Positions 1 through 64,000 of a stretch of 64,000 nucleotides of DNA are shown here, one piece after another. Under the pieces are notes generated by a model that did not search any database, was not told the DNA's origin, and worked only from the letters and a program-made list of their open reading frames with translations. The stretch comes from Natrinema salaciae (lineage in GTDB: Archaea; Halobacteriota; Halobacteria; Halobacteriales; Natrialbaceae): positions 186,001-250,000 of the forward strand of contig NZ_FOFD01000001.1 of the NCBI RefSeq assembly GCF_900110865.1. The letters run 5' to 3'. Made by a program: the position numbers and the translations under genes. How positions within the stretch are numbered: position 1 is the first letter of the stretch; each line of letters opens with the position of its first letter.

Positions 1-515
1 GCCAGGTTCTCGACCTTCTCGGGGTACAGCGAGGCGTACATGGCCGACTTCGTGCCGCCCATGCAGTAGCCGAGAATGTTGATCGAGTCCTGCCCGGACC
101 GTTCCCGGACGACGTCGACGCAGTTGTCGATGTACCGGTTGACGTAGTCGTCCAGCGACAGCGACCGGTCGAGTTTCGAGGGCTCGCCCCAGTCGATCAG
201 GTAGACGTCGAAGCCGGCCTCGAGCAGCGTCTGGACCACCGATCGGTCGGGCTGGAGGTCGAGGATGTACGGCTTGTTGATCAGCGCGTAGACGACGAGG
301 ATGGGGATGTCGTATTGCTCCTCCGTCATCGGCTCGTAGTGGAGGAGCCGGAGCTTGTTCTCCGCGTAGACGACCTCGCTGGGCGTCTGTCCAACGTCGA
401 TGTTCTCGACGGTTTCGGTGCGCTCGGGAGCGACCTGGGTCTTGTCGGCGAGGTCGGCGGTCGCCTCCCAGGCTTGCCGTTGCATGTTCAGCGCGGTTGC
501 GAATGGGTTGTTCAT
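1..515 (-). CDS. phaC: Class III poly(3-hydroxyalkanoate) synthase subunit PhaC (partial, N-terminal part)
   Basis: This is the catalytic subunit of the polyhydroxyalkanoate synthase, which polymerises (R)-3-hydroxyacyl-CoA on the granule surface together with PhaE. About 171 codons are visible before the gene leaves the left edge. The lipase-like box GYCMGG is seen at residues 149-154, with Cys151 as the expected nucleophile. The sequence LIDWGEP before it is typical of the PhaC alpha/beta-hydrolase fold. The ATG at 513-515 overlaps the phaE stop codon in an ATGA junction, so the two genes are translationally coupled. The N terminus carries an NPF...QR motif that is also present in PhaP. The C-terminal part with the catalytic Asp and His lies outside the window. 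Confidence 0.93.
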
Positions 516-1057
516 TGCTCGTCTAGGTGGTCGAGAACGCGATCGAGTTTCTCTTCGACGGCGTGCTGGCGGCGCTCGAGTTCGACGAGGCGGTCACCGA
601 TCTCGACGACGTCGTCCTGCGTGGCGAAGCCGAGCGAGCGGAGCGTCTCCTGTGCGGCCTCGTCGGCCTGCTGCTGGAGTTCGAGGACGTCGCCGACCGT
701 CTCGCCGGTCATCTTCGCGAACGCGGTCGTCGACATGATGTCTTTGAACGCCTCGTTGGCCGTGTTGAGCCAGATGTCGCGGAACTCCTCGATGTCGACC
801 TCCTCACCCTCGAGCTGATCGTTCATCCGCTCGACCATCTGCTGGGAGGCGGTCATCCACGTCTCGTAGGCGCGGGCGTAGCCCTCGACGCCGTCGGAGA
901 GCTCGGTGTCCTCGCTGACCTCGCCGACGGTCTCCGACCAGCTCTCGACGAACTGGGCCTGCGCTTCCATATTGTCCTCGAGCGCCTCGAGGAATTGCTC
1001 GTTCCACTGTTCGACGAACGCGTTCCAGTTCTGCGCCTCGGGTTGTGAGTCTGACAT
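512..1057 (-). CDS. phaE: Class III PHA synthase subunit PhaE
   Basis: This 181-residue protein is the non-catalytic partner of PhaC in haloarchaeal class III PHA synthases. It is acidic and mostly helical. It ends in a heptad-like segment ([22 protein letters not shown]) that should form a coiled coil. A tryptophan/glutamine-rich N-terminal half ([13 protein letters not shown]) is typical of the haloarchaeal PhaE family, which is much shorter than bacterial PhaE. It lies 42 bases after phaP and overlaps phaC by 4 bases. Identity rests on position and overall character more than on a catalytic motif. Confidence 0.9.
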
Positions 1058-1099
1058 GGGTAAAAATTGACGGTGACGTGTAAAAAGCTGCGGCCGGCT

Positions 1100-1585
1100 C
1101 TACGCCGAGACGTCGAACTCGTCGGCGGCCTCTTCGACGTTTTCGGCGACGGCGCCGACGTTCTCTTCGACCTGCTCGTGCGCCTGGAGGGCCGCGTCGA
1201 AGGACGTGTCGACGACCTCGGAGTAGCTCCGGGCGAACTCCTCGTAGGCGACTTCCGACTCCTCGAGCGCGTCGAGGTAGGCGTCGATCGACTGCGACTG
1301 GGCCTCGGTGGCCGAGTCGAAGCCGTCGTCGACGAGCTCGCGGAGTTCGTCGAAGTCGGCCGCTTCCTCGGGCATCGAGGCCTCGAGGGCGTCGAAGTAG
1401 GCGTGGACGGCGCCCTTGGTCAGTTCGGCGTTGGACTCGGCGAGCGCGCTCGAGGTCTCGACGGCGTCGGCGAAGGCGCTGATCGAGCTCCGCTGGGCCT
1501 CGAGGGCGTCGTGGGTGAGCGACTGGCTCTGTTCGATTGCGGTGCGCTGTGCGTCGAAGACTGCGGTGAATGGGTTCTGTGTCAT
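1100..1585 (-). CDS. phaP: Phasin PhaP (PHA granule-associated protein)
   Basis: This is a 161-residue acidic, almost wholly helical protein with the alanine/glutamate-rich pattern of a phasin, which coats PHA granules. The ATG at 1583-1585 overlaps the phaR stop codon (ATGA), which is why this internal start is chosen over longer in-frame extensions. The N terminus NPFTAVFDAQRTAIE matches the spacing of Pha[16 protein letters not shown]. The order phaR-phaP-phaE-phaC resembles the characterised haloarchaeal PHA loci. The 42-base gap to phaE contains T-rich tracts on the coding strand and could hold a weak internal promoter or processing site. Confidence 0.85.
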   Translation of the reverse strand: MTQNPFTAVFDAQRTAIEQSQSLTHDALEAQRSSISAFADAVETSSALAESNAELTKGAVHAYFDALEASMPEEAADFDELRELVDDGFDSATEAQSQSIDAYLDALEESEVAYEEFARSYSEVVDTSFDAALQAHEQVEENVGAVAENVEEAADEFDVSA

Positions 1586-1902
1586 GATTGCTCCTCTCGG
1601 TTGCGTTTGACGGGGACGACGATCGTCTGGACGATATCGCCCTCCTCGATGTCGAGGGCTTCCCGTTCGGGGCCGGGAATGCTGATCCGACCGCCGCTCT
1701 GAACGCGGGCCTTGAACGTCGCCGTGCCCATGTTCATCGGCCCGAAGGCCGACGTGTTCTCGAGCGGGTTGGCCGACGTGGCCTGCAGCAACTGTTTCAT
1801 CATCTCCTGCTGGGATTCGGCGACCTGCTCGCCCGCTTCCTGCATCTGCTCGGTGAACATCGAAGGCGGGAACCAGAGCGATCGGTCGGAGTCGTCCGTC
1901 AT
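1582..1902 (-). CDS. phaR: AbrB/SpoVT-type regulator of PHA genes (PhaR-like)
   Basis: This 106-residue protein has a helical N-terminal half (residues about 15-60, QMQEAGEQVAESQQEMMKQLL) and a C-terminal swapped-hairpin AbrB domain (KARVQSGGRISIPGPEREALDIEEGDIVQTIVV). That is the layout of the haloarchaeal PhaR repressor, which controls phaRP transcription and binds granules. The ATG at 1900-1902 is preferred over an adjacent TTG. A TATA-like CTTATTATG about 28 bases upstream makes the transcript leaderless. The gene is first in a minus-strand operon with phaP, phaE and phaC. An inverted repeat just upstream of the TATA box is a candidate operator. Confidence 0.8.
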   Translation of the reverse strand: MTDDSDRSLWFPPSMFTEQMQEAGEQVAESQQEMMKQLLQATSANPLENTSAFGPMNMGTATFKARVQSGGRISIPGPEREALDIEEGDIVQTIVVPVKRNREEQS

Positions 1903-1925
1903 CAACAGTACCTTGGCTCGTGAAC

Positions 1926-1959
1926 ATAATAAGCCTTTCCACTATCTACCATCTAGTGG
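1926..1959 (-). promoter_or_regulatory. phaR promoter with inverted-repeat operator candidate
   Basis: On the minus strand a TATA-like CTTATTATG (about 1926-1934) sits 27-28 bases before the phaR ATG. Immediately upstream is the inverted repeat CCACTA (1939-1944) / TAGTGG (1954-1959) with a 9-base spacer. Its position beside the BRE/TATA suits a repressor or activator site. Binding by PhaR is inference from known phaRP autoregulation. Confidence 0.5.
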
Positions 1960-2138
1960 CAAGAGGTGGTGTCAGTTGGATCATGAACCCGTTGTACGGG
2001 TGCGATGACTGTCACGATCGACAGACCGACGACCCTGACTCTCGAGTCGTCTGTCACGAATCCCGCCCGAGAGGCGCTCTAATCCCATATTACTCCGGCT
2101 ATTCGTCAGTAAACGGCTGTTAGGGCAGCCAAAGAAGT

Positions 2139-2145
2139 CATATAC
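2139..2145 (+). promoter_or_regulatory. TATA box of the MaoC-type hydratase gene
   Basis: CATATAC is centred 27 bases before the ATG at 2169. This is the spacing expected for a leaderless haloarchaeal transcript. Confidence 0.55.
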
Positions 2146-2168
2146 GTCCCACACTAAGCCGCCGGTAG

Positions 2169-2807
2169 ATGCCACACCAGAACGCTGGGGGAGACAACTT
2201 CGCGGCCATGGCGGACGCGTGGTCGACCATGACGCGAGGGTTCCTGCGAACTGCGACCGCGGCGAATCGAGCGGCCGTTTCGGCGATGCTTCCGCCCGCT
2301 GCCACCGACGACGGTTCGGCGGGCGAGCGGACCGCCCCGCCGATCCCGTCGGTCGACTACTCCAACCTCGACTGGCAGTTCGATCGCACCGTCGACGATC
2401 CCGACCACATCAACGTCGGCGACACCGTGACCTTCGAGAAGGCGCTGACCGACGAGGACGTCCGGGCGTTCGCCGCGGTCAGCGGCGACACGAACCGACT
2501 CCACCTCGACGACGCCTTCGCGGCCGACACCCGCTTCGGCGAGCGCATCGTCCACGGAACGCTCGTCTCCGGGCTCATCAGCGCCGCCCTCGCCCGGCTC
2601 CCCGGACTCACCATCTACCTCTCGCAGGACCTCGAGTTCAGCGGCCCCGTCGGCGTCGGCGACCGGGTCTCGGCCCGCGTCGAAATCGTCGAGAACCTCG
2701 GAAACGATCAGTACCGCCTCGAGACGGTCGTCCGCGACGAAGACGACGACGCGACGGTCATCGACGGCGAGGCCGTCGTGCTGATCGACGATCTCCCCGC
2801 CGAATAG
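2169..2807 (+). CDS. MaoC-family (R)-specific enoyl-CoA hydratase, PhaJ-like
   Basis: This 212-residue protein has a C-terminal hot-dog domain with the hydratase-2 motif SGDTNRLH (about residues 105-112), which contains the catalytic Asp and His. It would convert trans-2-enoyl-CoA to (R)-3-hydroxyacyl-CoA and so feed PHA synthesis from beta-oxidation. It is divergent from the phaRPEC operon. About 75 residues precede the hot-dog domain. These include an amphipathic-looking segment (MADAWSTMTRGFLRTATAANR) that is not part of the catalytic fold and may target granules. A role in another MaoC reaction cannot be excluded. Confidence 0.82.
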   Translation: MPHQNAGGDNFAAMADAWSTMTRGFLRTATAANRAAVSAMLPPAATDDGSAGERTAPPIPSVDYSNLDWQFDRTVDDPDHINVGDTVTFEKALTDEDVRAFAAVSGDTNRLHLDDAFAADTRFGERIVHGTLVSGLISAALARLPGLTIYLSQDLEFSGPVGVGDRVSARVEIVENLGNDQYRLETVVRDEDDDATVIDGEAVVLIDDLPAE

Positions 2808-2885
2808 CTGTTTTCCCGTCCCCCCGCCGGAGTTGGACGACGCGGTTGCAACGTCGCTAAGTACCTGCTCCCGGAACGGGCCCGT

Positions 2886-4280
2886 ATGGGTCTCTTCGGA
2901 ACTGCAGGAATCCGCGGTCCGGTCGAGGACGTCTCTCCCTCGCTCGCCCTCGCCGTCGGACAGGCCGCCGGTGAACCCGGGGAAACGTTCGTCGTCGGCC
3001 GGGACGGTCGAGAGACGGGACAGGCGCTCGCCGCCGCGATGGAAGCCGGCCTCGAGAGCGCCGGCGCCGACGTTCGGCGCGTAGGACAGGTGCCGACGCC
3101 CGCGCTCGCGTTCGCCTCGCGGGGGCGGCGGGGCGTGATGCTCACCGCGAGTCACAATCCGCCCGCGGACAACGGCATCAAACTCTTCGCGGACGGCGTC
3201 GAGTACGACCGCGACGCCGAACGTGTCATCGACGACCGCGTGACGAGCGGCGGCTCGCGGCTCGCCCGCTGGGACCAGTGGGGCGAGGGCGAGCGCCTCG
3301 GGGTGCTCGACCGATATCGCGACGCCGTCGAATCCTACGTTCGATCGCGGTTCCGCGATCGGACCGCCGAAGACGAGGCGTCGGCGGCCGGTCCTCTCGA
3401 GGGACTCCGGATCGCCGTCGACTGCGGGAACGGCGTCGGCGCGCTCGCGACGCCGCAGGTCCTGGAGCGCCTCGGTGCGACGACCGTGGCGATCAACGCG
3501 TCCGTCGACGGCCACTTCCCCGGCCGCCCGAGCAAGCCGACCCCCGAGACGCTCTCGGAGTTCACCGAGTTCCTCGTCGATGGCGATTTCGATCTCGGCC
3601 TCGCCCACGACGGCGACGCCGACCGCCTCGTCGTCCTCGACCCCGACGGCGAGGTGATCCACGAGGACACCGTCCTCGCCGTGGTCGCGGCCCGGTACAC
3701 GGCCGATAGCGACGCCGCCGATCCCGTCGTCGTCACCACGCCCAACGCCTCCGCGCGCATCGACGAGCGGGTCCGCGCGGCCGGCGGCCGGGTCGAACGC
3801 GTCCGACTCGGGGCGCTACACGAGGGGATCGCGCGAGAACGCGCCGCCGGCGACGACGACACCGCGATCGTCTTCGCCGCCGAACCCTGGAAGCACATCC
3901 ACACCGCGTTCGGCGGCTGGATCGACGGGGTCACCAGCGCCGCGGTCGTCGCCGCACTCGTCGCCGACGCCGGCGACACCGACCGCCTCCGAGAACCGGT
4001 CACCGAACGGCCGTATCGAAAGGTCAGCGTCGACTGTCCGGACGCGGCCAAGACCGATGCGATGACCGCCCTCGAGACTGCCCTCCCCGAGGCGTTCCCC
4101 GGCGCGACCGTCGATACGGACTACGGCGTCCGCCTCGAGTTCGACGACGCGTCGTGGCTGCTGGTCCGTCCGAGCGGGACGGAGCCGTACGTTCGCCTCT
4201 ACGCGGAGAGCGATTCCGTCGACGAACTCGTTGGGGAGGCGCGAGCGGTCATCGAGGATGCGGTCGCGGGGACGACCTGA
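2886..4280 (+). CDS. Alpha-D-phosphohexomutase (phosphomannomutase/phosphoglucosamine mutase family)
   Basis: This 464-residue, full-length phosphohexomutase interconverts hexose 1- and 6-phosphates. The phosphoserine loop TASHNP has Ser89. The Mg-binding loop DGDADR lies at 242-247, and the C-terminal phosphate-binding loop RPSGTEPYVRLY is intact. The sugar-recognition loop reads AEPWKHIH rather than the GEQSGH form, so substrate preference (mannose, glucose or glucosamine phosphate) cannot be assigned. The ATG at 2886 begins MGLFGTAGIRG, the normal N terminus of the family. The gene stands alone. Confidence 0.88.
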   Translation: MGLFGTAGIRGPVEDVSPSLALAVGQAAGEPGETFVVGRDGRETGQALAAAMEAGLESAGADVRRVGQVPTPALAFASRGRRGVMLTASHNPPADNGIKLFADGVEYDRDAERVIDDRVTSGGSRLARWDQWGEGERLGVLDRYRDAVESYVRSRFRDRTAEDEASAAGPLEGLRIAVDCGNGVGALATPQVLERLGATTVAINASVDGHFPGRPSKPTPETLSEFTEFLVDGDFDLGLAHDGDADRLVVLDPDGEVIHEDTVLAVVAARYTADSDAADPVVVTTPNASARIDERVRAAGGRVERVRLGALHEGIARERAAGDDDTAIVFAAEPWKHIHTAFGGWIDGVTSAAVVAALVADAGDTDRLREPVTERPYRKVSVDCPDAAKTDAMTALETALPEAFPGATVDTDYGVRLEFDDASWLLVRPSGTEPYVRLYAESDSVDELVGEARAVIEDAVAGTT

Positions 4281-4370
4281 CGGCGGCCGGCGTGGCTGCC
4301 GTCGGTGCTCTCGGAGTGGCACAAAATGACGGGGTACATGAAATTGCTCGGACTTAGCTGATTCGACGGC

Positions 4371-4376
4371 TATATA
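4371..4376 (+). promoter_or_regulatory. TATA box of the BMP-type importer operon
   Basis: TATATA is centred about 28 bases before the ATG at 4402. It rules out the in-frame ATG at 4381, which would lie upstream of the predicted transcription start. Confidence 0.6.
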
Positions 4377-4401
4377 CCGGATGTTTACCCTAATCCGGGT
4401 C

Positions 4402-5454
4402 ATGGTACGAGATCGACGACAATTTATCAAAGGTGCGACCGCAATCGGGCTCGCCGGCATGGCCGGCTGCGTCGGCGGGTTCGGCGACGAAGGGGACACC
4501 GACGTACAGGTGGGAATGGTGTACGCGACCGGCGGCCTCGACGACGACTCGTTCAACGACATGGCCAAGCAAGGCGTCGTCGACGCCCGGGACGAGTTCG
4601 ACCTCTCGTTCGACGAGACCGAACCGGAGGCCGCGAGCGAGTTCGACGGCGCGCAGCGCGACTTCGCCGAGTCCGGCGACTACGATCTGATCTGCTGCAT
4701 CGGGTTCGCGCAGGCCGAAGCACTCTCCGGGAACGCCCCCGAGTACCCCGACCAGAACTTCATGATCATCGACTCCGTCGTCGAAGAGGACAACGTTCGG
4801 AGCTACACGTTCGGCGAACCGGAGGGCTCGTTCCAGGTCGGCCACCTCGCGGGCCTGTTGACCGACGAGGAGTTCGCAGCCGGTGCCGGCGAGACGAATC
4901 CGGACGAAAGCGTCGTCGGCTTCGTCGGCGGCCAGGAATCGCAGCTGATCGAGTCGTTCCAGGCCGGCTTCGAAGCCGGCGTCGAGTACGCCAACGAGGA
5001 CGCCGAGGTCGTCTCGTCGTACGTCGGCGACTTCAACGACACCGCCGGCGGGCAGGAGGCCGCCCGAACGATGTACCAGAACCAGAACGCGGATATCGTC
5101 TTCCACGCGGCCGGCCGAACCGGCATCGGCGTCTTCCAGGCGGCCCAGGCGGAAGGCCGATTCGCGATCGGCGTCGACGACGACCAGTCGCGCTCGAACC
5201 CGGACTTCGCCGACGTCATCCTCGCGAGCATGGTCAAGCGCGTCGACACCGCGGTCTACACCGCTATCGAGTCCGTCGTCAACGACAACTTCGCGGGCGG
5301 CGAGGTCGAGACCCTGAGCCTCGAGCAGGAGGGCGTCGCCAACGTCTACGGCGACGAGCTCGGCGGCGAGATCCCCCAGGAGATCAAAGACCAGGTCGCG
5401 GACTCTCGACAGGCGATCATCGACGGCGAGATAGACGTCCCAAGCGAACTGTAA
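4402..5454 (+). CDS. BMP-family ABC transporter substrate-binding lipoprotein
   Basis: This 350-residue lipoprotein is predicted to bind nucleosides outside the cell. It begins with a Tat signal (RDRRQFIKGATAIGLAGMAGC) whose lipobox cysteine is residue 23. The mature protein has the BMP/Med/TmpC pattern: GMVYATGGLDDDSFND near the N terminus and FHAAGRTGIGVFQAA in the second lobe. It is first in a tight operon with a double-domain ATPase and two permeases, the classic layout of purine or pyrimidine nucleoside importers. The start is fixed by the TATA box. Confidence 0.9.
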   Translation: MVRDRRQFIKGATAIGLAGMAGCVGGFGDEGDTDVQVGMVYATGGLDDDSFNDMAKQGVVDARDEFDLSFDETEPEAASEFDGAQRDFAESGDYDLICCIGFAQAEALSGNAPEYPDQNFMIIDSVVEEDNVRSYTFGEPEGSFQVGHLAGLLTDEEFAAGAGETNPDESVVGFVGGQESQLIESFQAGFEAGVEYANEDAEVVSSYVGDFNDTAGGQEAARTMYQNQNADIVFHAAGRTGIGVFQAAQAEGRFAIGVDDDQSRSNPDFADVILASMVKRVDTAVYTAIESVVNDNFAGGEVETLSLEQEGVANVYGDELGGEIPQEIKDQVADSRQAIIDGEIDVPSEL

Positions 5455-5458
5455 TCGC

Positions 5459-7102
5459 ATGAGCGAGCCGGGAGCGGGAACGACTGACGGGACGGGACCG
5501 ACCGCGACGGCGGGTTCGACCGCCGCCGCGGGGGAGAGTACCGGCAGCGACCTCGCGGTCCACCTCGACGGCATCACCAAGCGGTTCCCCGGGGTCGTCG
5601 CGAACGACGGCGTCGACCTCCGCGTCGAACGGGGGACCGTCCACGCCCTGCTCGGGGAGAACGGAGCCGGCAAAACGACGCTGATGAACGTCCTCTACGG
5701 ACTCTACGAGCCCGAGGAAGGACGGGTCGTCGTCGACGGCGAGGAACGCGCGTTCGACTCCCCACAGGACGCCATCGACGCCGGCATCGGCATGATCCAC
5801 CAGCACTTCATGCTGGTCGATCCCATGACGGTCGCCGAAAACATCGCGCTGGGGAACGAGCCCACGAAGTGGTTCGGCATGGCGGTCGACCGCGAGCGGA
5901 TCGACCGCGAGATCCGCGACCTCTGCGATCGGTACGGCTTCGAGGTCGACCCGGGGGCCACCGTCGAAGACGTCAGCGTCGGCGTCCAGCAGCGCGTCGA
6001 GATTCTCAAGGCGCTGTTCCGCGGCGCTGACGTCCTCATTCTCGACGAGCCCACCGCCGTCCTCACGCCCCAGGAGGTCGAGGGACTCTACGACGTCCTC
6101 GAGGAACTCACCGCACAGGGGAAGACGATCATCTTCATCACGCACAAACTCGAGGAGGCGACCCACGCCGCCGACGCGATCACCGTCCTCCGGGACGGGG
6201 AGTCCGTCGGGACGGTCGATCCGAACCGCACGACTCGGGAGGAACTGGCCGAGCGCATGGTCGGCCGGGAAGTGCTCCTTGAGGCCGACTCGGAGCCGGT
6301 CGAGACGGGCGAGGTCGTCCTCTCGGCGGACGGCGTCACCGTCGAGGACGCTCGCGGCGTCGAGGTGGTCTCGGGGATCGATCTCGACGTTCGCGCCGGC
6401 GAGATCCTCGGCATCGCGGGCGTCGACGGCAACGGACAGGCCGAACTGGTCGAGGCGATCACCGGCCTCGAGACGCCTGACGAGGGCACCATCGCCTACG
6501 AGGGAACGGACATCACGGAGTGGTCTCGCCGCCGCCGAATCGAGAACGGGATGGCCTACATCCCGGAGGACCGCCACGAACGCGGCCTCGTCATGCCCTT
6601 CGACCTCGTCGAGAACGGCGTCCTCGGCAGCCAGCGCTCGCCCCGGTTCGCCAACGGCGGGCGGATCGACTGGACCGGGGTCCGCTCCCACACCGAGGAG
6701 ATAATCAATACCTACGACGTCCGGCCGCCGGACGCCGACGCCGACGCCAGCTCGTTCTCCGGGGGGAATCAACAGAAGTTCATCGTCGGCCGCGAGTTCG
6801 AGCGCGATCCGTCGCTCGTCGTCGCGACCCACCCGACCCGCGGCGTCGACATCGGCTCGACCGAGTTCATCCACGACCGCCTGCTCGAGCTTCGACGGGA
6901 GGGCGTCGCGATACTGCTCGTCTCATCGAACCTCGACGAAGTGCAGGCCCTCTCCGATCGACTGGCGGTCATCTACGAGGGCGAGTTTATCGACGTCACC
7001 GACCCCGCCGACGTCACCGAGGAGGAGATCGGCCTGCTCATGGCCGGGCAACGGCCGGGGCAGGAAGCCGCTGGGAGCCCGAACGCGGGTGATCGCCGGT
7101 GA
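5459..7102 (+). CDS. BMP-type nucleoside ABC transporter, tandem ATP-binding protein
   Basis: This 547-residue protein has two ABC domains, as in the sugar/nucleoside importer class. Domain 1 has Walker A GENGAGKTT at about 67-75, signature SVGVQQRVEILKAL and Walker B LILDEPTAVLT. Domain 2 has the degenerate Walker A GVDGNGQ and the signature SFSGGNQQKF that are characteristic of the second half. The N-terminal 30 residues are low-complexity Gly/Thr/Ala. The gene begins 4 bases after the lipoprotein stop and ends in a GTGA overlap with the first permease. Confidence 0.92.
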   Translation: MSEPGAGTTDGTGPTATAGSTAAAGESTGSDLAVHLDGITKRFPGVVANDGVDLRVERGTVHALLGENGAGKTTLMNVLYGLYEPEEGRVVVDGEERAFDSPQDAIDAGIGMIHQHFMLVDPMTVAENIALGNEPTKWFGMAVDRERIDREIRDLCDRYGFEVDPGATVEDVSVGVQQRVEILKALFRGADVLILDEPTAVLTPQEVEGLYDVLEELTAQGKTIIFITHKLEEATHAADAITVLRDGESVGTVDPNRTTREELAERMVGREVLLEADSEPVETGEVVLSADGVTVEDARGVEVVSGIDLDVRAGEILGIAGVDGNGQAELVEAITGLETPDEGTIAYEGTDITEWSRRRRIENGMAYIPEDRHERGLVMPFDLVENGVLGSQRSPRFANGGRIDWTGVRSHTEEIINTYDVRPPDADADASSFSGGNQQKFIVGREFERDPSLVVATHPTRGVDIGSTEFIHDRLLELRREGVAILLVSSNLDEVQALSDRLAVIYEGEFIDVTDPADVTEEEIGLLMAGQRPGQEAAGSPNAGDRR

Positions 7103-8334
7103 AAACCCAGTTCGATCGGCTCCTCGACCGTCTCGTTCGGGCGTCAGTCTTCGAACGGATCGTTATCAGCGTCGCGGCGCTGTTCGCCGCCGTGCTGGTC
7201 GGCGGCGTGCTCGTGTTCGTCTCCGGCGGGTTCGCCTCCTGTCGGGCCGGCCTCGATCTGGCCGGGTGGACGTTCTGTTACAACCCGATGCAGGTCTACT
7301 ACGAGCTGTTCCTTGGGGCGCTTGGCCACCCGCTCGAGGGCGGCTGGTCCCTCACCAACTACAGCCTCGCGACGACGCTCCAGCAGACGACGCTGCTGAT
7401 CTTCGCGGGGCTGTCGGTCGCGGTGGCGTTCCGCGCCGGCCTGCTCAACATCGGGACGCAAGGCCAGCTGGTCGTCGGCGGGCTGGCGACGGCCGTCACC
7501 GTCGTCTACGCGGCGGCGGTCGTCCCCGGCGGGTTCGTCGGGACGGTCGTTCTGATCCCGCTTGGCGTCCTCGCGGGCGCGCTCGTCGGCGGGCTCTACG
7601 GCGCGATTCCGGGCGTGCTGAAGGCCTACGCCGACGCCAACGAGGTCATCACGACGATCATGCTCAACTTCGTCGCGGTTGGCGTGACGTCGACGATACT
7701 GTCCTGGCAGTTCCAGGATCCGAACAGCAACAACCCCCAGACCGAACCCATCCCCGAGTACGCGGAGATTCCGACCGTTCCCGTGATCGGGTTCGGCGGA
7801 CGGATGGACTTCTCACTGCTCGCGCTCGCCTTCGCCGTCGCGCTCATGATCGGAATCGCCTGGCTGTTCGCCCGGACGTCGTTTGGCTACGAACTGCGGA
7901 CGAGCGGCCTCCAGCCCGAGGCCGCCGCCTACGGCGGCGTCGACGACAAACGGATGACCGTCGCGAGTATGACCCTCTCGGGCGCGCTCGGCGGCATCGC
8001 CGGCGCGTTCTGGGTCCTCATGGTACACGGGCGCTGGCTCAAGAACGTGCCCTCGATCGGGTTCGACGGCATCGCCGTCTCGGTGCTCGCGGGGAACAAC
8101 CCGCTGGGCGTCGGCGCGGCGGCGTTCCTGTTCGGCGTCTTCGACAGCGGCGCGCGCTCAATCGGGACGGGGACCAACGTGCCGCGGGAGCTGATCGGCA
8201 TCCTGACGGGACTCATCATCCTCTTCGTCGCGATGCCGGAGTTCTTCCGGATGATCGGACGCCGGTTCCGCCCCGCGGAGACGCCGCGGCCGACTCGCGC
8301 CGACGGCGGTGACGGTGGTGAGACCGATGCGTAA
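7099..8334 (+). CDS. BMP-type nucleoside ABC transporter permease 1
   Basis: This 411-residue integral membrane protein has about eight to ten hydrophobic segments. It carries the branched-chain/BMP permease motif FRAGLLNIGTQGQLVVGG and the loop EAAAYGGVDDKRMT that contacts the ATPase. The GTG start at 7099 overlaps the ATPase stop (GTGA). A large periplasmic loop lies near the N terminus between the first two helices. It pairs with the next permease. Confidence 0.9.
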   Translation: MKTQFDRLLDRLVRASVFERIVISVAALFAAVLVGGVLVFVSGGFASCRAGLDLAGWTFCYNPMQVYYELFLGALGHPLEGGWSLTNYSLATTLQQTTLLIFAGLSVAVAFRAGLLNIGTQGQLVVGGLATAVTVVYAAAVVPGGFVGTVVLIPLGVLAGALVGGLYGAIPGVLKAYADANEVITTIMLNFVAVGVTSTILSWQFQDPNSNNPQTEPIPEYAEIPTVPVIGFGGRMDFSLLALAFAVALMIGIAWLFARTSFGYELRTSGLQPEAAAYGGVDDKRMTVASMTLSGALGGIAGAFWVLMVHGRWLKNVPSIGFDGIAVSVLAGNNPLGVGAAAFLFGVFDSGARSIGTGTNVPRELIGILTGLIILFVAMPEFFRMIGRRFRPAETPRPTRADGGDGGETDA

Positions 8335-9373
8335 CCCGGTAGGCGGGACGCGCGATCGACTCGCCCGCCGGCCGATCGAATCGGCTGTCGGCGCGGCCAT
8401 CGTCGGCCTGGCCTTCCTCTGGGTGACGCCGGTGAGCTGGCAGGCGGCGACGCTCCGGCTCGCCGTTCCGATTGCACTCGCGGCGATCGGCGGGATCTTC
8501 GCCGAGAAGAGCGGCGTCATCAACATCGGCATCGAGGGGCTGCTCATCGTCTCGGCCTTCAGCTCGATCGCCGCCGTCCACTGGCTCGGCGACGGCGGCG
8601 CGACGGTGGGTCTGCCGAACCTGTGGTGGGGGCTGCTGATCGGCGTGGTCGTCAGCGTCCTCTTCGCCCTTCTCTTCGCGATCGTCTGCATCGAGTTCGA
8701 GGCCGACCAGATCATCGCGGGACTCGCGGTCTGGCTCATCTCGCTCGGTCTGGCACCGTTTGCCTCCCAAATCGTCTTCGGCAGTACGAACACCACCAAC
8801 GTCACGCGCTTCGGCAAGGTGACTGTCCCGGTGCTGTCGGAGGTCCCCCTCGTCGGCCCGCTGCTGTTCGATACCCCGCCGCAGGTGTACCTCATGCTCG
8901 TCGGCTCGGTCGCCGGCTGGTACCTGCTCTCCCGAACGAACTTCGGCCGGTGGGTCGTCGCCAGCGGCGAGAACCCGAAGGCGCTCGACACGGCCGGCGT
9001 CGACGTCCGGAAAGTCCGGTACGCCGCCGTGCTCCTCTCGGGCGTGTTCGCCGGCCTCGGAGGTGCCGGCTTCGCGCTGGGCCACCTCGGGACGTTCGCC
9101 GGTGGCGGCGACACGGCGATCGGCGGCCGCGGGTTCATCGCGATCGCGACCTACCTGCTCGCGAACTACCACCCGATCGGGGCGCTGCTCGGCTCGTTCC
9201 TCTTTGCCGGGCTCAACTCGGCCCAGACGATGCTCCAGTCGGCCGGCTACGCGATCCCGACGGAGCTCATCCGCACCATCCCGCACATGACGGTCATCGT
9301 CGTCCTCGTGTTCGTCGGCCGCACCCGCCTGCCCGATGCCGCCGGCGATCACTACGAGTCCGGCGAGGACTGA
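8327..9373 (+). CDS. BMP-type nucleoside ABC transporter permease 2
   Basis: This 348-residue membrane protein is the second permease, with the family motif EKSGVINIGIEGLL and the coupling loop NPKALDTAGVDVRKVRYA. I chose the ATG at 8327, which overlaps the previous stop by 8 bases. An in-frame GTG at 8309 would add six residues. It completes a lipoprotein-ATPase-permease-permease set and is followed about 115 bases later by cytidine deaminase. Confidence 0.9.
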   Translation: MRNPVGGTRDRLARRPIESAVGAAIVGLAFLWVTPVSWQAATLRLAVPIALAAIGGIFAEKSGVINIGIEGLLIVSAFSSIAAVHWLGDGGATVGLPNLWWGLLIGVVVSVLFALLFAIVCIEFEADQIIAGLAVWLISLGLAPFASQIVFGSTNTTNVTRFGKVTVPVLSEVPLVGPLLFDTPPQVYLMLVGSVAGWYLLSRTNFGRWVVASGENPKALDTAGVDVRKVRYAAVLLSGVFAGLGGAGFALGHLGTFAGGGDTAIGGRGFIAIATYLLANYHPIGALLGSFLFAGLNSAQTMLQSAGYAIPTELIRTIPHMTVIVVLVFVGRTRLPDAAGDHYESGED

Positions 9374-9488
9374 ACTCGAGCCGCCTCGCTTCGTTCGCCC
9401 CTCACCGTTCCAAGTCGAACGTCGACGGGCGGAGACGCCCGCGAGAGCGGTCGATGCCTTCTTGCACCCGCTTGCGGTACGTGACGGC

Positions 9489-9908
9489 GTGACCGAACGC
9501 GAATCCGATTCAGCATCCGAACGCGATCTCATCGCCGCCGCTCGTGACGTTCAAGATCGGGCCCACGTCCCCTACTCCGACTATCCGGTCGGTGCCGCCC
9601 TCGAGACCGCCGACGGCGAGGTCTTCGTCGGCTGCAACCTCGAGAACGCGAACTTCAGCAACAGCCTCCACGCCGAGGAGGTCGCGGTCGCCGAAGCGGT
9701 CAAGAACGGCCACCGCGAGTTCTCGCGTCTCGCCGTGAGCTCCGGGCGACGCGACGGCGTTACCCCCTGCGGGATGTGCCGGCAGACCCTCACGGAGTTC
9801 TGCGACGCGGACCTCGTCGTCCACTGTGACGAGGGTGACGGCGACGTATCCGAGTACACGCTCGGCGAACTGCTGCCGAATACGATCACGCAAGAGACCC
9901 TCGAGTGA
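9489..9908 (+). CDS. cdd: Cytidine deaminase
   Basis: This 139-residue enzyme hydrolyses cytidine and deoxycytidine to uridine and deoxyuridine. The catalytic HAEE (residues 61-64) and PCGMCRQ (93-99) are present, giving a His61/Cys94/Cys97 zinc site with Glu63 as proton shuttle. Small tetrameric deaminases usually have Cys at the first ligand position, so the His is notable. The GTG at 9489 is chosen because homology begins soon after it. The gene follows the nucleoside importer and suggests the imported substrate includes cytidine. Confidence 0.92.
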   Translation: MTERESDSASERDLIAAARDVQDRAHVPYSDYPVGAALETADGEVFVGCNLENANFSNSLHAEEVAVAEAVKNGHREFSRLAVSSGRRDGVTPCGMCRQTLTEFCDADLVVHCDEGDGDVSEYTLGELLPNTITQETLE

Positions 9909-10007
9909 CGGCCGGGCCGCGACGCCCGAAGCCCGACGGTCGACGGTCGACAGTCGATTCGCGCCGGGGCCGCCGCTCGATACTGCACCCCTCGAGCGCG
10001 GCGACGT

Positions 10008-10442
10008 CTATCGGTCCGATTCCGCGAGAACCGCTTTGAGAATCGTTCGGTGACACCGCTTCGTGGCGGTGTTCTCGAAGCAGACCAGCGCCAGCGTCTC
10101 GCCGGCGGCCAGCCGGTCGGCAAGCGCCGCGAGCGCGGCCCGTGCGTCGTCGTCGGTCTCGAGGTACTCCCGATACGCGTCGCCGAACCCGACCTGGTCC
10201 CACGCGGCGTTGTGGGCCCCCTCCTCGCAGAGCCCCTGCATCTTCATGGCTTCCGCGGCGTCGCGCATCGACTCGAGCAGGTCGACGGGCGGGCCGAGTT
10301 CGGGCTGATTCTCGTCGACGGCCGCGTGGAACCACGGCGTCGGCCGTCGGACGACGCCGACGCGCGTCGCGTCCGCCGGCAGATCGGCGAGGTCGTGCTG
10401 GATCGCGGCGACGTAGGTGTCCGCGATCGTCCCCCGTGCCAT
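10008..10442 (-). CDS. DUF488-like protein
   Basis: This 144-residue protein of unknown function ends with a DUF488-like signature (TLALVCFENTATKRCHRTIL), in which a Cys precedes a CHR motif. That motif is typical of the DUF488 family. The ATG at 10440-10442 is chosen over an upstream in-frame start because the upstream residues lie beyond the TATA box. It is divergent from uridine phosphorylase across a 59-base gap. No enzymatic role is assigned. Confidence 0.65.
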   Translation of the reverse strand: MARGTIADTYVAAIQHDLADLPADATRVGVVRRPTPWFHAAVDENQPELGPPVDLLESMRDAAEAMKMQGLCEEGAHNAAWDQVGFGDAYREYLETDDDARAALAALADRLAAGETLALVCFENTATKRCHRTILKAVLAESDR

Positions 10443-10465
10443 GGGCTCGCTACACGCGCCCCGCA

Positions 10466-10473
10466 TTTATAAA
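10466..10473. promoter_or_regulatory. Palindromic TATA box shared by divergent genes
   Basis: TTTATAAA is self-complementary. Its centre lies about 27 bases before the minus-strand ATG at 10442 and about 32 bases before the plus-strand ATG at 10502. No other TATA-like sequence is visible in the 59-base gap. Confidence 0.5.
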
Positions 10474-10501
10474 CACCGTCGACTCGAACTCCCGCTGTTC
10501 A

Positions 10502-11323
10502 ATGGCTCGCGACAGCGAAGATCCGAACGCGGACGTCCAGTACCACCTCGAAGTCGGCCCCGACGACGTGGCCGACACGGTTCTCCTCCCCGGCAATCCC
10601 GAGCGCCTCGAGAAGATCGTCGCCTTCTGGGACGATCACGAGATCCGCGCACACCACCGGGAGTACCGCACGGCAACGGGGAGCTACGAGGGATCACCGA
10701 TCTCCGTCACGTCGACCGGGATCGGCAGTCCGTCCGCCGCGATCGCCGTCGAGGAGCTGGCTCGCGTCGGCGTGGAGACGTTCATCCGGGTCGGTTCCTG
10801 CGGTGCGATCCAGCCCGAGATGGACGTGGGAGACCTGGTGATCACGACCGGCGGGGTCCGCCAGGAGGGCACCAGCGACGCGTACGTCCGGGAGGACTAC
10901 CCGGCCGCCGCGGACTACGAGGTCGTGTCGGCGCTGGTCGCCGCCGCCGAGCGACTCGACTACGACTATCACACCGGCGTCACGATGAGTGCAGACTCGT
11001 TCTACGCCGGGCAGGGACGGCCCGGGTTCGAGGGGTTCGAGGCCGCCGGCGCGGACGAGCTGGTCGACGAGCTCAAAGCGGCGAACGTGAAGAACATCGA
11101 GATGGAGGCCAGCGCCATCCTGACGCTCGCGAACCTGTACGGCCTCCGCGCCGGCGCGGTCTGTACCGTCTACGCCAACCGCGAAACCGGCGAGTTCAGG
11201 ACCGAAGGGGAGTCACGCGCCGCCGAGACCGCCACCCTCGCGACCCACCTCCTGGCGCAGATGGACGCCGTCAAACGCGAGGCCGGCGTCGACCGCTGGC
11301 ACGCCGGACTGTCGCTCGAGTAG
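10502..11323 (+). CDS. udp: Uridine phosphorylase (nucleoside phosphorylase family)
   Basis: This 273-residue enzyme would split uridine into uracil and ribose 1-phosphate. Visible family motifs are LLPGNPERLEKI near residue 30, STGIGSPSAAIAVEEL, the core IRVGSCGAIQPEMDVGDLVI and the substrate-binding NIEMEASAIL. Length is typical. The context (BMP-type importer and cytidine deaminase immediately upstream) favours pyrimidine nucleosides over purines, although some archaeal members are broad in specificity. Confidence 0.87.
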   Translation: MARDSEDPNADVQYHLEVGPDDVADTVLLPGNPERLEKIVAFWDDHEIRAHHREYRTATGSYEGSPISVTSTGIGSPSAAIAVEELARVGVETFIRVGSCGAIQPEMDVGDLVITTGGVRQEGTSDAYVREDYPAAADYEVVSALVAAAERLDYDYHTGVTMSADSFYAGQGRPGFEGFEAAGADELVDELKAANVKNIEMEASAILTLANLYGLRAGAVCTVYANRETGEFRTEGESRAAETATLATHLLAQMDAVKREAGVDRWHAGLSLE

Positions 11324-11443
11324 CTCGGCGGAGAGTGGACGGGAGCCCTCGTTTTCGTCGGGGCCGAAATGCGGAACTGTCGAGGCAGAGCCTCCGGCCT
11401 CGCAAGCAACGGTAGCGAGCGCCGTGAGTGACTCGAGAGCGGA

Positions 11444-12142
11444 TTACACCACGAGGTGTGCCGTTAACTGCTCGCGATCGTCGAGGTCCGTCTCGTCGAG
11501 TTCGTTGACGATGCGTCCCTTGTCCATCGCGTAGCAGCGGTCCGCGAGCGTCTGAATGACCGAGAGGTTCTGCTCGACGAACAGGATCGTCGTCCCGAGG
11601 TCCTCGTTGATCCGTGCGAGGTCGGCAGTGATGGACTGGACGATAGAGGGCTGGACGCCCTCCGAGGGCTCGTCGACCAGCAGCAGATCGGGGTCGCCGA
11701 CGAGCGCACGACCGATCGCGAGCATCTGCTGTTGGCCGCCACTCATCGTGTCGGCGTCTTGGGTCGCCCGATCCTCCAGGATCGGGAAGTACTCGTAGAC
11801 GCGATCGTACAGCGTCGCGTCACCGCTTCCGACGTTCTCCCCGATCAGAAGGTTCTCCTCGACGGTCAGTCCGGGGAAGACGTCCCGTCCCTGCGGGACG
11901 TAGCCGACGCCCAGACTCGCGCGCTCGTCGGCGGATCGGCCGGTGATGTCCTCGCCGCGGTACCGAACCGAGCCGGTATCGGGCTCGAGCAGGCCCATCA
12001 CCGTCTTCAACAGCGTCGTCTTGCCGACACCGTTCTTGCCCATGATCCCGACAATCTCGCTCTCGTCGATGCGGCAGTCGACGTCCCGAAGGATCGGCGT
12101 CCCATCGTAGCCGGCGGAGAGATCCGTGATCTCGAGGCTCAT
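11444..12142 (-). CDS. urtE: Urea/short-chain amide ABC transporter ATP-binding protein UrtE
   Basis: This 232-residue ATPase is the LivF/UrtE-type subunit. Walker A is GKNGVGKTT, the Q-loop region reads GVGYVPQGRDVFPGLTVEENL, the signature is MSGGQQQM, and Walker B is LLLVDEPSEGVQPS. The GRDVFPGLTVEENL form is closer to UrtE than to LivF. The ATG overlaps the urtD stop (ATGA). It is the last gene of the minus-strand transporter operon. Confidence 0.87.
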   Translation of the reverse strand: MSLEITDLSAGYDGTPILRDVDCRIDESEIVGIMGKNGVGKTTLLKTVMGLLEPDTGSVRYRGEDITGRSADERASLGVGYVPQGRDVFPGLTVEENLLIGENVGSGDATLYDRVYEYFPILEDRATQDADTMSGGQQQMLAIGRALVGDPDLLLVDEPSEGVQPSIVQSITADLARINEDLGTTILFVEQNLSVIQTLADRCYAMDKGRIVNELDETDLDDREQLTAHLVV

Positions 12143-12915
12143 GCGTCTTCACCCAAGTAGATGCGCTGGACGGCCTCGTCCGCCTCGATCTCCTCGATAG
12201 CACCTTGCCGGAAGATCGACCCCTGATTCAACACCGTCACTTGATCGGAGATCTTGCGGACGAAATCCATGTCGTGTTCGATAACCACGAACGTCATCCC
12301 GTCGTCGTTGAGCGACCGTATGAGGTCGGCGACGCTCGCGGTCTCCTCGACCGACATGCCAGCGACCGGTTCGTCGAGCAACATCAGCGTCGGCTCGAGG
12401 GTCGTCGCCATCCCGATCTCGAGGCGCTGTTGTTGCCCGTGCGAGAGGTCGCCGGCCGGGGCGTCGGCACGGCCGGCGAGGCCGACCTCCTCGAGGGTCT
12501 CGTGGGCCGCCGAGCGGATGTCGTCCCGGTCGGTCCGTTGGAGCGGGATCTGCAGGTTCTGTGCGACGGTGAGGGCTTCGTAGATGTGTGGCGACTGGAA
12601 CTTCACGCTGAGACCTGCGTCGATCCGTTCGTGTGACGGCACGTCCGTGAGGTCGATGCCGTCGAAGTAGACCCGCCCCGCAGTCGGCGAGAGCTGGCCG
12701 GTGATCAACTCGAGCAGCGTGGACTTGCCGGCCCCGTTCGGGCCGATGAGACAGCGCAGTTCCCCCTCGTCGACCGTGAAGTCGACGCTATCGACTGCGG
12801 TCAGGCCGCCGAAGCGTTTGGTGAGGTTCTCCGTCACCAGCACGGCATCGCGGTCGGTGTCGGTCGATGCCACGGCGGGCTCGATCCGGACGGTCGGATC
12901 GCTCGGGGTGCTCAC
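12139..12915 (-). CDS. urtD: Urea ABC transporter ATP-binding protein UrtD
   Basis: This 258-residue ATPase has Walker A GPNGAGKST, signature LSHGQQQRLEI and Walker B LMLLDEPVAGMSVEET. The DEPVAGM form and the conserved VKFQSPHIYEALTV are typical of UrtD. About 25 low-complexity residues precede the ABC core. A 73-base gap separates it from urtC, the only real gap inside the operon, and it overlaps urtE by 4 bases. Confidence 0.87.
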   Translation of the reverse strand: MSTPSDPTVRIEPAVASTDTDRDAVLVTENLTKRFGGLTAVDSVDFTVDEGELRCLIGPNGAGKSTLLELITGQLSPTAGRVYFDGIDLTDVPSHERIDAGLSVKFQSPHIYEALTVAQNLQIPLQRTDRDDIRSAAHETLEEVGLAGRADAPAGDLSHGQQQRLEIGMATTLEPTLMLLDEPVAGMSVEETASVADLIRSLNDDGMTFVVIEHDMDFVRKISDQVTVLNQGSIFRQGAIEEIEADEAVQRIYLGEDA

Positions 12916-12988
12916 GGCACGTCACCTCCGACGGTTGGTGGTCGGTGACAACTGACGACGGTTCGCGACTGGTCGATGTGATGGTCGG

Positions 12989-14122
12989 TCATTCGACTGC
13001 GTCCTCCGTTGAACGGCTGGACGAGCGGTCCCCGACTCGGTCGAGTAACCGCGTTCCGATTCGGTCGAGAAACGGTGCGACACCTGCCGGCATGAGCAGG
13101 ATAACGGTGATCAGCAGGCCGCCGACGATGACGAACGCCCACTCGGGGCCGAGCGGGCCGATCCCTTCCGTCAGCCCGGTTCGCATCCGCTCGATACTCA
13201 GCGTCGCGCCGATGGTTCCGAGCAGCGACTCGCGGCCGCCGATGCTGGCCCACACGACGGGCAGCGCAGCGAACTGGACGCCGAAGACGGTCGGGTCGAC
13301 GTAGTTCCCCCAAGCGGCGTAGAAGACGCCGCCGACGGCCGCGATCGCGCCGCCGATCGTGAACGCGATGAGTTTCACGAACGCGATGTTGTAGCCGAAG
13401 GTGGCGGTTCGCTGTTCGTCCTCGCGGACGGCGACGAGCGTCATCCCGAACTGGCTGTTGACGAAGACGCGCAACGCGAGATACGTAACGACCAGTGCCG
13501 CCAGCAGTGCGTAGTACAGCGGGACGATATCGCCGAGTTCGATGCTCGTCTCGCCGACCCCGATAACGAGGTCCGGGATGCCGGGCATCCCATTGAACCC
13601 GCCGAGTTGAGCCTCGCCGATCGCCCACTCGCTGCCGGCGGTCTGGGCCATGAACGTGTTCAACACCAGCGCCACGACGAGCGTGATGATGGTGACGTAG
13701 ACGTCGCTGACGCCGCCGTAGAACATGAAGTAGCCGAGAACCAGCGCGAACAGCGTTCCGGCGGCGACCGCACCGACGACTGCGGCCGTGATCCCAGCGG
13801 CCGTCGAGACGTTCACGCCGATGATACCGAACGTGTAGGCGGCGATGCCGAAGAAGGCGACCTGGCCGAAGCTAAGGACACCGCAGTAGCCCCAGACCAC
13901 CGTCAGGCTCACCGCCAGAAACGCCAGCGCGAAGTACTTCGTGGAGGTCAGGATCGCGTACAGCCCCACGACCTGTGGATAGGCCGCGAGGGCGACGACG
14001 GCTCCCGCGAAGGCAACCCAGAACGGCGTGGAGTTACCGAGCGTGTTCGGCCCCTCGAGTCGGTCGCGAATCCGGTCGAGAATGCCCGCACTCGAGCCGC
14101 GCGAGCCGACGACGGGACTCAT
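12989..14122 (-). CDS. urtC: Urea ABC transporter permease UrtC
   Basis: This 377-residue membrane protein belongs to the LivM/UrtC family, with about ten hydrophobic segments. The motif WGYCGVLSFGQVAFFGIAAY is the permease signature, and VREDEQRTATFGYNIAFVKL is the cytoplasmic coupling loop. The C terminus is a charged tail after the last helix. The ATG overlaps the urtB stop by 4 bases. Confidence 0.88.
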   Translation of the reverse strand: MSPVVGSRGSSAGILDRIRDRLEGPNTLGNSTPFWVAFAGAVVALAAYPQVVGLYAILTSTKYFALAFLAVSLTVVWGYCGVLSFGQVAFFGIAAYTFGIIGVNVSTAAGITAAVVGAVAAGTLFALVLGYFMFYGGVSDVYVTIITLVVALVLNTFMAQTAGSEWAIGEAQLGGFNGMPGIPDLVIGVGETSIELGDIVPLYYALLAALVVTYLALRVFVNSQFGMTLVAVREDEQRTATFGYNIAFVKLIAFTIGGAIAAVGGVFYAAWGNYVDPTVFGVQFAALPVVWASIGGRESLLGTIGATLSIERMRTGLTEGIGPLGPEWAFVIVGGLLITVILLMPAGVAPFLDRIGTRLLDRVGDRSSSRSTEDAVE

Positions 14123-15048
14123 CGGTCGACCCTCCGACGTTCACGCCAGTCCTCGACGTAGCCGGTGATGCCGTCGGGGAGCAGTCGGAGCAGGACGATC
14201 GCGACCAGCAACATCGCCATCAGCCCGATGAAGGTCCCGAGTTGCCAGCTGAACACCGCGTTGACGAGGCCCAGCAGCGTCGATGCGGACAGCGTGCCGA
14301 CGACGACGGACGAGCCGCCGACCACGACGGCGACGAACGACTCGACGAGGAAGGTGCTTCCTCGATCGGGCGTGATCGCGCCGATGGCCGGAGCGTACAG
14401 CGCGCCGGTCAACCCCGCCAGCGCCGATCCGATGGCAAACGTCGCGATATACATCCGGTCGGTGTCGACGCCCATCGCGCGCGCCGTCTGGGGGTCCTCG
14501 ATGGTCGCCCTCGCTTTCACGCCGAACTCCGTCCGGGTGAACAGGAGGTACAGGCCGCCGAGGACGGCCAGTGCGGCCGCCGGCAGGAACACGCTCTGAT
14601 AGATCGGGGAGGTGTACGGCCCGTAGGCCACGTTACCCATCGGCGTCGAGATGCTGTCGAGGCTGGACCCGAAGGTGATGAGCAGCAGTTGCGCGACCAC
14701 GAGGGCGAGCCCCCACGTCGCGACCATCGAGTCCAGCAGTCTGTCGTAGAGATGCCGGACGATAACCCGCTCGACCACGACGCCGAAGACCGTCGTGACG
14801 GCGACGCCCGCGACCATCGCAAGGGGGAGCGGCGCGCCGGCGTGGTAGGCGAGCGCCGTCCCGTAGATACCGATGAGGATGAATTCGCCGTGGGCGAGGT
14901 TGATGATGCCCATCATTCCAAAGATGACCGCCAGTCCGACCGTCACCAAGACGAGAAACCCGAAGGTGTTCAGGAACTGAAACAGCAGGGACAGCCCGTC
15001 GTAGACCGGCGACACCGCCATCGGTCCTGCCGCGCCGCTTGCCGTCAC
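14119..15048 (-). CDS. urtB: Urea ABC transporter permease UrtB
   Basis: This 309-residue membrane protein belongs to the LivH/UrtB family. The signature GMMGIINLAHGEFILIGIYG and the loop EDPQTARAMGVDTDRMYI are visible. I chose the GTG at 15046-15048, which overlaps by 4 bases (GTGA) the stop of a 16-codon ORF that itself overlaps the urtA stop. An ATG at 15019-15021 is the alternative start. An open frame continues upstream into urtA but is there only because it is antiphase to a high-GC gene. Confidence 0.86.
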   Translation of the reverse strand: MTASGAAGPMAVSPVYDGLSLLFQFLNTFGFLVLVTVGLAVIFGMMGIINLAHGEFILIGIYGTALAYHAGAPLPLAMVAGVAVTTVFGVVVERVIVRHLYDRLLDSMVATWGLALVVAQLLLITFGSSLDSISTPMGNVAYGPYTSPIYQSVFLPAAALAVLGGLYLLFTRTEFGVKARATIEDPQTARAMGVDTDRMYIATFAIGSALAGLTGALYAPAIGAITPDRGSTFLVESFVAVVVGGSSVVVGTLSASTLLGLVNAVFSWQLGTFIGLMAMLLVAIVLLRLLPDGITGYVEDWRERRRVDR

Positions 15049-15095
15049 GGACGACCACCGCCACGGCCGATCGCGTTGTGTTCGGTCATCGTCAT
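15045..15095 (-). other. 16-codon ORF bridging urtA and urtB
   Basis: Starting at an ATG that overlaps the urtA stop (ATGA), a frame reads MTMTEHNAIGRGGGRP and stops in TGA, overlapping the urtB GTG start (GTGA). Both junctions are 4-base overlaps of the kind used for coupled re-initiation. It may be a coupling minicistron. Alternatively it may be the true urtB start interrupted by a one-base indel in the sequence. Confidence 0.35.
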
Positions 15096-16342
15096 ACGTC
15101 GTAGACGTCGCCGGGCTTGTACTGGGTCTGTTTGGACTCCTCGCGGAGGTCACACCCTGCGCCGCCCTCGACTTCCTCGCGGAGGAAGGTCGGTTCGATG
15201 AACTGTTCGGCGTCGAAGCTGATATCGTGATTCTCGTCGGCGTGTGCGACGCGCATCTTGTGTGTCATATGGTGGGTCGCACCGTCGAGTTCGATCGAGC
15301 CCGAGGGCGCGTCGATCTCCATGCCCTCCTCGAGCACCGAGATGACTTCGTCCTGATCGAAGGTCCCGGCTTCCTCGACGGCGTCGCGCCACATGTACAC
15401 CGAGAAGTAGTTGTTCTGGGCCTCCTGATTGAGGTAGTTCGCGTCGGGCCATCGATCGTAGAACGCATCGACGAACCCCTCGTCGCGCTCGTCGCCGAGT
15501 TCCTCCATGTAGCTGACACCGGCGTAGACGTCGGTCAAGGCGTTCGGGTCGTAGCGAATGTGTTCGTGGCCCTGCGCCATCGTCGTGGAGGTGCCGATGG
15601 GGATCAGCATGTCGTTGGCGTCTCGCTGGTCGTAGAAGTTCTCGTGGTTGGACCCGACCAGCATCGACATGATGAAGTCGGGGTCTTCGGCCTGAATCCG
15701 ATTGATGACCGACGAGAAGTCGGTTTCGTCCAGCGGGATGTACTCCTCGCCGACGATGTTGTAGCCGTTCTCCTGGGCGATGACGTCGACCCAGTCGCCG
15801 GACAACTGGCCGAAGTTGTAGTCGGCCGCGATGATGTAGATGTCCTCGCCGTACTCCTCGGCCAGATACGGCGTCACCGCGCCGAGCTGCTGGCGCGCAG
15901 TCGCACCCACGGGAAAGATCGTGTTATCGCACACCCCACCCTCGTACTGGGTCGTGTAGAAGTACAGCTGGTCGTACTCGTTGATCGTCGGCCGGATCGC
16001 CTCCCGGGTCGCACTCGAGTACCCGGCCCACAAGGCGTCGACCTCGTGCTCGAGGATCATCTGCTCGGTCAGTTCCTTGTAGCGTTCGTTGTCCGATTGG
16101 GGATCGGGATCCTCGATCTGTATCTCCTCGTCGAGGATGCCGCCGTCGTCGTTAATCTCCTCGATGGCGAGCCGCGTCGCCTGCCACTTCGATGTCCCGT
16201 TGAGCTGAAAGTTCCCGGAGCGATCCTCGAGAATGCCGACGGTCGGCCCGCCCGAGCCGCCTGATCCCAGACAGCCGGCCAGCGCGGCGCCGAGGCCCGA
16301 GGCGCCGGCCGTCAACATCGAGCGTCGAGAGACGCTACGCAT
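15092..16342 (-). CDS. urtA: Urea/amide ABC transporter substrate-binding protein UrtA (Tat lipoprotein)
   Basis: This 416-residue binding protein starts with a Tat lipoprotein signal (SRRSMLTAGASGLGAALAGC). The mature region begins GPTVGILEDRSGNFQLNG and contains YTTQYEGGVCD and AADYNFGQLSGDWV, as in the UrtA/AmiC branch of the branched-chain-amino-acid-binding fold. The ATG at 16340-16342 is preferred over an upstream one that would add five hydrophobic residues before the twin arginines. It is first in a five-gene urt operon. No urease genes are within the window, so urea is inferred from family, not from context. Confidence 0.86.
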   Translation of the reverse strand: MRSVSRRSMLTAGASGLGAALAGCLGSGGSGGPTVGILEDRSGNFQLNGTSKWQATRLAIEEINDDGGILDEEIQIEDPDPQSDNERYKELTEQMILEHEVDALWAGYSSATREAIRPTINEYDQLYFYTTQYEGGVCDNTIFPVGATARQQLGAVTPYLAEEYGEDIYIIAADYNFGQLSGDWVDVIAQENGYNIVGEEYIPLDETDFSSVINRIQAEDPDFIMSMLVGSNHENFYDQRDANDMLIPIGTSTTMAQGHEHIRYDPNALTDVYAGVSYMEELGDERDEGFVDAFYDRWPDANYLNQEAQNNYFSVYMWRDAVEEAGTFDQDEVISVLEEGMEIDAPSGSIELDGATHHMTHKMRVAHADENHDISFDAEQFIEPTFLREEVEGGAGCDLREESKQTQYKPGDVYDV

Positions 16343-16863
16343 GACGACGATCACCACCGTTACAGAGACGATTGGATAATTCGGTTAATGTGCTGTATTT
16401 GGCTCGAAATTGTTCTGAATGTTCAACCATTCCCCTACGACTTCGGCAATTGGAGGTGATATATAAGGTTTCCCACCATATCATCCGAGGACGGCCAAGG
16501 ATGGTGACACAGTATGAAGGGCATCCGTTACCTTATACTCCTGCTGAACGAACAGACGGCTGATCGAAACGAATCTCCGCTCTTCGTGCTGCTGCCGCCG
16601 TGACAGCGCCGCTCCCGAACGCGCCGTTGGCCGTTGCACAAACAGGGCACCCCCGGCGTAATATCTCATTTAACTCGAGGCGACTGTCCACTTTTCGAGA
16701 AATACACTACCGAATGGTCGTTTCGGAGCGGGAGTGCGGAAGTATTGCGAACGCGATCGTGCTACGGCCTCGAGATGTCGGTCCGTTCGGACGCAACCGA
16801 CCGTTTGGCGGACGGCTGCATCGGAACCAACAGCTGCCCGTGAACTGCCGACCGAGCCAGCCT
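16343..16863. other. Intergenic region upstream of urtA
   Basis: These 521 bases lie between urtA (minus) and the end of the MscS gene (minus). The first 180 bases are AT-rich and hold the probable urtA promoter (AATTAT at about 16377 on the minus strand). A plus-strand TATATAAG at about 16458 precedes a 20-codon ORF (ATG at 16501) that I do not count as a gene. I see nothing recognisable in the rest. Confidence 0.4.
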
Positions 16864-17631
16864 TCAGTCCCGCATCCGAACGATCCCGTTCTCGAAGACC
16901 TTCCGGTTCGGAACGATGTACTCCTCCGAGTCGTCCTCGATCTTGGTGACGAACAGGTCGACCTCCTGGACGATGCCCGTCTGGTCGCCGATCCGGACCT
17001 CGTCGCCGATCCCGTAGGGCTGGTTGAGCAGCAGGTAGATCCCCGCCGCGCTCGAGACGAGGAAGTCCTTGAAGGCGACGGTGCCGACGATGACGATGCC
17101 GACGGCGTACACCGTCAGCAGGATCAACAGCGCCAGAACGTGTACGCCGACCTGTCCCAGCGCGATGATGAAGGTCACGTACAGCACGGAGTACTTGACC
17201 AGCTTCGGGATGACCGACACCTCGGGGAGCTTGACGCCCCGCAGGTACTCGCTGACGATCAGTTCCGACTTGTCCGCGACGATGAAGCCGAGGATGAGCA
17301 CGAGGACGGCGATAAACAACTGCGGGATGAACTCCGTGACGCGGAGCCAGAACGCGTCCGTGTCCAGCAGCTGCGCGATGTGGATCGCGGTCAACACCGC
17401 GATGCCGTAGATGAACCACGAACTCAGCCGCGCGACGATCTCGACCGTCGAGGTGCCGATCGACTGTGCGGTCCGCTCGAACGGCGTCCCCTCGACGGCC
17501 TCCGGGACGCCCGAGGCCGACAGTAACTCCTCGTTGAGGCGGCCGACGAGGTAGCCGACGACGAGCCCGAGCGCCAGTACCGCCGCCGCTATGACGGCCG
17601 GTTCGTTCAGGAGCGGCTGCCACTCGACCAT
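16864..17631 (-). CDS. MscS-family mechanosensitive channel
   Basis: This 255-residue protein has an N-terminal hydrophobic helix, two or three further helices, and the MscS pore/beta-domain transition VAFKDFLVSSAAGIYLLLNQPYGIGDEVRIGDQTGIVQEV. It would open under membrane tension to release solutes. The ATG at 17629-17631 (MVEWQPLL) is chosen because the upstream extension is arginine/serine-rich antiphase sequence. It follows dacZ after a single base, so the two are co-transcribed and probably coupled. Confidence 0.85.
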   Translation of the reverse strand: MVEWQPLLNEPAVIAAAVLALGLVVGYLVGRLNEELLSASGVPEAVEGTPFERTAQSIGTSTVEIVARLSSWFIYGIAVLTAIHIAQLLDTDAFWLRVTEFIPQLFIAVLVLILGFIVADKSELIVSEYLRGVKLPEVSVIPKLVKYSVLYVTFIIALGQVGVHVLALLILLTVYAVGIVIVGTVAFKDFLVSSAAGIYLLLNQPYGIGDEVRIGDQTGIVQEVDLFVTKIEDDSEEYIVPNRKVFENGIVRMRD

Positions 17632-17632
17632 A

Positions 17633-18445
17633 TCAGTACGCCTCCGGATCGACCTCGAGGATGAGTTCACCGGCCTTGAACGCCCGAACGAGCCCGTCGC
17701 TTTCCGAGAGCACGATCGAGATCGCGTTGGTGTCCCGCGTGATCGCGCCGCCGGCCATGTGCCGCGCACCGAGCCCCTTCGGGATGTCGATGCCCTCCGC
17801 GGACGGCTCGAGGTAGCGATACGCCGAGACGATCTTGCCCGCGTCCGAGATGATGAACGCCCCGTCGAGCCGCGAGAACTCCTTGAGCATGACGTTCACG
17901 ATCGGGTCGCCGACGTGGACGTGGGATTTCTCGAAGGGGTTGTACGAGAGCGGCCGGGACTTGTTCATCACCTTCCCCGCGTCGCCGACGACGAACAGCG
18001 CGCCGACGGGCTTGCCCTTCTGCCCTTTCTTGCCCAGTTCGATCGCCACCTCGAGGACCGACTTGACCACCTCCGGGTCCGCGCGGGATTTGGCGAATAG
18101 ATCGTAGATGCCGGTGTGGGCCTCCGCGTCCGCCCGAACGCGGGAGACCGTGTCGATCCCGTCGCTGAAGACGCTCGTCGCACAGGCGAGTTCGTCGCCG
18201 TCCTCGACCACGCCCTGCTCCAGGGCACCCTCGAGGCCGAAGCGGACCCGATCGGAGACGTCGTCGAACTCGAGGGGCAACTCGACGAACGTCTCCGCGC
18301 CGACGGCGTTTTCCGTGCCGACGACCACGATGTCGAAGTCGTCGACGTCCGTGAACCGCTCGTAGTACGATCCGCTGGGCGAAAAGAGCACGACTGCATC
18401 GACACTCGCGAAGAGATCCCCGAAGACGTCGTCTAACCCGGCCAT
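17633..18445 (-). CDS. dacZ: Diadenylate cyclase DacZ (c-di-AMP synthase)
   Basis: This 270-residue protein ends in a DisA_N/DAC domain. The catalytic motif LDGAFIISDAGKI (DGA at 194-196) and the nucleotide-binding GARHMAGGAIT (226-236) are both intact, so it should condense two ATP to c-di-AMP. The N-terminal 110 residues belong to the archaeal DacZ type rather than to bacterial DisA. A TATA-like element (18471-18477) lies 28 bases before the ATG. Its partner gene encodes an MscS channel, which fits the known link of c-di-AMP to osmotic balance. Confidence 0.88.
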   Translation of the reverse strand: MAGLDDVFGDLFASVDAVVLFSPSGSYYERFTDVDDFDIVVVGTENAVGAETFVELPLEFDDVSDRVRFGLEGALEQGVVEDGDELACATSVFSDGIDTVSRVRADAEAHTGIYDLFAKSRADPEVVKSVLEVAIELGKKGQKGKPVGALFVVGDAGKVMNKSRPLSYNPFEKSHVHVGDPIVNVMLKEFSRLDGAFIISDAGKIVSAYRYLEPSAEGIDIPKGLGARHMAGGAITRDTNAISIVLSESDGLVRAFKAGELILEVDPEAY

Positions 18446-18611
18446 TGATCATACAACCCGTTCCTGCCCGAATAAGCGTTGTGGAGCGTCTGACGCACGT
18501 CTGCCGAGTTGCTCCGGTCGTCCGAGCGGACGCCTCGACCCGTCGCCGTCGGTCGATTCCACGCCGTCGGTCGACCCGATGCCGGGACGGCCGGCCCGAG
18601 CGAGCCGCCGA

Positions 18612-18827
18612 TTACCCCCCGCGAACCTGCTCGAGCAGGTCGGGCGGCATGCCACAGCCGCAGGGTTCGACCGTCCCGCTCTCCGGAGCGGTGACGACGA
18701 CGAAGGCGACCGGCTCGCCGCAGCGCGGGCAGGCGGGGACCGGTGCCGGCTCGACGGTGACGCTCGTCACGCCGCCGTCACGATCCGACCCGTCGCCGTC
18801 ACGACCCCCCTCGTTGCCGCCGCTCAT
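18612..18827 (-). CDS. Small zinc-ribbon-like protein
   Basis: This 71-residue protein has a CPRCG knuckle at about residues 33-37 and a second Cys pair, PCGCG, at about 56-60, consistent with one zinc site. The first 25 residues are Gly/Asp-rich and probably disordered. Many haloarchaeal microproteins of this CPxCG class are known, mostly without a defined role. No partner gene is evident. The start is uncertain because the N-terminal part is low-complexity. Confidence 0.6.
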   Translation of the reverse strand: MSGGNEGGRDGDGSDRDGGVTSVTVEPAPVPACPRCGEPVAFVVVTAPESGTVEPCGCGMPPDLLEQVRGG

Positions 18828-18910
18828 TCGACTCCCCCCGCGATCCCTCGCAATCCGAAAATCGGACTCGAGACTACTCGTATCGGGCGATTCCGCGGTC
18901 GTGCGGGATG

Positions 18911-18917
18911 TTTATAT
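18911..18917 (+). promoter_or_regulatory. TATA box of the structured-RNA/microprotein locus
   Basis: TTTATAT is centred 25 bases before the ATG at 18939 and stands out in its GC-rich surroundings. It implies a transcript beginning at about 18938-18942. Confidence 0.6.
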
Positions 18918-18938
18918 CCCGGTAGTTTGAACGTATGC

Positions 18939-19064
18939 ATGGCTCCTGAACCCTCTCGGGTTAGGAAGCCAGTCTCGGGTGCTTGGGGCACCCGGGACGT
19001 TTTGCGGACCGTCCCCGACGGAGACCGGCTTCCGTTCTACTCGTTGACCTGTTGTGACTTATAG
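18939..19064 (+). CDS. Possible 41-residue leaderless microprotein (same locus as a structured RNA)
   Basis: An ATG exactly where the TATA box predicts the transcript to begin opens a 41-codon frame (MAPEPSRVRKPVSGAWGTRD... ending in LTCCDL). No known motif is visible. Codon use is less GC-biased at third positions than in neighbouring genes. The same DNA folds into several perfect stems, so the frame may be incidental to a non-coding RNA. I give the coding reading lower weight than the RNA reading. Confidence 0.3.
   Translation: MAPEPSRVRKPVSGAWGTRDVLRTVPDGDRLPFYSLTCCDL
18939..19064 (+). ncRNA. Candidate structured RNA, unknown class
   Basis: Four stems can be drawn without mismatches. Hairpin A pairs 18949-18953 with 18958-18962 (AACCC/GGGTT, loop TCTC). 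An outer stem pairs GGAAGCC 18964-18970 with GGCTTCC 19027-19033. Inside it, hairpin B pairs 18972-18982 with 18988-18998 (11 pairs, one U-G) and hairpin C pairs 19009-19013 with 19017-19021. The outer stem and hairpins B and C together form a three-way junction. A TATA box at 18911-18917 precedes it at transcript spacing. It does not match the tRNA, RNase P, SRP, box C/D or H/ACA patterns I know. Confidence 0.5.
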
Positions 19065-19174
19065 CTACTGCTAATTGGTCGAAACTAACGCGGGCCCGGT
19101 GATCACCGGCTCCTCGCGTCGCCGGGTACCAGTGGCTCGAGTCGTCGATTTACCGGCTCGTGGCGAACACCGAA

Positions 19175-19210
19175 CGGGACCGGATTCGAACGACGTGAAG
19201 ACGTGCTCGC
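19175..19210. repeat. att-like repeat copy 1 (tRNA-Leu 3' end plus flank)
   Basis: This 36-base sequence matches 19977-20012 with a single difference (G for A at 19192). Its first 17 bases (19175-19191) equal 20090-20106 in the tRNA-Leu T-arm and acceptor region. The remaining 19 bases are not part of the tRNA, so both non-tRNA copies share element-derived flank. Confidence 0.7.
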
Positions 19211-19471
19211 GACAGTAGCACAGATGGCTCCGTTGAAATCCACAGCCGCTGATAGTTTGGTAAAGGCGTGCTGAATACAGAGCGCACATATTCAGCAGTG
19301 ACTCACTGCAATCGTTCGGCAGCCGAATCGGTCAGTATCGAGGATGAGTTCAGCAGAGAGACTTCGTTTCTTTCGGACACTTCCTGCTGAATCACCTGCT
19401 CAGTGTAGGTGCGAACCTCATATAGTGTACAGTCGGTGGGGGTCCCGAAAGAGGAATGTCCGCTCGAGAAA

Positions 19472-19726
19472 TCAGCGGCCGTCTTCGTTCACGTTTATGC
19501 CGCCACCACTGTCTACAGCGACGGTGTATCCTTCATACTGGAACTGAATACGGAACGCTCCCACTTCTCGGCCCGTGACTGACTGTAACAATGTGTCAAG
19601 GGCCTCTGCATCGATCGTTTCATAAAGCGGTGATAACTCAGTAGTGGCGACCTCTTTCATGCCTGCCACTTCTTCGACGATTTGTGTACTTGGAAGGGGC
19701 TGGTTCTTTTGGTCGGTGCTCGTCAT
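19472..19726 (-). CDS. HalOD1-like small output-domain protein
   Basis: This 84-residue protein has the haloarchaeal HalOD1 pattern: ELSPLYETIDAEALDTLL in the middle followed by a beta-rich FRIQFQYEGYTVAVDSGGGINV. HalOD1 domains usually form solo proteins or the output end of regulators. It is the only gene in the lower-GC island beside tRNA-Leu and so may be cargo of a former element. No partner gene is adjacent. Confidence 0.65.
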   Translation of the reverse strand: MTSTDQKNQPLPSTQIVEEVAGMKEVATTELSPLYETIDAEALDTLLQSVTGREVGAFRIQFQYEGYTVAVDSGGGINVNEDGR

Positions 19727-19972
19727 CTTCCTGAGGGGAAATTAGCCAGCGATAGTTATTAGATGGGCACCGGACATGGTCAGGTGAAATATCGGAACAA
19801 ACCGTGTACCACCGGATATATCAAAAACATAGATCTCTGGTGGCCCCGGAAACTGCTTCTGTTCCGTTTGTCCTCTGTACTCAGCACGCGAGTGCTGTCA
19901 AACGCTACGGATTCCAACAGAGCCGCGCAGATCAAAGATCTGCTGACCTACGAATCGTAGATTCGCAGACAG

Positions 19973-20012
19973 TGCGCGGGACCGGATTCGAACAACGTGA
20001 AGACGTGCTCGC
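19973..20012. repeat. att-like repeat copy 2 (tRNA-Leu 3' end plus flank)
   Basis: Bases 19973-19993 are identical to 20086-20106, that is, the discriminator base, acceptor strand and half of the T-arm of tRNA-Leu. Bases 19977-20012 match copy 1 with one difference. It also forms the left arm of a palindrome that ends at 20044. Confidence 0.75.
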
Positions 20013-20052
20013 TTCGCTGCGTGCGTCTTCCCTCGTTCGAATCCTCGTCGCG

Positions 20053-20086
20053 ATGCTTCTCCTCGCGGTATCGCTCGGAGAAGCAT
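20053..20086. repeat. Perfect 10-bp inverted repeat abutting the tRNA-Leu 3' end
   Basis: ATGCTTCTCC (20053-20062) and GGAGAAGCAT (20077-20086) are perfect complements with a 14-base loop. The right arm ends on the tRNA discriminator base, so the hairpin would form in the tRNA trailer and could act as a terminator or processing signal. Confidence 0.5.
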
Positions 20087-20170
20087 GCGCGGGACCGGAT
20101 TCGAACCGGCGGACCCCTACGGGACAGCGTCCTAAGCGCTGCGCCGTTGGCCTGGCTTGGCTACCCGCGC
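20086..20170 (-). tRNA. tRNA-Leu (anticodon UAG)
   Basis: The minus strand folds into a complete class II tRNA. The acceptor stem is GCGCGGG/CCCGCGC. The D-arm region is GCC...GGC, and the anticodon stem CAGCG/CGCTG has loop CTTAGGA giving anticodon UAG. A long variable arm (TCCCGTAGGGG...) marks the Leu/Ser class, and the T-arm has loop TTCGAAT. The discriminator base is A (20086), as required for leucine in haloarchaea. CCA is not encoded. No intron is present. The 3' end serves as the attachment site of the adjacent island. Confidence 0.95.
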
Positions 20171-20294
20171 TCACCACCGAGTTTTCACGAATCGAGTAAG
20201 TACCTGTCGGTCCGCGCGAGCGCCGTCCCGCGCCCGAACCGTCGGATCGACCCCCCGGTGGTCGGTCCGACCGGTCGTCGACGCTCGAGTGACG

Positions 20295-20468
20295 CTAGCA
20301 GTGCTTCACCGGTTCCTCCGGCGACCAGTCCGGCGGGACGATAAACGTCACGTGCTCCGGATCGCGGAGCTGGTGGAGTTCCGCGGCCTGTTCGGCCAGC
20401 GACCGCTCCCGGTACGGCATCTCGAGCCCGCAGCCGGTACAGACGAGTTTGCAGGTTGGCTCTTTCAT
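20295..20468 (-). CDS. Small two-cysteine-knuckle protein
   Basis: This 57-residue protein has CTGCG near residue 10 preceded by another Cys (TCKLVC), and ends in KHC, giving four possible zinc ligands. The middle reads MPYRERSLAEQAAELHQLRDPEH. I chose the ATG at 20466-20468 (MKEPTCKL) rather than a longer start. Function is unknown. It is a typical haloarchaeal zinc-finger microprotein standing alone. Confidence 0.6.
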   Translation of the reverse strand: MKEPTCKLVCTGCGLEMPYRERSLAEQAAELHQLRDPEHVTFIVPPDWSPEEPVKHC

Positions 20469-20694
20469 AGCGAGTGTGCGGACCGCCCCCGATGACGGGT
20501 GTGCCACCCTTGGAGCGACACGCGGTTTAGTAGTCGTCTCCTAGTGAAATCGGCGGAGAACGGCCGAATAGCCGAACAATTCGTATCTGAACGTTGCGAT
20601 CCGTAGTGCACCATTGGCGGGCCCGTCGACGGTGCACCGGTTGCGATCGCCGCGCGACCGTAGGTTTATGCCGGCCGCTCCGATATCCGGTCGT

Positions 20695-21003
20695 ATGCAC
20701 AGCGCCCGGGATCGCATCGAGTACGAACCGTGGCTCGAGGAACTCGAGGCCGCCGCGGAGCGGCTGGAACTCTCGACGGAGGCGCGATCGTGTGCGGTCG
20801 ATCTCTTCCTCGCCGACGTCCCTGCGTCCGATCGCTCGAAGCGGGCGGTGCTGGCGGCCAGCCTCTACGCCGGCTCGCTCGTCGCCGGTGACGGCCGCAC
20901 GCAGGGTGCGGTAGCCGAGGCTGCGGACGTCTCTCGGCTCTCGATCCAGTCCCGATGGAAGGAGTTGCTCGAGGACGCCGGGCTCGAGCCGCCCCGTTGG
21001 TAG
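20695..21003 (+). CDS. TFB-like single cyclin-repeat protein
   Basis: This 102-residue protein resembles one cyclin repeat of archaeal TFB, with the helix pattern SKRAVLAASLYAGSLVAGDGRTQGAVAEAADVSRLSIQSRWKELLE. There is no zinc ribbon or B-finger. It cannot replace a full TFB but could bind DNA or RNA polymerase partners as a small regulator. A TTTATG element about 30 bases before the ATG at 20695 supports the start. Confidence 0.65.
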   Translation: MHSARDRIEYEPWLEELEAAAERLELSTEARSCAVDLFLADVPASDRSKRAVLAASLYAGSLVAGDGRTQGAVAEAADVSRLSIQSRWKELLEDAGLEPPRW

Positions 21004-21181
21004 GAAACCCGTACAACCGACTGTTTCCGCCCGCAGTCGCGGACTGCGGCCGTGTAAGTATACGATACGAGAACGGACACTCCGGTAGGTTCGGATTAGT
21101 AATTTCCGCCAGTAACGCGCTTTTCGGCGGTGTGACACCGTCGTCGCGCGATGATCGTTCCCGAGCGGATCGCGGACTGCG

Positions 21182-21649
21182 TCAGTCCCCGTCGAGGACG
21201 GTCCCGTGTTCGTCGATCTCCCCCTTGACGATCCGCGTGCTCGAGATGATGTCGCCGTCGTCGGCGAGCACGTGCGGGACGACGACCACCTCCAGAGGGT
21301 CGTGGCCGCGCTCGGTCCGGATCTCGTTGATCCGGTCGCCGCCTTCGCGGGTTTCGGGGGAGACCACGAGGTAGTCGTACTGTGGTTCGGTCGCGATTCC
21401 CGTCGGTGCTTCGAGGATCCGGATCTCGAACGCTCGGCCGTGGTCGGCCGCGATCGACTCGAGTTCGGTTTCGAGATCCGCCTTCCGTTCGTCGTACGAC
21501 CGGACTCGTCGGTCGACGTCTCGTGTTTTCGGCGCGAGTTCGTCGCTCGTCAACCCGACTGTCACGTCTCCGAGTTCGAACGCCCGTTCGAACAGCCGTC
21601 GGTGCCCGTCGTGAACGGGGTCGAAGGTCCCACCAAGCGCGACGTCCAT
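21182..21649 (-). CDS. coaD: Phosphopantetheine adenylyltransferase (archaeal CoaD type)
   Basis: This 155-residue nucleotidyltransferase catalyses the penultimate step of coenzyme A synthesis. GGTFDPVHDGH at residues 6-16 is the ATP-binding HxGH-type motif, with His at the second position (DGH). The C-terminal ISSTRIVKGEIDEHG corresponds to the ISSTxIR motif. Length and layout match archaeal PPAT. It is divergent from malic enzyme. Confidence 0.9.
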   Translation of the reverse strand: MDVALGGTFDPVHDGHRRLFERAFELGDVTVGLTSDELAPKTRDVDRRVRSYDERKADLETELESIAADHGRAFEIRILEAPTGIATEPQYDYLVVSPETREGGDRINEIRTERGHDPLEVVVVPHVLADDGDIISSTRIVKGEIDEHGTVLDGD

Positions 21650-21796
21650 ACCCCACGTCTCTCCCGCGGTGCGTATAAAACGGTCGAATCACTACATTTT
21701 CGCGCGCTGGTCGCGTCTCGGGTCCGCCGTGGCTTTCGACAACTGTCGAATGTCACCTTCACATTGTTTTTAGTAGTCGCCCGCAGTGTCCCCGAT

Positions 21797-24052
21797 ATGG
21801 GATTAGACGAGGACGCACTGGAGTATCACCGGACGGACCCACCCGGCAAGATCGAGATATCGACGACGAAACCGACGAATACGCAGCGGGACCTCTCGCT
21901 CGCGTACTCGCCCGGGGTCGCCGCGCCGTGTCGCGAGATCGACGAGGACGAGACCAACGCCTACCAGTACACGACGAAGGGGAACCTCGTGGGCGTCGTC
22001 TCGAACGGCTCGGCCGTGCTCGGACTCGGCGACATCGGCGCGCAGGCCTCCAAACCGGTCATGGAGGGGAAGGGCGTCCTGTTCAAGCGCTTCGCCGACA
22101 TCGACGTCTTCGACCTCGAGCTCGACGATTCCGACCCCCACAAGCTCGTCGAGGCCGTCAAGATGATGGAACCGACCTTCGGCGGGATCAACCTGGAGGA
22201 TATCAAAGCCCCCGAGTGTTTCACCGTCGAGGAGCGCCTCCGCGAGGAGATCGACATTCCGGTCTTCCACGACGACCAACACGGCACCGCGATCATCTCC
22301 GGCGCCGCGCTGCTCAACGCGGCCGACATCGCCGGGAAGAGCCTCGAGGAACTCGAGATCACCTTCTCGGGTGCGGGCGCGAGCGCCATCGCGACGGCAC
22401 GGTTCTACGTCTCGCTGGGCTGCAAGAAAGAGAACATCACGATGTGTGACTCCTCGGGTATCATCACCGAGGAGCGAGCGGCGGCGGGCGACGTCAACGA
22501 GTACAAACGGCAGTTCGCCCGCGACGTCCCCGAGGGCGGCCTCGCGGACGCGATGGAGGGAGCCGACGTGTTCGTCGGCCTCTCGATCGGCGGCATCGTC
22601 TCACAGGAGATGGTGCAGTCCATGGCAACGAACCCGATCGTCTTCGCGATGGCCAACCCCGATCCGGAGATCGACTACGAGGAGGCCAAAGCGGCCCGCG
22701 ACGACACCGTCATCATGGCCACCGGCCGCTCGGACTACCCCAATCAGGTCAACAACGTCCTCGGCTTCCCCTTCATCTTCCGCGGCGCGCTCGACGTTCG
22801 CGCGACCGAGATCAACGAACGGATGAAGGTCGCCTGCGCCGAGGCGCTGGCCGACCTCGCCCGACAGGACGTCCCCGACGCGGTCGTCAAGGCCTACGGC
22901 GACGACCCGATCCAGTACGGTCCCGACTACATCATTCCGAAGCCCGTCGATCCCCGCGTGCTCTTCCGGGTCGCGCCCTCGATCGCCGAGGCCGCGATGG
23001 AGTCCGGTGCGGCCCGGACCGAGATCGACCTCGAGGAGTACGAGGAGGAACTCGAGGCCCGTCTCGGCAAGTCCCGCGAGATGATGCGGGTCGTCCTCAA
23101 CAAGGCCAAGAGCGACCCCAAGACGGTCGCGCTCGCGGAGGGCGAGAACGAGAAGATGATCCGGGCCGCCTACCAGATTCAGGAGCAGGGGATCGCCCTG
23201 CCGATCCTCATCGGCGACGAGGACGAGATCAGGGGGACGGCGGCGAACCTCGGACTGGACTTCGATCCGACCGTCGCCGACCCCTCGGTCGGCGACTACG
23301 AGGAGTACGCGGATCGCCTCCACGAGCTCCGCGCTCGCAAGGGCATCACGCGGAGCGAGGCCGGCGAACTCATCGAGCGCGACTCGAACTACTTCGGTAG
23401 CGTGATGGTCGAACGGGGCGACGCCGACGCCCTCCTGACGGGGCTCTCGCACCACTATCCGTCGGCGCTGCGGCCGCCGCTGCAGGTGATCGGCACCGAC
23501 GAGGACGTCGACTACGCGGCCGGCGTCTACATGCTCACGTTCAAGAACCGCGTCATCTTCGTGGCCGACGCGACGGTCAACCAGGCCCCCGACGAGGAGG
23601 TCCTCGCGGAGGTCACCCGACAGACCGGCAAACTGGCCCGCCGGTTCAACATCGAACCGCGCGCCGCCTTGCTCTCGTACTCGAACTTCGGCAGCGTCGA
23701 CAACGAAGGGACGCGGAAACCGCGCAGAGCGGCGTCGCTGCTGCAGGACGACCCCGAAGTCGACTTCCCCGTCGACGGCGAGATGCAGGCCGACACCGCC
23801 GTCGTCGAGGACATCCTCCAGGGAACCTACGGCTTCTCCGACCTCGAGGAGCCCGCGAACGTGCTGGTCTTCCCCAACCTCGAGTCGGGGAACATCGGTT
23901 ACAAACTGCTCCAGCGGCTCGGCGGGGCCGACGCCATCGGACCGATGCTGGTCGGGATGGACGAGCCGGTCCACGTCCTCCAGCGCGGCGACGAGGTCAA
24001 GGACATCGTGAACCTGGCCGGCGTCGCGGTCGTCGACGCCCAGCAGGAGTAA
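21797..24052 (+). CDS. maeB: NADP-type malic enzyme fused to a phosphotransacetylase-like domain
   Basis: This 751-residue protein has an N-terminal malic enzyme (about residues 1-430) that oxidatively decarboxylates malate to pyruvate. The metal/substrate site is VFHDDQHGTAIISGAALLNA, and the dinucleotide fold is ITFSGAGASAIATARFYV. The C-terminal half (about 430-751) is the phosphate acetyltransferase-like domain typical of MaeB. In bacterial MaeB this domain is regulatory and inactive as PTA. The ATG at 21797 (MGLDEDALEYHRTDPPGKIEI) is the normal family start. A tat-lipoprotein propeller gene begins 4 bases downstream. Confidence 0.92.
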   Translation: MGLDEDALEYHRTDPPGKIEISTTKPTNTQRDLSLAYSPGVAAPCREIDEDETNAYQYTTKGNLVGVVSNGSAVLGLGDIGAQASKPVMEGKGVLFKRFADIDVFDLELDDSDPHKLVEAVKMMEPTFGGINLEDIKAPECFTVEERLREEIDIPVFHDDQHGTAIISGAALLNAADIAGKSLEELEITFSGAGASAIATARFYVSLGCKKENITMCDSSGIITEERAAAGDVNEYKRQFARDVPEGGLADAMEGADVFVGLSIGGIVSQEMVQSMATNPIVFAMANPDPEIDYEEAKAARDDTVIMATGRSDYPNQVNNVLGFPFIFRGALDVRATEINERMKVACAEALADLARQDVPDAVVKAYGDDPIQYGPDYIIPKPVDPRVLFRVAPSIAEAAMESGAARTEIDLEEYEEELEARLGKSREMMRVVLNKAKSDPKTVALAEGENEKMIRAAYQIQEQGIALPILIGDEDEIRGTAANLGLDFDPTVADPSVGDYEEYADRLHELRARKGITRSEAGELIERDSNYFGSVMVERGDADALLTGLSHHYPSALRPPLQVIGTDEDVDYAAGVYMLTFKNRVIFVADATVNQAPDEEVLAEVTRQTGKLARRFNIEPRAALLSYSNFGSVDNEGTRKPRRAASLLQDDPEVDFPVDGEMQADTAVVEDILQGTYGFSDLEEPANVLVFPNLESGNIGYKLLQRLGGADAIGPMLVGMDEPVHVLQRGDEVKDIVNLAGVAVVDAQQE

Positions 24053-24056
24053 ACGC

Positions 24057-25544
24057 GTGACCGAGCGCGCTGCAGGCCCGCGGGACGCCGACGGCGATCC
24101 GGATTCGCGGTCTGTCGACGCCGCTGCGGAGTCGACGCCGACCGACGCCGGTCGGCCCGTCCGCGAACGCAGCGGTGCTCGAGTCACCAGGCGACAGCTT
24201 CTCCGTACCGCGGGAACCGCCGGGATCGTCGGGCTCGCCGGCTGTGCGGGCCGCCAGTACCGAACGCCGCCGGACTGCTCGTCCGTCGCTGCCGCCGCGG
24301 GCGGAGACGGGTACGAGCCGCTTCCGGCGGACGACGGGATCTCGATGTTCCGGCGCGGGTTGCGCCGGTACGGCTACTACCCCGAGGAAACCGTTCCCTC
24401 GGCGGTTCGCGTCGACTGGTCGTTCCCGACCAACCGCATCGGTCACACCGCGGCCAAGTCGACGCCGCGGCCGACGCCGGACGGGGAGACGATCCTCGTC
24501 GCGAGCGACACCGGCCGGATCGACGCCGTCGCGCCGACCGGCGAGCGACGCTGGCGCATCGACACGGGCGCGTCCCGAAGCCTCGGGTTCCACGGGACGC
24601 CGGCGATCGTCGACGGTACCGCCTACATCGGCGGCTACGACGGCGACTGCTACGCCATCGATATCGCCTCCGGCGACGTGATCTGGCGGACGTCGGCACG
24701 CGAATTCGGTGGCGCGATCGCGATCGGCTCGAGCCCCGCCTACATCGACGGGACGCTCTACCTGCTCGCCGAGTACAGCGACCCCGCCAGCGGTGCGCTC
24801 TGGGAGCTCGACGCGGCGACCGGGAATCCGACGTGGAGCGACGATCGCCTCTGGGGGATGCCCCATCCGTCGCCCGCGATCGACTGTCGGGCCGGCCGGC
24901 TCGTGACCGGTTCGAACGACGGCGTCGTCTACTGCTGGGAGTTTCCCTCCCTCGAGTTCGCCTGGTCGTTTCAGGCGGGCGGCGAGGGCGGCCCCAACGG
25001 CGAGGCCATGGCCGACGGTCGGTTCCACCTCGGCGCACAGATCAAGGGCACGATCCCGATCTACGACGGGGCGGCGTTCGTCGGCTCCTGGGACGGCCGC
25101 TTCTACCGGCTCGACATCGCGGACGGCAGCGAGGAGTGGTCGTTCGAGACCGGTCGCGTCATCATGTCGAACCCGGCGATCGATCCCGACCGGGGGGTCG
25201 TCTACGTCGGCAGCGACGACAGCTTCGTCTACGCCCTCGACGCCGGCACGGGTGACGAACTGTGGTCGGCAGACGTCGGTGGTCGCGTCATCGGCTCGAT
25301 AACCGCGACGGCCGAAACGATCCTCGTCGGCTCCTACGACACGCACCTGTACGCCCTCGACAGGGCGACCGGCGAGCGCCGCTGGCGGGTCGAAAACCGC
25401 GGACACGTCACCAGCGGCGCGATCCCGCGCGGCGACCGGATCTACTACGCCGAGCGAGGCCGCTTTTCGAACTACGACGACGACGAGGCGGAGACCGTGC
25501 TCGAGGAGCCCGGCCAGGCGTACTGTCTGGTACCCGACGAGTAA
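24057..25544 (+). CDS. PQQ-like beta-propeller Tat lipoprotein
   Basis: This 495-residue protein has about 43 polar residues, then a Tat lipobox signal (TRRQLLRTAGTAGIVGLAGC). It is followed by seven or so PQQ/BamB-like repeats, each with an AxDxxTGxxxW motif, for example ALDAGTGDELWSADVGG and ALDRATGERRWRVENRG. It should sit outside the membrane as a propeller. No PQQ-dehydrogenase catalytic residues are evident, so a scaffold or binding role is more likely. The GTG at 24057 is unusually far before the twin arginines. A later start is possible but none is an ATG. Confidence 0.8.
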   Translation: MTERAAGPRDADGDPDSRSVDAAAESTPTDAGRPVRERSGARVTRRQLLRTAGTAGIVGLAGCAGRQYRTPPDCSSVAAAAGGDGYEPLPADDGISMFRRGLRRYGYYPEETVPSAVRVDWSFPTNRIGHTAAKSTPRPTPDGETILVASDTGRIDAVAPTGERRWRIDTGASRSLGFHGTPAIVDGTAYIGGYDGDCYAIDIASGDVIWRTSAREFGGAIAIGSSPAYIDGTLYLLAEYSDPASGALWELDAATGNPTWSDDRLWGMPHPSPAIDCRAGRLVTGSNDGVVYCWEFPSLEFAWSFQAGGEGGPNGEAMADGRFHLGAQIKGTIPIYDGAAFVGSWDGRFYRLDIADGSEEWSFETGRVIMSNPAIDPDRGVVYVGSDDSFVYALDAGTGDELWSADVGGRVIGSITATAETILVGSYDTHLYALDRATGERRWRVENRGHVTSGAIPRGDRIYYAERGRFSNYDDDEAETVLEEPGQAYCLVPDE

Positions 25545-25602
25545 CCGATCCCGCCCGCCTCGCTTTCGGCTCCGTCGGTGGTCGCGAGCGGGCCGTCTCG
25601 TT

Positions 25603-25616
25603 GCATATAAATATGC
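25603..25616 (+). promoter_or_regulatory. TATA box of rps8e
   Basis: TATAAATA lies inside the near-palindrome GCATATAAATATGC and is centred about 27 bases before the S8e ATG at 25636. Confidence 0.6.
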
Positions 25617-25635
25617 GCCGGGACTGGATGAGAGT

Positions 25636-26007
25636 ATGCAAGACCAGGGACGCTCGACGCGCAAGCGAACCGGTGGCCGACTGAAGAACGTTCGAAAGCG
25701 CCGCAAAGACGAGCTCGGCCGACTCCCGACCGAGACGGAGGTCGGCGAGCCGCGGTTCCGAACCGTCGACGCTCGCGGAAACGAGACGAAGACGCGAGCG
25801 CTCTCGACGGACGTCGCGAGCGTCAACAAGGGCGGCGAAACGGTCTCCGCCGAGATCGAAGACGTCGTCGAGAACGACGCCAACCCGAACTACATCCGTC
25901 GGAACATCATCACGAAGGGTGCCGTCATCGACACGAGCGAGGGGCGCGCCCGCGTCACCTCCCGTCCCGGTCAGACCGGGCAGGTCAACGCCGTTCTCCT
26001 CGACTAA
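25636..26007 (+). CDS. rps8e: 30S ribosomal protein S8e
   Basis: This 123-residue ribosomal protein is found only in archaea and eukaryotes. The N-terminal RSTRKRTGGRLKNVRKRRKDELGR is basic and rRNA-binding. The core DVVENDANPNYIRRNIITKGAVIDTSEGRARVTSRPGQTGQVNAVLL is diagnostic. A strong TATA element at leaderless spacing fits high expression. It ends 93 bases before a convergent aldo/keto reductase. Confidence 0.96.
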   Translation: MQDQGRSTRKRTGGRLKNVRKRRKDELGRLPTETEVGEPRFRTVDARGNETKTRALSTDVASVNKGGETVSAEIEDVVENDANPNYIRRNIITKGAVIDTSEGRARVTSRPGQTGQVNAVLLD

Positions 26008-26100
26008 CGCGACCGCCGTTTCTGTTCGTCGCGACTCGTGCAGCGCCGTTCGGTAGCGTGCAGTGTCCCTTCCGGGCCGTCACCGCCGATCCGCAACCGA

Positions 26101-27084
26101 TCACACGTCACCGATTTCGGGGTTCCAGGCCGGCGTGATCGGCGCTTCTAACCGCTCTCTGTCCGACTCGGAGAGATCGATCTCGAGCGCGCCCGCGTCG
26201 TCTTCGAGGTGATCGATCGTCCGCGGGCCGACGATAGGCGCGTCGACGATGTCCGTGTGGAGCAACCAGGCGAGCGACACCTGTGCCGGCGTCGCGTCGC
26301 GGGCGGCGGCGATCTCGCGAACCCGCTCGAGGACGGTCCAGTTCTCCTCGGTGAACCGCTTCTGCATGAACTCGTCCGTCGCGGCCCGGCCCGAGTCGTG
26401 GCCGCCGTCCCGCTCGTACTTGCCCGTCAGGAAGCCGCCGGCCAGCGGCGACCAGGGGATGACGCCGATCCCCTGATCGGCACAGAGGGGCAGTACGTTC
26501 GCCTCCTCGTGGCGGTCGACGAGGTTGTACTCGCACTGCATCGAGACGAAGCGCTCGTAGTTGTCGACGTCGGCCGCGGACAGCGCCTTCATGAACTTCC
26601 AGGCCGGCATCGTGCTCGCGCCGACGTACCGGACGTCGCCCGCCTCCACGAGGGAGTCGAGCGCCGAGAGCGTCTCCTCGATCGGCGTCTCGTCGTCCCA
26701 GCGGTGGATCTGATAGAGGTCGATGTAGTCGGTTCCCAGCCGCTCGAGGCTCGCCTCGGCTTGATCGAGGACGTGTTTCCGGGAGAGTCCCCGTCCGTTC
26801 GGCCCCTCGTGCATCGGGCCGAACACCTTCGTCGCGACGACGAGTTCGGACCGGTCGCGGTCCGCAGCGGCGAGGGCGTCGCCGAGGATCGCCTCGCTCT
26901 CGCCGCGCGAGTAGACGTTCGCCGTGTCGAAGAAGGTGATGCCGAGTTCGAGCGCGCGGTCGATCACCGCGCGGGACTGCTCGCGGTCGTGGATCATCCA
27001 CGGCTGGCCGGTCCCGAAGTTCATACAGCCGAGACAGAGACGGGAGACCTCCAGTCCCGTGGTCCCGAGGTTCGTGTACTCCAT
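26101..27084 (-). CDS. Aldo/keto reductase
   Basis: This 327-residue NADPH-dependent oxidoreductase has a TIM-barrel fold. The catalytic set is visible: Asp and Tyr in FFDTANVYSRGESE, Lys in VVATKVF and His in LYQIHRWDD. The cofactor-binding C-terminal part (APIVGPRTIDHLEDDAGALEIDL) is complete. It resembles the AKR11/IolS-YghZ group with broad aldehyde/ketone specificity. No pathway is suggested by neighbours. Confidence 0.88.
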   Translation of the reverse strand: MEYTNLGTTGLEVSRLCLGCMNFGTGQPWMIHDREQSRAVIDRALELGITFFDTANVYSRGESEAILGDALAAADRDRSELVVATKVFGPMHEGPNGRGLSRKHVLDQAEASLERLGTDYIDLYQIHRWDDETPIEETLSALDSLVEAGDVRYVGASTMPAWKFMKALSAADVDNYERFVSMQCEYNLVDRHEEANVLPLCADQGIGVIPWSPLAGGFLTGKYERDGGHDSGRAATDEFMQKRFTEENWTVLERVREIAAARDATPAQVSLAWLLHTDIVDAPIVGPRTIDHLEDDAGALEIDLSESDRERLEAPITPAWNPEIGDV

Positions 27085-27188
27085 GGGTCGACTGTTGCCG
27101 CCACGCGAGTTAAACCCACCACGGGGGACGCGAGCGCCGAAACGAGTCGCACGGGCCGATTCCGTCGGTCGCCGTCTCCGGCGACCGT

Positions 27189-28184
27189 TCAGGGCCGCGG
27201 TGCCGCCTTCTGTAACGCCGTTTCGGCGATGTTGCCGCCGTAGTCGGCGCTTCTGGACAGCGAGTCGACGATCAGTCCGAGCAACTGGGCCTGTGCGGGC
27301 TCGAGTTCGCGGAGCATATCGTCGATCCGGCGGGTGTGTTCGTCGATTTCGAGGACGGAAGCGAGCACGTCGTGGCCGAGTCGGTTCGCCTCGTCGGCAT
27401 CGTCGGCGAACAGCGCGTCCATCGACCGCTCGAAGATCGTCCCGGCTTCGGCGTGGAGTCCGTGAATGGCGTCGGCGACGTCGGCGGGCAGATCGTCGAG
27501 TTTGAGCGCGAGATCGCTAATCTTGACCGCGTGGTCGGCGATCCGCTCGAGCTGGCGGGCGCTCGAGTGGTAGTCGAAGCAGGCCTCGCGGGAGACGCCG
27601 AGTTCCTCGACGGCGCGGGGCGATCGCAGCGTGGCGCGGAAGATCCGCGAGACGACGAGCCAGAGTCGGTCGACGTCGTCGTCGCGATCGATCACGTCGC
27701 GTGCGATCGCGTCGTCGTTCTCGATCAGTGCCGTCACCGCGTCCTCGAGCATCGATCGTGCGATCAGGCGCATGCGCGTGACGGCGTTGACGATCGACAG
27801 CTCCGAGGAGTCGAGCAGGTCCTGAATGACCACGCCCTCGCTCGTCTCCTCGAGCACTTCGACGCCGACGAGCCGCTGGGTCGCGTCGCGAATCGCGCCG
27901 CGTTGCTCGGTCGTGATCCCGCCCGCCTCGAGCGAGATGACGTCGAAGCCGCTGACGTACATCGTCATCACGGCCCGCATCAGTTCCTCCCCCTCGAGTC
28001 CCGTGACGTCGAGGGTCCCTTTCTGGCGTCGCGTTTCGCGTTCGGGGGTCAGAAGGAGTTCGTCTCCGTCGGGATAGAATTCGACAGTGGTACCGCTGCT
28101 GACGTCGTTGTCCGTCGCCCAGGTTTTCGGCAACGAGACGGTGAACGTCGATCCGCCCGTCACCTGCACCTTTCGCGTCTCCAT
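27189..28184 (-). CDS. AbrB-PhoU-type phosphate uptake regulator
   Basis: This 331-residue protein has an N-terminal AbrB/SpoVT domain (METRKVQVTGGSTFTVSLPKTWA) followed by a helical PhoU region (about 95-331) with DYHSSARQLERIADHAVKISDLAL and SADYGGNIAETAL. Haloarchaea use such fusions as phosphate-responsive regulators. The ATG at 28182-28184 is fixed by a TATA box 27 bases upstream. A longer reading would start inside the leader. No pst genes are nearby, though polyphosphate kinase lies 1 kb upstream. Confidence 0.87.
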   Translation of the reverse strand: METRKVQVTGGSTFTVSLPKTWATDNDVSSGTTVEFYPDGDELLLTPERETRRQKGTLDVTGLEGEELMRAVMTMYVSGFDVISLEAGGITTEQRGAIRDATQRLVGVEVLEETSEGVVIQDLLDSSELSIVNAVTRMRLIARSMLEDAVTALIENDDAIARDVIDRDDDVDRLWLVVSRIFRATLRSPRAVEELGVSREACFDYHSSARQLERIADHAVKISDLALKLDDLPADVADAIHGLHAEAGTIFERSMDALFADDADEANRLGHDVLASVLEIDEHTRRIDDMLRELEPAQAQLLGLIVDSLSRSADYGGNIAETALQKAAPRP

Positions 28185-28207
28185 ACGAATCCATCCCGAC
28201 TGCAACA

Positions 28208-28340
28208 ATATAAATCCACTAGTCTATAGAGTAATACTGTTGTGGGGAATCAGGCCATCTATACCCAGATATCTCGACTTTAGATACCCAGAGATTGGTA
28301 TACATACGACGATAACTGTTATCATATATAGGCCTATATA
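28208..28340 (-). promoter_or_regulatory. AT-rich control region upstream of the PhoU-type gene
   Basis: The phoU TATA box is ATATAAAT at 28208-28215 (read on the minus strand). Further upstream are a 9-base direct repeat ATACCCAGA (28261-28269 and 28284-28292) and a perfect 16-base palindrome TATATAGGCCTATATA (28325-28340). These are candidate regulator sites. No binding protein is known from the sequence. Confidence 0.5.
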
Positions 28341-28436
28341 CCACGTGTGTTCGACGGAGCACCGGCGTCTATCGGCCGGAAACGGAGCCGCAATCGGGCT
28401 CCCGAACGCCGATCGACCGGGGGTTGGCGGCGACGA

Positions 28437-28664
28437 TCACCGAACGTCCTCGAGGTCGACGGTGGCTCGAACGTCCGCCGAGAGCCACGTCGTCGTTCGG
28501 ACCGCTTCGGGACACTCCCGCGGCGCGATCGTCCACCGATCGGGTCGATCCTCGTATCGGACGACGGTCGACTCGAGCTCGATCGCGTCGGGGGTCCGGT
28601 GCGTTGCCGTAGCCGGGTGCTGTCGGGGCGAGGGAGCGCCGTGAGCGTTGGTGGATTCGTTCAT
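28437..28664 (-). CDS. Conserved haloarchaeal small protein, unknown function
   Basis: This 75-residue protein has about 27 polar N-terminal residues and a compact C-terminal part, ELESTVVRYEDRPDRWTIAPRE...RTTTWLSADVRATVDLEDVR. That part resembles a family of haloarchaeal 60-80-residue proteins with the VVRYxDRPDxxTIxP pattern. Function is unknown. It is a single gene between the PhoU-type regulator and polyphosphate kinase. Confidence 0.6.
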   Translation of the reverse strand: MNESTNAHGAPSPRQHPATATHRTPDAIELESTVVRYEDRPDRWTIAPRECPEAVRTTTWLSADVRATVDLEDVR

Positions 28665-29002
28665 GGGTTCGGGAAGCGGTCGTTCCCGTACGCGAATCGA
28701 CCCACGACACGTACAAAGCCGCTGCTAATTGTGGTATTGAGTGATCCATACGCGGAATAGCTCTCCGTATCTGTGTCGGGTCCGCCGTCGAACGATGGCG
28801 GTGTCGCGGAACAGCCACGTCGGTCCGAACGGAGCGCCGATCCAGTGCACCAACGCGCTCTCGAGCGACGGGACGGATCGCTTCTCACCGCCATCGGTTT
28901 CGCCGCTACAACCGCCGAAAATGTCCGTCACCATCGTCGCGGACCGATCGTCACGTTCCGTCGGTTCGTTCTGGATACGAAGAGGAGACGGCGAAACGGG
29001 CG
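28665..29002. other. Gap between the small protein gene and polyphosphate kinase
   Basis: These 338 bases hold the promoter of the minus-strand small protein at their left end. A 69-codon minus-strand frame (28725-28934) contains ESALVHWIGAPFGPTWLF, but its third-base composition is weaker than that of neighbours and it matches nothing I know. I leave it as a possible hypothetical gene only. Confidence 0.3.
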
Positions 29003-31615
29003 CTACCTTCGAGCGCCGTCCAGCGCCGAGCGCATGAACGTCTCGTGGACGTCGGTCGTCGAGCCGTCGTTCGTGGGTTCACACCGCTCGTACGTTCCGT
29101 CCGATCGCATCACCCACCGGTTCCGGTCGTCCGAGAGCAGCGTCTCGAAGAGCCCGTCGAGCCGGCGCTGGAGACGCGGATCCTCGATCGGCGTGACCGC
29201 CTCGACCCGATTGTCGAGGTTGCGAGTCATCCAGTCGGCCGAGCCGATGTAGTATCGACCGTCGCCTCCCGCTCGGAAGTAGAAGATCCGCGAGTGCTCG
29301 AGGAAGCGACCGACGACGCTGTACACGTCGATCGTCTCGCTGATGCCCTCGAGCCCGGGCCGAAGCCGACAGATGTCCCGGACGATGAGGTCGATGTCGA
29401 CGCCAGCCATCGACGCCTCGTAGAGCTCCCGGACCAGCTCCGGGTCTTCCAGGCGATTCATCTTCGCGACGATGCGCGCCATCTCGCCGTTCCGCGCGCG
29501 CTCGGCCTCCGCGCGGACGAGATCGACGAAGCGGTCGCGCATGTTCCCCGGGGCGATGAGCAGTTTACGGTACTCCCGGTGCATCGAGTGGCCCGTGAAG
29601 TAGTTGAACAGCTTGACGAGGTCCTGCCCGATGTCCCGGTCGGCCGTCAACAGCCCCAGATCCTCGTAGCGCTTCGCGGTTTCGGAGTGGTAGTTTCCGG
29701 TCCCCACGTGCGAGTAGAGCCGGACGCCCTCGTCCTCGTCGCGGACCACCAGCGACGTCTTCGTGTGCGTCTTGTAGCCGATCGTCCCGTAGGCGACGTG
29801 GATCCCTTCCTCCTCGAGCTTCTTCGCCCACTCGAGGTTGTTCTCCTCGTCGAAGCGGGCCTTGAGTTCGACCATGACCGCGACCTGCTTCCCGTTGCGA
29901 GCGGCCTCGAGCAGGCTCTCGACGATCTGGGAATCGCTCGCCGTCCGGTAGATCGCCGCCTTTATCGCGAGGACGTCCGGGTCGTTGGCCGCCGTTTCGA
30001 GGAACCGCTGGACGGTCCCCTCGAAGGAGTGATAGGGGTGGTGAACGAGGACGTCGTCGGTCCGGATGACGTCGAACACGGTCTCCCCCTCGTCGAGCCG
30101 ATCCAGCCGCGGATGGGGTTGGGGCGACCACTCCGGCAGTTTCAGTTCGGGTCGGTCGAGGGCGGTCAGCTCCGCGAAGTCGCGGTAGTCGAGGGGGCCG
30201 CCGAGGTGGAACACCTCCCGGTCGTCGAGGTCGAGTTCGCGGGTGAGAACGTCGAGGATTCGATCGGACGTGTCGCGTTCGATCTCGAGCCGGACGACGG
30301 TGGCGAACCGTCGCTCCTCGATCACTTCCTCGATCATCTCGATCAGATCCTCGGCGACCTCCTCGTCGCGCCTGACCTCCGCGTTGCGCGTCACGCGGAA
30401 CAGCGCCGTGTCCACGATGTCGACGTCCGGAAAGAGCAACTCGAGATTCGCCCGAACGGCGTCCTCGAGGAGGACGTACCTGGGCTCGTCGCCGAGCTGG
30501 ATGAACCGAAGCTGGTTGCGCGGGATCTTCACCCGGGAGAACGTCAGCTCCGCGTCGGGTCGTTCTCGAGTCAGGACCGCGAGAGACAGGCTCTGATTCG
30601 AAATGAACGGAAACGAGTGGGCCGGGTCGAACGTCAACGGAGTCAGCGTCGGGAGCACCGCACTCTCGAAGTACTCGCGTAGCTGTCGGCGCTCGTCGTC
30701 CGACAGCGCGTCGTACTCGACCACGTCGATCCCCTCGTCGGCCAGCGCCGGCAGGATTTCCTCGCGGTAGCACCGTGCCTGCCGCTCCAGCAGCGGTTCC
30801 GCCTCCGCGAGGGCCGCGTTCCACTGTTCGCGGGGCGTGCGGCCGTCCGGCGTTTCGTCGGTGATACCCGCGGCGATCTGCTGTTTCAGGCCGCCGATAC
30901 GCTTCCGGAAGAACTCGTCGAGGTTCGTCGTCACGATCGCGAGGAACTTCACCCGCTCTAACAGGGGGTTGTCCGCATCCAGCACCTCGTGGAGGACCCG
31001 ACGCTGAAAGGCGAGTTCGCTGAGCTCGCGGTTCAGGTAGTAGGTCGGGTCCGAGAGGTCGACGGTCCGCTGCTCCGCGGACGAATCAGCACCCTCCGCC
31101 GCGGACGAAGCGGCCGACTCTGCCGCGGCGGAATCGGCCTCGGTCGGTTCCGCTGTGCCGTCGGCCTCGGTCGGTTCCGCTGTGCCGTCGGCCTCGGTCG
31201 ATTCCGTTGCGCCATCGGTCTCGACCGACACGTCCGGCCGGTCGCGGTCCGAGTCCGTTGCGGAGGCGGCGTCCGTACCCGTCTCCGCAGCAGCGCTCGT
31301 CTCGATTTCGTCCCCAGAACCGACCTCGGAACCGAGGTCACGGCGATCGACATCGGCGACTCCTTCGGACTCGAGGTCGGTCGAGGCGGGCGATGCGCGT
31401 TCGGGTCCGCGCGGGCCGTCGGCCCGTTCGGAACGGTCACTCCCGTCGTCGGGTTCCCGCCGTTCGGAACCGGTGTTCCGATCGTCGTCCTCGGTCCCGT
31501 CCCCATCGTCGAACACCGACTGGAGCGCGAGCGTCGTCTCCTCCGTCGCCTCGCTCGTCCCGTCGTCGGTCGGCGGTTCGGTGCCGTCGCTCTCGGACTG
31601 CTCTCGCTCGTTCAT
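29003..31615 (-). CDS. ppk: Polyphosphate kinase 1
   Basis: This 870-residue protein is a PPK1, which reversibly moves the gamma-phosphate of ATP onto polyphosphate. The family region starts at about residue 195 (YYLNRELSELAFQRRVLHEVL). The phosphohistidine region YSHVGTGNYHSETAKRYEDLG is intact, as is the C-terminal PLD-like domain. About 190 acidic, Ser/Thr/Glu-rich residues precede the kinase, including three EADGTAEPT-type repeats. The ATG at 31613-31615 lies 22 bases after a PPP phosphatase gene, giving a two-gene operon. Confidence 0.93.
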   Translation of the reverse strand: MNEREQSESDGTEPPTDDGTSEATEETTLALQSVFDDGDGTEDDDRNTGSERREPDDGSDRSERADGPRGPERASPASTDLESEGVADVDRRDLGSEVGSGDEIETSAAAETGTDAASATDSDRDRPDVSVETDGATESTEADGTAEPTEADGTAEPTEADSAAAESAASSAAEGADSSAEQRTVDLSDPTYYLNRELSELAFQRRVLHEVLDADNPLLERVKFLAIVTTNLDEFFRKRIGGLKQQIAAGITDETPDGRTPREQWNAALAEAEPLLERQARCYREEILPALADEGIDVVEYDALSDDERRQLREYFESAVLPTLTPLTFDPAHSFPFISNQSLSLAVLTRERPDAELTFSRVKIPRNQLRFIQLGDEPRYVLLEDAVRANLELLFPDVDIVDTALFRVTRNAEVRRDEEVAEDLIEMIEEVIEERRFATVVRLEIERDTSDRILDVLTRELDLDDREVFHLGGPLDYRDFAELTALDRPELKLPEWSPQPHPRLDRLDEGETVFDVIRTDDVLVHHPYHSFEGTVQRFLETAANDPDVLAIKAAIYRTASDSQIVESLLEAARNGKQVAVMVELKARFDEENNLEWAKKLEEEGIHVAYGTIGYKTHTKTSLVVRDEDEGVRLYSHVGTGNYHSETAKRYEDLGLLTADRDIGQDLVKLFNYFTGHSMHREYRKLLIAPGNMRDRFVDLVRAEAERARNGEMARIVAKMNRLEDPELVRELYEASMAGVDIDLIVRDICRLRPGLEGISETIDVYSVVGRFLEHSRIFYFRAGGDGRYYIGSADWMTRNLDNRVEAVTPIEDPRLQRRLDGLFETLLSDDRNRWVMRSDGTYERCEPTNDGSTTDVHETFMRSALDGARR
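31134..31214. repeat. 27-bp tandem repeat (three units) inside ppk
   Basis: Units at 31134-31160, 31161-31187 and 31188-31214 encode the EADGTAEPT repeats of the acidic N-terminal extension. The first two units are identical. The third differs at several positions. Confidence 0.85.
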
Positions 31616-31637
31616 CCCGAAACACCACTCACTCCGG

Positions 31638-32327
31638 TCAACTGTCGTCCCCGACGATTTTCTCGGCCGATCGATCGACGTGGCCGGTTCCGGGCACGCG
31701 TATCGTCCGCTCGCGGCCGACGTCGTACGCCGTGAGCGTCCCGCCGTAGACACAGCCCGTGTCGAGACCGACCGCCCACGCCCGCTCGATCGGCTCCGCG
31801 AGCACGGTGTGGCCGAAAAAGACCCGCGGCGGCCCGTCGTAGCGCTCGAACCAGAACGGCCCGTCGTAGCCGTCGCCGTTCGGCGATCGCATCGTCGACA
31901 CGTCGTCGGCCGAGTGGGCCGACAGCGGCCGGGTCGGGTCGACGCCGCCGTGGACGACGAGCCCCCCGTCCCACGAAATCGCGGTCGGGAGCGACTCGAG
32001 GTACTGGTGGTCGGTCGAATCGAGCGCCGACAGCGAGGCCGATCCCTCGAGGATCTTCTGCTCGTTGTTCCCCCGGACGGATAGCAGCTGCGGGGACCGC
32101 CGCACGCGATCCAGTACGGCCTTGCTCTCCGGCCCCTTCCGGACGAGGTCGCCGACGAACACGGCGAGATCGTTCGGACCGAGATCGAGCCGCTCCAGCA
32201 GCGCCTCTAGCGCGTCGAGGCAGCCGTGAACGTCGCCGACGACGTAGACGTCGTCTTTGCTCTCGAGGTCGAGGTGCCGGTAGTCGAACGATACCGCGTC
32301 GTCTAACGCGTGAGTGGCGGTCGTCAC
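31638..32327 (-). CDS. PPP-family metallophosphatase
   Basis: This 229-residue phosphoesterase has the PPP metal-binding motifs GDVHG, a GDLV motif, RGNNEQ in place of GNHE, and the His motifs VVHGG and FGHTV. GDLVRKGP replaces the usual GDxVDRGP, so the conserved Asp-Arg pair is altered to Arg-Lys. Substrate may be phosphoprotein or diadenosine polyphosphate. It is upstream of ppk in the same operon, which suggests a role in phosphate or polyphosphate handling. Confidence 0.82.
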   Translation of the reverse strand: MTTATHALDDAVSFDYRHLDLESKDDVYVVGDVHGCLDALEALLERLDLGPNDLAVFVGDLVRKGPESKAVLDRVRRSPQLLSVRGNNEQKILEGSASLSALDSTDHQYLESLPTAISWDGGLVVHGGVDPTRPLSAHSADDVSTMRSPNGDGYDGPFWFERYDGPPRVFFGHTVLAEPIERAWAVGLDTGCVYGGTLTAYDVGRERTIRVPGTGHVDRSAEKIVGDDS

Positions 32328-32525
32328 GTCGTATACGGCAGAACGCTGGGTCGAGACTGGATAAGTCGTTTATATGTTGCGTATTGAACAGTATATAGTC
32401 GCGTATAGTTCCAGTACGATCCTCGAGACCGGCGGATCGCCGGCGACGCCGGCGGAGCGACTCGCGGGGAACCGGGCGGCTCGAGACGCGGGGATTTCTT
32501 TACCATCGCCGCCCGAGCACGGGGT

Positions 32526-33191
32526 ATGCACGTCGTCGTCAACGCCGCGATGAGCGCGGACGGAAAACTCTCCTCGCGCCGGCGCGAACAGCTCGCGATC
32601 AGCGGCGAGGCGGACTTCGAGCGCGTCGACCGGCTGCGAGCCGAGAGCGACGCCGTCGCGGTCGGTGTCGGAACCGTCCTCGCGGACGATCCGCACCTGA
32701 CGGTCAAAGACGACGACCTGCGGAAGCGACGCCGGAACGACGGACGGCCGGGGAATCCCGCACGGATCGTCGTCGACTCGAGCGGGCGGACGCCGACGGA
32801 CGCGGCGGTTCTCGACGACGCGGCGACGACCTACGTCTGCCTGAGCGAGGCCGCACCCGTCGATCGACGCGCGGCCCTCGCCGACCGCGCCGAGTTGATT
32901 ACGGCGGGCGACGACCGCGTCGACCTCCTGCGCGCGTTCGCGACGCTTCGGGAGGCCGGCCTCGAGCGGATCATGGTCGAGGGCGGCGGCGAACTCATCT
33001 TCTCGCTGTTCGACGCCGGCCTGGTCGACGAGCTACGCGTGTTCGTCGGGCCGAAAGTCATCGGCGGCCGCGACGCGCCGACGCTCGCCGACGGCGACGG
33101 GTTCGTCGCGGCGTTCCCGACGCTCGAACTCGCGGCGGTCGACCGGCTCGACGCCGGCGTGTTGCTGACGTGGCGCGTCGAGGATCGATAG
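32526..33191 (+). CDS. 2,5-diamino-6-(ribosylamino)-pyrimidinone 5'-phosphate reductase
   Basis: This 221-residue protein is of the archaeal RibD-C type, which reduces the ribosylamino pyrimidine early in riboflavin and F420 synthesis. The start MHVVVNAAMSADGKLSSR, the NADPH-contact VGVGTVLADDPHLTVK and the conserved IMVEGGGELIFSLFDAGLVDEL are diagnostic. There is no deaminase domain, as expected in archaea. It stands alone with a TATA-like TTTCTTTA upstream. Confidence 0.9.
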   Translation: MHVVVNAAMSADGKLSSRRREQLAISGEADFERVDRLRAESDAVAVGVGTVLADDPHLTVKDDDLRKRRRNDGRPGNPARIVVDSSGRTPTDAAVLDDAATTYVCLSEAAPVDRRAALADRAELITAGDDRVDLLRAFATLREAGLERIMVEGGGELIFSLFDAGLVDELRVFVGPKVIGGRDAPTLADGDGFVAAFPTLELAAVDRLDAGVLLTWRVEDR

Positions 33192-33228
33192 ACCGGGCGG
33201 AGAGACGAACGCGGTCGGGACTCTCCCG

Positions 33229-33999
33229 CTACTCGAACGTCGGGTCCCGATCCTCGACGAACGCGTCCATCCCCTCGCGCTGGTCGTGGGTGCCGAAGAG
33301 GCTCGCGAAAGCGCGTTTCTCGTACCCGAGGCCGCTTCCCTGCGATCCCTCGTAGCCCTGATTGATGGCCTCCTTGGCGGTCCGCATCGCGAACGCCGGT
33401 TTCGCGGCGAGCCGATCGGCCAACTCGTCGGCGACCGTCTCGAGTTCGTCGTCCGCCACGACCTCGCCGAACAGGCCCGCCTCGGCGGCCGACTCGGCGT
33501 CGAGCCGCTCGCCGAGGAAGATCATCCGTCGCGCCGTCTCGTCGCCGACCAGCCGGGGCAGTCGCTGGGTAGCCCCCCAGCCGGGAATGATCCCGAGATC
33601 GATCTCCGTGTTGCCGATCAGCGCCGACTCGCCGGCGACCCGCAGGTCGCAGGCCAGCGCCATCTCGCAGCCGCCGCCGAAGGCGTAGCCGTTGACCGCC
33701 GCGATCGTCGGCGCGGGGAACGCCTCGAGCGCGTCGGCGACGTCGTGGCCGAGTTCGCCCCACTCCTGGGCGGCTTCGGGGGAGAGGTCCCGCATGTATT
33801 TGATGTCGGCGCCGGCGATGAACGCGTCACCCGCGCCCGTCAGGACGAGTGCACGCGCATCCTCGTCCGCGGCCGTCGCGATCGCGTCGCCCATCGCCTC
33901 GAGCGTCTCGACGTTCAACGCGTTGAGCGCGTCGGGTCGGTCAACGGTCAGCGTCGCTACGTCGTCGTCCCACTCGAGTCGGACTGTGTCCCAGGACAT
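33229..33999 (-). CDS. Enoyl-CoA hydratase/isomerase family protein
   Basis: This 256-residue crotonase-fold protein has the oxyanion-hole segments AGADIKYM and GYAFGGGCEMALACDLRVA, with catalytic-type glutamates in GGGCEMAL and NTEIDLGIIPGWGATQRL. It would hydrate trans-2-enoyl-CoA to the (S)-3-hydroxyacyl-CoA in beta-oxidation. The ATG at 33997-33999 (MSWDTVRLEW) matches the usual family start. The upstream open frame is discarded. It is divergent from msrA. Confidence 0.87.
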   Translation of the reverse strand: MSWDTVRLEWDDDVATLTVDRPDALNALNVETLEAMGDAIATAADEDARALVLTGAGDAFIAGADIKYMRDLSPEAAQEWGELGHDVADALEAFPAPTIAAVNGYAFGGGCEMALACDLRVAGESALIGNTEIDLGIIPGWGATQRLPRLVGDETARRMIFLGERLDAESAAEAGLFGEVVADDELETVADELADRLAAKPAFAMRTAKEAINQGYEGSQGSGLGYEKRAFASLFGTHDQREGMDAFVEDRDPTFE

Positions 34000-34126
34000 A
34001 CACCGCCGTTCGTCGGCGACCGCCAAATCCCTTCCCACGCGATTCACGTCGCAATAGCGGGGCGTCACCGCCGACCGACCGATCACACCCGTCACATCTT
34101 TCCTCGGCGGTCCCCTACGGACGCCC

Positions 34127-34657
34127 ATGGAACGAGCCACGTTCGGCGGCGGTTGTTTCTGGTGTACCGAGGCCGCGATGAAAGAGCTCGAGGGCGTGTC
34201 GTCGGTCACCTCCGGCTACGCCGGCGGGCACGTCGAGGAGCCGTCCTACCGCGAGGTCTGTTCCGGGAACACCGGACACGCGGAGGTCGTCCAGGTCGAG
34301 TACGATCCCGACGCCATCGGCTACGACGACCTGCTCGAGGTGTTCTTCGCGACCCACGACCCGACCCAGCTGAACAGGCAGGGGCCCGACGTCGGAACCC
34401 AGTACCGCTCGATCGTGCTCTACCACGACGACGACCAACGGAATCAGGCCGAGGCCTACATCGAGGCCCTCGACGAGGAGTACGACGACGAGGTCGTGAC
34501 CGAACTGGAGCCGCTCGAGACGTTCTACCGCGCCGAAGAGAAACACCAGGACTACTTCGAGAAGCACCCGAACGACGCCTACTGTACGATGCACGCGGCC
34601 CCGAAAGTCGAGAAAGTCCGCGAGAGGTTCGCCGAGAAAGTCACTACGAAGCAGTAA
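34127..34657 (+). CDS. msrA: Peptide-methionine (S)-S-oxide reductase
   Basis: This 176-residue repair enzyme has the MsrA active site GGGCFWCTEAAM near the N terminus, the conserved SGYAGG and YEEVCSGNTGHAE-type segment (here YREVCSGNTGHAE), and FFATHDPTQLNRQGPDVGTQYRS. A C-terminal cysteine in YCTMH could serve as resolving thiol. Full length. No MsrB is adjacent. Confidence 0.95.
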   Translation: MERATFGGGCFWCTEAAMKELEGVSSVTSGYAGGHVEEPSYREVCSGNTGHAEVVQVEYDPDAIGYDDLLEVFFATHDPTQLNRQGPDVGTQYRSIVLYHDDDQRNQAEAYIEALDEEYDDEVVTELEPLETFYRAEEKHQDYFEKHPNDAYCTMHAAPKVEKVRERFAEKVTTKQ

Positions 34658-34777
34658 GAAGGGAAACGAGTCCGTTCGCGTTCGGTTCCCCCTCATGTGG
34701 GATAGCGAGACAGTAGCGGACCACTATAGATACGCAGTCACTAGATAACGATTTACGAGAGTTACATCTCCGCTTAC

Positions 34778-36595
34778 ATGGTCGGCGTATCAGGCAGAAC
34801 GACGAGCGAAGGAACGACCGAAGCGACGTTCGCCGAGTCCCTTGATCCGTTGTTGCATCTCGGCCGATACGAGAAACGGGTCGTTCTCGACGAATCGGAG
34901 CACGCAGTCGGCGTTACGGCCTATCCGGAGTACCCCGTTCGGGTGTACGAAGACGAGAATCGGTGGGTGTATCTCGAGGGGCGGATCTACGACCACGACG
35001 GGTCGCTCGAACGCGAGTTGCTGACGGTCGCTCGGCACGCGCTCGAATCGGATACGGACGCGCTGACGGAGTGGTTGTTGGAGACCGACGGGGAGTTCGT
35101 CGTCGTCGCGGCCGACAAGCGGTCCGGTCGGCTCGCGTTGCTGAACGATCTCCTTGGTCGCCTCCCGCTCCATTATCATCACGACGGCGACTCGTTCGTC
35201 TTCTCTCGCGAGCTCCGCTACATTATGAACTGTCGCGACGTCTCCTTCGATTCGGTGGGTGTCGCCCAGTCCCTCCTGCTCGGCTATACGCTCGGGAGCC
35301 GATCGCTCCTCCGGGACGTCGAACGGCTCCGGCCGGCGACGCTACTGACGTTCGATCCGGCACAGGACAGGCTCACGACGTCGACGCTCCACACGTTCTC
35401 CTTCGACGAGCCCGCCTACGCCGATCGGAGTCGAGAGCGGAACGCGACGGAACTCGTCTCTCGGTTCAGGGCGGCCTGTCGTAGCCGCGCCGGTATCGGC
35501 GACCGCGACGTCGTTTCCCTGAGCGGCGGACTCGACTCTCGGTCCGTCCTCGCCGGCTATCACACCGGGGGGCTGCCGGTCACTGCCGCCACTATGGCGT
35601 CCGAAGCCTACGTCCCGATGCCGGACGTCGAGATTGCGGGCCAACTCGCGGACATCTACGGGATCGACTGGCGGACCTATCGCGTCGATTCCCCCCGAGG
35701 CGGCGACCTCGACACGATCATCAAGACGAAAAACGGACAAATCGGCCTTCTCACGTCGTTCATTATCGATTTCTTTCGCGAGCTTCACGACGACTTCGGT
35801 CCGTCGATGACCTACGTTACCGGGGACGGCGGTGACAAGGTTCTCCCCGATCTGACGCCGGCGAAGCCGCTCGCGGACGACGATCTCATCGACCACATCG
35901 TCCGCGAAAACCGATTCCTGCCGCTCGAGGACGTCTCGGAGATCACCGGCCTGTCGGAGTCGGCCATCGAGGAGAGCATCCGATCCCGGATCGAGACGTA
36001 TCCCGAACGAACGCCCGAAGCGAAGTACGTTCACTTCCTCGTCTCGGAGCGAGCGGTCAACTTCCTGTTCGAGGGGGAAGATCGGAATCGGTTCTTCTTC
36101 TGGAGCACGACGCCGTTCTACTCGCTGCCGTTCTTCCGGTACGCGATGAACTGTCCGACCGATCAGAAGACGCGATACAAGCTCTATCGGTCGTTCCTCC
36201 GTGAGCTCTCCCCCGAGGCCGCGAGCCAGACGCACCCGGACTACAACGCGGCGGTCGATTCGCCGCGTCACGCGGCGACTGCGGTGGTCGACGACCTCCT
36301 CTCACGGTACCCCGGCGCGTTCGAGGTCGTCAAGCCGCTCATCAGGGCGATCAACGGACTCGATACCGATTCGTCGCTTCCCCCGACGACGATCGACTGC
36401 ATCCAGCGCCAGATCGATCAGTGCGACACCGTGGGCGACGTCCTCTCCGCCGACGAGATCCAGCGCTTGCTCGACGCTCACGAGGAGTACGATCGCTCGG
36501 AGATCTTCCGCGTCTTCTCCCTGACCTCGGTCATCGACGACCTTCACTCCACCGAGAGCGTCCTCGAGACACACCCTGAGACGGTCTTCGAGTGA
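34778..36595 (+). CDS. Asparagine-synthetase-like protein without the glutaminase cysteine
   Basis: This 605-residue protein has a degenerate N-terminal glutaminase-like fold (about 1-215, including LEGRIYDHDG and LLNDLLGRLPLHYHHDGDSFVFSREL). It is followed by an Asn-synthetase PP-loop SLSGGLDSRSVLAG and a DGGDKV motif. The second residue is Val, not Cys, so it cannot hydrolyse glutamine in the usual way. Such proteins often occur in surface-glycan or peptide-modifying loci. Here it is alone, with AT-rich leader DNA upstream (34690-34777). The next gene is an exported beta-helix protein. Confidence 0.7.
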   Translation: MVGVSGRTTSEGTTEATFAESLDPLLHLGRYEKRVVLDESEHAVGVTAYPEYPVRVYEDENRWVYLEGRIYDHDGSLERELLTVARHALESDTDALTEWLLETDGEFVVVAADKRSGRLALLNDLLGRLPLHYHHDGDSFVFSRELRYIMNCRDVSFDSVGVAQSLLLGYTLGSRSLLRDVERLRPATLLTFDPAQDRLTTSTLHTFSFDEPAYADRSRERNATELVSRFRAACRSRAGIGDRDVVSLSGGLDSRSVLAGYHTGGLPVTAATMASEAYVPMPDVEIAGQLADIYGIDWRTYRVDSPRGGDLDTIIKTKNGQIGLLTSFIIDFFRELHDDFGPSMTYVTGDGGDKVLPDLTPAKPLADDDLIDHIVRENRFLPLEDVSEITGLSESAIEESIRSRIETYPERTPEAKYVHFLVSERAVNFLFEGEDRNRFFFWSTTPFYSLPFFRYAMNCPTDQKTRYKLYRSFLRELSPEAASQTHPDYNAAVDSPRHAATAVVDDLLSRYPGAFEVVKPLIRAINGLDTDSSLPPTTIDCIQRQIDQCDTVGDVLSADEIQRLLDAHEEYDRSEIFRVFSLTSVIDDLHSTESVLETHPETVFE

Positions 36596-36991
36596 CGAAA
36601 CTGCGGCGGAGACGTGCGGTTCCGGGAGCCGCCGAGACTAACAGTCCGTATTTCGGTCCGGTCAGCGGGCTGTGAGATTCGTTTTCAGGAATATCCTATC
36701 CGACGGTACGTCGTTGTTACTGACGGTCGAGACGGTGTCGAAACCACCCGGAGACACTCACGGCGAGTGGAAAGCCGAATCCAGGTGACCGAACGAAACC
36801 CGCGTAAAAGCCGATCAGCTGCCGGCTTCGGTGTTTTCACCCAGCGTCGCCCACGTTCTTCTTCGAATATTGTTATAGACAAGTATTTCATAATATTCTG
36901 TACATATAGTCACGATTTATTGTATTTCATCGAAATACGTACTAATAGAAGCAAGAAAGTTTATGTTATCTCGACTTTCTCATTTCCCAGT
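36596..36991. other. AT-rich leader region of the beta-helix gene
   Basis: There is no gene in these 396 bases. The last 130 bases (36860-36990) are strikingly AT-rich, with several possible TATA elements. The nearest is TTTATG at about 36960, some 30 bases before the start codon. An in-frame extension of the beta-helix ORF through this region is not credible as protein. Confidence 0.5.
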
Positions 36992-39001
36992 ATGGCACGC
37001 GACTATCCGGGAGGGAGCAGTGAAAATCCCGTCCCCACCGACGAACGGACCACTGAAACGACGATCGACCGGCGCTCGTATCTGAAGCTGGCCGGCGTCG
37101 CAGCGATCGCTACGGGGACGGCGACGGGAGCCGCGAACGCGGCGTCCGGTGAATACGAGACGATTGCCGCGAGCGGCCAGACGATTCGAATCGACTCCGG
37201 GGAGACGTGGGAGAACAAGCTCATCGATCTCGGCACTCGAAATTCGATCACGATCGTCGCGAAGGGGACCGACTGGACGATTCGAAATATCGGCTTTACG
37301 GGCGAAGTCGCGTACGACGACACGCTCTTCGCGGTGGCCGATACGGGCGGTGGCACCTCGCGAATGGAGAACATCTACTTCGACGAGTGTCCGTCCGATC
37401 GACCGACTGGTGGCAGTTACCGAGCGAAGTGCATCTGGGTCGATCCCGATCACAACGGATCGCTCGAGGTATCGCGGTGCAATTTTTCCGCGAACGGAAA
37501 CAACGGCATCTACGGCTCGGCGCCCGCATACAACGGCGACGGTGGCGATATCGTACTCGCCAACTGTTACACCAACGACAGCCACCACACGGGGCTCCGC
37601 ATCGGCGATTGCGGCATGAAAATCGTCGACTCCGTCGTCTACAAGAGCGGTTCCAGTTCCGCGAACCGCGGTATCTGGATCTGGGGCGACGGCGGCGACG
37701 TGGCTACCCTGGAGAACGTCCACGTCATTACGAACGGCGCGGGCGTCGGAATCGATACGAAGAACAGCCCGAACGTGAAGATGACCGACGTGTACACCGA
37801 CGACGGCACCGGGACCGACGGCAACCCCGACCACTTCATCCCCGACGGCTGTCCGGAAAGCGCTAAAGCGGCAGCATCCGGCTCCGGGAACGAGGAGCAG
37901 CCGTCCGACGGCGACGAGTCGGCCGGTGAGGATCTCCCCGAACGTACCCTGACGATCATCGGCCAGGGCGATCCGACGGAGTACTACGTCGAAACGACCG
38001 GCGAGATCGTTCGCAACCCCGACCGCGGGACGCTCGAGAGCCACGACGCGATCGACGGCACGACGGCGACGGGATGGGTGACGACGACGAGCAACGTCGA
38101 CGGGTTCAGGTTCGACGGAGAGCTCGTCGACGTCGGGTTCCACCAGGGGCGTGCGACCGTCGAGGTCGACGGGGAGGAAATCGACCCCGACGAGTACGGC
38201 GAGGAACCCGCTGCCCTCGAGAACACGATCCTGATCGACGGGTTCGGGACAGCGGGCACGAGCCACTACGAGTTCGCCGTCTCCGGCGCCGCCGAGAAGT
38301 CGACGATCAAGGGCGCGACGATCGACGGCGCGGACACCATCGACAGCGGGACCGTCGTCGGTAGCGTCGGCGGCTGGCGCGACGCGTTCCGCTTCGCCGG
38401 CGAGCTCGAATCGCTGACGGTCGACGGCGACGCGCGCGTCTCGGTCAACGGCGAGCTGGTCGACCCCACCGAGTACGGCGCGGAGTTCCCGCACGTCCTG
38501 ACGATCGTCGGTAACGGGTCGCAGGCGGAGTATACGGTCACCGTCGACGGGCGAATCGAGACGATCGCCGGCGACGACTCGGACCGGTACGCGACGGTCG
38601 AGTCGGGCGACACGGTCGTCGGCTCGATCGAGCGAGGCGTTCAGCGCTTCCGCTTTTCCGGTTCGGTCTCGAATCTCACCTTCCACCAGGGGTCGGCCAA
38701 CGTGTACGCCGATCAGGAGGAACTCGACCCCGACGCGTTCGAGTCCGCGCCCACACCCCCGCACTCGATCGTGATCGACGGGAGCGACGCATCGGGCACG
38801 ACCGAATACGAGTTCACGGTCGACGGTGACGTCGTCAAGTCCAGTTATCGCGATGCGACGCTCGAGGGCGGCGACGTGATCGACGGCCGTACCGTCACCG
38901 GGAGCGTCGACGACGATCTCGACGCCTACTGGTTCGAGGGAGACATCACCGACTTCTGGCTGTTCGGAGATGCGTCGGTAGACGTCGAGTACGACGTCTG
39001 A
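36992..39001 (+). CDS. Tat-exported right-handed beta-helix protein with four C-terminal beta repeats
   Basis: This 669-residue protein has a Tat signal (DRRSYLKLAGVAAIATGTATGAANA). It is followed by a pectate-lyase-like beta-helix (about 50-290) with phrases such as NGIYGSAPAYNGDGGDIVLANCYTNDSHHTGLRIGDCG. After an acidic Ser/Glu linker come four related modules of about 85-90 residues, each starting LTI(I/V)GxG or IxIDGxxxxGTxxYEF and containing FRF-G-L. The modules look like carbohydrate-contact or stalk domains. No PGF-CTERM anchor is seen. The ATG at 36992 is preferred. Substrate is unknown. Confidence 0.75.
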   Translation: MARDYPGGSSENPVPTDERTTETTIDRRSYLKLAGVAAIATGTATGAANAASGEYETIAASGQTIRIDSGETWENKLIDLGTRNSITIVAKGTDWTIRNIGFTGEVAYDDTLFAVADTGGGTSRMENIYFDECPSDRPTGGSYRAKCIWVDPDHNGSLEVSRCNFSANGNNGIYGSAPAYNGDGGDIVLANCYTNDSHHTGLRIGDCGMKIVDSVVYKSGSSSANRGIWIWGDGGDVATLENVHVITNGAGVGIDTKNSPNVKMTDVYTDDGTGTDGNPDHFIPDGCPESAKAAASGSGNEEQPSDGDESAGEDLPERTLTIIGQGDPTEYYVETTGEIVRNPDRGTLESHDAIDGTTATGWVTTTSNVDGFRFDGELVDVGFHQGRATVEVDGEEIDPDEYGEEPAALENTILIDGFGTAGTSHYEFAVSGAAEKSTIKGATIDGADTIDSGTVVGSVGGWRDAFRFAGELESLTVDGDARVSVNGELVDPTEYGAEFPHVLTIVGNGSQAEYTVTVDGRIETIAGDDSDRYATVESGDTVVGSIERGVQRFRFSGSVSNLTFHQGSANVYADQEELDPDAFESAPTPPHSIVIDGSDASGTTEYEFTVDGDVVKSSYRDATLEGGDVIDGRTVTGSVDDDLDAYWFEGDITDFWLFGDASVDVEYDV

Positions 39002-39103
39002 TCGCAGCCGGCTCGAGCCGCCGTGGAACGCTCGGGCTACTGACCTGCGTTCACTCGAAGGCTCCACGTTGAATACCGTTCCGCTGCTGCATTCGAGTGA
39101 CCC

Positions 39104-39529
39104 ATGTCTATCGGCAAACTCGGCCCCGAAAACGTCGTCACGACGAGTCCAGACAGCGACCTCGAGGAGGCGACGGAAACGCTAGCCGAGGAAAACGTCG
39201 GTGCGGTCGTCGTCGTCGAAAGCGACGAACCCGTCGGAATGCTCACCGACCGCGACGCGGCGCTCGCGATTCACGAGCACGACGACGTCGGGTCGGTCTC
39301 GATCGAGGACGTGATGACGGCCAACCCGGTAACGGTCCACGAGGACGACGATCCGATCACGATCTCGGAGGCGATCCGGGACAACAACGTCCGCCGGTTC
39401 CCGATCGTCGACGACGACGGCGACCTGGCGGGGATCGCGACGCTGGACGATCTGGTCGCGACGATCGGCGAGGAACTCGAGAACGTCGCCGATACGATCG
39501 AGGCCCAGTCGCCCGAGTACAGCCCGTAG
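39104..39529 (+). CDS. CBS-domain pair protein
   Basis: This 141-residue protein consists of two CBS motifs. The first runs from VVTTSPDSDLEEATETLAEENVGAVVVVESDEPVGMLTDRD and the second from DVMTANPVTVHEDDDPITISEAIRDNNVRRFPIVDDDGDLAGIATLDDL. Such pairs bind adenine nucleotides and act as energy sensors. There is no attached effector domain and no obvious partner. Confidence 0.88.
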   Translation: MSIGKLGPENVVTTSPDSDLEEATETLAEENVGAVVVVESDEPVGMLTDRDAALAIHEHDDVGSVSIEDVMTANPVTVHEDDDPITISEAIRDNNVRRFPIVDDDGDLAGIATLDDLVATIGEELENVADTIEAQSPEYSP

Positions 39530-39648
39530 CGCCGCGCGACCGCGAGCCGAGACGGTTCGAACCCGCGGCCCCGTTCGCCCTGCTCGGTTTCGCCGCTCCG
39601 CCGTCCGGGGAGTGAAAGCTACGTCCGTCTGGCGCACGTCGGTCGCGT

Positions 39649-40866
39649 ATGGATCAAACGGACGTCCTCGTCGTCGGTGGCGGCGCGACCGGCGCCGGAA
39701 TCGCCAGAGACCTCGCGCGCAGGGGTGTCGATGTCACGCTCGTCGAGCGAGACGGCCTCTCGTCGGGTGCCTCGGGGCGCTCCCACGGCCTGCTCCACAG
39801 CGGGGCGCGCTACGCCGAAGCCGACGGGCCCGGCGCGACGGAGTGTCTCGAGGAGAATCGCACCCTGCGACGGATCGCGGGCGCGTGCGTTCGGGAGACG
39901 CGAGGTCTGTTCGTGCAACTGGCCGACGACGACCCGGCGTACTTCGAGGCGAAGCGCGACGCCTGCGTGGACGTGGGAATCCCGACCGACGTCGTCGACG
40001 GCGCGACCGCCCGCGAGGCCGTCCCGGGGCTGTCAGACGACGTCGAGCGGGCGATGTGGGTCCCGGACGCCGTGGTCGTCCCGTCCCGGCTCGTCGCCGC
40101 CAACGCGGCCGGCGCGAGCGAGCACGGCGCGCGAATCCACACCCACGCACCGGTCACGTCGATGACCGTCGAGCGCGGCCGGGTGACGGCGGTCGAACTC
40201 GGCGGCGACGTCGACGACACCGTGTGCCCGGAGTACGTCGTGAACGCGACCGGTCCCCACGCCGGGAAGATCGCGGAGATGGCGGGCGTCTCCGTCGAGA
40301 TGCGACCGACTCGCGGCGTCATGGTCTCGGTCGCGTACGATGGTCTCGAGCCGGTGCTCAACCGGTGCCGGGAGCCCGCGGACGGGGACATCGTCGTTCC
40401 GCACGACGGCGAGGTCGTCCTCGGGACGACGAGCGTGCCGGTCGGCGATCCCGACGACTACGAGCGGGACGATCGGGAGGTCGAGCGGACGGTCGCGGAG
40501 TGTTCGGCGATGCTCCCGTCGGTCGTCGACGCCGACCGCGTTCGGACGTGGTGGGGCGTCCGCCCCCTGTACGAACCCGACGAGGCCGCGCGGGGCGGCC
40601 GCGGAATCTCCCGGGGCTTCCACCTGCTCGAGCACGCCGACGAGGGCGTCGAGAACTGCTGTAGCATCGTCGGCGGCAAGCTGACGACCTACCGGCGGAT
40701 GGCCGAGGCGACCGCGGATCTCGTCTGCGACCGACTCGACGTGGAGGCGACGTGTTCGACCGCGGACGAGCAGCTTCCGGGTGCGTCGGAGCCGGCGCGC
40801 CTCGACGAGTTCGTCCGGCAGTTCGACGGGCAGGGACCCACCGATATCGATCTCGTCGGTCGGTAA
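39649..40866 (+). CDS. GlpA-like FAD-dependent glycerol-3-phosphate dehydrogenase/oxidoreductase (short form)
   Basis: This 405-residue flavoprotein has the FAD-binding VLVVGGGATGAGIARDLARRGVDVTLVERD and the DAO-type core SSGASGRSHGLLHSGARYAE. The C-terminal SIVGGKLTTYRRMAEATADLV is typical of GlpA/GlpD. It lacks the additional C-terminal [2Fe-2S]/BFD-like domain of full GlpA and has no glpB or glpC neighbours. It may therefore be a second copy with another electron acceptor or substrate. Confidence 0.75.
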   Translation: MDQTDVLVVGGGATGAGIARDLARRGVDVTLVERDGLSSGASGRSHGLLHSGARYAEADGPGATECLEENRTLRRIAGACVRETRGLFVQLADDDPAYFEAKRDACVDVGIPTDVVDGATAREAVPGLSDDVERAMWVPDAVVVPSRLVAANAAGASEHGARIHTHAPVTSMTVERGRVTAVELGGDVDDTVCPEYVVNATGPHAGKIAEMAGVSVEMRPTRGVMVSVAYDGLEPVLNRCREPADGDIVVPHDGEVVLGTTSVPVGDPDDYERDDREVERTVAECSAMLPSVVDADRVRTWWGVRPLYEPDEAARGGRGISRGFHLLEHADEGVENCCSIVGGKLTTYRRMAEATADLVCDRLDVEATCSTADEQLPGASEPARLDEFVRQFDGQGPTDIDLVGR

Positions 40867-40961
40867 TTCGTCATCCAGTAGTCGATCCGTCTCGGCGGGG
40901 ACGCGTGGGGGATGGGTCCGAATCGACGGCTAGACTGCGATCGAGAAGCCGACCGGTCGGC

Positions 40962-41321
40962 TCACAGTTCCGACGACAGGTCCGACCAGATACTGTGTCT
41001 CGTCCCGCGGTCGATATCGACGCGCAACTCGTTGTCGTCGTCGAGGCGAATCGAGATCCGGTCGAGGTTGGCGACGTATCGTGACTTCTGGTGGCGACCC
41101 CGGCGGACGCCGACGGCTTCCTCCACGAGTCCGGCGTCGGTCAGGCAGTCGAGCTTTCGGTAGGTCGTCGAGAGCGGATGTGCCGTCGCCTCGGCGATGT
41201 CGTGGACCGTCATCGGCTCCTCGAGAATCGCGATGATCTCCCGGCAGGCCTCGTCGTCGAGCGCGCCGATAACGCGCTCGAACGAGGCGACGTCGTCGGA
41301 CGAGGAGAACTCGAGGGACAT
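40962..41321 (-). CDS. Winged-helix transcriptional regulator
   Basis: This 119-residue protein has an ArsR-like winged helix: FERVIGALDDEACREIIAILEEPMTVHDIAEATAHPLSTTYRKLDCLTDAGLVEEAVGVRR. It is followed by a short beta region (SRYVANLDRISIRLDDDNELRVDI). The ATG at 41319-41321 is chosen. It is divergent from cobO across about 110 bases and could regulate it, though nothing shows this directly. Confidence 0.75.
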   Translation of the reverse strand: MSLEFSSSDDVASFERVIGALDDEACREIIAILEEPMTVHDIAEATAHPLSTTYRKLDCLTDAGLVEEAVGVRRGRHQKSRYVANLDRISIRLDDDNELRVDIDRGTRHSIWSDLSSEL

Positions 41322-41433
41322 GCGTGCAGCGACGTTAGGAGCGAGCCCTAAAGACACGTTTGGTTAGGAGTGTCACAGATCGGACACGGGCGGAGGAGGC
41401 AACTACATGTGCGATCGGTCCGACGGCTCCCGT

Positions 41434-42123
41434 ATGAGCGACGATCGGACGCCCGAGTCCGCGGTCGAGAACACCCCCGGACAGGGACGGACGCCCGAAG
41501 CGGAGGCGATCGAGCCCGCCGCTCCCGAGGAGTTCGGCCTCGTCCAGGTCTGGTGGGGCGACGGAAAGGGAAAGACGACGGCCGCCCTCGGCATGGGGAT
41601 GCGGGCCGCCGGCCACGGCTATCGCGTTCACATGCTCCAGTTCATGAAGGGCGGGGCCTCGAGCGTCGACGCTGTCCGCGGCGAGTACAACGCGATCGCG
41701 GCCCTGCCCGGCATCAGCTACGAGAACCTCGGCCACTACGGCTGGCACGGGATGGCCGACGGGAGCGAGGAGGCCGACCACGAGGCCGAGGCCCAGGCCG
41801 GCCTCGAGCGGGCCCGCGAGCTACTCGAGGCGGCCGAGGCGGCCGACCTCGCCGCGCCGATCGATCTCGACGCGGCTCCCGAAGCCGGGATGCACATGCT
41901 CATTCTGGACGAAGTGCTCTACGCCGCGGATCGGGGCCTCGTCAGTGAAGCAGACGTCCTCGAGCTCGTCGAACGGAAACCCGACGACCTCGAACTCATC
42001 CTCTGTGGCAGTCACACCGAACCGACGTACCTCGAGGAGCAGGCCGACCTCGTGACGAACGTTAGAAAAGTGAAACATCCGATCGACGAGGGACAGCGAG
42101 CGCGGCGCGGGACCGAGTTCTGA
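41434..42123 (+). CDS. cobO: Cob(I)yrinic acid a,c-diamide adenosyltransferase, CobA/CobO type
   Basis: This 229-residue enzyme adenosylates corrinoids. The P-loop WGDGKGKTTAALGMGMRAAGHG sits near residue 50, and MLILDEVLYAADRGL corresponds to the Walker B-like segment. ELILCGSHTEPTYLEEQADLVTNVRKVKHP is the conserved C-terminal part. The ATG at 41434 (MSDDRTPES) is preferred to one nine codons upstream. Another cobalamin gene, cobQ, lies about 4.5 kb downstream. Confidence 0.9.
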   Translation: MSDDRTPESAVENTPGQGRTPEAEAIEPAAPEEFGLVQVWWGDGKGKTTAALGMGMRAAGHGYRVHMLQFMKGGASSVDAVRGEYNAIAALPGISYENLGHYGWHGMADGSEEADHEAEAQAGLERARELLEAAEAADLAAPIDLDAAPEAGMHMLILDEVLYAADRGLVSEADVLELVERKPDDLELILCGSHTEPTYLEEQADLVTNVRKVKHPIDEGQRARRGTEF

Positions 42124-42530
42124 GCGCCGGCGACAGGCGGTATCGGGCGGACTGCCAACCACCCACAGAACCGGCGCGTCGGGGGCTCGCTTGGAGAGAG
42201 CGTCGTATGGGAGGGAGGGTCCGTTTGCGTCCCGAATACCGCTACTTCGCACCCGTTCAGGGTGAGCAGTCTCGAATGAACGCTGTGCGGTCACCCTCGC
42301 CGATCTCGGAGCCAGTCGCGCCGCGACCGGGACCCGCTACAACCAACGTTTCCCACGGCTACCGCGTTCTCGGACGATACTACCTCGTCTAGCGAACCGT
42401 GAGCGATTCGATGCTGCGCGCCACGGTTGCGTAGACGGCTCTCGGCTTTTTCGCTGTGTGAACGGGTTCCTGCGGCCTGAACGATTCAAATTCGATTCGC
42501 TTTTACTCGCAAACGTATGTATTAGCAGTA
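42124..42530. other. Intergenic region between cobO and a small membrane protein
   Basis: These 407 bases contain no supportable gene. The last 70 bases are AT-rich and hold a TATA-like CTTTTAC about 30 bases before the ATG at 42531. Confidence 0.45.
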
Positions 42531-42779
42531 ATGATACAGATTGAATTAAGCGAAGGTGCGAAAAATGGAATCGCTATCCTCCTCCTTCCACTCTCGACCC
42601 TGGTCTTACTCACGAACGAAGTTCTGTATCAACTGAGCCTCCTCGCTGACGCCGATCCAGGTATCATCGACGAGGTCGCACCTGTAATCGGCTGGGTAGT
42701 ACTCGTTTCAGCTGTGGCGTATCTACTTGTCGGTCTTCGGAGGTACCTGCCCGTGGTTGATTTCAGGGAACGGCGCTGA
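42531..42779 (+). CDS. Small two-helix membrane protein
   Basis: This 82-residue protein has two hydrophobic segments (about 13-36, IAILLLPLSTLVLLTNEVLY, and 50-68, IGWVVLVSAVAYLLVGL) and a short charged tail. Function is unknown. Its TGA stop is followed by 90 further open codons in the same frame that run into the next ABC ATPase gene. Confidence 0.55.
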   Translation: MIQIELSEGAKNGIAILLLPLSTLVLLTNEVLYQLSLLADADPGIIDEVAPVIGWVVLVSAVAYLLVGLRRYLPVVDFRERR

Positions 42780-43049
42780 TTGCATCGTCGAGTGCTCCGT
42801 CTCCCGGTGCTCGGGCGCAAGGAGGTCGAAACCGCCGTCGAACAGCCGCTCGACGGGATGGACCTCGAGTCAGCGTTCAATCGCCCGGCGCGGTACGTCG
42901 ACGGGAAATCGACCGACGGCAAACGCGCGATCGTCCAGCTGCCGATGGACACAACGACCGGCTGGTTCGAATCCCGTGCTATCGGCCCAGTGTTACTATT
43001 CCTCTACCAACACAATTATTATCAGTTCCTGAGAACGCTTCTGCGTTCA
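42780..43049 (+). pseudogene. Coding-like remnant between the small membrane protein and the ABC ATPase
   Basis: This stretch is open in the same frame as both neighbouring genes and has strongly GC-biased third positions until about 42980. It reads GRKEVETAVEQPLDGMDLE and KRAIVQLPMDTTTGWFES, which I do not recognise. It then turns AT-rich where the ATPase promoter should lie. It may be a gene fragment or an unrecognised small gene starting at an internal codon. Confidence 0.3.
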
Positions 43050-43802
43050 ATGGGAGCGATTCAGGTAGACGGACTGCGGAAGTCCTACGGATCCGTCGAC
43101 GCGGTAGACGGGATGTGCTTTTCCGTCGATCGCGGGGAGGTATACGGGTTTCTCGGCCCGAACGGTGCCGGCAAGACCACCACGATCCGGGTGCTGACCG
43201 GACAGATACAGCCGGATTCGGGCGACGTGAGCGTCCTCGAGACCGACCCGGTCGCGGACCCCCTCGAGACGCGCCGACGGGTCGGCATCCTGCCGGAGCA
43301 GGGATCGCCGCCGAGCTTTCTCACGCCCCGCGAGTACCTCGAGTTCGTCGGCGAGGTACGGGACATCGAGCCGGCGCGGGTCGCCGATCGGACGGCCGCG
43401 TGGGCCGAACGGCTCGGCTTCGAGAGCAAGCTCGACACGCTGCACACCGACCTCTCTCGGGGGCAACAGCAGAAGGTGATGATCGCGCAGGCGTTCGTCC
43501 ACGAACCCGACGTGGTCTTCATCGACGAGCCGCTGGCGAACCTCGATCCGCTCGTCCAGGAGCAGGTCAAGCAGTTCCTCGTCTCCTACGCGGCCGGCGA
43601 CAACGCCGTCTTCGTCTCGACGCACAACATCGACGTCGCCGAGGAGATCTGCACTCGCGTCGGCATCGTCGCCGACGGACGACTCGTGACCGAACGCTCC
43701 CTCGACGACGAGCCCGACGAATCGCTGCTCGAGGTGTTCCTCGACCGCGTCGACGGTGAAGACGCGCGAGATACCCCGTCGCTCGAGCGGATAGACGCAT
43801 GA
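43050..43802 (+). CDS. ABC transporter ATP-binding protein
   Basis: This 250-residue ATPase of the DrrA/CcmA-like exporter class has Walker A GPNGAGKTTT, a Q-loop near GILPEQGSPPSFLTPREYL, signature LSRGQQQKV and Walker B VVFIDEPLANLDP. The ATG at 43050 (MGAIQVDGLRKSYG) starts at the normal family N terminus, with AT-rich promoter DNA just upstream. The stop overlaps the permease ATG (ATGA). Substrate is unknown. Confidence 0.88.
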   Translation: MGAIQVDGLRKSYGSVDAVDGMCFSVDRGEVYGFLGPNGAGKTTTIRVLTGQIQPDSGDVSVLETDPVADPLETRRRVGILPEQGSPPSFLTPREYLEFVGEVRDIEPARVADRTAAWAERLGFESKLDTLHTDLSRGQQQKVMIAQAFVHEPDVVFIDEPLANLDPLVQEQVKQFLVSYAAGDNAVFVSTHNIDVAEEICTRVGIVADGRLVTERSLDDEPDESLLEVFLDRVDGEDARDTPSLERIDA

Positions 43803-45307
43803 CCGGGACCGGGACCGGGACCGGGACCGGGGCTGGGACGTCGGATCGGGCGAACACGGCGAGCCCGGACCGATCGGGGACAGGGATCTCGACCCGGCGG
43901 CTGCTCGCGGTGCTCTTCCGCGAGGAGTGGCGACTGCACACCCAGCTGTTCGGCGGGTGGCGGTTCGCGTGCTTCCCGTTCGTGATCGCACTGCTCGCCG
44001 TCGGCGCGGCCGTCGCGCTCGTCGAGACCGGCACTGCGCCCGAAACGGTCGTCGTCGGGCTGCACGTCCTCGCCGTCGGCTTCGGGCTCTACAGCGGCAC
44101 CGCCGGGTTCGCCGGATCGGACATGCTCGAGAACGTGTTCGGGCGGCTGTCGCTGCTGCTCTCGTCGTCGACGACGCTGCCGCTCTCGCGGCGGCGCTTG
44201 CTCGGCGCGTTCCTCGTGAAGGACGCGCTGTTCTACGGGGTCGCGTTCGTGTTGCCGATGGCGCTGGGGAGCGTCGCGGTCGACGGGCTGTCGGCCACGA
44301 CACCGCTCGAGGTGGGGCTGTTCTGGCTCTCGCTCGTCCTCGTCTTCGCCGTCGGCATGGCGGTGACCGTCTCGCTGATCGCCGTCCGCACTCGCGGCGT
44401 GGCACCCTGGACGATCGGGCTAGCGATCGGCGTCGCCGCCGTCACCGTCTGGGCGACCGGGGGGCTCGAGGCGCTCCGGCGCGTCCTCGTGCCGATCGAC
44501 GGGCCCGCGATCACCGCCGTCGGACTGGCCGTCGCGACCGCCGCCGTCGCAACGGGGTCGCTCCGGCTGTACGATCCGACGTACGGGAGACCCGCTCGGA
44601 CTGCGACGGATCGCTTCGCGCGGCTCAGCAACGCCCTCCCCGTCGATGACGCGCCGCTGGTCACGAAGTCGTTGCTCGACCTCGCGCGCTCCTCGGGCGG
44701 CGTCTGGAAGCCGTTCGTCTCGGCGACCATCCTGCTCGCGCTCGTGGCCGCGCTCGTCGGCGTCGTCGACTCGATCACCGGCATCGCGCCCGCACCCGGG
44801 ATCTTCTTCGGCGGCGTCCTCGGGCTCTCGGCGTTTACGACGTACAACTGGCTGACCCAGTTCGACTCGCTCGAGGCCTACCTCACCTACCCCGTCTCGA
44901 TCGCGGACGTCTTCCGGGCCAAACGGATCGCGTTCGTCCTGGTCGGCGCGCCGACGGTCGCGGTCCCCTACCTCGCAGCCGTGATCTGGTTCGAGGCGAC
45001 GCTCGTCGACGCCGTCGTCGGGGCCATCCTGCTGGCTGGGTACGCGCTGTACTACTACGGGCTCACCGTCTACATCGCCGGCTTCGATCCCAACGAATTC
45101 CTCTTCGACGCCGTGCGCTTCGCGACCTTCACCCTCGGCGTCGCCGTCGCGCTCGTGCCGACGCTGGTCGCCGGCTTCGTCGTCGTTCCGCCCTCTCTCG
45201 AGCTCGCCGCCGTGCTCGGGCTCGCGGGGGTCGCTCTGGGACTCGTCGGAGTCGTCCTCTCGAGTCGCGCCGGTCCGCGTTGGGACGCGCGGTATCGGAC
45301 GGAGTAG
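43799..45307 (+). CDS. ABC transporter permease (exporter type)
   Basis: This 502-residue membrane protein has about twelve hydrophobic segments and no solute-binding partner, consistent with an ABC-2-like exporter with the upstream ATPase. After the start codon there is a hexanucleotide repeat (GACCGG units, 43801-43832) encoding alternating Thr-Gly. The first clear helix begins near residue 55. The substrate cannot be inferred. A convergent regulator gene follows immediately. Confidence 0.78.
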   Translation: MTGTGTGTGTGAGTSDRANTASPDRSGTGISTRRLLAVLFREEWRLHTQLFGGWRFACFPFVIALLAVGAAVALVETGTAPETVVVGLHVLAVGFGLYSGTAGFAGSDMLENVFGRLSLLLSSSTTLPLSRRRLLGAFLVKDALFYGVAFVLPMALGSVAVDGLSATTPLEVGLFWLSLVLVFAVGMAVTVSLIAVRTRGVAPWTIGLAIGVAAVTVWATGGLEALRRVLVPIDGPAITAVGLAVATAAVATGSLRLYDPTYGRPARTATDRFARLSNALPVDDAPLVTKSLLDLARSSGGVWKPFVSATILLALVAALVGVVDSITGIAPAPGIFFGGVLGLSAFTTYNWLTQFDSLEAYLTYPVSIADVFRAKRIAFVLVGAPTVAVPYLAAVIWFEATLVDAVVGAILLAGYALYYYGLTVYIAGFDPNEFLFDAVRFATFTLGVAVALVPTLVAGFVVVPPSLELAAVLGLAGVALGLVGVVLSSRAGPRWDARYRTE

Positions 45308-45311
45308 CGGG

Positions 45312-45722
45312 TTACCGTTCCGGCCGAGGTGCGGCCTCGTACCGCTCGATTTCGTCGGTCTTCTCCACCCGTTCGTAGATCGATCGCAGGGTGTCCTCCG
45401 CCCGCAGGAGGTCGTGTGACTCGAGGAACTGCCGCCCCTGATCGCTGATCCCGTAGAACTTGTACGGACGATCGTTCCGCCGGCGGTCCGTCGGGAGGGT
45501 CACTTCTTCGACGACCCCCACCTCGATGAGTCGTTGGAGGTGCTGCCGAATCGTCGTTCGGCTCTTCCCGGGATTGACGTAGTCCAGCTCCTTCAGCGTC
45601 GGCAGCCCCTCAGGGTGCCCGAGGAGGTCCTGAACGAGTGCGAACCGCGTCTCCTGCGTGACGACGTTCAGTCGCTCGCGAACGCTCTCGAGGTCGGTCG
45701 GCGTCCGATCCGGCGTGCTCAT
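45312..45722 (-). CDS. Winged-helix transcriptional regulator
   Basis: This 136-residue protein has a winged helix (about 15-95): LNVVTQETRFALVQDLLGHPEGLPTLKELDYVNPGKSRTTIRQHLQRLIEVGVVEEV. The wing is YKFYGISDQGRQFLESHDLLRAEDTL. The ATG at 45720-45722 is used. It ends 4 bases from the exporter permease stop in convergent orientation, and its promoter faces the TIR-like gene. Confidence 0.78.
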   Translation of the reverse strand: MSTPDRTPTDLESVRERLNVVTQETRFALVQDLLGHPEGLPTLKELDYVNPGKSRTTIRQHLQRLIEVGVVEEVTLPTDRRRNDRPYKFYGISDQGRQFLESHDLLRAEDTLRSIYERVEKTDEIERYEAAPRPER

Positions 45723-45841
45723 ACCCGTTCCTTCGTTCGATACGCCCAAAAGCGTTTCGCTCAAATGCGAATCGTATGTGGACAATGTATTCACGATACG
45801 AGCCGATAAATTAAAGTCCCGAAGCCGCGTCATCTCGATCG

Positions 45842-46420
45842 ATGAGCGAGCAGCCGGTGACTGTCGACGAGCTCGCTGCGAAAGCCGAGTCGTACCTCCA
45901 CGAGTCGTCGCTGACGCCCGAGGAGTACGAAGCGCTCAAACAGAGCGTGGCAGAGCTATCTCCGCTTCTGACGACCGACAGAACGTACTTCGTGCTGGGA
46001 AGCTACGGGCGTCCGGAGATCCACCGCCTCCAACTCGTCAAGGACAGACTCAACCGACGATCGGATCGGTACGCGTTTTTGATGGTCGATATTCGAAGCG
46101 AATGGACGAATACGTACCTCAAATTTCGGCTCCTCGCCGACTACGCCGACGTCATCGTCGGCGTGACTGAGCACGATCAGGGCGGATTCCTCGTCGAGCA
46201 GGGCTATTTTACTGCCATCGAGACCTACTTCGAGAAGACCCACGTCCTCGTGCGGACGTACGAGGAGACGGACGCTGCGGACGTCGAGACGTCCGTCGAT
46301 CCCGAGAGGCCGTACAGCGGGATGCAGACGGCGATATTCGATATGCTCGCGGACGCGGATCGACTGTGTACGTGGGAAACCGAGGACGAACTGCGTGATT
46401 GCGCCACCACACTGCCGTAG
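45842..46420 (+). CDS. TIR/deoxyribosyltransferase-fold-like protein, unknown function
   Basis: This 192-residue protein has a core that reads YFVLGSYGRPEIHRLQLVKDRL...YAFLMVDI...KFRLLADYADVIVGVTEHDQGGFLVEQGYFTAIETYFEKTHVLVRTYE. That gives an N-terminal strand-Gly loop, a hydrophobic Asp strand, and a GGFLVEQG motif with a likely catalytic Glu. This order is seen in TIR, SLOG and nucleoside 2-deoxyribosyltransferase folds, which cleave N-glycosidic bonds. The assignment is a fold guess. A TATA-like ATAAATTAA lies about 33 bases upstream of the ATG. Confidence 0.5.
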   Translation: MSEQPVTVDELAAKAESYLHESSLTPEEYEALKQSVAELSPLLTTDRTYFVLGSYGRPEIHRLQLVKDRLNRRSDRYAFLMVDIRSEWTNTYLKFRLLADYADVIVGVTEHDQGGFLVEQGYFTAIETYFEKTHVLVRTYEETDAADVETSVDPERPYSGMQTAIFDMLADADRLCTWETEDELRDCATTLP

Positions 46421-46576
46421 CGTGACAGTATCGCTCTCCGCCGGCCGATCCGCCGTCGAACGGACTGCGGAACCCGAGACGGCCACGTATCCGACGCGGT
46501 GTCTGTGCAATCGGCTGGAAACGCGACCGAACCGATAGGACGATACCACCGGCCGCGCGAATACGTCCCAACGCGG

Positions 46577-48205
46577 ATGACCAGAACGCTTCTCGTCGCC
46601 GGAACCGCGAGCCACGTCGGCAAGTCGACGGTCGCGGCCGGCCTCTGCCGGCTGCTCGCCGACCGCGGGATCGACGTCGCCCCGTTCAAGGGCCAGAACA
46701 TGAGCAACAACGCTCGCGTCGTCGTTCGACCGGAGACCGACGGGCGACAGAGACAGAGCGGCAACTCCGACGGCAGCACCGACGCCCGGTGGGGCGAGAT
46801 CGGCGTCTCGCAGTTCGTCCAGGCTCGAGCGGCCCGGATCACGCCGACCACGGACTGCAACCCCGTCCTCCTCAAGCCCCGCGGCGACGGCGAGAGCCAG
46901 TTGGTTCTGCAGGGAGCGGCCCACGACCACGTTCCCGCCGGCACCTACTACGAGGAATACTGGGAGCAGGCGCGTGCGGCGGCCGCGGAATCCTACCGCA
47001 GACTGGCCGCCGACAACGACGTGATCGTCGCCGAGGGAGCGGGCAGCATCGGCGAAATCAACCTCCACGACCGGGACCTCGCGAACGTCGAGACCGCCGC
47101 GTTCGCGGACGCCGACATCCTCCTGCTCGTCGACATCGAGCGCGGCGGTGCCTTCGCCAGCCTCTACGGAACCGTCGAACTCGTTCCCGACGACCTCCGG
47201 GATCGAATCGTCGGCGCGGTGATTACGAAATTCCGGGGCGATCCGTCGCTGCTCGAGCCCGGCATCGAGGAGATCGAGTCCCGGACGGGGGTCCCGATTC
47301 TGGGCGTCCTGCCCTACGACGACCCCGGGCTTCCCGAGGAGGACAGTGTCGGCCTCCCGGGAGCCGAGGAGCGGGGCGTCGTCGGCGACGACGACGGCAT
47401 TCCCGCCGACCGCAGGATTCGGATCGCCGTCCCTCGGCTCCCCAGGATCTCGAACGCGACGGATCTCGAGGCGCTGGCGGCCGAACCCGGCGTCTCGGTC
47501 GTCTACGTTCCGGTCGACGACGACGTCACGGCGAACCCGCTCGAGAGTATCGACGCCGACGCGGTCGTCGTTCCGGGAACGAAGAACACGGTCGACGACC
47601 TCCTGGCGCTCCGCGAAGCCGGCTTCGCCGACGCGCTCGCGGCTTTCGACGGGCCGGTTATCGGCGTCTGCGGCGGCTACCAGCTGCTCGGCGAGCGGAT
47701 CACCAACGCCGCACTCGAGGGCACGGGCGAAGACGACGTCGTCGAGGGACTGGGCCTGCTCCCCGTCGAAACCCGGTTCGAGGGCGACAAGCGCCTCGAG
47801 CAGACCACCGTCCCCGTCGACGGAACCGCGTCGCCGCTGCTCGACGGCGCCGACGGCCCGGCGTCCGGCTACGAGATTCACGCCGGCCGGACGCGGGCGC
47901 TCGAAGCGGTTTCCCGGCCGCTCGGCGACTCGAGCGCGGCTCGCGGACGGGTGCTGGGGACGTACCTGCACGGGCTGTTCGACAACGAGTCGGTGCGGAC
48001 GGCGGTTCTCGATCACGTCGCGGCGACGGCGGGCGTCGATCGGCCACCGCGCGGGGATGCTGCGGGGTCACCGTGCGCGTCACCATCGACGGACCCGGAC
48101 GCCAGCGCCGCGACGCCGTACGATCGAGCGGCGCGGCTCGTCGGCGAGCACGTCGAGCTAGAAGCGCTCGGCGAGCCGTTCGCCTACGCGGACTCGCCGC
48201 GGTAG
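46577..48205 (+). CDS. cobQ: Cobyric acid synthase
   Basis: This 542-residue enzyme amidates the corrin side chains (b, d, e, g) using glutamine. The N-terminal dethiobiotin-synthetase-like domain has [18 protein letters not shown] and [11 protein letters not shown]. The C-terminal glutaminase domain has [12 protein letters not shown], with Cys as nucleophile, and the His motif [10 protein letters not shown]. The ATG at 46577 (MTRTLLVAG) is the standard start. The C-terminal 60 residues are low-complexity. It overlaps the convergent RHH gene by 22 bases. Confidence 0.93.
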
Positions 48206-48573
48206 GTCCCGAGCAGTTCCTCGAGAATGATGCACTCCTGGTCGGTCTCGTCGTAGTGGGTGTCGATGAACCGTTCGGCGGCCTCGTAGTTTCCGCGGAG
48301 GCCGTGCTTTCGGACGTTGATCACGGCATCGAGGAAGAAGGTGCCACCGTCGGCCCCGAGCGCGTCGGCGTGATCCTGTTCGGTGATATCGAGTTCGGAC
48401 TTGATCTCGTCGAAATTGAACGTCTTCACCTCGTGGTCGGAATCGATCAGGGTGAGGACGTACTCCGCGGAGAAGCGGTAGAACTCGGATTTACTCTCGA
48501 ACATACCGTCGTCGACGAGCTGGTCGATCTGCTCGACCACGTCGTCCGGGTACCTGACGGTATCCTTCGCCAT
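48184..48573 (-). CDS. Ribbon-helix-helix (CopG-type) regulator with C-terminal extension
   Basis: This 129-residue protein starts with an RHH domain ([39 protein letters not shown]). It continues with an 85-residue helical/beta extension of unknown role that contains [29 protein letters not shown]. The ATG at 48571-48573 ([11 protein letters not shown]) is preferred. Its 3' end overlaps the cobQ 3' end by 22 bases. The long extension recalls haloarchaeal CdrL-type proteins, but I cannot confirm that. Confidence 0.7.
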
Positions 48574-48695
48574 GTCCGCACACTCCACGCTGCTGACTAA
48601 TTATTGTTTCTACTGTTTCTACTGTTCCGGGGGCGTCTCGGTGACGGTGAGCGCACCGGCGCGACTCGAGCCGTGCGGCCGACCTCGTCGAGCAG

Positions 48696-48809
48696 CTATA
48701 GTAGACGTTGAAAGTCATTGCACTTTCGCTCGCGAATCAGCGGCCAGCACGAACGGTGCTGGCCGCTCGAGTGCGAGCGGTGAGTAAATCGTTTCAACGA
48801 CTACTATCG
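48696..48809. mobile_element. Palindromic MITE-like element
   Basis: This 114-bp unit has 18-base terminal inverted repeats (48696-48713 and 48792-48809) whose core TAGTAGACGTTGAAA pairs with TTTCAACGACTACTA with one mismatch. Its centre is a perfect 12-bp stem, AGCGGCCAGCAC (48739-48750) and GTGCTGGCCGCT (48756-48767), flanked by CGCTCGC/GCGAGCG. The whole element can fold into a cruciform and contains no ORF. It lies in the intergenic gap before a membrane protein gene. The remaining DNA of this gap (48574-48695 and 48810-48880) shows only promoter-like sequence. Confidence 0.55.
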
Positions 48810-48880
48810 TCGTCCGGGTTCGTATCGAGTCTCGAAACGGAACGAACGTTAAAGGGAGGGGCCCGACTCCATTCGGACGA

Positions 48881-49609
48881 GTGGGTGTAATCGACGTGTA
48901 TCCCGGCGTTCTCCTCAGTTCCCTCCCGTGGTGGCTGGCAGCCCCGCTGATCCAGCTCGCGGTGCTGGTCTTCGGGATGGCGCTCGACGAAACCTACGTC
49001 AATCGAACGACCGTGTTGACCGGGGCGATCGCGGTCCACATCCACGGCTTCGTCGCCGGGGAGGTCGGCCTCCTCGTCGGCCTCTACGCCGATATCGGCC
49101 TCCTGATCGGGGCGTACGGGCTCTACGCCTACGTCATCGACGGCTACGTCGGCAACGTCTTCCGACTGATCGCGTTTTTCCTCTACTCGCCGCTGTCGGT
49201 CTCTCTCGTCATCCTGACGGCCGGACCGACGCTGTTCGGGATCGAACCACTGGTCGTCCCCGCGCTGGCAGCGGCCGGATACGCGAACGTGCAGCTGCGA
49301 GCGTCCCTCGCGCCGAGCGAGCCCTACTACTTCGGTCCCGAATCCCAGGCCGCGTTCGAGGCAGCGGTCGACGCCGAAACCGAGGCGGAGACCGGCGCGG
49401 CCGACGGGACGAACGAAGCGGCGAAAGCGGCGGCCGAGACCCGATCCGAGACGGCGGAGCCCGACGGTGAGGCCGCCCGCGATTCGAGCGCCGATCCCTT
49501 CGAGGAGCCGTCCGACGACGGAGAGATCGATCCGCCCGGTGCCGAACCGGCTGCGACCGGCGGCTCGAGCGAGCGGGGTATCCTGCCCGAATTCATGCGC
49601 CGTCTGTAA
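48881..49609 (+). CDS. Membrane protein with acidic C-terminal tail
   Basis: This 242-residue protein has four or five hydrophobic segments in the first 140 residues (for example WLAAPLIQLAVLVFGMAL and IGLLIGAYGLYAYVI). A roughly 100-residue hydrophilic, Glu/Ala/Asp-rich tail should be cytoplasmic or external and disordered. The likely start is the GTG at 48881. The family is unknown to me. No partner is adjacent. Confidence 0.65.
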   Translation: MGVIDVYPGVLLSSLPWWLAAPLIQLAVLVFGMALDETYVNRTTVLTGAIAVHIHGFVAGEVGLLVGLYADIGLLIGAYGLYAYVIDGYVGNVFRLIAFFLYSPLSVSLVILTAGPTLFGIEPLVVPALAAAGYANVQLRASLAPSEPYYFGPESQAAFEAAVDAETEAETGAADGTNEAAKAAAETRSETAEPDGEAARDSSADPFEEPSDDGEIDPPGAEPAATGGSSERGILPEFMRRL

Positions 49610-49677
49610 GCGATTTCGCCGCGCCGGCCCGCACCACCTGCAGATTTATTGGGGCCGACGCTGAACCACGGGACGTA

Positions 49678-49929
49678 ATGGCAGACGAAGCCGATCTCCG
49701 CGACCAGCTGACCGAGGCGTTCGAAGACGCCGACTATCCCGTCTCGGGTCCGATGGAACTCGTTCCGGCGCTGCCGAACGGTCCGGGGACGACATTCGAG
49801 TCCGGCGACTTCTCGATGACCGCGATGGAGCTGAACAGCAAGACCTCCGGGGGAACGTTTCCCTACGAGGACGTCGAGTCGTTCGTCGACGACATCATCA
49901 GCGAGCTGAAAGCGCAGGGCGAACTGTAA
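49678..49929 (+). CDS. MTH865-like small protein
   Basis: This 83-residue protein reads DLRDQLTEAFEDADYPVSGPMELVPALPNGPGTTFESGDFSMTAMEL, followed by an amphipathic helix. That matches the MTH865 family of small EF-hand-like helical proteins found in archaea. Function is unknown. A TTTATT box lies about 30 bases before the ATG. Downstream comes a Bat-type regulator. Confidence 0.75.
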   Translation: MADEADLRDQLTEAFEDADYPVSGPMELVPALPNGPGTTFESGDFSMTAMELNSKTSGGTFPYEDVESFVDDIISELKAQGEL

Positions 49930-50137
49930 GCAGCGACGGCTGACGCCGGACCGGCCCGCGGCCGCGGCGCGAGATACGAGAGATGAGACGTGGTCGCCCT
50001 CCGAACCCGTGAGCACGGGTCGTTCGCCGTCGGACGGCCGAGAGACGACCAGCAAGCTTTTATTCCACAATCCGTTCTTGGTAGAAAGAGAGTTGCGGCT
50101 GGCGGATTCGACGGGGCCGCGCGGAGGGGACACACGG

Positions 50138-52207
50138 ATGATCACGACAGACCGAGCGAGACCGATACTCATCGTGACGGACGCCAGAGAGCAGGAGAGC
50201 CGTCTCCGGACGCGTCTCGAAAAGGCGACCAATCGCGATGTCCGGACGGTTCCGGCGACCGGTGACCTCGAGGCGGTCCTCGAATCAGCGGCCGAAAGCG
50301 AGGAGACGCGTTCCGACGAAACGACGGTCGACGGGAAGACGGCGACCGACGGTGACTCGGCGGCCGACGGCGAACCCGCATCGACCGCTCCGTGCGCCGT
50401 CGTCGTCGAGCTCGACTGTCCCGGTGAAATTCGGACGGTCCTCCAGCACGTCCACGGCTGGCTCCCGGACGTGCCGACGATCGTCGCGCCCCGGGACGGC
50501 AACGAACGGCTCGCTACCGTCGCACTCCGATCCGACGCGACCGAATACGTGCCGACGAACCGCGACGAGGACCCCATCGATCTGATCGTCTCGACGATCG
50601 GTTCGCGGTCCGGGCCGGAGAGTGGCCGCGGCCGACACCACCGGATTCTCGCCAACAAGCTGCCCGACGAGGCCTTCGTCATCGGCGAGGACGGGACCTA
50701 TCTCGAGGCCAAGGTCCGGCCCGGTTCGGCGGACCTCTACACGATGGCCGCCGACGAACTTCCCGGGACCACGCTCGAGGAGGCGTTCCCCGACGAGGTC
50801 GCCGCGAAGCTCCAGGAGTGCATCGATCGGGCGATTCGGACCGACGACGTTCAGTCGGTCGAGTACGACACCGAAACGACCGAGGGGGACCGTCGATACG
50901 AGGCGCGTGTCGTCCCGATCGAGGAGCGAATGCAGGGTCGACGCGCCGTCGTCTGGCTGGCGCGCGACATAACCGAACGGGTCCGTCGCGAGCGACAGCT
51001 CCGCTCGCGGCAGGACCAGCTCGAGACGCTCAACCGGATCAACGCGGTCGTCCGACAGGTGATCGAGACGCTGGTCGAGGCCCCGGCGCGGGACGCCATC
51101 GAGAGTGAGGTCTGTGAGCAGCTCGTCGATTCGGAGCTGTACTGCGGGTCGTGGATCGCCGAACGGACCGGCGACGGCCAGCTCTCCTACCGGACCGGCA
51201 CGGGCGAGGCGGACACCTACCTCGAGCGCGTCCGGGATTTCTCGATCGATCAGGAGCGACCGGTGGCGAGGGCGGCACGGACCGGCGAGATCCAGACGAC
51301 GAACCGTCTCCTCGAGGACGAACAGGCACCCGAGCCGCTCCGAGCGGCGGCCCGTGAAGACGACGTCAGATCCGCGATCGCCGTCCCAATTACGCACGAG
51401 GACGCGACCTACGGCGTCCTCACCGTCCTCGCGAGCCGTGACGACGCGTTCAGCGAGCGCGAGCGGGCCGGATTCAGACTGCTCGGCGAGACGATCGGCT
51501 TCACGATCATGGCCGTAAAGAACCGGCAACTGCTCTTCGCCGACACCGTCGTCGAACTCGAGTTTCGGATCGACGGCGGTGATACGTTCTCGTTCGACCT
51601 CTCCGAGGAGTACGGCTGCACCTGCTCGCTCGAGTGGGCCGGGACCACTGCGAACGGGCGCACCTTCCAGTACGTGACGATCGACGGGCTAGACGGGGAG
51701 ACGGTTCTCGCGGAGGCCGGCGACCACGACTCCATCGAGGAGTGTCGGCTCATCCACGACGGGGACGAGAGCTGTACGATCGAAATGCGCCTGGCGAAGT
51801 CGGGGGTCCGTACGCTCGCGAATCACGGCGCGACGATCCGAGACGTCACGGTCGAGGACGGCATCGGAACGTGCGTGATCGAGGTCTCGCAGGACGCCGA
51901 CGTCAGGGAGATCGCAGAGGCGCTGACCCTCGTCTACGAGAACACCGAACTCGTCGCGCGACGGCAGGTGGATCGGCCGGTTCGAACGGCAGCCGAACGG
52001 CGCGATCGAATCCTCGATCAGCTCACCGACCGCCAGCTCACGACGCTTCGACTGGCCTACTACGGCGGGTTCTTCGATTGGCCACGAGAGAGTACCGGCG
52101 AGGAGATCGCCGAATCGATGAACATCTCGCCGCCGACGATGCACCAGCACCTCCGAAAGGGGCTCAAGGCGATCCTCGGGGAGTTCTTCGAGAGCGACGG
52201 CCACTGA
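50138..52207 (+). CDS. Bat-type PAS/GAF regulator with HTH_10 domain
   Basis: This 689-residue sensory regulator has five parts: a receiver-like region (about 1-160) without a clear phosphoacceptor context, a PAS domain (about 165-290), a GAF domain (about 300-470, YCGSWIAERTGDGQLSYRTG), a bacterioopsin-activator-like beta domain (about 475-620), and a C-terminal HTH_10 (LTDRQLTTLRLAYYGGFFDWPRESTGEEIAESMNISPPTMHQHLRKGLKAIL). The architecture is that of Bat, which responds to redox or light. The ATG at 50138 (MITTDRARPIL) is chosen. Targets are unknown, and no bop gene is in view. Confidence 0.87.
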   Translation: MITTDRARPILIVTDAREQESRLRTRLEKATNRDVRTVPATGDLEAVLESAAESEETRSDETTVDGKTATDGDSAADGEPASTAPCAVVVELDCPGEIRTVLQHVHGWLPDVPTIVAPRDGNERLATVALRSDATEYVPTNRDEDPIDLIVSTIGSRSGPESGRGRHHRILANKLPDEAFVIGEDGTYLEAKVRPGSADLYTMAADELPGTTLEEAFPDEVAAKLQECIDRAIRTDDVQSVEYDTETTEGDRRYEARVVPIEERMQGRRAVVWLARDITERVRRERQLRSRQDQLETLNRINAVVRQVIETLVEAPARDAIESEVCEQLVDSELYCGSWIAERTGDGQLSYRTGTGEADTYLERVRDFSIDQERPVARAARTGEIQTTNRLLEDEQAPEPLRAAAREDDVRSAIAVPITHEDATYGVLTVLASRDDAFSERERAGFRLLGETIGFTIMAVKNRQLLFADTVVELEFRIDGGDTFSFDLSEEYGCTCSLEWAGTTANGRTFQYVTIDGLDGETVLAEAGDHDSIEECRLIHDGDESCTIEMRLAKSGVRTLANHGATIRDVTVEDGIGTCVIEVSQDADVREIAEALTLVYENTELVARRQVDRPVRTAAERRDRILDQLTDRQLTTLRLAYYGGFFDWPRESTGEEIAESMNISPPTMHQHLRKGLKAILGEFFESDGH

Positions 52208-52317
52208 AAAGCGATCGGCGGGACGTGGCGGTGGCCGTGACGCGCATCGTCGCCGACGTTCAGTGTTTCGTGAGTGTCACGGCAGCTTAAAGGTCGCGTA
52301 TGTAAACCCCAGTATCG

Positions 52318-52695
52318 ATGCACGTCACGGCCGGTCGGTCGGGTAGCAATGACGAGAATCGGTCGGGCGACGCGGCGCGTCGCCCAGACGTCGGTGGTGG
52401 GCGGTCCGTGGTAGCGTCGCCGTGCGAGACGGTCTTCGAGGGGACGAACGGCCGGTACTACTCCGAGTGGCAGGTCAGGAGACGGCTCCGGACTGGCCGG
52501 TGGAACCGCTGCATGCGGCAGCGGACGCCGGACCGGTGGCTGGTCGAAACCGCGGACGAAGCGTTGCTTCTGCTCGCGCCGATCGAACCCGACGAGTTGC
52601 CGGCGGGGATCGAGATTCGCGTCGCCGACGGGCGCGTCCGAATCGTCGATACGCGACGGCCGGGATCGGATCGACGGTCGGCCGTTCGGTGGTGA
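52318..52695 (+). CDS. Hypothetical small basic protein
   Basis: This 125-residue protein has 40 polar N-terminal residues and a C-terminal part rich in Arg/Trp (YYSEWQVRRRLRTGRWNRCMRQRTPDRWLVETADEALLLLAPI). I do not recognise a family. GC bias at third positions looks like real coding sequence. It is a single gene after the Bat-type regulator. Confidence 0.5.
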   Translation: MHVTAGRSGSNDENRSGDAARRPDVGGGRSVVASPCETVFEGTNGRYYSEWQVRRRLRTGRWNRCMRQRTPDRWLVETADEALLLLAPIEPDELPAGIEIRVADGRVRIVDTRRPGSDRRSAVRW

Positions 52696-52794
52696 CGGCC
52701 GTCGCCGTTAGCTGATGGTCGCCGTCGTCGGCAGCCCGCGGTGGCATCCGCGCGCAGTACCTAATGGCTGCACATATGCAGCCACAGGAACTGG

Positions 52795-53568
52795 GTGTCC
52801 GCCTCGAGACGGCTGGTCGTGAAGCGCCGCGTCTTCCTCGGGGCAGTCGGATCGACGGCCTCGCTCGGGACGCTGGCGTACGCGACGCGCGGCTCGAGCG
52901 AGACACTCGACGTTCGGATCTGGTTTTCCGAGCGGGCCGCGACCTACGACGGCGTCGCCGATCGCATCCACGAGTACCTCGAAGAGATGCTCGCACTCGA
53001 TTACTGGACGCTCGAGCTCTCCGTCGGCGGCACCGTTTCGGTCTCGACCGAGGACGCCGCACGCCTCACGACCCGCGGCGAGTGGCCGATGGCCGTCGCA
53101 GCGGGCGAGCTCGGCCGGCGCGACATCGAGCGGGTGTCGGACGTCAATCTGCTGGTGACCGACGGCGGGATGGAGGAGGCCCCGACCGGATACGGGATCC
53201 CGCACGTCGCATCGGTCGGCGGGGCGCGGCACATCGCCGAACTCGAGCCGTACGACGAACTGGTCACGGACGAGGCCCGATCGATCGTGCCGCTCACGAC
53301 GCCGGCGCGGACGATTCAGGTACTGGTCCACGAGATCGGACACGCGCTTGGATTGGCCCACGAGCACGGCGTCGCGTTCATTTACGAGGGGGCGCTGGTC
53401 GCGACACCCATGCTCAGTGCCTACGCGTGGGCTCCCGAATACGACGCCGAGAGCTCGCGCTGTGGGACGACGATTCCGGCTGCGGACGACCGGGAACGAA
53501 AACTCAGCCTCTCCTTTTCGTCGTGCGCCCGCCGCGCGCTCGCCCCCGGCGGCAGCGTCGATTCGTGA
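52795..53568 (+). CDS. Metzincin-like zinc metalloprotease with Tat-like signal
   Basis: This 257-residue protein has the metzincin zinc motif VLVHEIGHALGLAHEHG (three His and catalytic Glu) near residue 185, and a downstream Met in TPMLSAYAW that may be the Met-turn. The N terminus carries KRRVFLGAVGSTASLGTLAYATRG, a Tat-like signal without a lipobox Cys. The start is either the GTG at 52795 or the GTG at 52819. It resembles archaemetzincin/matrixin-type secreted proteases, but the family is uncertain. Confidence 0.7.
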   Translation: MSASRRLVVKRRVFLGAVGSTASLGTLAYATRGSSETLDVRIWFSERAATYDGVADRIHEYLEEMLALDYWTLELSVGGTVSVSTEDAARLTTRGEWPMAVAAGELGRRDIERVSDVNLLVTDGGMEEAPTGYGIPHVASVGGARHIAELEPYDELVTDEARSIVPLTTPARTIQVLVHEIGHALGLAHEHGVAFIYEGALVATPMLSAYAWAPEYDAESSRCGTTIPAADDRERKLSLSFSSCARRALAPGGSVDS

Positions 53569-53751
53569 CGCCACCGCATCGTCGGTGCGCGACGCTCTCG
53601 GTTGCGGCGATCCGCGGACCGATCGGTCCGCGGTCCATGGCCCGCGGTCGGCAGAATAGCGTCGAACCGAATGCCGCTGCTGGACGACCGCAGCGCACCT
53701 CGGTGGTCGATCGGTGAGCGAGATCGAGTCGGCCTCGATCAGCTCGGTCCG

Positions 53752-54099
53752 TTACTCCTCGTCGGCGTCGTCTTCACCGCGGGCGAAACTGGCTTGCGCC
53801 TCACCGTCCTGCTCTGCGCCAGCGTTCGGCCCTTCGATGAGCGCATCGAAGTCGTCGACCTCGTCGTACTGATCGCGGTAGACGAGTGCCGCCTTCCCAG
53901 TCGAGGTGATCTCGTAGAGCCCGGACCGCTCCGCGGGTCCGATCTTCTGGACGAGACCGTAGTCCTCCAGTACGGGAAGCCTCGTGTTGATGTTTTTCCG
54001 GCTCTTGCCCGTGTGTGCAGCCAGGTTCGTTGCGACATTTCGACCCTTGTCCTCGAGCGCTTCGAGGATCAGGAAGTCAGTTGGTTGGCGGAGTTTCAC
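53752..54099 (-). CDS. Winged-helix repressor-like protein
   Basis: This 115-residue protein has a winged helix: TDFLILEALEDKGRNVATNLAAHTGKSRKNINTRLPVLEDYGLVQKIGPAERSGLYEITSTGKAALVYRDQYDEVDDF. It ends in an acidic tail. The pattern recalls the haloarchaeal phiH1-repressor-like family. It starts with GTG at 54097-54099, and a TATA-like AAATATAG about 26 bases upstream supports a leaderless transcript. Confidence 0.7.
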   Translation of the reverse strand: MKLRQPTDFLILEALEDKGRNVATNLAAHTGKSRKNINTRLPVLEDYGLVQKIGPAERSGLYEITSTGKAALVYRDQYDEVDDFDALIEGPNAGAEQDGEAQASFARGEDDADEE

Positions 54100-54472
54100 T
54101 TTCGTTCACTCTCGTACCGGACTATATTTCCAGTGGTAACTAATACTTTCGGCTCGAGACGAGATGTTTGTCCTGGAAATTTCTATCGGTATTTTTAAGT
54201 GGTGGGCGGAAGAACAGTTCGGATGGGTGGGATGACGACCCCAGATGGCATCTCCCTACCGCACCATACAGGCCGGGCGCGACGATGGCCTCCCCACTCC
54301 ACCGATCCGTGCCCGGTCGCCACCTGCTGTACCCGTCTCCCACCCCTCCCCCCCTTACGATATCCCCTCATTTCCGATCGCCAGTCGTCGATTCAGCGGC
54401 GATAGTCGATAGCGGTGCCGAACTGGATTCCCCGGCACCGCCATCGACACCGAACGGTCGCCCCGTTCCGAG
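54100..54472. other. Intergenic region between HTH gene and otsB
   Basis: These 373 bases contain the HTH promoter at the left (AAATATAG, minus strand). A plus-strand TATTTTTAAG lies at about 54190 and could start an unknown transcript. The right half is pyrimidine- and C-rich and has no gene I can support. Confidence 0.4.
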
Positions 54473-55321
54473 TTACTGAGTCTCGAGGCAAGTCGATCGC
54501 GATCGTCCGGAGCGGGCTACCAGTTCGGTGCCGGTCGACCCGAGCCACGAGAGAACGGACGCGACCGCCGCGGGGGACTCGACTCGACAGGATGCACTCG
54601 AGGGGCTGTCACCGCCGACCCGAATACCGGTTCCGTCGGGTTCGACCGCCCGAAACGCGGACTCGTCGGTGACGTCGTCGCCGATGTACACGACGGCGGT
54701 CTCCGGCGGTTCGTCGGCGGCGATCAACTCGACCGCGTTCCCCTTGCCCCAGCGAACGTTCGGACCGATCTCGAGGATGCGTTTCCCGGTCGAGAGCGCG
54801 AGTGCGTCGCCGCCGAACCGGTCGACGACCTCGCGAGTGATCCGTCGAGCGATCGGTTCCGCGGCCGCCGGGACGGATCTGAAGTGGATCGTCCCGGTCA
54901 GTCGCTTGTTTTCGACCCGGCAGTTCGGGACAGAGCGCAGGGCGGTCTCGAGGATCGAACAGAGTCGGTCGATCTGGGCGGCGCGCTTGCGCGCGATCGG
55001 ATGGACGGCCACCGTCCCCTTGCGGGCGAGTTCGAGCCCGTGATTCCCGGCGTAGATCGACGGACCGTCGATACGCTCGCGGACGTCCCGCAGGGCGCGC
55101 CCGCTGACGATCGCCGTCGTCACCCGCGGGTCGTCGGCCAGCGCGGCCACGGCGTCCCGATTCCGTTCGGTGGGTACCGCTGTATCTGGATCGTCGACGA
55201 TCGGCGCGAGCGTGCCGTCGAAATCCAGACAGACCACCAGCCCGGCGGCGGCCTCGAGCGTCGCCCGGAGCTGTGACCGCCGCTCGTCGAACGGTCGCGG
55301 GGGTGACTCGGTCGCCGTCAT
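54473..55321 (-). CDS. otsB: Trehalose-6-phosphate phosphatase
   Basis: This 282-residue HAD-family phosphatase releases trehalose from trehalose 6-phosphate. Motif I is VCLDFDGTLAPIV, TAIVSGR is motif II, and GDDVTDESAFRAV is motif IV. The cap region with KRLTGTIHFR is in place. It starts 3 bases after the otsA stop, so the two genes form an operon for the compatible solute trehalose. Confidence 0.92.
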   Translation of the reverse strand: MTATESPPRPFDERRSQLRATLEAAAGLVVCLDFDGTLAPIVDDPDTAVPTERNRDAVAALADDPRVTTAIVSGRALRDVRERIDGPSIYAGNHGLELARKGTVAVHPIARKRAAQIDRLCSILETALRSVPNCRVENKRLTGTIHFRSVPAAAEPIARRITREVVDRFGGDALALSTGKRILEIGPNVRWGKGNAVELIAADEPPETAVVYIGDDVTDESAFRAVEPDGTGIRVGGDSPSSASCRVESPAAVASVLSWLGSTGTELVARSGRSRSTCLETQ

Positions 55322-55324
55322 CGA

Positions 55325-56998
55325 CTACACCGGCGGCGTTCGTTCCTTCGAATCGGGGCCCGTTTCGGATCGCCGACGACCGCCGTGAACGCGACGGATC
55401 CAGTCGAACTGCGTATCCATCCACGATCGAATATCCCCGTCGAAGACGCGCTGGCGAAGCGTGTTCATCCGCCATCGCCGTTCGTGCGGGGACATCGAAA
55501 GCGCCCGCTCGAGTTGGGCGGCGAACCTGTCCGTGTCGGTCGGATCGATCGTCAGTGCGTGTGAACCGAGCCGCTCGTGTGCGCCGGTCCGATCGCTCAA
55601 CACCAGCGTCCCGTCGCCATCGACGCTCGCGGCGATGTACTCCTGTGCGACCAGATTCATGCCGTCGACCAGCGGGCTCACCACCATCACGTTCGCGCGG
55701 CGGTAGAGCGAGCAGATCGCTTCCTGGGGGAGGACGTCCTCCGTGTAGACGATCGGCCGCCAGTCGGCGGTTTCGAAGCGGCGGTTGATCCGCTGGACTT
55801 CGCTGCGGACGAGCTCGCCGTGCCGTTCGTAGGTCTCGATCTCCGTTCGCGAGGGCGTCGCCTTCTGAACGAACGTGAACTCGCCGCGCCATCCCGGATT
55901 CCGTTCGAAGAACCGCTCGAGCGCGGTGAGACGTTCGGGAATCCCCTTCGTGTAGTCGAGGCGATCGAGGCCCAGTCCGATCGTCGTTCCGGTTGGAATA
56001 CCGTACTCCTCGAACAGGTCGGAGAGTCGATCCGGACCGCTCGATCGCGCTTCTCGATCGTATGACTCGGCATCGACGCCCATCGGCGTCGCGACGACGC
56101 GGGTCGTGTCTCCGTCGTACCGGACCGTTCGACGGCTTCGATCGACCGTCGCGTTCGGAAGGAACCGATCGACGCACTCGAGGAACCGATCGGCGTACCG
56201 GTCGACGTGAACGCCGAGCAGGTCGTTGCCGAGCAGCCCCTCGAGGAGCTGGCCGCCGGCCGGGCAGTGCCGGAAGGTCGACGGCATCGGCCACGGGATG
56301 TGCCAGAAGTGAGCGACCGTCGCACTCGCCGGCACGGACTCCCGGACCATCCGTGGTGCGAGCGCGAGGTGGTAGTCCTGAATCCATATCACGGCGTCGG
56401 TGGACGCGTGATCGGCGACCGCGTCGGCGAACCGCTCGTTGACCGTCCGGTACCACTCGAAGTCGTTCGACCGGTCCTCGATCAGGTCGGGGAAGCCGTG
56501 GCAGAGCGGCCAGAGGACGCGATTACTGAACCCGTAGTAGTACGAGTCGACCGCCTCCTCGGAGAGCTCGAGCCGGCGCAGGGTGTATGCCTCCTCGCCG
56601 GGCGGGACGGCCACGCAGCTCCGCTCGTCCGTCACGTCGAAGTCGGCGTCGCCGTCTCCCCAGGCGATCCAGGTACCATCGGTCCGCTGAACGACGGGAT
56701 CCAGGCCCGCGGTCAGCCCACCGGTCGGCTCGTCGACCGTGATGGCCCGGGTTCCGGCTGTCGAACGGGGGCCGCCGCCGTTCGGCGGGGGTCCGTCGGC
56801 GTTCGCGGAGTCGTCGTCCGACTCCGACGCGTCGTCCGCGTACTCGTGGCGATACGGTTGCCGGTTCGAGACAACGATCAACGAACCGGGACAGCTGGGA
56901 CCGTCGGCGTCGGACGGCTCGTCCGCCCGCCCGCAGCCGTCGGCCCGTCGCTGTCGATTTCGTACAGTCGTCGACGACAACCGCTCGGTAACTCGCAT
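55325..56998 (-). CDS. otsA: Alpha,alpha-trehalose-phosphate synthase (UDP- or ADP-glucose forming)
   Basis: This 557-residue GT20 enzyme makes trehalose 6-phosphate. Visible family features are LIVVSNRQPY, WPLCHG, IWIQDYHLALAPRMVR, FWHIPWP, LGLDRLDYTKGIPERL and PLVDGMNLVAQEYIA. About 45 polar residues precede the catalytic fold, and a Ser/Asp/Gly-rich insert lies at about 60-85. The start is the ATG at 56996-56998. It is an osmolyte gene pair with otsB. Confidence 0.93.
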   Translation of the reverse strand: MRVTERLSSTTVRNRQRRADGCGRADEPSDADGPSCPGSLIVVSNRQPYRHEYADDASESDDDSANADGPPPNGGGPRSTAGTRAITVDEPTGGLTAGLDPVVQRTDGTWIAWGDGDADFDVTDERSCVAVPPGEEAYTLRRLELSEEAVDSYYYGFSNRVLWPLCHGFPDLIEDRSNDFEWYRTVNERFADAVADHASTDAVIWIQDYHLALAPRMVRESVPASATVAHFWHIPWPMPSTFRHCPAGGQLLEGLLGNDLLGVHVDRYADRFLECVDRFLPNATVDRSRRTVRYDGDTTRVVATPMGVDAESYDREARSSGPDRLSDLFEEYGIPTGTTIGLGLDRLDYTKGIPERLTALERFFERNPGWRGEFTFVQKATPSRTEIETYERHGELVRSEVQRINRRFETADWRPIVYTEDVLPQEAICSLYRRANVMVVSPLVDGMNLVAQEYIAASVDGDGTLVLSDRTGAHERLGSHALTIDPTDTDRFAAQLERALSMSPHERRWRMNTLRQRVFDGDIRSWMDTQFDWIRRVHGGRRRSETGPDSKERTPPV

Positions 56999-57322
56999 TC
57001 GCTGAAAGCACACAGCGTCCCGACTGGTTGCTTCGCGGCCTGCGGTCGCCGGGGGGTTAATAGGTTCCCGCTAGCAACCGCGTGACGCCGACTGTGCGCT
57101 CGAGGAGTCAGTCACCGTCCGTGAGAGATCTGTGGGGTGTCTCTCTGACGGTGGTGCGCACGGGACGACTCTCCGACACGCTCATTCTCGCTCCCATTCT
57201 GGCTCTCGCTTTCACTCCCACTCTGGCTCTGGCTCCCACGTTCACTCATCCCCCGCCCCTGGCAGGCACTTTGAAGCGACCGCAACCAAACGTTGATTCC
57301 TCGGTCGAGCGAAGCCCCGTCC
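56999..57322. other. Intergenic region with CT-rich imperfect repeats
   Basis: These 324 bases hold the otsA promoter (minus). At 57178-57245 there is an imperfect repeat of TGGCTCTGGCTCCCACTTTC-like 6-12-base units. No gene is supportable here. Confidence 0.45.
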
Positions 57323-58477
57323 ATGACCTCCCCGTTCGAGCGCCGGATCGCGGCCTGTCGGGACCGACTCGCGGAGACGGACGCCGACCTGATCGTCTGC
57401 TTCCCGAGCCCGAATCTGACCTATCTGACCGGCTTCGAGGAGTCGCCGTCCGAACGCCACCTGCTGCTGTTCGTCCCTCGGTCCGGCGATCCCGCGCTCG
57501 TCGCACCGGCGATGTACGAGGCGCAGCTGTCCGAACTCCCGGTCGCAGACCTCCAGCGTCGACTGTGGACCGACGCGGACGATCCGCTCGCACACGCCGC
57601 GGACGTCCTCGAGGGATACGCGCTCGGTGCGAACGACCCCGACCCGGCGACCGTTCTCGTCGACGACAGGCTGTGGGCGACGTTCGTGCAAGATCTCCGG
57701 GACCTGCTTCCGAACGCCGAGTTCGGTCTCGCGAGTCGCGTCCTCGAGCCCCTCCGGATTCGGAAAGACGACGTCGAACTCGCGGCGCTCCGCCGTGCCG
57801 GCGCGATCGCGGACCGCGTCTCGCTCGCGATTCGCGAGCGCGGTGACGACCTGCTCGGGACGACCGAATCGGAACTGGCGGCGGAGATCGACCGACTGCT
57901 CGCTGCGGAGGGCGGTTCGGAGCCGGCGTTCGAGACCATCGTCGCCGCCGGTCCGAACGGGGCCCGACCACACCACCACAGCGGCTCCCGGGAGATCGAG
58001 GCCGGTGACCCGGTCGTCCTCGATTTCGGTGCGTTCGTCGACGCGGAGCTCGGGGGCGGGACGGGCCGATATCCCGGCGATCAGACGCGGACGATCGTCG
58101 TCGGCGAGCCACCCGCGGCGTACGAGCGCGTTCACGAGGTCGTCAGTGCGGCGCAGCAGGCCGCGATCGACGCCGTCGAACCGGGCGTCACCGCCGGAGC
58201 GGTCGACCGCGCCGCCAGAAGGGTGATCGACGAGGCCGGCTACGGCGACGCCTTCGTCCACCGGACCGGCCACGGCGTCGGCCTCGAAGTCCACGAACCG
58301 CCGTACATCGTCGACGGCAACGACCGCGAACTCGAGCCCGGGATGGTCTTCAGCGTCGAGCCGGGAATTTACCTCGAGGACGAGTTCGGCGTCAGGATCG
58401 AGGATCTCGTCGCTGTGACCGCGGACGGCGCCGAGCGACTGAACGGGACGCCGCGTGGCTGGGAAACCGGCGACTGA
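57323..58477 (+). CDS. M24-family Xaa-Pro dipeptidase/aminopeptidase
   Basis: This 384-residue peptidase has a creatinase-like N-terminal domain (about 1-155) and a pita-bread M24 domain. All five metal ligands are visible: Asp in VVLDFGAF and the following GDQTRTI, His in HRTGHGVGLEVHEPPYI, Glu in MVFSVEPGIYL and Glu in VRIEDLVAV. It would cleave dipeptides or N-terminal residues before proline. The ATG at 57323 is the family start. It is convergent with orc1. Confidence 0.9.
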   Translation: MTSPFERRIAACRDRLAETDADLIVCFPSPNLTYLTGFEESPSERHLLLFVPRSGDPALVAPAMYEAQLSELPVADLQRRLWTDADDPLAHAADVLEGYALGANDPDPATVLVDDRLWATFVQDLRDLLPNAEFGLASRVLEPLRIRKDDVELAALRRAGAIADRVSLAIRERGDDLLGTTESELAAEIDRLLAAEGGSEPAFETIVAAGPNGARPHHHSGSREIEAGDPVVLDFGAFVDAELGGGTGRYPGDQTRTIVVGEPPAAYERVHEVVSAAQQAAIDAVEPGVTAGAVDRAARRVIDEAGYGDAFVHRTGHGVGLEVHEPPYIVDGNDRELEPGMVFSVEPGIYLEDEFGVRIEDLVAVTADGAERLNGTPRGWETGD

Positions 58478-58515
58478 GTCGGCGAGACGGACCCGTCGGA
58501 CGCCGTCGAACGGGG

Positions 58516-58535
58516 ACACCGGGTTTCCGGTGAAA
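58516..58535 (-). repeat. ORB-like box 1 (downstream of orc1)
   Basis: The minus strand reads TTTCACCGGAAACCCGGTGT, the consensus of the ten boxes around the origin. It lies in the gap between the M24 peptidase and the 3' end of orc1, some 1.3 kb from the next box. Confidence 0.75.
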
Positions 58536-58598
58536 TGTCGGCTCGTTGCCGGCTGTGGCGGCCGGGAAGAGACGGCAGCAGCCTGCCAGTTGCGGGCG

Positions 58599-59804
58599 CT
58601 ACGAGTCGTCCGTCTCGACGAGGACGTTCCGAACGACCGCCGGATCCTCGAGCAACTGATGTTCGGTGTAACTCCCCTCCGCGCTCCCGCCGCTCCGGCG
58701 GGCCTGCTCGAGAATGTCGAGGAACGCGTGTTCCTTCAGCAGGTCGCGAACCCGTCGCAACGAGAGCGGATCGGACCGTTCCTGGCGACAGATCTCCTCG
58801 TAGACGTCGTATATCTTCGTCGTTCGGAAGCCGTCTTCCTCGGCCGCGTTGAGCGAGAGGACGGCGAGCGCCTGCAGGACGTACCGGGAGTGGGGCGTCG
58901 AGCCGCGGATGAGCTCCCGAAACCGGTCGGTCTCGGCCCGCTCGCGGGCCTGAACGACGAACTCCTCCCGGACCGTCTCGCTGCCCTTCGATTGGGCGAT
59001 CTCCCCGGCGTACCGGAGGATGTCGATCGCTTTCCGCGCGTCGCCGTGTTCGCGGGCGGCCAGCGCCGCGGCGCGGGGAATCACCGACGGCTCGAGCACG
59101 CCGTCTTTGAACGCGTCGCTGCGGGCCTGCATGATGTTCCGGAGCTGATTCGCGTCGTACGGCGGGAAGACGAACTCGCGTTCGCAGAGACTGGACTTGA
59201 CTCGCTCGTCTAACCGGTCCTTGTACTTGATCTTGTTACTGATCCCGATGACGCCGATCTTGCACGACTCGAGTTTCCCGGCCTCGCCCGCACGCGAGAG
59301 TTGCATGAGAATGTCGTCGTCGTCCAGCTTGTCGACCTCGTCTAAGATGACGAGAACGACGTCGTACTGCGAGTCCAGCACCGTCCACAGGCGCTTGTAG
59401 TACGTCGAGGTGCTGAGCCCCTTGTCGGGAATCCGAACGTCGGTGATCGCCGGCTCGTTCAGCGTGTGGGCGATCGTCTGGACCGCCTGTGTCTCCGTGT
59501 TGTCCTGCGCGCAGTCGACGTAGGCGAACGCCGACGTGACGCCCTCGTCTCCCGCGACACGGACGGCTCGTTCGGAGATGTACTTCGCACAGAGGGACTT
59601 GCCCGTCCCCGTCTTCCCGTAGATGAGGAGGTTGCTCGGGCTCTGCCCGAAGATCGCCGGGTTGACCGCGTTCGCGAGTTCGGAAATCTCGTCGTCCCGG
59701 CCGACGATCCGCCCCTCGGCGGGAAGGTGATTGATCTCGAGGAGCTCCTTGTTCTCGAAGATCGGGTCGTCGCGCGTGAACAGGTCGTCGCCGGAACTCG
59801 ACAT
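58599..59804 (-). CDS. orc1: Orc1/Cdc6 replication initiator
   Basis: This 401-residue initiator AAA+ protein binds origin boxes and loads MCM. Walker A is LLIYGKTGTGKSLCAKYI, Walker B is VVLVILDEVDKLDD, sensor 1 is GVIGISNKIKYKDRL, and the C-terminal winged helix is RYVLQALAVLSLNAAEEDGFRTTKIYDVYEEICR. IFGQSPSNLLIYGK is typical of the origin-linked Orc1-1 type. The ATG at 59802-59804 (MSSSGDDLFTRDDPIFEN) is used, and the upstream open frame crosses origin boxes and is not coding. A box overlaps its promoter. Confidence 0.94.
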   Translation of the reverse strand: MSSSGDDLFTRDDPIFENKELLEINHLPAEGRIVGRDDEISELANAVNPAIFGQSPSNLLIYGKTGTGKSLCAKYISERAVRVAGDEGVTSAFAYVDCAQDNTETQAVQTIAHTLNEPAITDVRIPDKGLSTSTYYKRLWTVLDSQYDVVLVILDEVDKLDDDDILMQLSRAGEAGKLESCKIGVIGISNKIKYKDRLDERVKSSLCEREFVFPPYDANQLRNIMQARSDAFKDGVLEPSVIPRAAALAAREHGDARKAIDILRYAGEIAQSKGSETVREEFVVQARERAETDRFRELIRGSTPHSRYVLQALAVLSLNAAEEDGFRTTKIYDVYEEICRQERSDPLSLRRVRDLLKEHAFLDILEQARRSGGSAEGSYTEHQLLEDPAVVRNVLVETDDS

Positions 59805-59810
59805 AGGAGG

Positions 59811-59830
59811 ACACCGTGTTTCCGGTGAAA
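59811..59830 (-). repeat. ORB-like box 2 (overlaps orc1 promoter)
   Basis: The minus strand reads TTTCACCGGAAACACGGTGT, with one change from the commonest form. It spans about -7 to -26 from the orc1 ATG and overlaps the likely TATA element CTATTTC. Confidence 0.8.
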
Positions 59831-59960
59831 TAGCTGTTCCGTTTGTACTGCGACCCGTGGGTCGGACGACCGACGACCGATTCCGGCTCGAGAAACGGAC
59901 GTTTCGGGTCGTTCGATTCCGTTCGAGGGCTCGATCGGGTCGTACCGTCGCGTCTCTCCG

Positions 59961-60010
59961 GAACCGAACTGGGTCGAACCGGACCGGACTGGATCGAACT
60001 GGATCGAACT
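59961..60010. repeat. 10-bp tandem repeat between ORB boxes 2 and 3
   Basis: Five 10-base units follow in register: GAACCGAACT, GGGTCGAACC, GGACCGGACT, GGATCGAACT and GGATCGAACT. The last two are identical. Confidence 0.7.
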
Positions 60011-60021
60011 GGAAGGGACAC

Positions 60022-60041
60022 ACACCGGGTTTCCGGTGAAA
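60022..60041 (-). repeat. ORB-like box 3
   Basis: A perfect consensus copy on the minus strand. It is the last minus-oriented box before the AT-rich region. Confidence 0.82.
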
Positions 60042-60084
60042 CGGGGTGAACGCGGGGATGGGGGGCAGTCGAAACCGCGGTGGC

Positions 60085-60104
60085 GTTCACCGGAAACGTG
60101 GTGT
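60085..60104 (+). repeat. ORB-like box 4 (degenerate)
   Basis: The plus strand reads GTTCACCGGAAACGTGGTGT. It departs from consensus at the first base and in the GT following AAAC. It is the first plus-oriented box and lies left of the AT-rich stretch. Confidence 0.65.
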
Positions 60105-60231
60105 GTCGGCTGCTACCACTGCTATCGGCTGACGATGCCGCCGTGACTCGAGGCGGGACGATTTCGTCGCGACCGACGCGACCGACAGTTCGAGTGCGCC
60201 ACTCTCCGATCCTCGACCGAGAAATGAACCG

Positions 60232-60430
60232 ATTCAATCAATGGGCTGTACTCATATCCTACTCATATAATTTTTGAATATAGGCTCCGGTGGGTTCCGG
60301 AAAATCCGGTAGGCTCTGGAACAGATCCGTCCAGAATCACCGTTCTAAAGGTGTTACACACGGTATGTGGGTCTCTATCTACTCTCTATGTACACTCTAT
60401 CTACTCTCTATCTGCGCTGATTATGCCTCC
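60232..60430. other. AT-rich presumed duplex-unwinding region
   Basis: This stretch contains the longest AT-rich tract in the origin (about 60245-60286, CATATCC...CATATAATTTTTGAATATA). A pyrimidine-rich section follows, carrying a 17-base direct repeat CTCTATCTACTCTCTAT at 60373-60389 and 60395-60411. It sits between the oppositely oriented box clusters. Confidence 0.65.
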
Positions 60431-60435
60431 GTTCT

Positions 60436-60455
60436 TTTCACCGGAAACCCGGTGT
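60436..60455 (+). repeat. ORB-like box 5
   Basis: A perfect consensus copy on the plus strand, directly right of the AT-rich region. Confidence 0.82.
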
Positions 60456-60500
60456 GTTTCCGCGGCCGTCCCTGTGGGATACTCCGTGGCCGTCTCTCGA

Positions 60501-60572
60501 GCGTGTCTCCGCGGTCCGCTCCAAGCGTGTCCCCGCGGTCCGCTCCGAGCGTGTCCCTGTAGTCCGCTCTGA
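60501..60572. repeat. 24-bp tandem repeat (three units) in the origin
   Basis: Units at 60501-60524, 60525-60548 and 60549-60572 share GCGTGTCYCCGCGGTCCGCT. The third unit is the most diverged. They lie between ORB boxes 5 and 6. Confidence 0.75.
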
Positions 60573-60677
60573 AGGGCGTTTCGGTGGCTCTGTCCGAGGG
60601 CGACGAATATCCTCGAGCCGAGTTCCGTATGATACGCCGCCGCGAGCAGTTCATCTATCGCCGTCTCCGCTGCGGAA

Positions 60678-60697
60678 TTTCACCGGAAACACGGTGT
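60678..60697 (+). repeat. ORB-like box 6
   Basis: The plus strand reads TTTCACCGGAAACACGGTGT, the same variant as box 2. Confidence 0.8.
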
Positions 60698-60801
60698 GGG
60701 TGCGAGTGTGGATGGAGTCGAAATCGGAACGATCACTCCGAGAAGCTATCCTGATATCCCCCCGAATCGTTCGGGACGCCGTCGTCCGGTCTCGAACGTC
60801 A

Positions 60802-60821
60802 ATTCACCGGAAACCCGGTGT
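60802..60821 (+). repeat. ORB-like box 7
   Basis: The plus strand matches consensus except for A at the first position. Confidence 0.8.
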
Positions 60822-61025
60822 GCACCCCTCAGACGGGCTCACTCGAGTCCGGTCCCCGACGACGGTGTCCGATAATCCATCTCCGAAACCGGTACTCGAT
60901 AGCATGGATGCCGCCGTGAGCGAACGATCGCGAGTAGCGATCGAACTCGTTGGACCGAATCGTGATCGAACTCGCTGGACGCCGATCCGAATCCGCTGCA
61001 ACGGACTCGTCGGCGATCGGGACGG

Positions 61026-61045
61026 ATACACCGGAAACCCGGTGT
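61026..61045 (+). repeat. ORB-like box 8
   Basis: The plus strand core CACCGGAAACCCGGTGT is intact but is preceded by ATA instead of TTT. Confidence 0.75.
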
Positions 61046-61083
61046 TTGTGGGACCCGCCCCCGACGGACTCCGCTCTCGAGTA

Positions 61084-61103
61084 ATTCACCGGAAACCCGG
61101 TGT
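61084..61103 (+). repeat. ORB-like box 9
   Basis: The plus strand matches consensus except for A at the first position. It is 58 bases from box 8. Confidence 0.8.
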
Positions 61104-61169
61104 GTGTCACTGACGGGGACCGTCGGGAGCGAACTCTCGGTGATACCGCTCGCCGTTCGTCCGATTGCA

Positions 61170-61189
61170 TTTCACCGGAAATACGGTGT
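61170..61189 (+). repeat. ORB-like box 10
   Basis: The plus strand reads TTTCACCGGAAATACGGTGT. It is the rightmost box and lies 44 bases beyond the 3' end of a small minus-strand zinc-ribbon gene. Confidence 0.78.
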
Positions 61190-61232
61190 GGGTGGGGAAG
61201 GCGTGGGAGATGGGAGAGTCGCGAGGAACGGT

Positions 61233-61409
61233 TCAGTAGTAGTAGAGCTCGAGTTCGTGCCCGCAGTTCCCACACTGCGTTTCCGTTCCCAGTAGCTGGT
61301 TCGAGTCGCTTTCGGCGTGGATGCCCGGACCGGGAGGGACGGACGCCGCGATCGTCGCGTCACACTCCGGACAGCCGATCTGCATATCTGCGTTCCCTGT
61401 GCGAGACAT
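61233..61409 (-). CDS. 58-residue zinc-ribbon microprotein beside the origin
   Basis: This short minus-strand gene encodes MSRTGNADMQIGCPECDAT... and ends ETQCGNCGHELELYYY. The pairs CPEC (about 13-16) and CGNC (about 46-49) form a classic four-cysteine zinc ribbon. Third-base composition suits coding. The ATG at 61407-61409 has TATA-like AT-rich DNA upstream. Function is unknown. It is the first gene right of the origin. Confidence 0.7.
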   Translation of the reverse strand: MSRTGNADMQIGCPECDATIAASVPPGPGIHAESDSNQLLGTETQCGNCGHELELYYY

Positions 61410-61599
61410 GGGGACAGAGATATTCGATGATCCCGCATAGTTATCGTAACCGTACGACCTCGGTAGTACCCCGTTCCGATCGGCCGATCATCGTTCGATC
61501 GCGATAGGTTGAGATTTACGACGTGAAACGCGCGACTCGAGCGGCGAGTGCAGCGAGTGCGGCGACCAGTTCACGTCCGCTCGACGCTACGTGTCGCGC

Positions 61600-62790
61600 T
61601 CAGACCGTATACGAGACCGCTTCGAAGTCGAAAAACGCCGTCTCGTAGCCGTCGTGGCGGGACACCAGCGGCGGGGAATCGACGGTCACCGTCACGCGGT
61701 CGCCGTCCGCGAACTCGTCGACGCCGACTCCGTAGTGGTGGCCGAACTGACTGTCGAGGGCCTCCACGAGCGCTCCGTCGTAGACGGTGTCCCCGTCCCG
61801 CTCCACGGTCGCCGACAGCGAGGTGAACGGGACTCCGTCGTAGACGGTGTCCCCGTCCCGCTCCACGGTCGCCGACAGCGAGGTGAACGGGAGGATGATA
61901 TCGTTGTACGGCGTTCTGGTGAAGACCGCCAGATACGCGCCGTCGCCGAACCGATCGGCGTCGGTGACGAGCGCCGACACGTTCGCGTCCCCGCTGCGTT
62001 CGGTTCCGAGAACCTCGCCGGATAGCTCCTCGATCGACGGCCCCTGCCCCATCGGCGGCGAACCGAGTTCGCCGTCGCCGTGTCCGGACTGGGTATCCCC
62101 GCCGCTGTGACCGCCGTGATCCATCAGCGACAACGCGTCGGGGCTGCCCCGGTCCTCCTCGTCGATGGTCTCGAACGAGAGGTCGGTGATGTCTGCCCGC
62201 GTGTACTCGAAGTCGACCTCGAGCGTCGCCGCGGCGTCCAGTCGGTCCTCGAACGCGCCGGTTCGATCGAGCGTAACGGGACCGACGCGGGCGCGGACCG
62301 TGTACTCGCCTTCGCCTGGCAGTCGGATGTTGTCACCGTAGTGAAACCCCATCCGTTGTGAGATCATCGGCCACGGCGCGGAGATACCGGCGTCGACGAG
62401 CGAGCCGTCCTGCAAGACCTCGATGGTCGGGTCCACCGGAAGGACGGTGTCCGTCTCCCGGTCCCAGACGGTCAGCATGAGATGGAGGCTATCGTCGGCG
62501 TCGACTTCGACGAGCTGTTTGCCCTCGCTGGTCGCCTCGACGGTCCAGAACCGGTGGGGGAAGGTGTACGAGAGCGCGACGGCGTAATCGCCGTCGCTCG
62601 CCGTCCCGTACATTCCCATCTCCTCGCGCGAGGCCGGCAGGTAGACGGCGTCCGGCCGATTCTCGACCAGCGGCGGGTTGGCCCAGGCCGACTCCTCCTC
62701 GAAGCCGAGTCGCTCGAGACAGCCGGCGAAGCCGGCGGCTCCGGCCGCTCCGATCCCGGCCACGCCACGGAGATAACGCCGACGGTTCAT
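61600..62790 (-). CDS. Tat lipoprotein with His/Met-rich loop, iron-transport (P19/Tp34)-like
   Basis: This 396-residue lipoprotein has signal NRRRYLRGVAGIGAAGAAGFAGC. The first half (about 45-200) resembles periplasmic metal-binding P19/Tp34-type proteins (YAVALSYTFPHRFWTVEA, HLMLTVWDRETDTVLPV, GFHYGDN). A central loop MDHGGHSGGDTQSGHG...PPMGQ is rich in His and Met. An exact 20-residue tandem duplication (FTSLSATVERDGDTVYDG) lies near the C terminus. The ATG at 62788-62790 is used. It is divergent from SCO1/TlpA genes, suggesting copper or iron handling. Confidence 0.7.
   Translation of the reverse strand: MNRRRYLRGVAGIGAAGAAGFAGCLERLGFEEESAWANPPLVENRPDAVYLPASREEMGMYGTASDGDYAVALSYTFPHRFWTVEATSEGKQLVEVDADDSLHLMLTVWDRETDTVLPVDPTIEVLQDGSLVDAGISAPWPMISQRMGFHYGDNIRLPGEGEYTVRARVGPVTLDRTGAFEDRLDAAATLEVDFEYTRADITDLSFETIDEEDRGSPDALSLMDHGGHSGGDTQSGHGDGELGSPPMGQGPSIEELSGEVLGTERSGDANVSALVTDADRFGDGAYLAVFTRTPYNDIILPFTSLSATVERDGDTVYDGVPFTSLSATVERDGDTVYDGALVEALDSQFGHHYGVGVDEFADGDRVTVTVDSPPLVSRHDGYETAFFDFEAVSYTV
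61773..61892. repeat. Exact 60-bp tandem duplication
   Basis: Bases 61773-61832 and 61833-61892 are identical. The duplication is in frame within the His/Met-rich lipoprotein gene and adds 20 residues. Confidence 0.95.
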
Positions 62791-62972
62791 TTGCCGAGGA
62801 TTGGCGACCGTCGATAAAACGCCTGTTGGTTCACCGGTCGAAGACCGGCCGCGCCGAGGCAACGTCCGCCCGCTGTGTCAAGGCAACGTCCACCCTGCAA
62901 GTCGAGGACGAGCGCCCGCCCTTCGGGAACCGAACCAACGAACCTTTGATCGCGCCACCCTACGAATCGAAT

Positions 62973-63686
62973 ATGGACCGGCGGACATACCTCGGCGCGG
63001 CCGGAATCGCGGGGCTTACCAGCGTTGCCGGTTGTCTCGGCGAGGCACTCGGCGGTGACGACGGGAACGGGGACGCGGGCCATCCTGACGCCGTTCTCGG
63101 ACCGCCAGAGCAGGATCTGAGCGACGCGTCACATCCGAGCTACGGCGACGAATATCCAGCAGCGACGCTCCCCGACCCGCTGTCCGGTGAGACGGTCTCG
63201 ACCGATCAGTTCGAGGGCGACCGCACCGTCTTGATGACGTTCCTCTATACGAGCTGTCCGGACGGCATGTGTCCCGCACTGGCGCTACGATTGCAACGCG
63301 CCCAGGCGGCCGCGGCCGAGAACGGGTACAGCGACGAGGCCGCGTTCCTCGCGATGACGTTCGATCCCGAACGGGACACCGCGGAGAAACTGCGGACGTT
63401 CGCCGAGCGGCGGAGCATCGACTACGAGGCCGATAATTGGCACTTCCTGCGGCCCGAGCGGTACGAGGATGCGCAATCGATCGTCGACGAGACGTACGGA
63501 ATTCCCGAGGAGTCACTGGAAAAGAACTACGACCACGATTACGAGAACGTCGAGTACACCTTCCCGCATCTCCCCTATATCTTCCTCGTCAACGAAGCGG
63601 GGATCGTCGAGCGCGTTTACGTCAGAGGCCATTCCGTCGAAGTGTCGCGTCTCGTCGACGACTTCGAAACGGTGGTGAACGGGTAG
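62973..63686 (+). CDS. SCO1/SenC-family thioredoxin-fold lipoprotein
   Basis: This 237-residue protein has a Tat lipoprotein signal (MDRRTYLGAAGIAGLTSVAGC) and an SCO domain with TFLYTSCPDGMCPALALRLQRA, MTFDPERDTAEKLRTFAERR and PYIFLVNEAGIVERVYVRGH. SCO proteins deliver copper to cytochrome oxidase or act as thiol reductases. The metal cysteines are spaced CxxxxC rather than the CxxxC of classical SCO. The ATG at 62973 is chosen for the signal peptide. It abuts a TlpA-like gene (ATG directly after the TAG). Confidence 0.88.
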   Translation: MDRRTYLGAAGIAGLTSVAGCLGEALGGDDGNGDAGHPDAVLGPPEQDLSDASHPSYGDEYPAATLPDPLSGETVSTDQFEGDRTVLMTFLYTSCPDGMCPALALRLQRAQAAAAENGYSDEAAFLAMTFDPERDTAEKLRTFAERRSIDYEADNWHFLRPERYEDAQSIVDETYGIPEESLEKNYDHDYENVEYTFPHLPYIFLVNEAGIVERVYVRGHSVEVSRLVDDFETVVNG

Positions 63687-64000
63687 ATGCGCAGACGGGA
63701 TGTCATCGCCGGAATCGGCAGCCTCGGTGTGGTCGGTGGCGCGAGTGCGGTCGCTATCGGCGGCGTCCCCTCGTTCGGGAGTACCGAGGACGCCGACCCC
63801 GTCGAGCCACAGATGGTGGAGACGATCGACGCGCCGGGCAGCGAGGCCGGCGAGGTGCGCGTGCCGGCGTCCGACCAGCCGACGTTCATCGACTTCTTCG
63901 CGACGTGGTGCCCTCCCTGTTCCGAGCAGATGCCCGCTCTCATCGAGGCTCACGAGCGAGTCGGCGACGACGTATTGTTCATGTCTGTCACGAACGAGAA
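63687..64000 (+). CDS. TlpA/ResA-like thioredoxin-fold protein (partial, N-terminal part)
   Basis: The gene begins MRRRDVIAGIGSLGVVGGASAVAIGG, a Tat-like or membrane-anchored signal without a lipobox. It continues to TFIDFFATWCPPCSEQMPALIEAHERVGDDVLFMSVTNE at the right edge (104 codons visible). WCPPC is the redox-active site of TlpA-type thioredoxins. It starts with no gap after the SCO gene, so the two probably act together in exported thiol or copper chemistry. Confidence 0.88.
   Translation, partial: MRRRDVIAGIGSLGVVGGASAVAIGGVPSFGSTEDADPVEPQMVETIDAPGSEAGEVRVPASDQPTFIDFFATWCPPCSEQMPALIEAHERVGDDVLFMSVTNE

Follow-up and report, generated by a model that had tools for sequence, protein, structure and literature searches.

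A leader under antisense control was reportedly discovered in 1993, in phiH. The early transcripts T1 of phiH1 start at position 38582 and the antisense transcript Tant at 38732, next to the ATG of the open reading frame at 38733, and pairing of Tant with T1 leads to cleavage of the latter (PMC4284463 section 6.2; PMC6210493). The leader of the phiH1 transcripts T1-T3 (phiCh1 is a relative) is ca 150 nt long, has a strong fold (z -4.2) and carries the AUG at its end. Its closing-strand sequence recurs beside the AUG (AGAGC ... GCTC ... AGAGC-AUG), and a CxxC protein is the product of the first gene. Translational riboswitches with start-site masking share with the present system the layout of a conserved junction and, behind it, a strand at the start codon whose pairing would be mutually exclusive; for archaea, the fluoride switch of Thermococcus was stated in 2021 to be the only experimentally determined natural riboswitch (PMC8241225). 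Two further systems resemble the present one in their parts, namely the haloarchaeal one-domain CPxCG micro-proteins, which are small zinc-finger proteins with a C-x2-C motif (PMC6562870), and the CreTA and type III toxin-antitoxin RNA modules, in which a small RNA goes together with a regulatory partner and which are dispersed in haloarchaea.

Here, we analyze a locus in a stretch of 64,000 nucleotides from Natrinema salaciae (the window). We consider it likely that its minus strand encodes a cis-acting 5' leader that acts as a switch at an AUG, governs a short reading frame (ORF1) together with a coupled zinc-finger gene, and is accompanied by an antisense RNA. The features are collected in Table 1. 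The closest parallel is phiH1, in which the antisense start site immediately 5' of the AUG has the same geometry as that predicted for the candidate described here. The inner helices differ, however; the antisense RNA, proven for phiH1, is a prediction in the present case, and the present leader is chromosomal and multi-copy. A covariance model gave no significant sequence or structure similarity to the leaders of phiH1 or phiCh1, and homology with them was rejected on these grounds. In contrast to the translational riboswitches, the masking helix covaries weakly here and the downstream genes form no metabolic pathway. The zinc-finger protein differs from the known CPxCG micro-proteins in its second motif, PCGC, and in being nearly always found with a leader RNA and an overlapping ORF1. 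Finally, unlike in CreTA and type III modules, the structure is an mRNA leader rather than a toxin RNA, and no CRISPR-like repeat or link to Cas was noticed.

Table 1. Features of the leader locus, in window coordinates.
Feature	Position	Strand	Basis or remark
ORF1, 38 aa, MHTFKLPGYKHPARPRNRPIRVVSSPIFGLRGIAGGVE	18824..18940	-	stop overlaps zinc-finger start (ATGA)
Small zinc-finger protein, 71 aa, CPRCG...PCGC	18612..18827	-	no Pfam/NCBIfam family above cut-off
Putative leader promoter CAGTAGCTATAAG, upstream element and TATA-like box (19064-19058)	19058..19070	-	box spacing, sequence
Structured 5' leader RNA through AUG	18938..19036	-	R3 match 90.9 bits; predicted TSS ~19035
P1 5' strand GGAAGCC, strand 1 of the three-strand switch	19027..19033	-	covariation
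P2 5' strand GTCTC, partner GAGAC (18976-18972)	19021..19025	-	alignments, covariation
Hairpin H3, GGGACG...CGTCCC	18994..19015	-	A-U to G-C covariation in paralogues; minus-strand fold
Hairpin H2, CGGGTG...CACCCG	18976..18994	-	4/6 pairs double-changed in 31 matches outside the model
P1 3' strand GGCTTCC, middle strand common to both folds	18964..18970	-	
GGAGCC beside AUG, alternative partner of the middle strand, start-codon-masking strand	18941..18946	-	pairing counts, weak covariation
TATA-like box TTTATAT (18911-18917) inside inverted repeat GCGGGATGTTTATATCCCGG; candidate antisense promoter	18903..18922	+	
Candidate antisense RNA over the leader, predicted start 18940-18941	18940..19036	+	TATA spacing, H1 wobbles, phiH1 Tant

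The preliminary description had placed a structured RNA with its own promoter on the plus strand of 18911-19064, possibly with a 41-codon microprotein running through it. The elements it listed can be found in the sequence: the TATA-like box, the frame with its ATG, 41 codons and TAG, the 5-bp AACCC/GGGTT hairpin, the 7-bp GGAAGCC/GGCTTCC closing stem and the GTCTCGGGTGC/GCACCCGGGAC hairpin. The small CGTC/GACG hairpin is also present in the window, but it is not conserved, the conserved partner being GGGACG/CGTCCC. On the plus strand, the folding exceeds chance expectation: the whole 154 nt have a z of -2.4 (5 of 200 shuffles are equally good) and the fold core has about -3.8; averaged over 52 copies, z is -3.3, and -4.1 for the hairpin H1 alone. 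The microprotein was rejected, since the frame shifts among these copies (the H2 stem lies in frame 0, 1 and 2 in 32, 8 and 12 of them, respectively) and often ends early. What stands is the structured RNA and its family, while a stand-alone plus-strand RNA is probably wrong in view of the junction wobbles, the leaders of other families and the operon, as discussed below; most likely, the conserved fold had been put on the wrong strand.

The family itself is real, absent from Rfam and previously uncatalogued, and it is spread over the haloarchaea. Besides this genome, 41 of 100 relatives contain related copies according to a DNA search, and in the alignment of 52 copies the conserved block extends from just upstream of the TATA-like box TTTATAT to ca 180 nt beyond it. 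With a first covariance model (R1), the count for this genome is 14 copies; a second one (R2) matches 84 of 125 genomes of Natrialbaceae, with between 1 and at least 26 copies per genome. The matches that bear names belong to Natrialbaceae (Natrinema, Halovivax, Natrialba, Halopiger, Halostagnicola, Natronorubrum and others). The minus-strand leader model R3, for which 34 leaders were the input, has matches in 190 of 391 Halobacteria genomes, representing 66 of 86 genera; the E-values of models built here are rough, and the sequences are related to one another. Homologues of the kind the preliminary description had called for are thus numerous, and its statement that no described family has this shape agrees with Rfam 15, where neither the window element nor the outgroup loci matched any family at or above gathering, nor at E 10 in the sensitive scan.

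We now turn to the strand. On the minus strand, the window element forms a clean three-way junction whose closing stem has ca 12 bp, in a leader of ca 100 nt. A TATA-like box lies at most 50 nt from P1 in 107 of 112 copies, and in 94 of those 107 it starts 30-31 nt from the P1 5' strand. The coding strand thus has a promoter-like element, then the covarying fold, then the start codon, which is the arrangement of a structured mRNA leader. In the 31 R3 matches outside the model, 14 of the 17 pairs of the closing stem and H2 show double changes, the compensatory changes that had been asked for, and 94% of the cells are paired, compared to less than 49% for every slide. The covariation score is 0.54, compared to 0.21 for shuffled alignments, and none of 500 shuffles reaches it; the alignments (A9 and A10) were fitted to the model and their sequences are related. 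RNAalifold gives compensatory changes at 13 of 18 pairs in the 34 leaders. An operator acting as DNA only, or a mobile element without an RNA role, was rejected because it leaves the covariation of the hairpin stems unexplained.

The core fold is also more stable on the minus strand (z -3.87, compared to -3.26 on the plus strand, over 105 copies), and the closing stem and H2 deviate there as G-U rather than A-C, with ratios of 41:17 and 60:18 in two match sets. A plus-strand alternative, fold B, was rejected since its closing stem deviates as A-C and not G-U, which points to the opposite strand. The energetics of the junction, its covariation and its wobbles thus favor a leader over a mainly plus-strand RNA, and the structure and strand of the leader are well supported. 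The hairpin H1 behaves in the opposite way to P1 and H2: its inner stem has 54 G-U to 5 A-C on the plus strand, where it is also the more stable in 84 of 105 copies.

These properties of H1 are what a stand-alone plus-strand RNA would predict, that is, a trans-acting small RNA that starts near 18940 from its own promoter and consists of H1 and a long H2, with the zinc-finger gene merely divergent. The long H2 likewise uses G-U on the plus strand, and the TATA-like box has its exact spacing in 94 of 112 copies. We nevertheless regard this reading as improbable. Its TATA lies within the conserved and coupled ORF1, the Halovivax and Natrialba copies (PRQKG/SRQKG) keep the inverted repeat without the TATA, the leaders of the outgroup have their own promoters on the other strand, and the junction covariation and wobbles favor the minus strand. 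An RNA on the plus strand only is thus outweighed by the wobbles, ORF1, the outgroup orientation and the covariation.

ORF1 follows the leader on the minus strand; its start is the CAT of a conserved CATG, and its translation runs M..(Y/F)ILPGYKRPAR... It is kept in nearly all copies, with an unconserved C-terminus. A zinc-finger gene is found within 600 nt of the RNA in 86 of 112 copies, and in 82 of these 86 the ORF1 stop overlaps or adjoins its start. In Natrinema, a protein of 50-80 aa with CPxCG...PCGC adjoins nearly every copy on the minus strand; a genome-wide protein profile search combined with the RNA model search pairs 14 of 14, 26 of 26 and 9 of 10 RNAs with a zinc-finger partner in three Natrinema genomes, the arrangement being constant. 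With this protein model, the pairing is lower in Halovivax (9 of 25) and in genome G048 (3 of 5). The protein is predicted to have a zinc-ribbon-like fold; a search of PDB folds gave no significant match, the weak ones being mostly ribosomal zinc ribbons. Pfam, PADLOC, PHROGs and NCBIfam returned almost nothing for the zinc finger, ORF1 and the outgroup genes. In one Halovivax genome (G120, C1:1843055-1850814), tandem zinc-finger matches are clustered without a leader RNA nearby.

In the proposed mechanism, minus-strand transcription would start near 19035, so that the RNA opens with GGAAGCC. The covariation shows that it forms a three-way junction closed by GGAAGCC/GGCTTCC and GTCTC/GAGAC, with the hairpins GGGACG/CGTCCC and CGGGTG/CACCCG. 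The strand GGCTTCC has a second possible partner beside the AUG, usually GAAGCC and in the window GGAGCC. As the two pairings are mutually exclusive, they suggest a translational switch between a state in which the junction is formed and the AUG free and one in which a hairpin masks the AUG. In the masking helix, 82-85% of the cells are paired, compared to 23-64% when slid; double changes are few and the covariation is weak. In 13 paralogues the masking strand is shortened to GTTGCC. Between groups, the strands change together (GGCTTC/GAAGCC, GGGTTC/GAACCC, GGTTTC/GAAACC and GGTCTT/AAGACC). Since the ORF1 stop overlaps the zinc-finger start, masking of the AUG would control both genes through translational coupling. 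Zinc or another small ligand could tip the switch, as could the antisense RNA or the product of the zinc-finger gene; our best guess is one of the latter two, or both.

The plus-strand TATA of the preliminary description is the complement of the PGYK codons of ORF1. Of the 112 Natrialbaceae copies, 94 have a TATA-like box (a consensus match only) at 28-29 nt from the AUG. The ORF1 codons beneath it are rare ones (CTA, GGA, TAT, AAA) and nearly frozen: Tyr is TAT in 65 of 65 cases, Lys is AAA in 106 of 107 and Leu is CTA in 73 of 90, while the genes of the window use TAT, AAA and CTA in 11%, 28% and 1%, respectively. Coding alone fails to account for this. Together with the exact spacing, the rare codons indicate that the box may be a second promoter, inside ORF1, for an antisense RNA that starts at the AUG, as Tant does in phiH1, and the H1 wobbles favoring the plus strand also make such an RNA possible. 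By analogy with phiH, its pairing with the leader would result in a block or in cleavage of the latter. The box is absent from 18 of the 112 Natrialbaceae copies and from all 31 outgroup matches tested, and the antisense part is therefore at best lineage-specific.

This bears on a rival scheme, in which control is by the antisense RNA only, in the style of phiH1, and the junction is a target for pairing and processing without any ligand or protein switch. The exact phiH1 geometry, the published antisense-dependent processing of T1 (PMC4284463 section 6.2; PMC6210493) and the nucleotide-level constraint on the ORF1 codons beneath the antisense TATA are all in line with it. We find it unlikely, however, because the 31 outgroup matches have the same junction with no antisense TATA-like box, so that the junction must have another use too.

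Outside the Natrialbaceae, the matches settle the ancestral orientation, since those inspected lie on the leader strand. The order there is a promoter-like region (in many cases with repeated palindromes), GGAAGCCCGG..., two hairpins, ...GGGTTCC, GAACCC-AUG and a reading frame, all on this strand. The leader precedes other genes in these families, often Cys-rich ones, and C-x-C or C-x2-C motifs occur in the first frame in 20 of the 31 matches. Such products could act on their own leader: the zinc-finger protein, or another Cys-rich one, would bind the junction and repress or activate its own translation. The nearly one-to-one association of leader and zinc-finger gene in Natrinema and the predicted zinc-ribbon-like fold, with its weak ribosomal matches, are consistent with this autoregulation. 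The first genes elsewhere are non-homologous to one another, however, and 11 of the 31 lack Cys motifs, and we consider it somewhat doubtful.

The surroundings of some outgroup leaders deserve mention. At four loci of another family (L216, L219, L220 and L221), the leader promoters are embedded in repeated palindromes of the TTACTGTATACAGTAA type, which are probably repressor operators, and a divergent, conserved 70-aa reading frame lies upstream of the leader. At four others (L322, L332, L343 and L344), a Cys-rich protein (MEKSNPSKQE...CQACG) 3' of the leader is paired with a protein of ca 320 aa containing ...GQISPFTLSGWLRHGCE..., which appears RAMP-like by eye and has no Pfam or PADLOC match.

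The flanking genes vary from locus to locus, with the exception of the zinc-finger gene, and non-orthologous copies resemble one another only between the stop codon of the zinc-finger gene and about +180. One locus carries the module in four genomes; others have the same flanks with no module in between, and in one it has decayed. Dispersal of this kind, over unrelated loci and in numbers from 1 to at least 26 per genome, would also be expected of a selfish or addiction module of the toxin-antitoxin type made up of ORF1, the zinc finger and the antisense RNA. This we judge very improbable, as there is no toxin signature, the ORF1 C-terminus is unconserved and the leader class serves unrelated genes elsewhere too.

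An IMG/VR contig carries a leader match (E about 1e-5 to 1e-7) beside a divergent repressor-like reading frame. BLAST of the module against plasmids and of two outgroup proteins against phages gave either nothing or weak matches to Halorubrum tailed viruses with no leader match nearby. We tentatively entertain a wider view, in which a class-wide haloarchaeal switch that exposes or hides a start codon, and is read on both strands, came from viral early operons and was multiplied with the zinc-finger gene on Natrialbaceae chromosomes as a portable unit. The covarying leader occurs in about half of the sampled Halobacteria genomes, in up to at least 26 copies, and on at least one viral contig. 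Occurring in genetically tractable archaea, it offers an RNA regulator of natural origin that can be tested, links the still-unexplained zinc-finger micro-proteins of the host to virus-type early-gene control, and would generalize the antisense leader control of phiH.

At L262 (ca 2230-2350), a zinc-finger remnant has lost PCGC and the RNA is gone, while relatives are occupied at this locus. Two to four copies of the module stand in tandem within a few kb at L026, L046 and L130. In the window, direct repeats of the 3' end of a tRNA-Leu gene (20086-20170) are found at 19171-19191, 19973-19993 and 20086-20106, with a pair extended to 36 nt at a distance of 802 nt. They resemble att sites such as accompany integrated elements; just beyond the outermost of them is the module.
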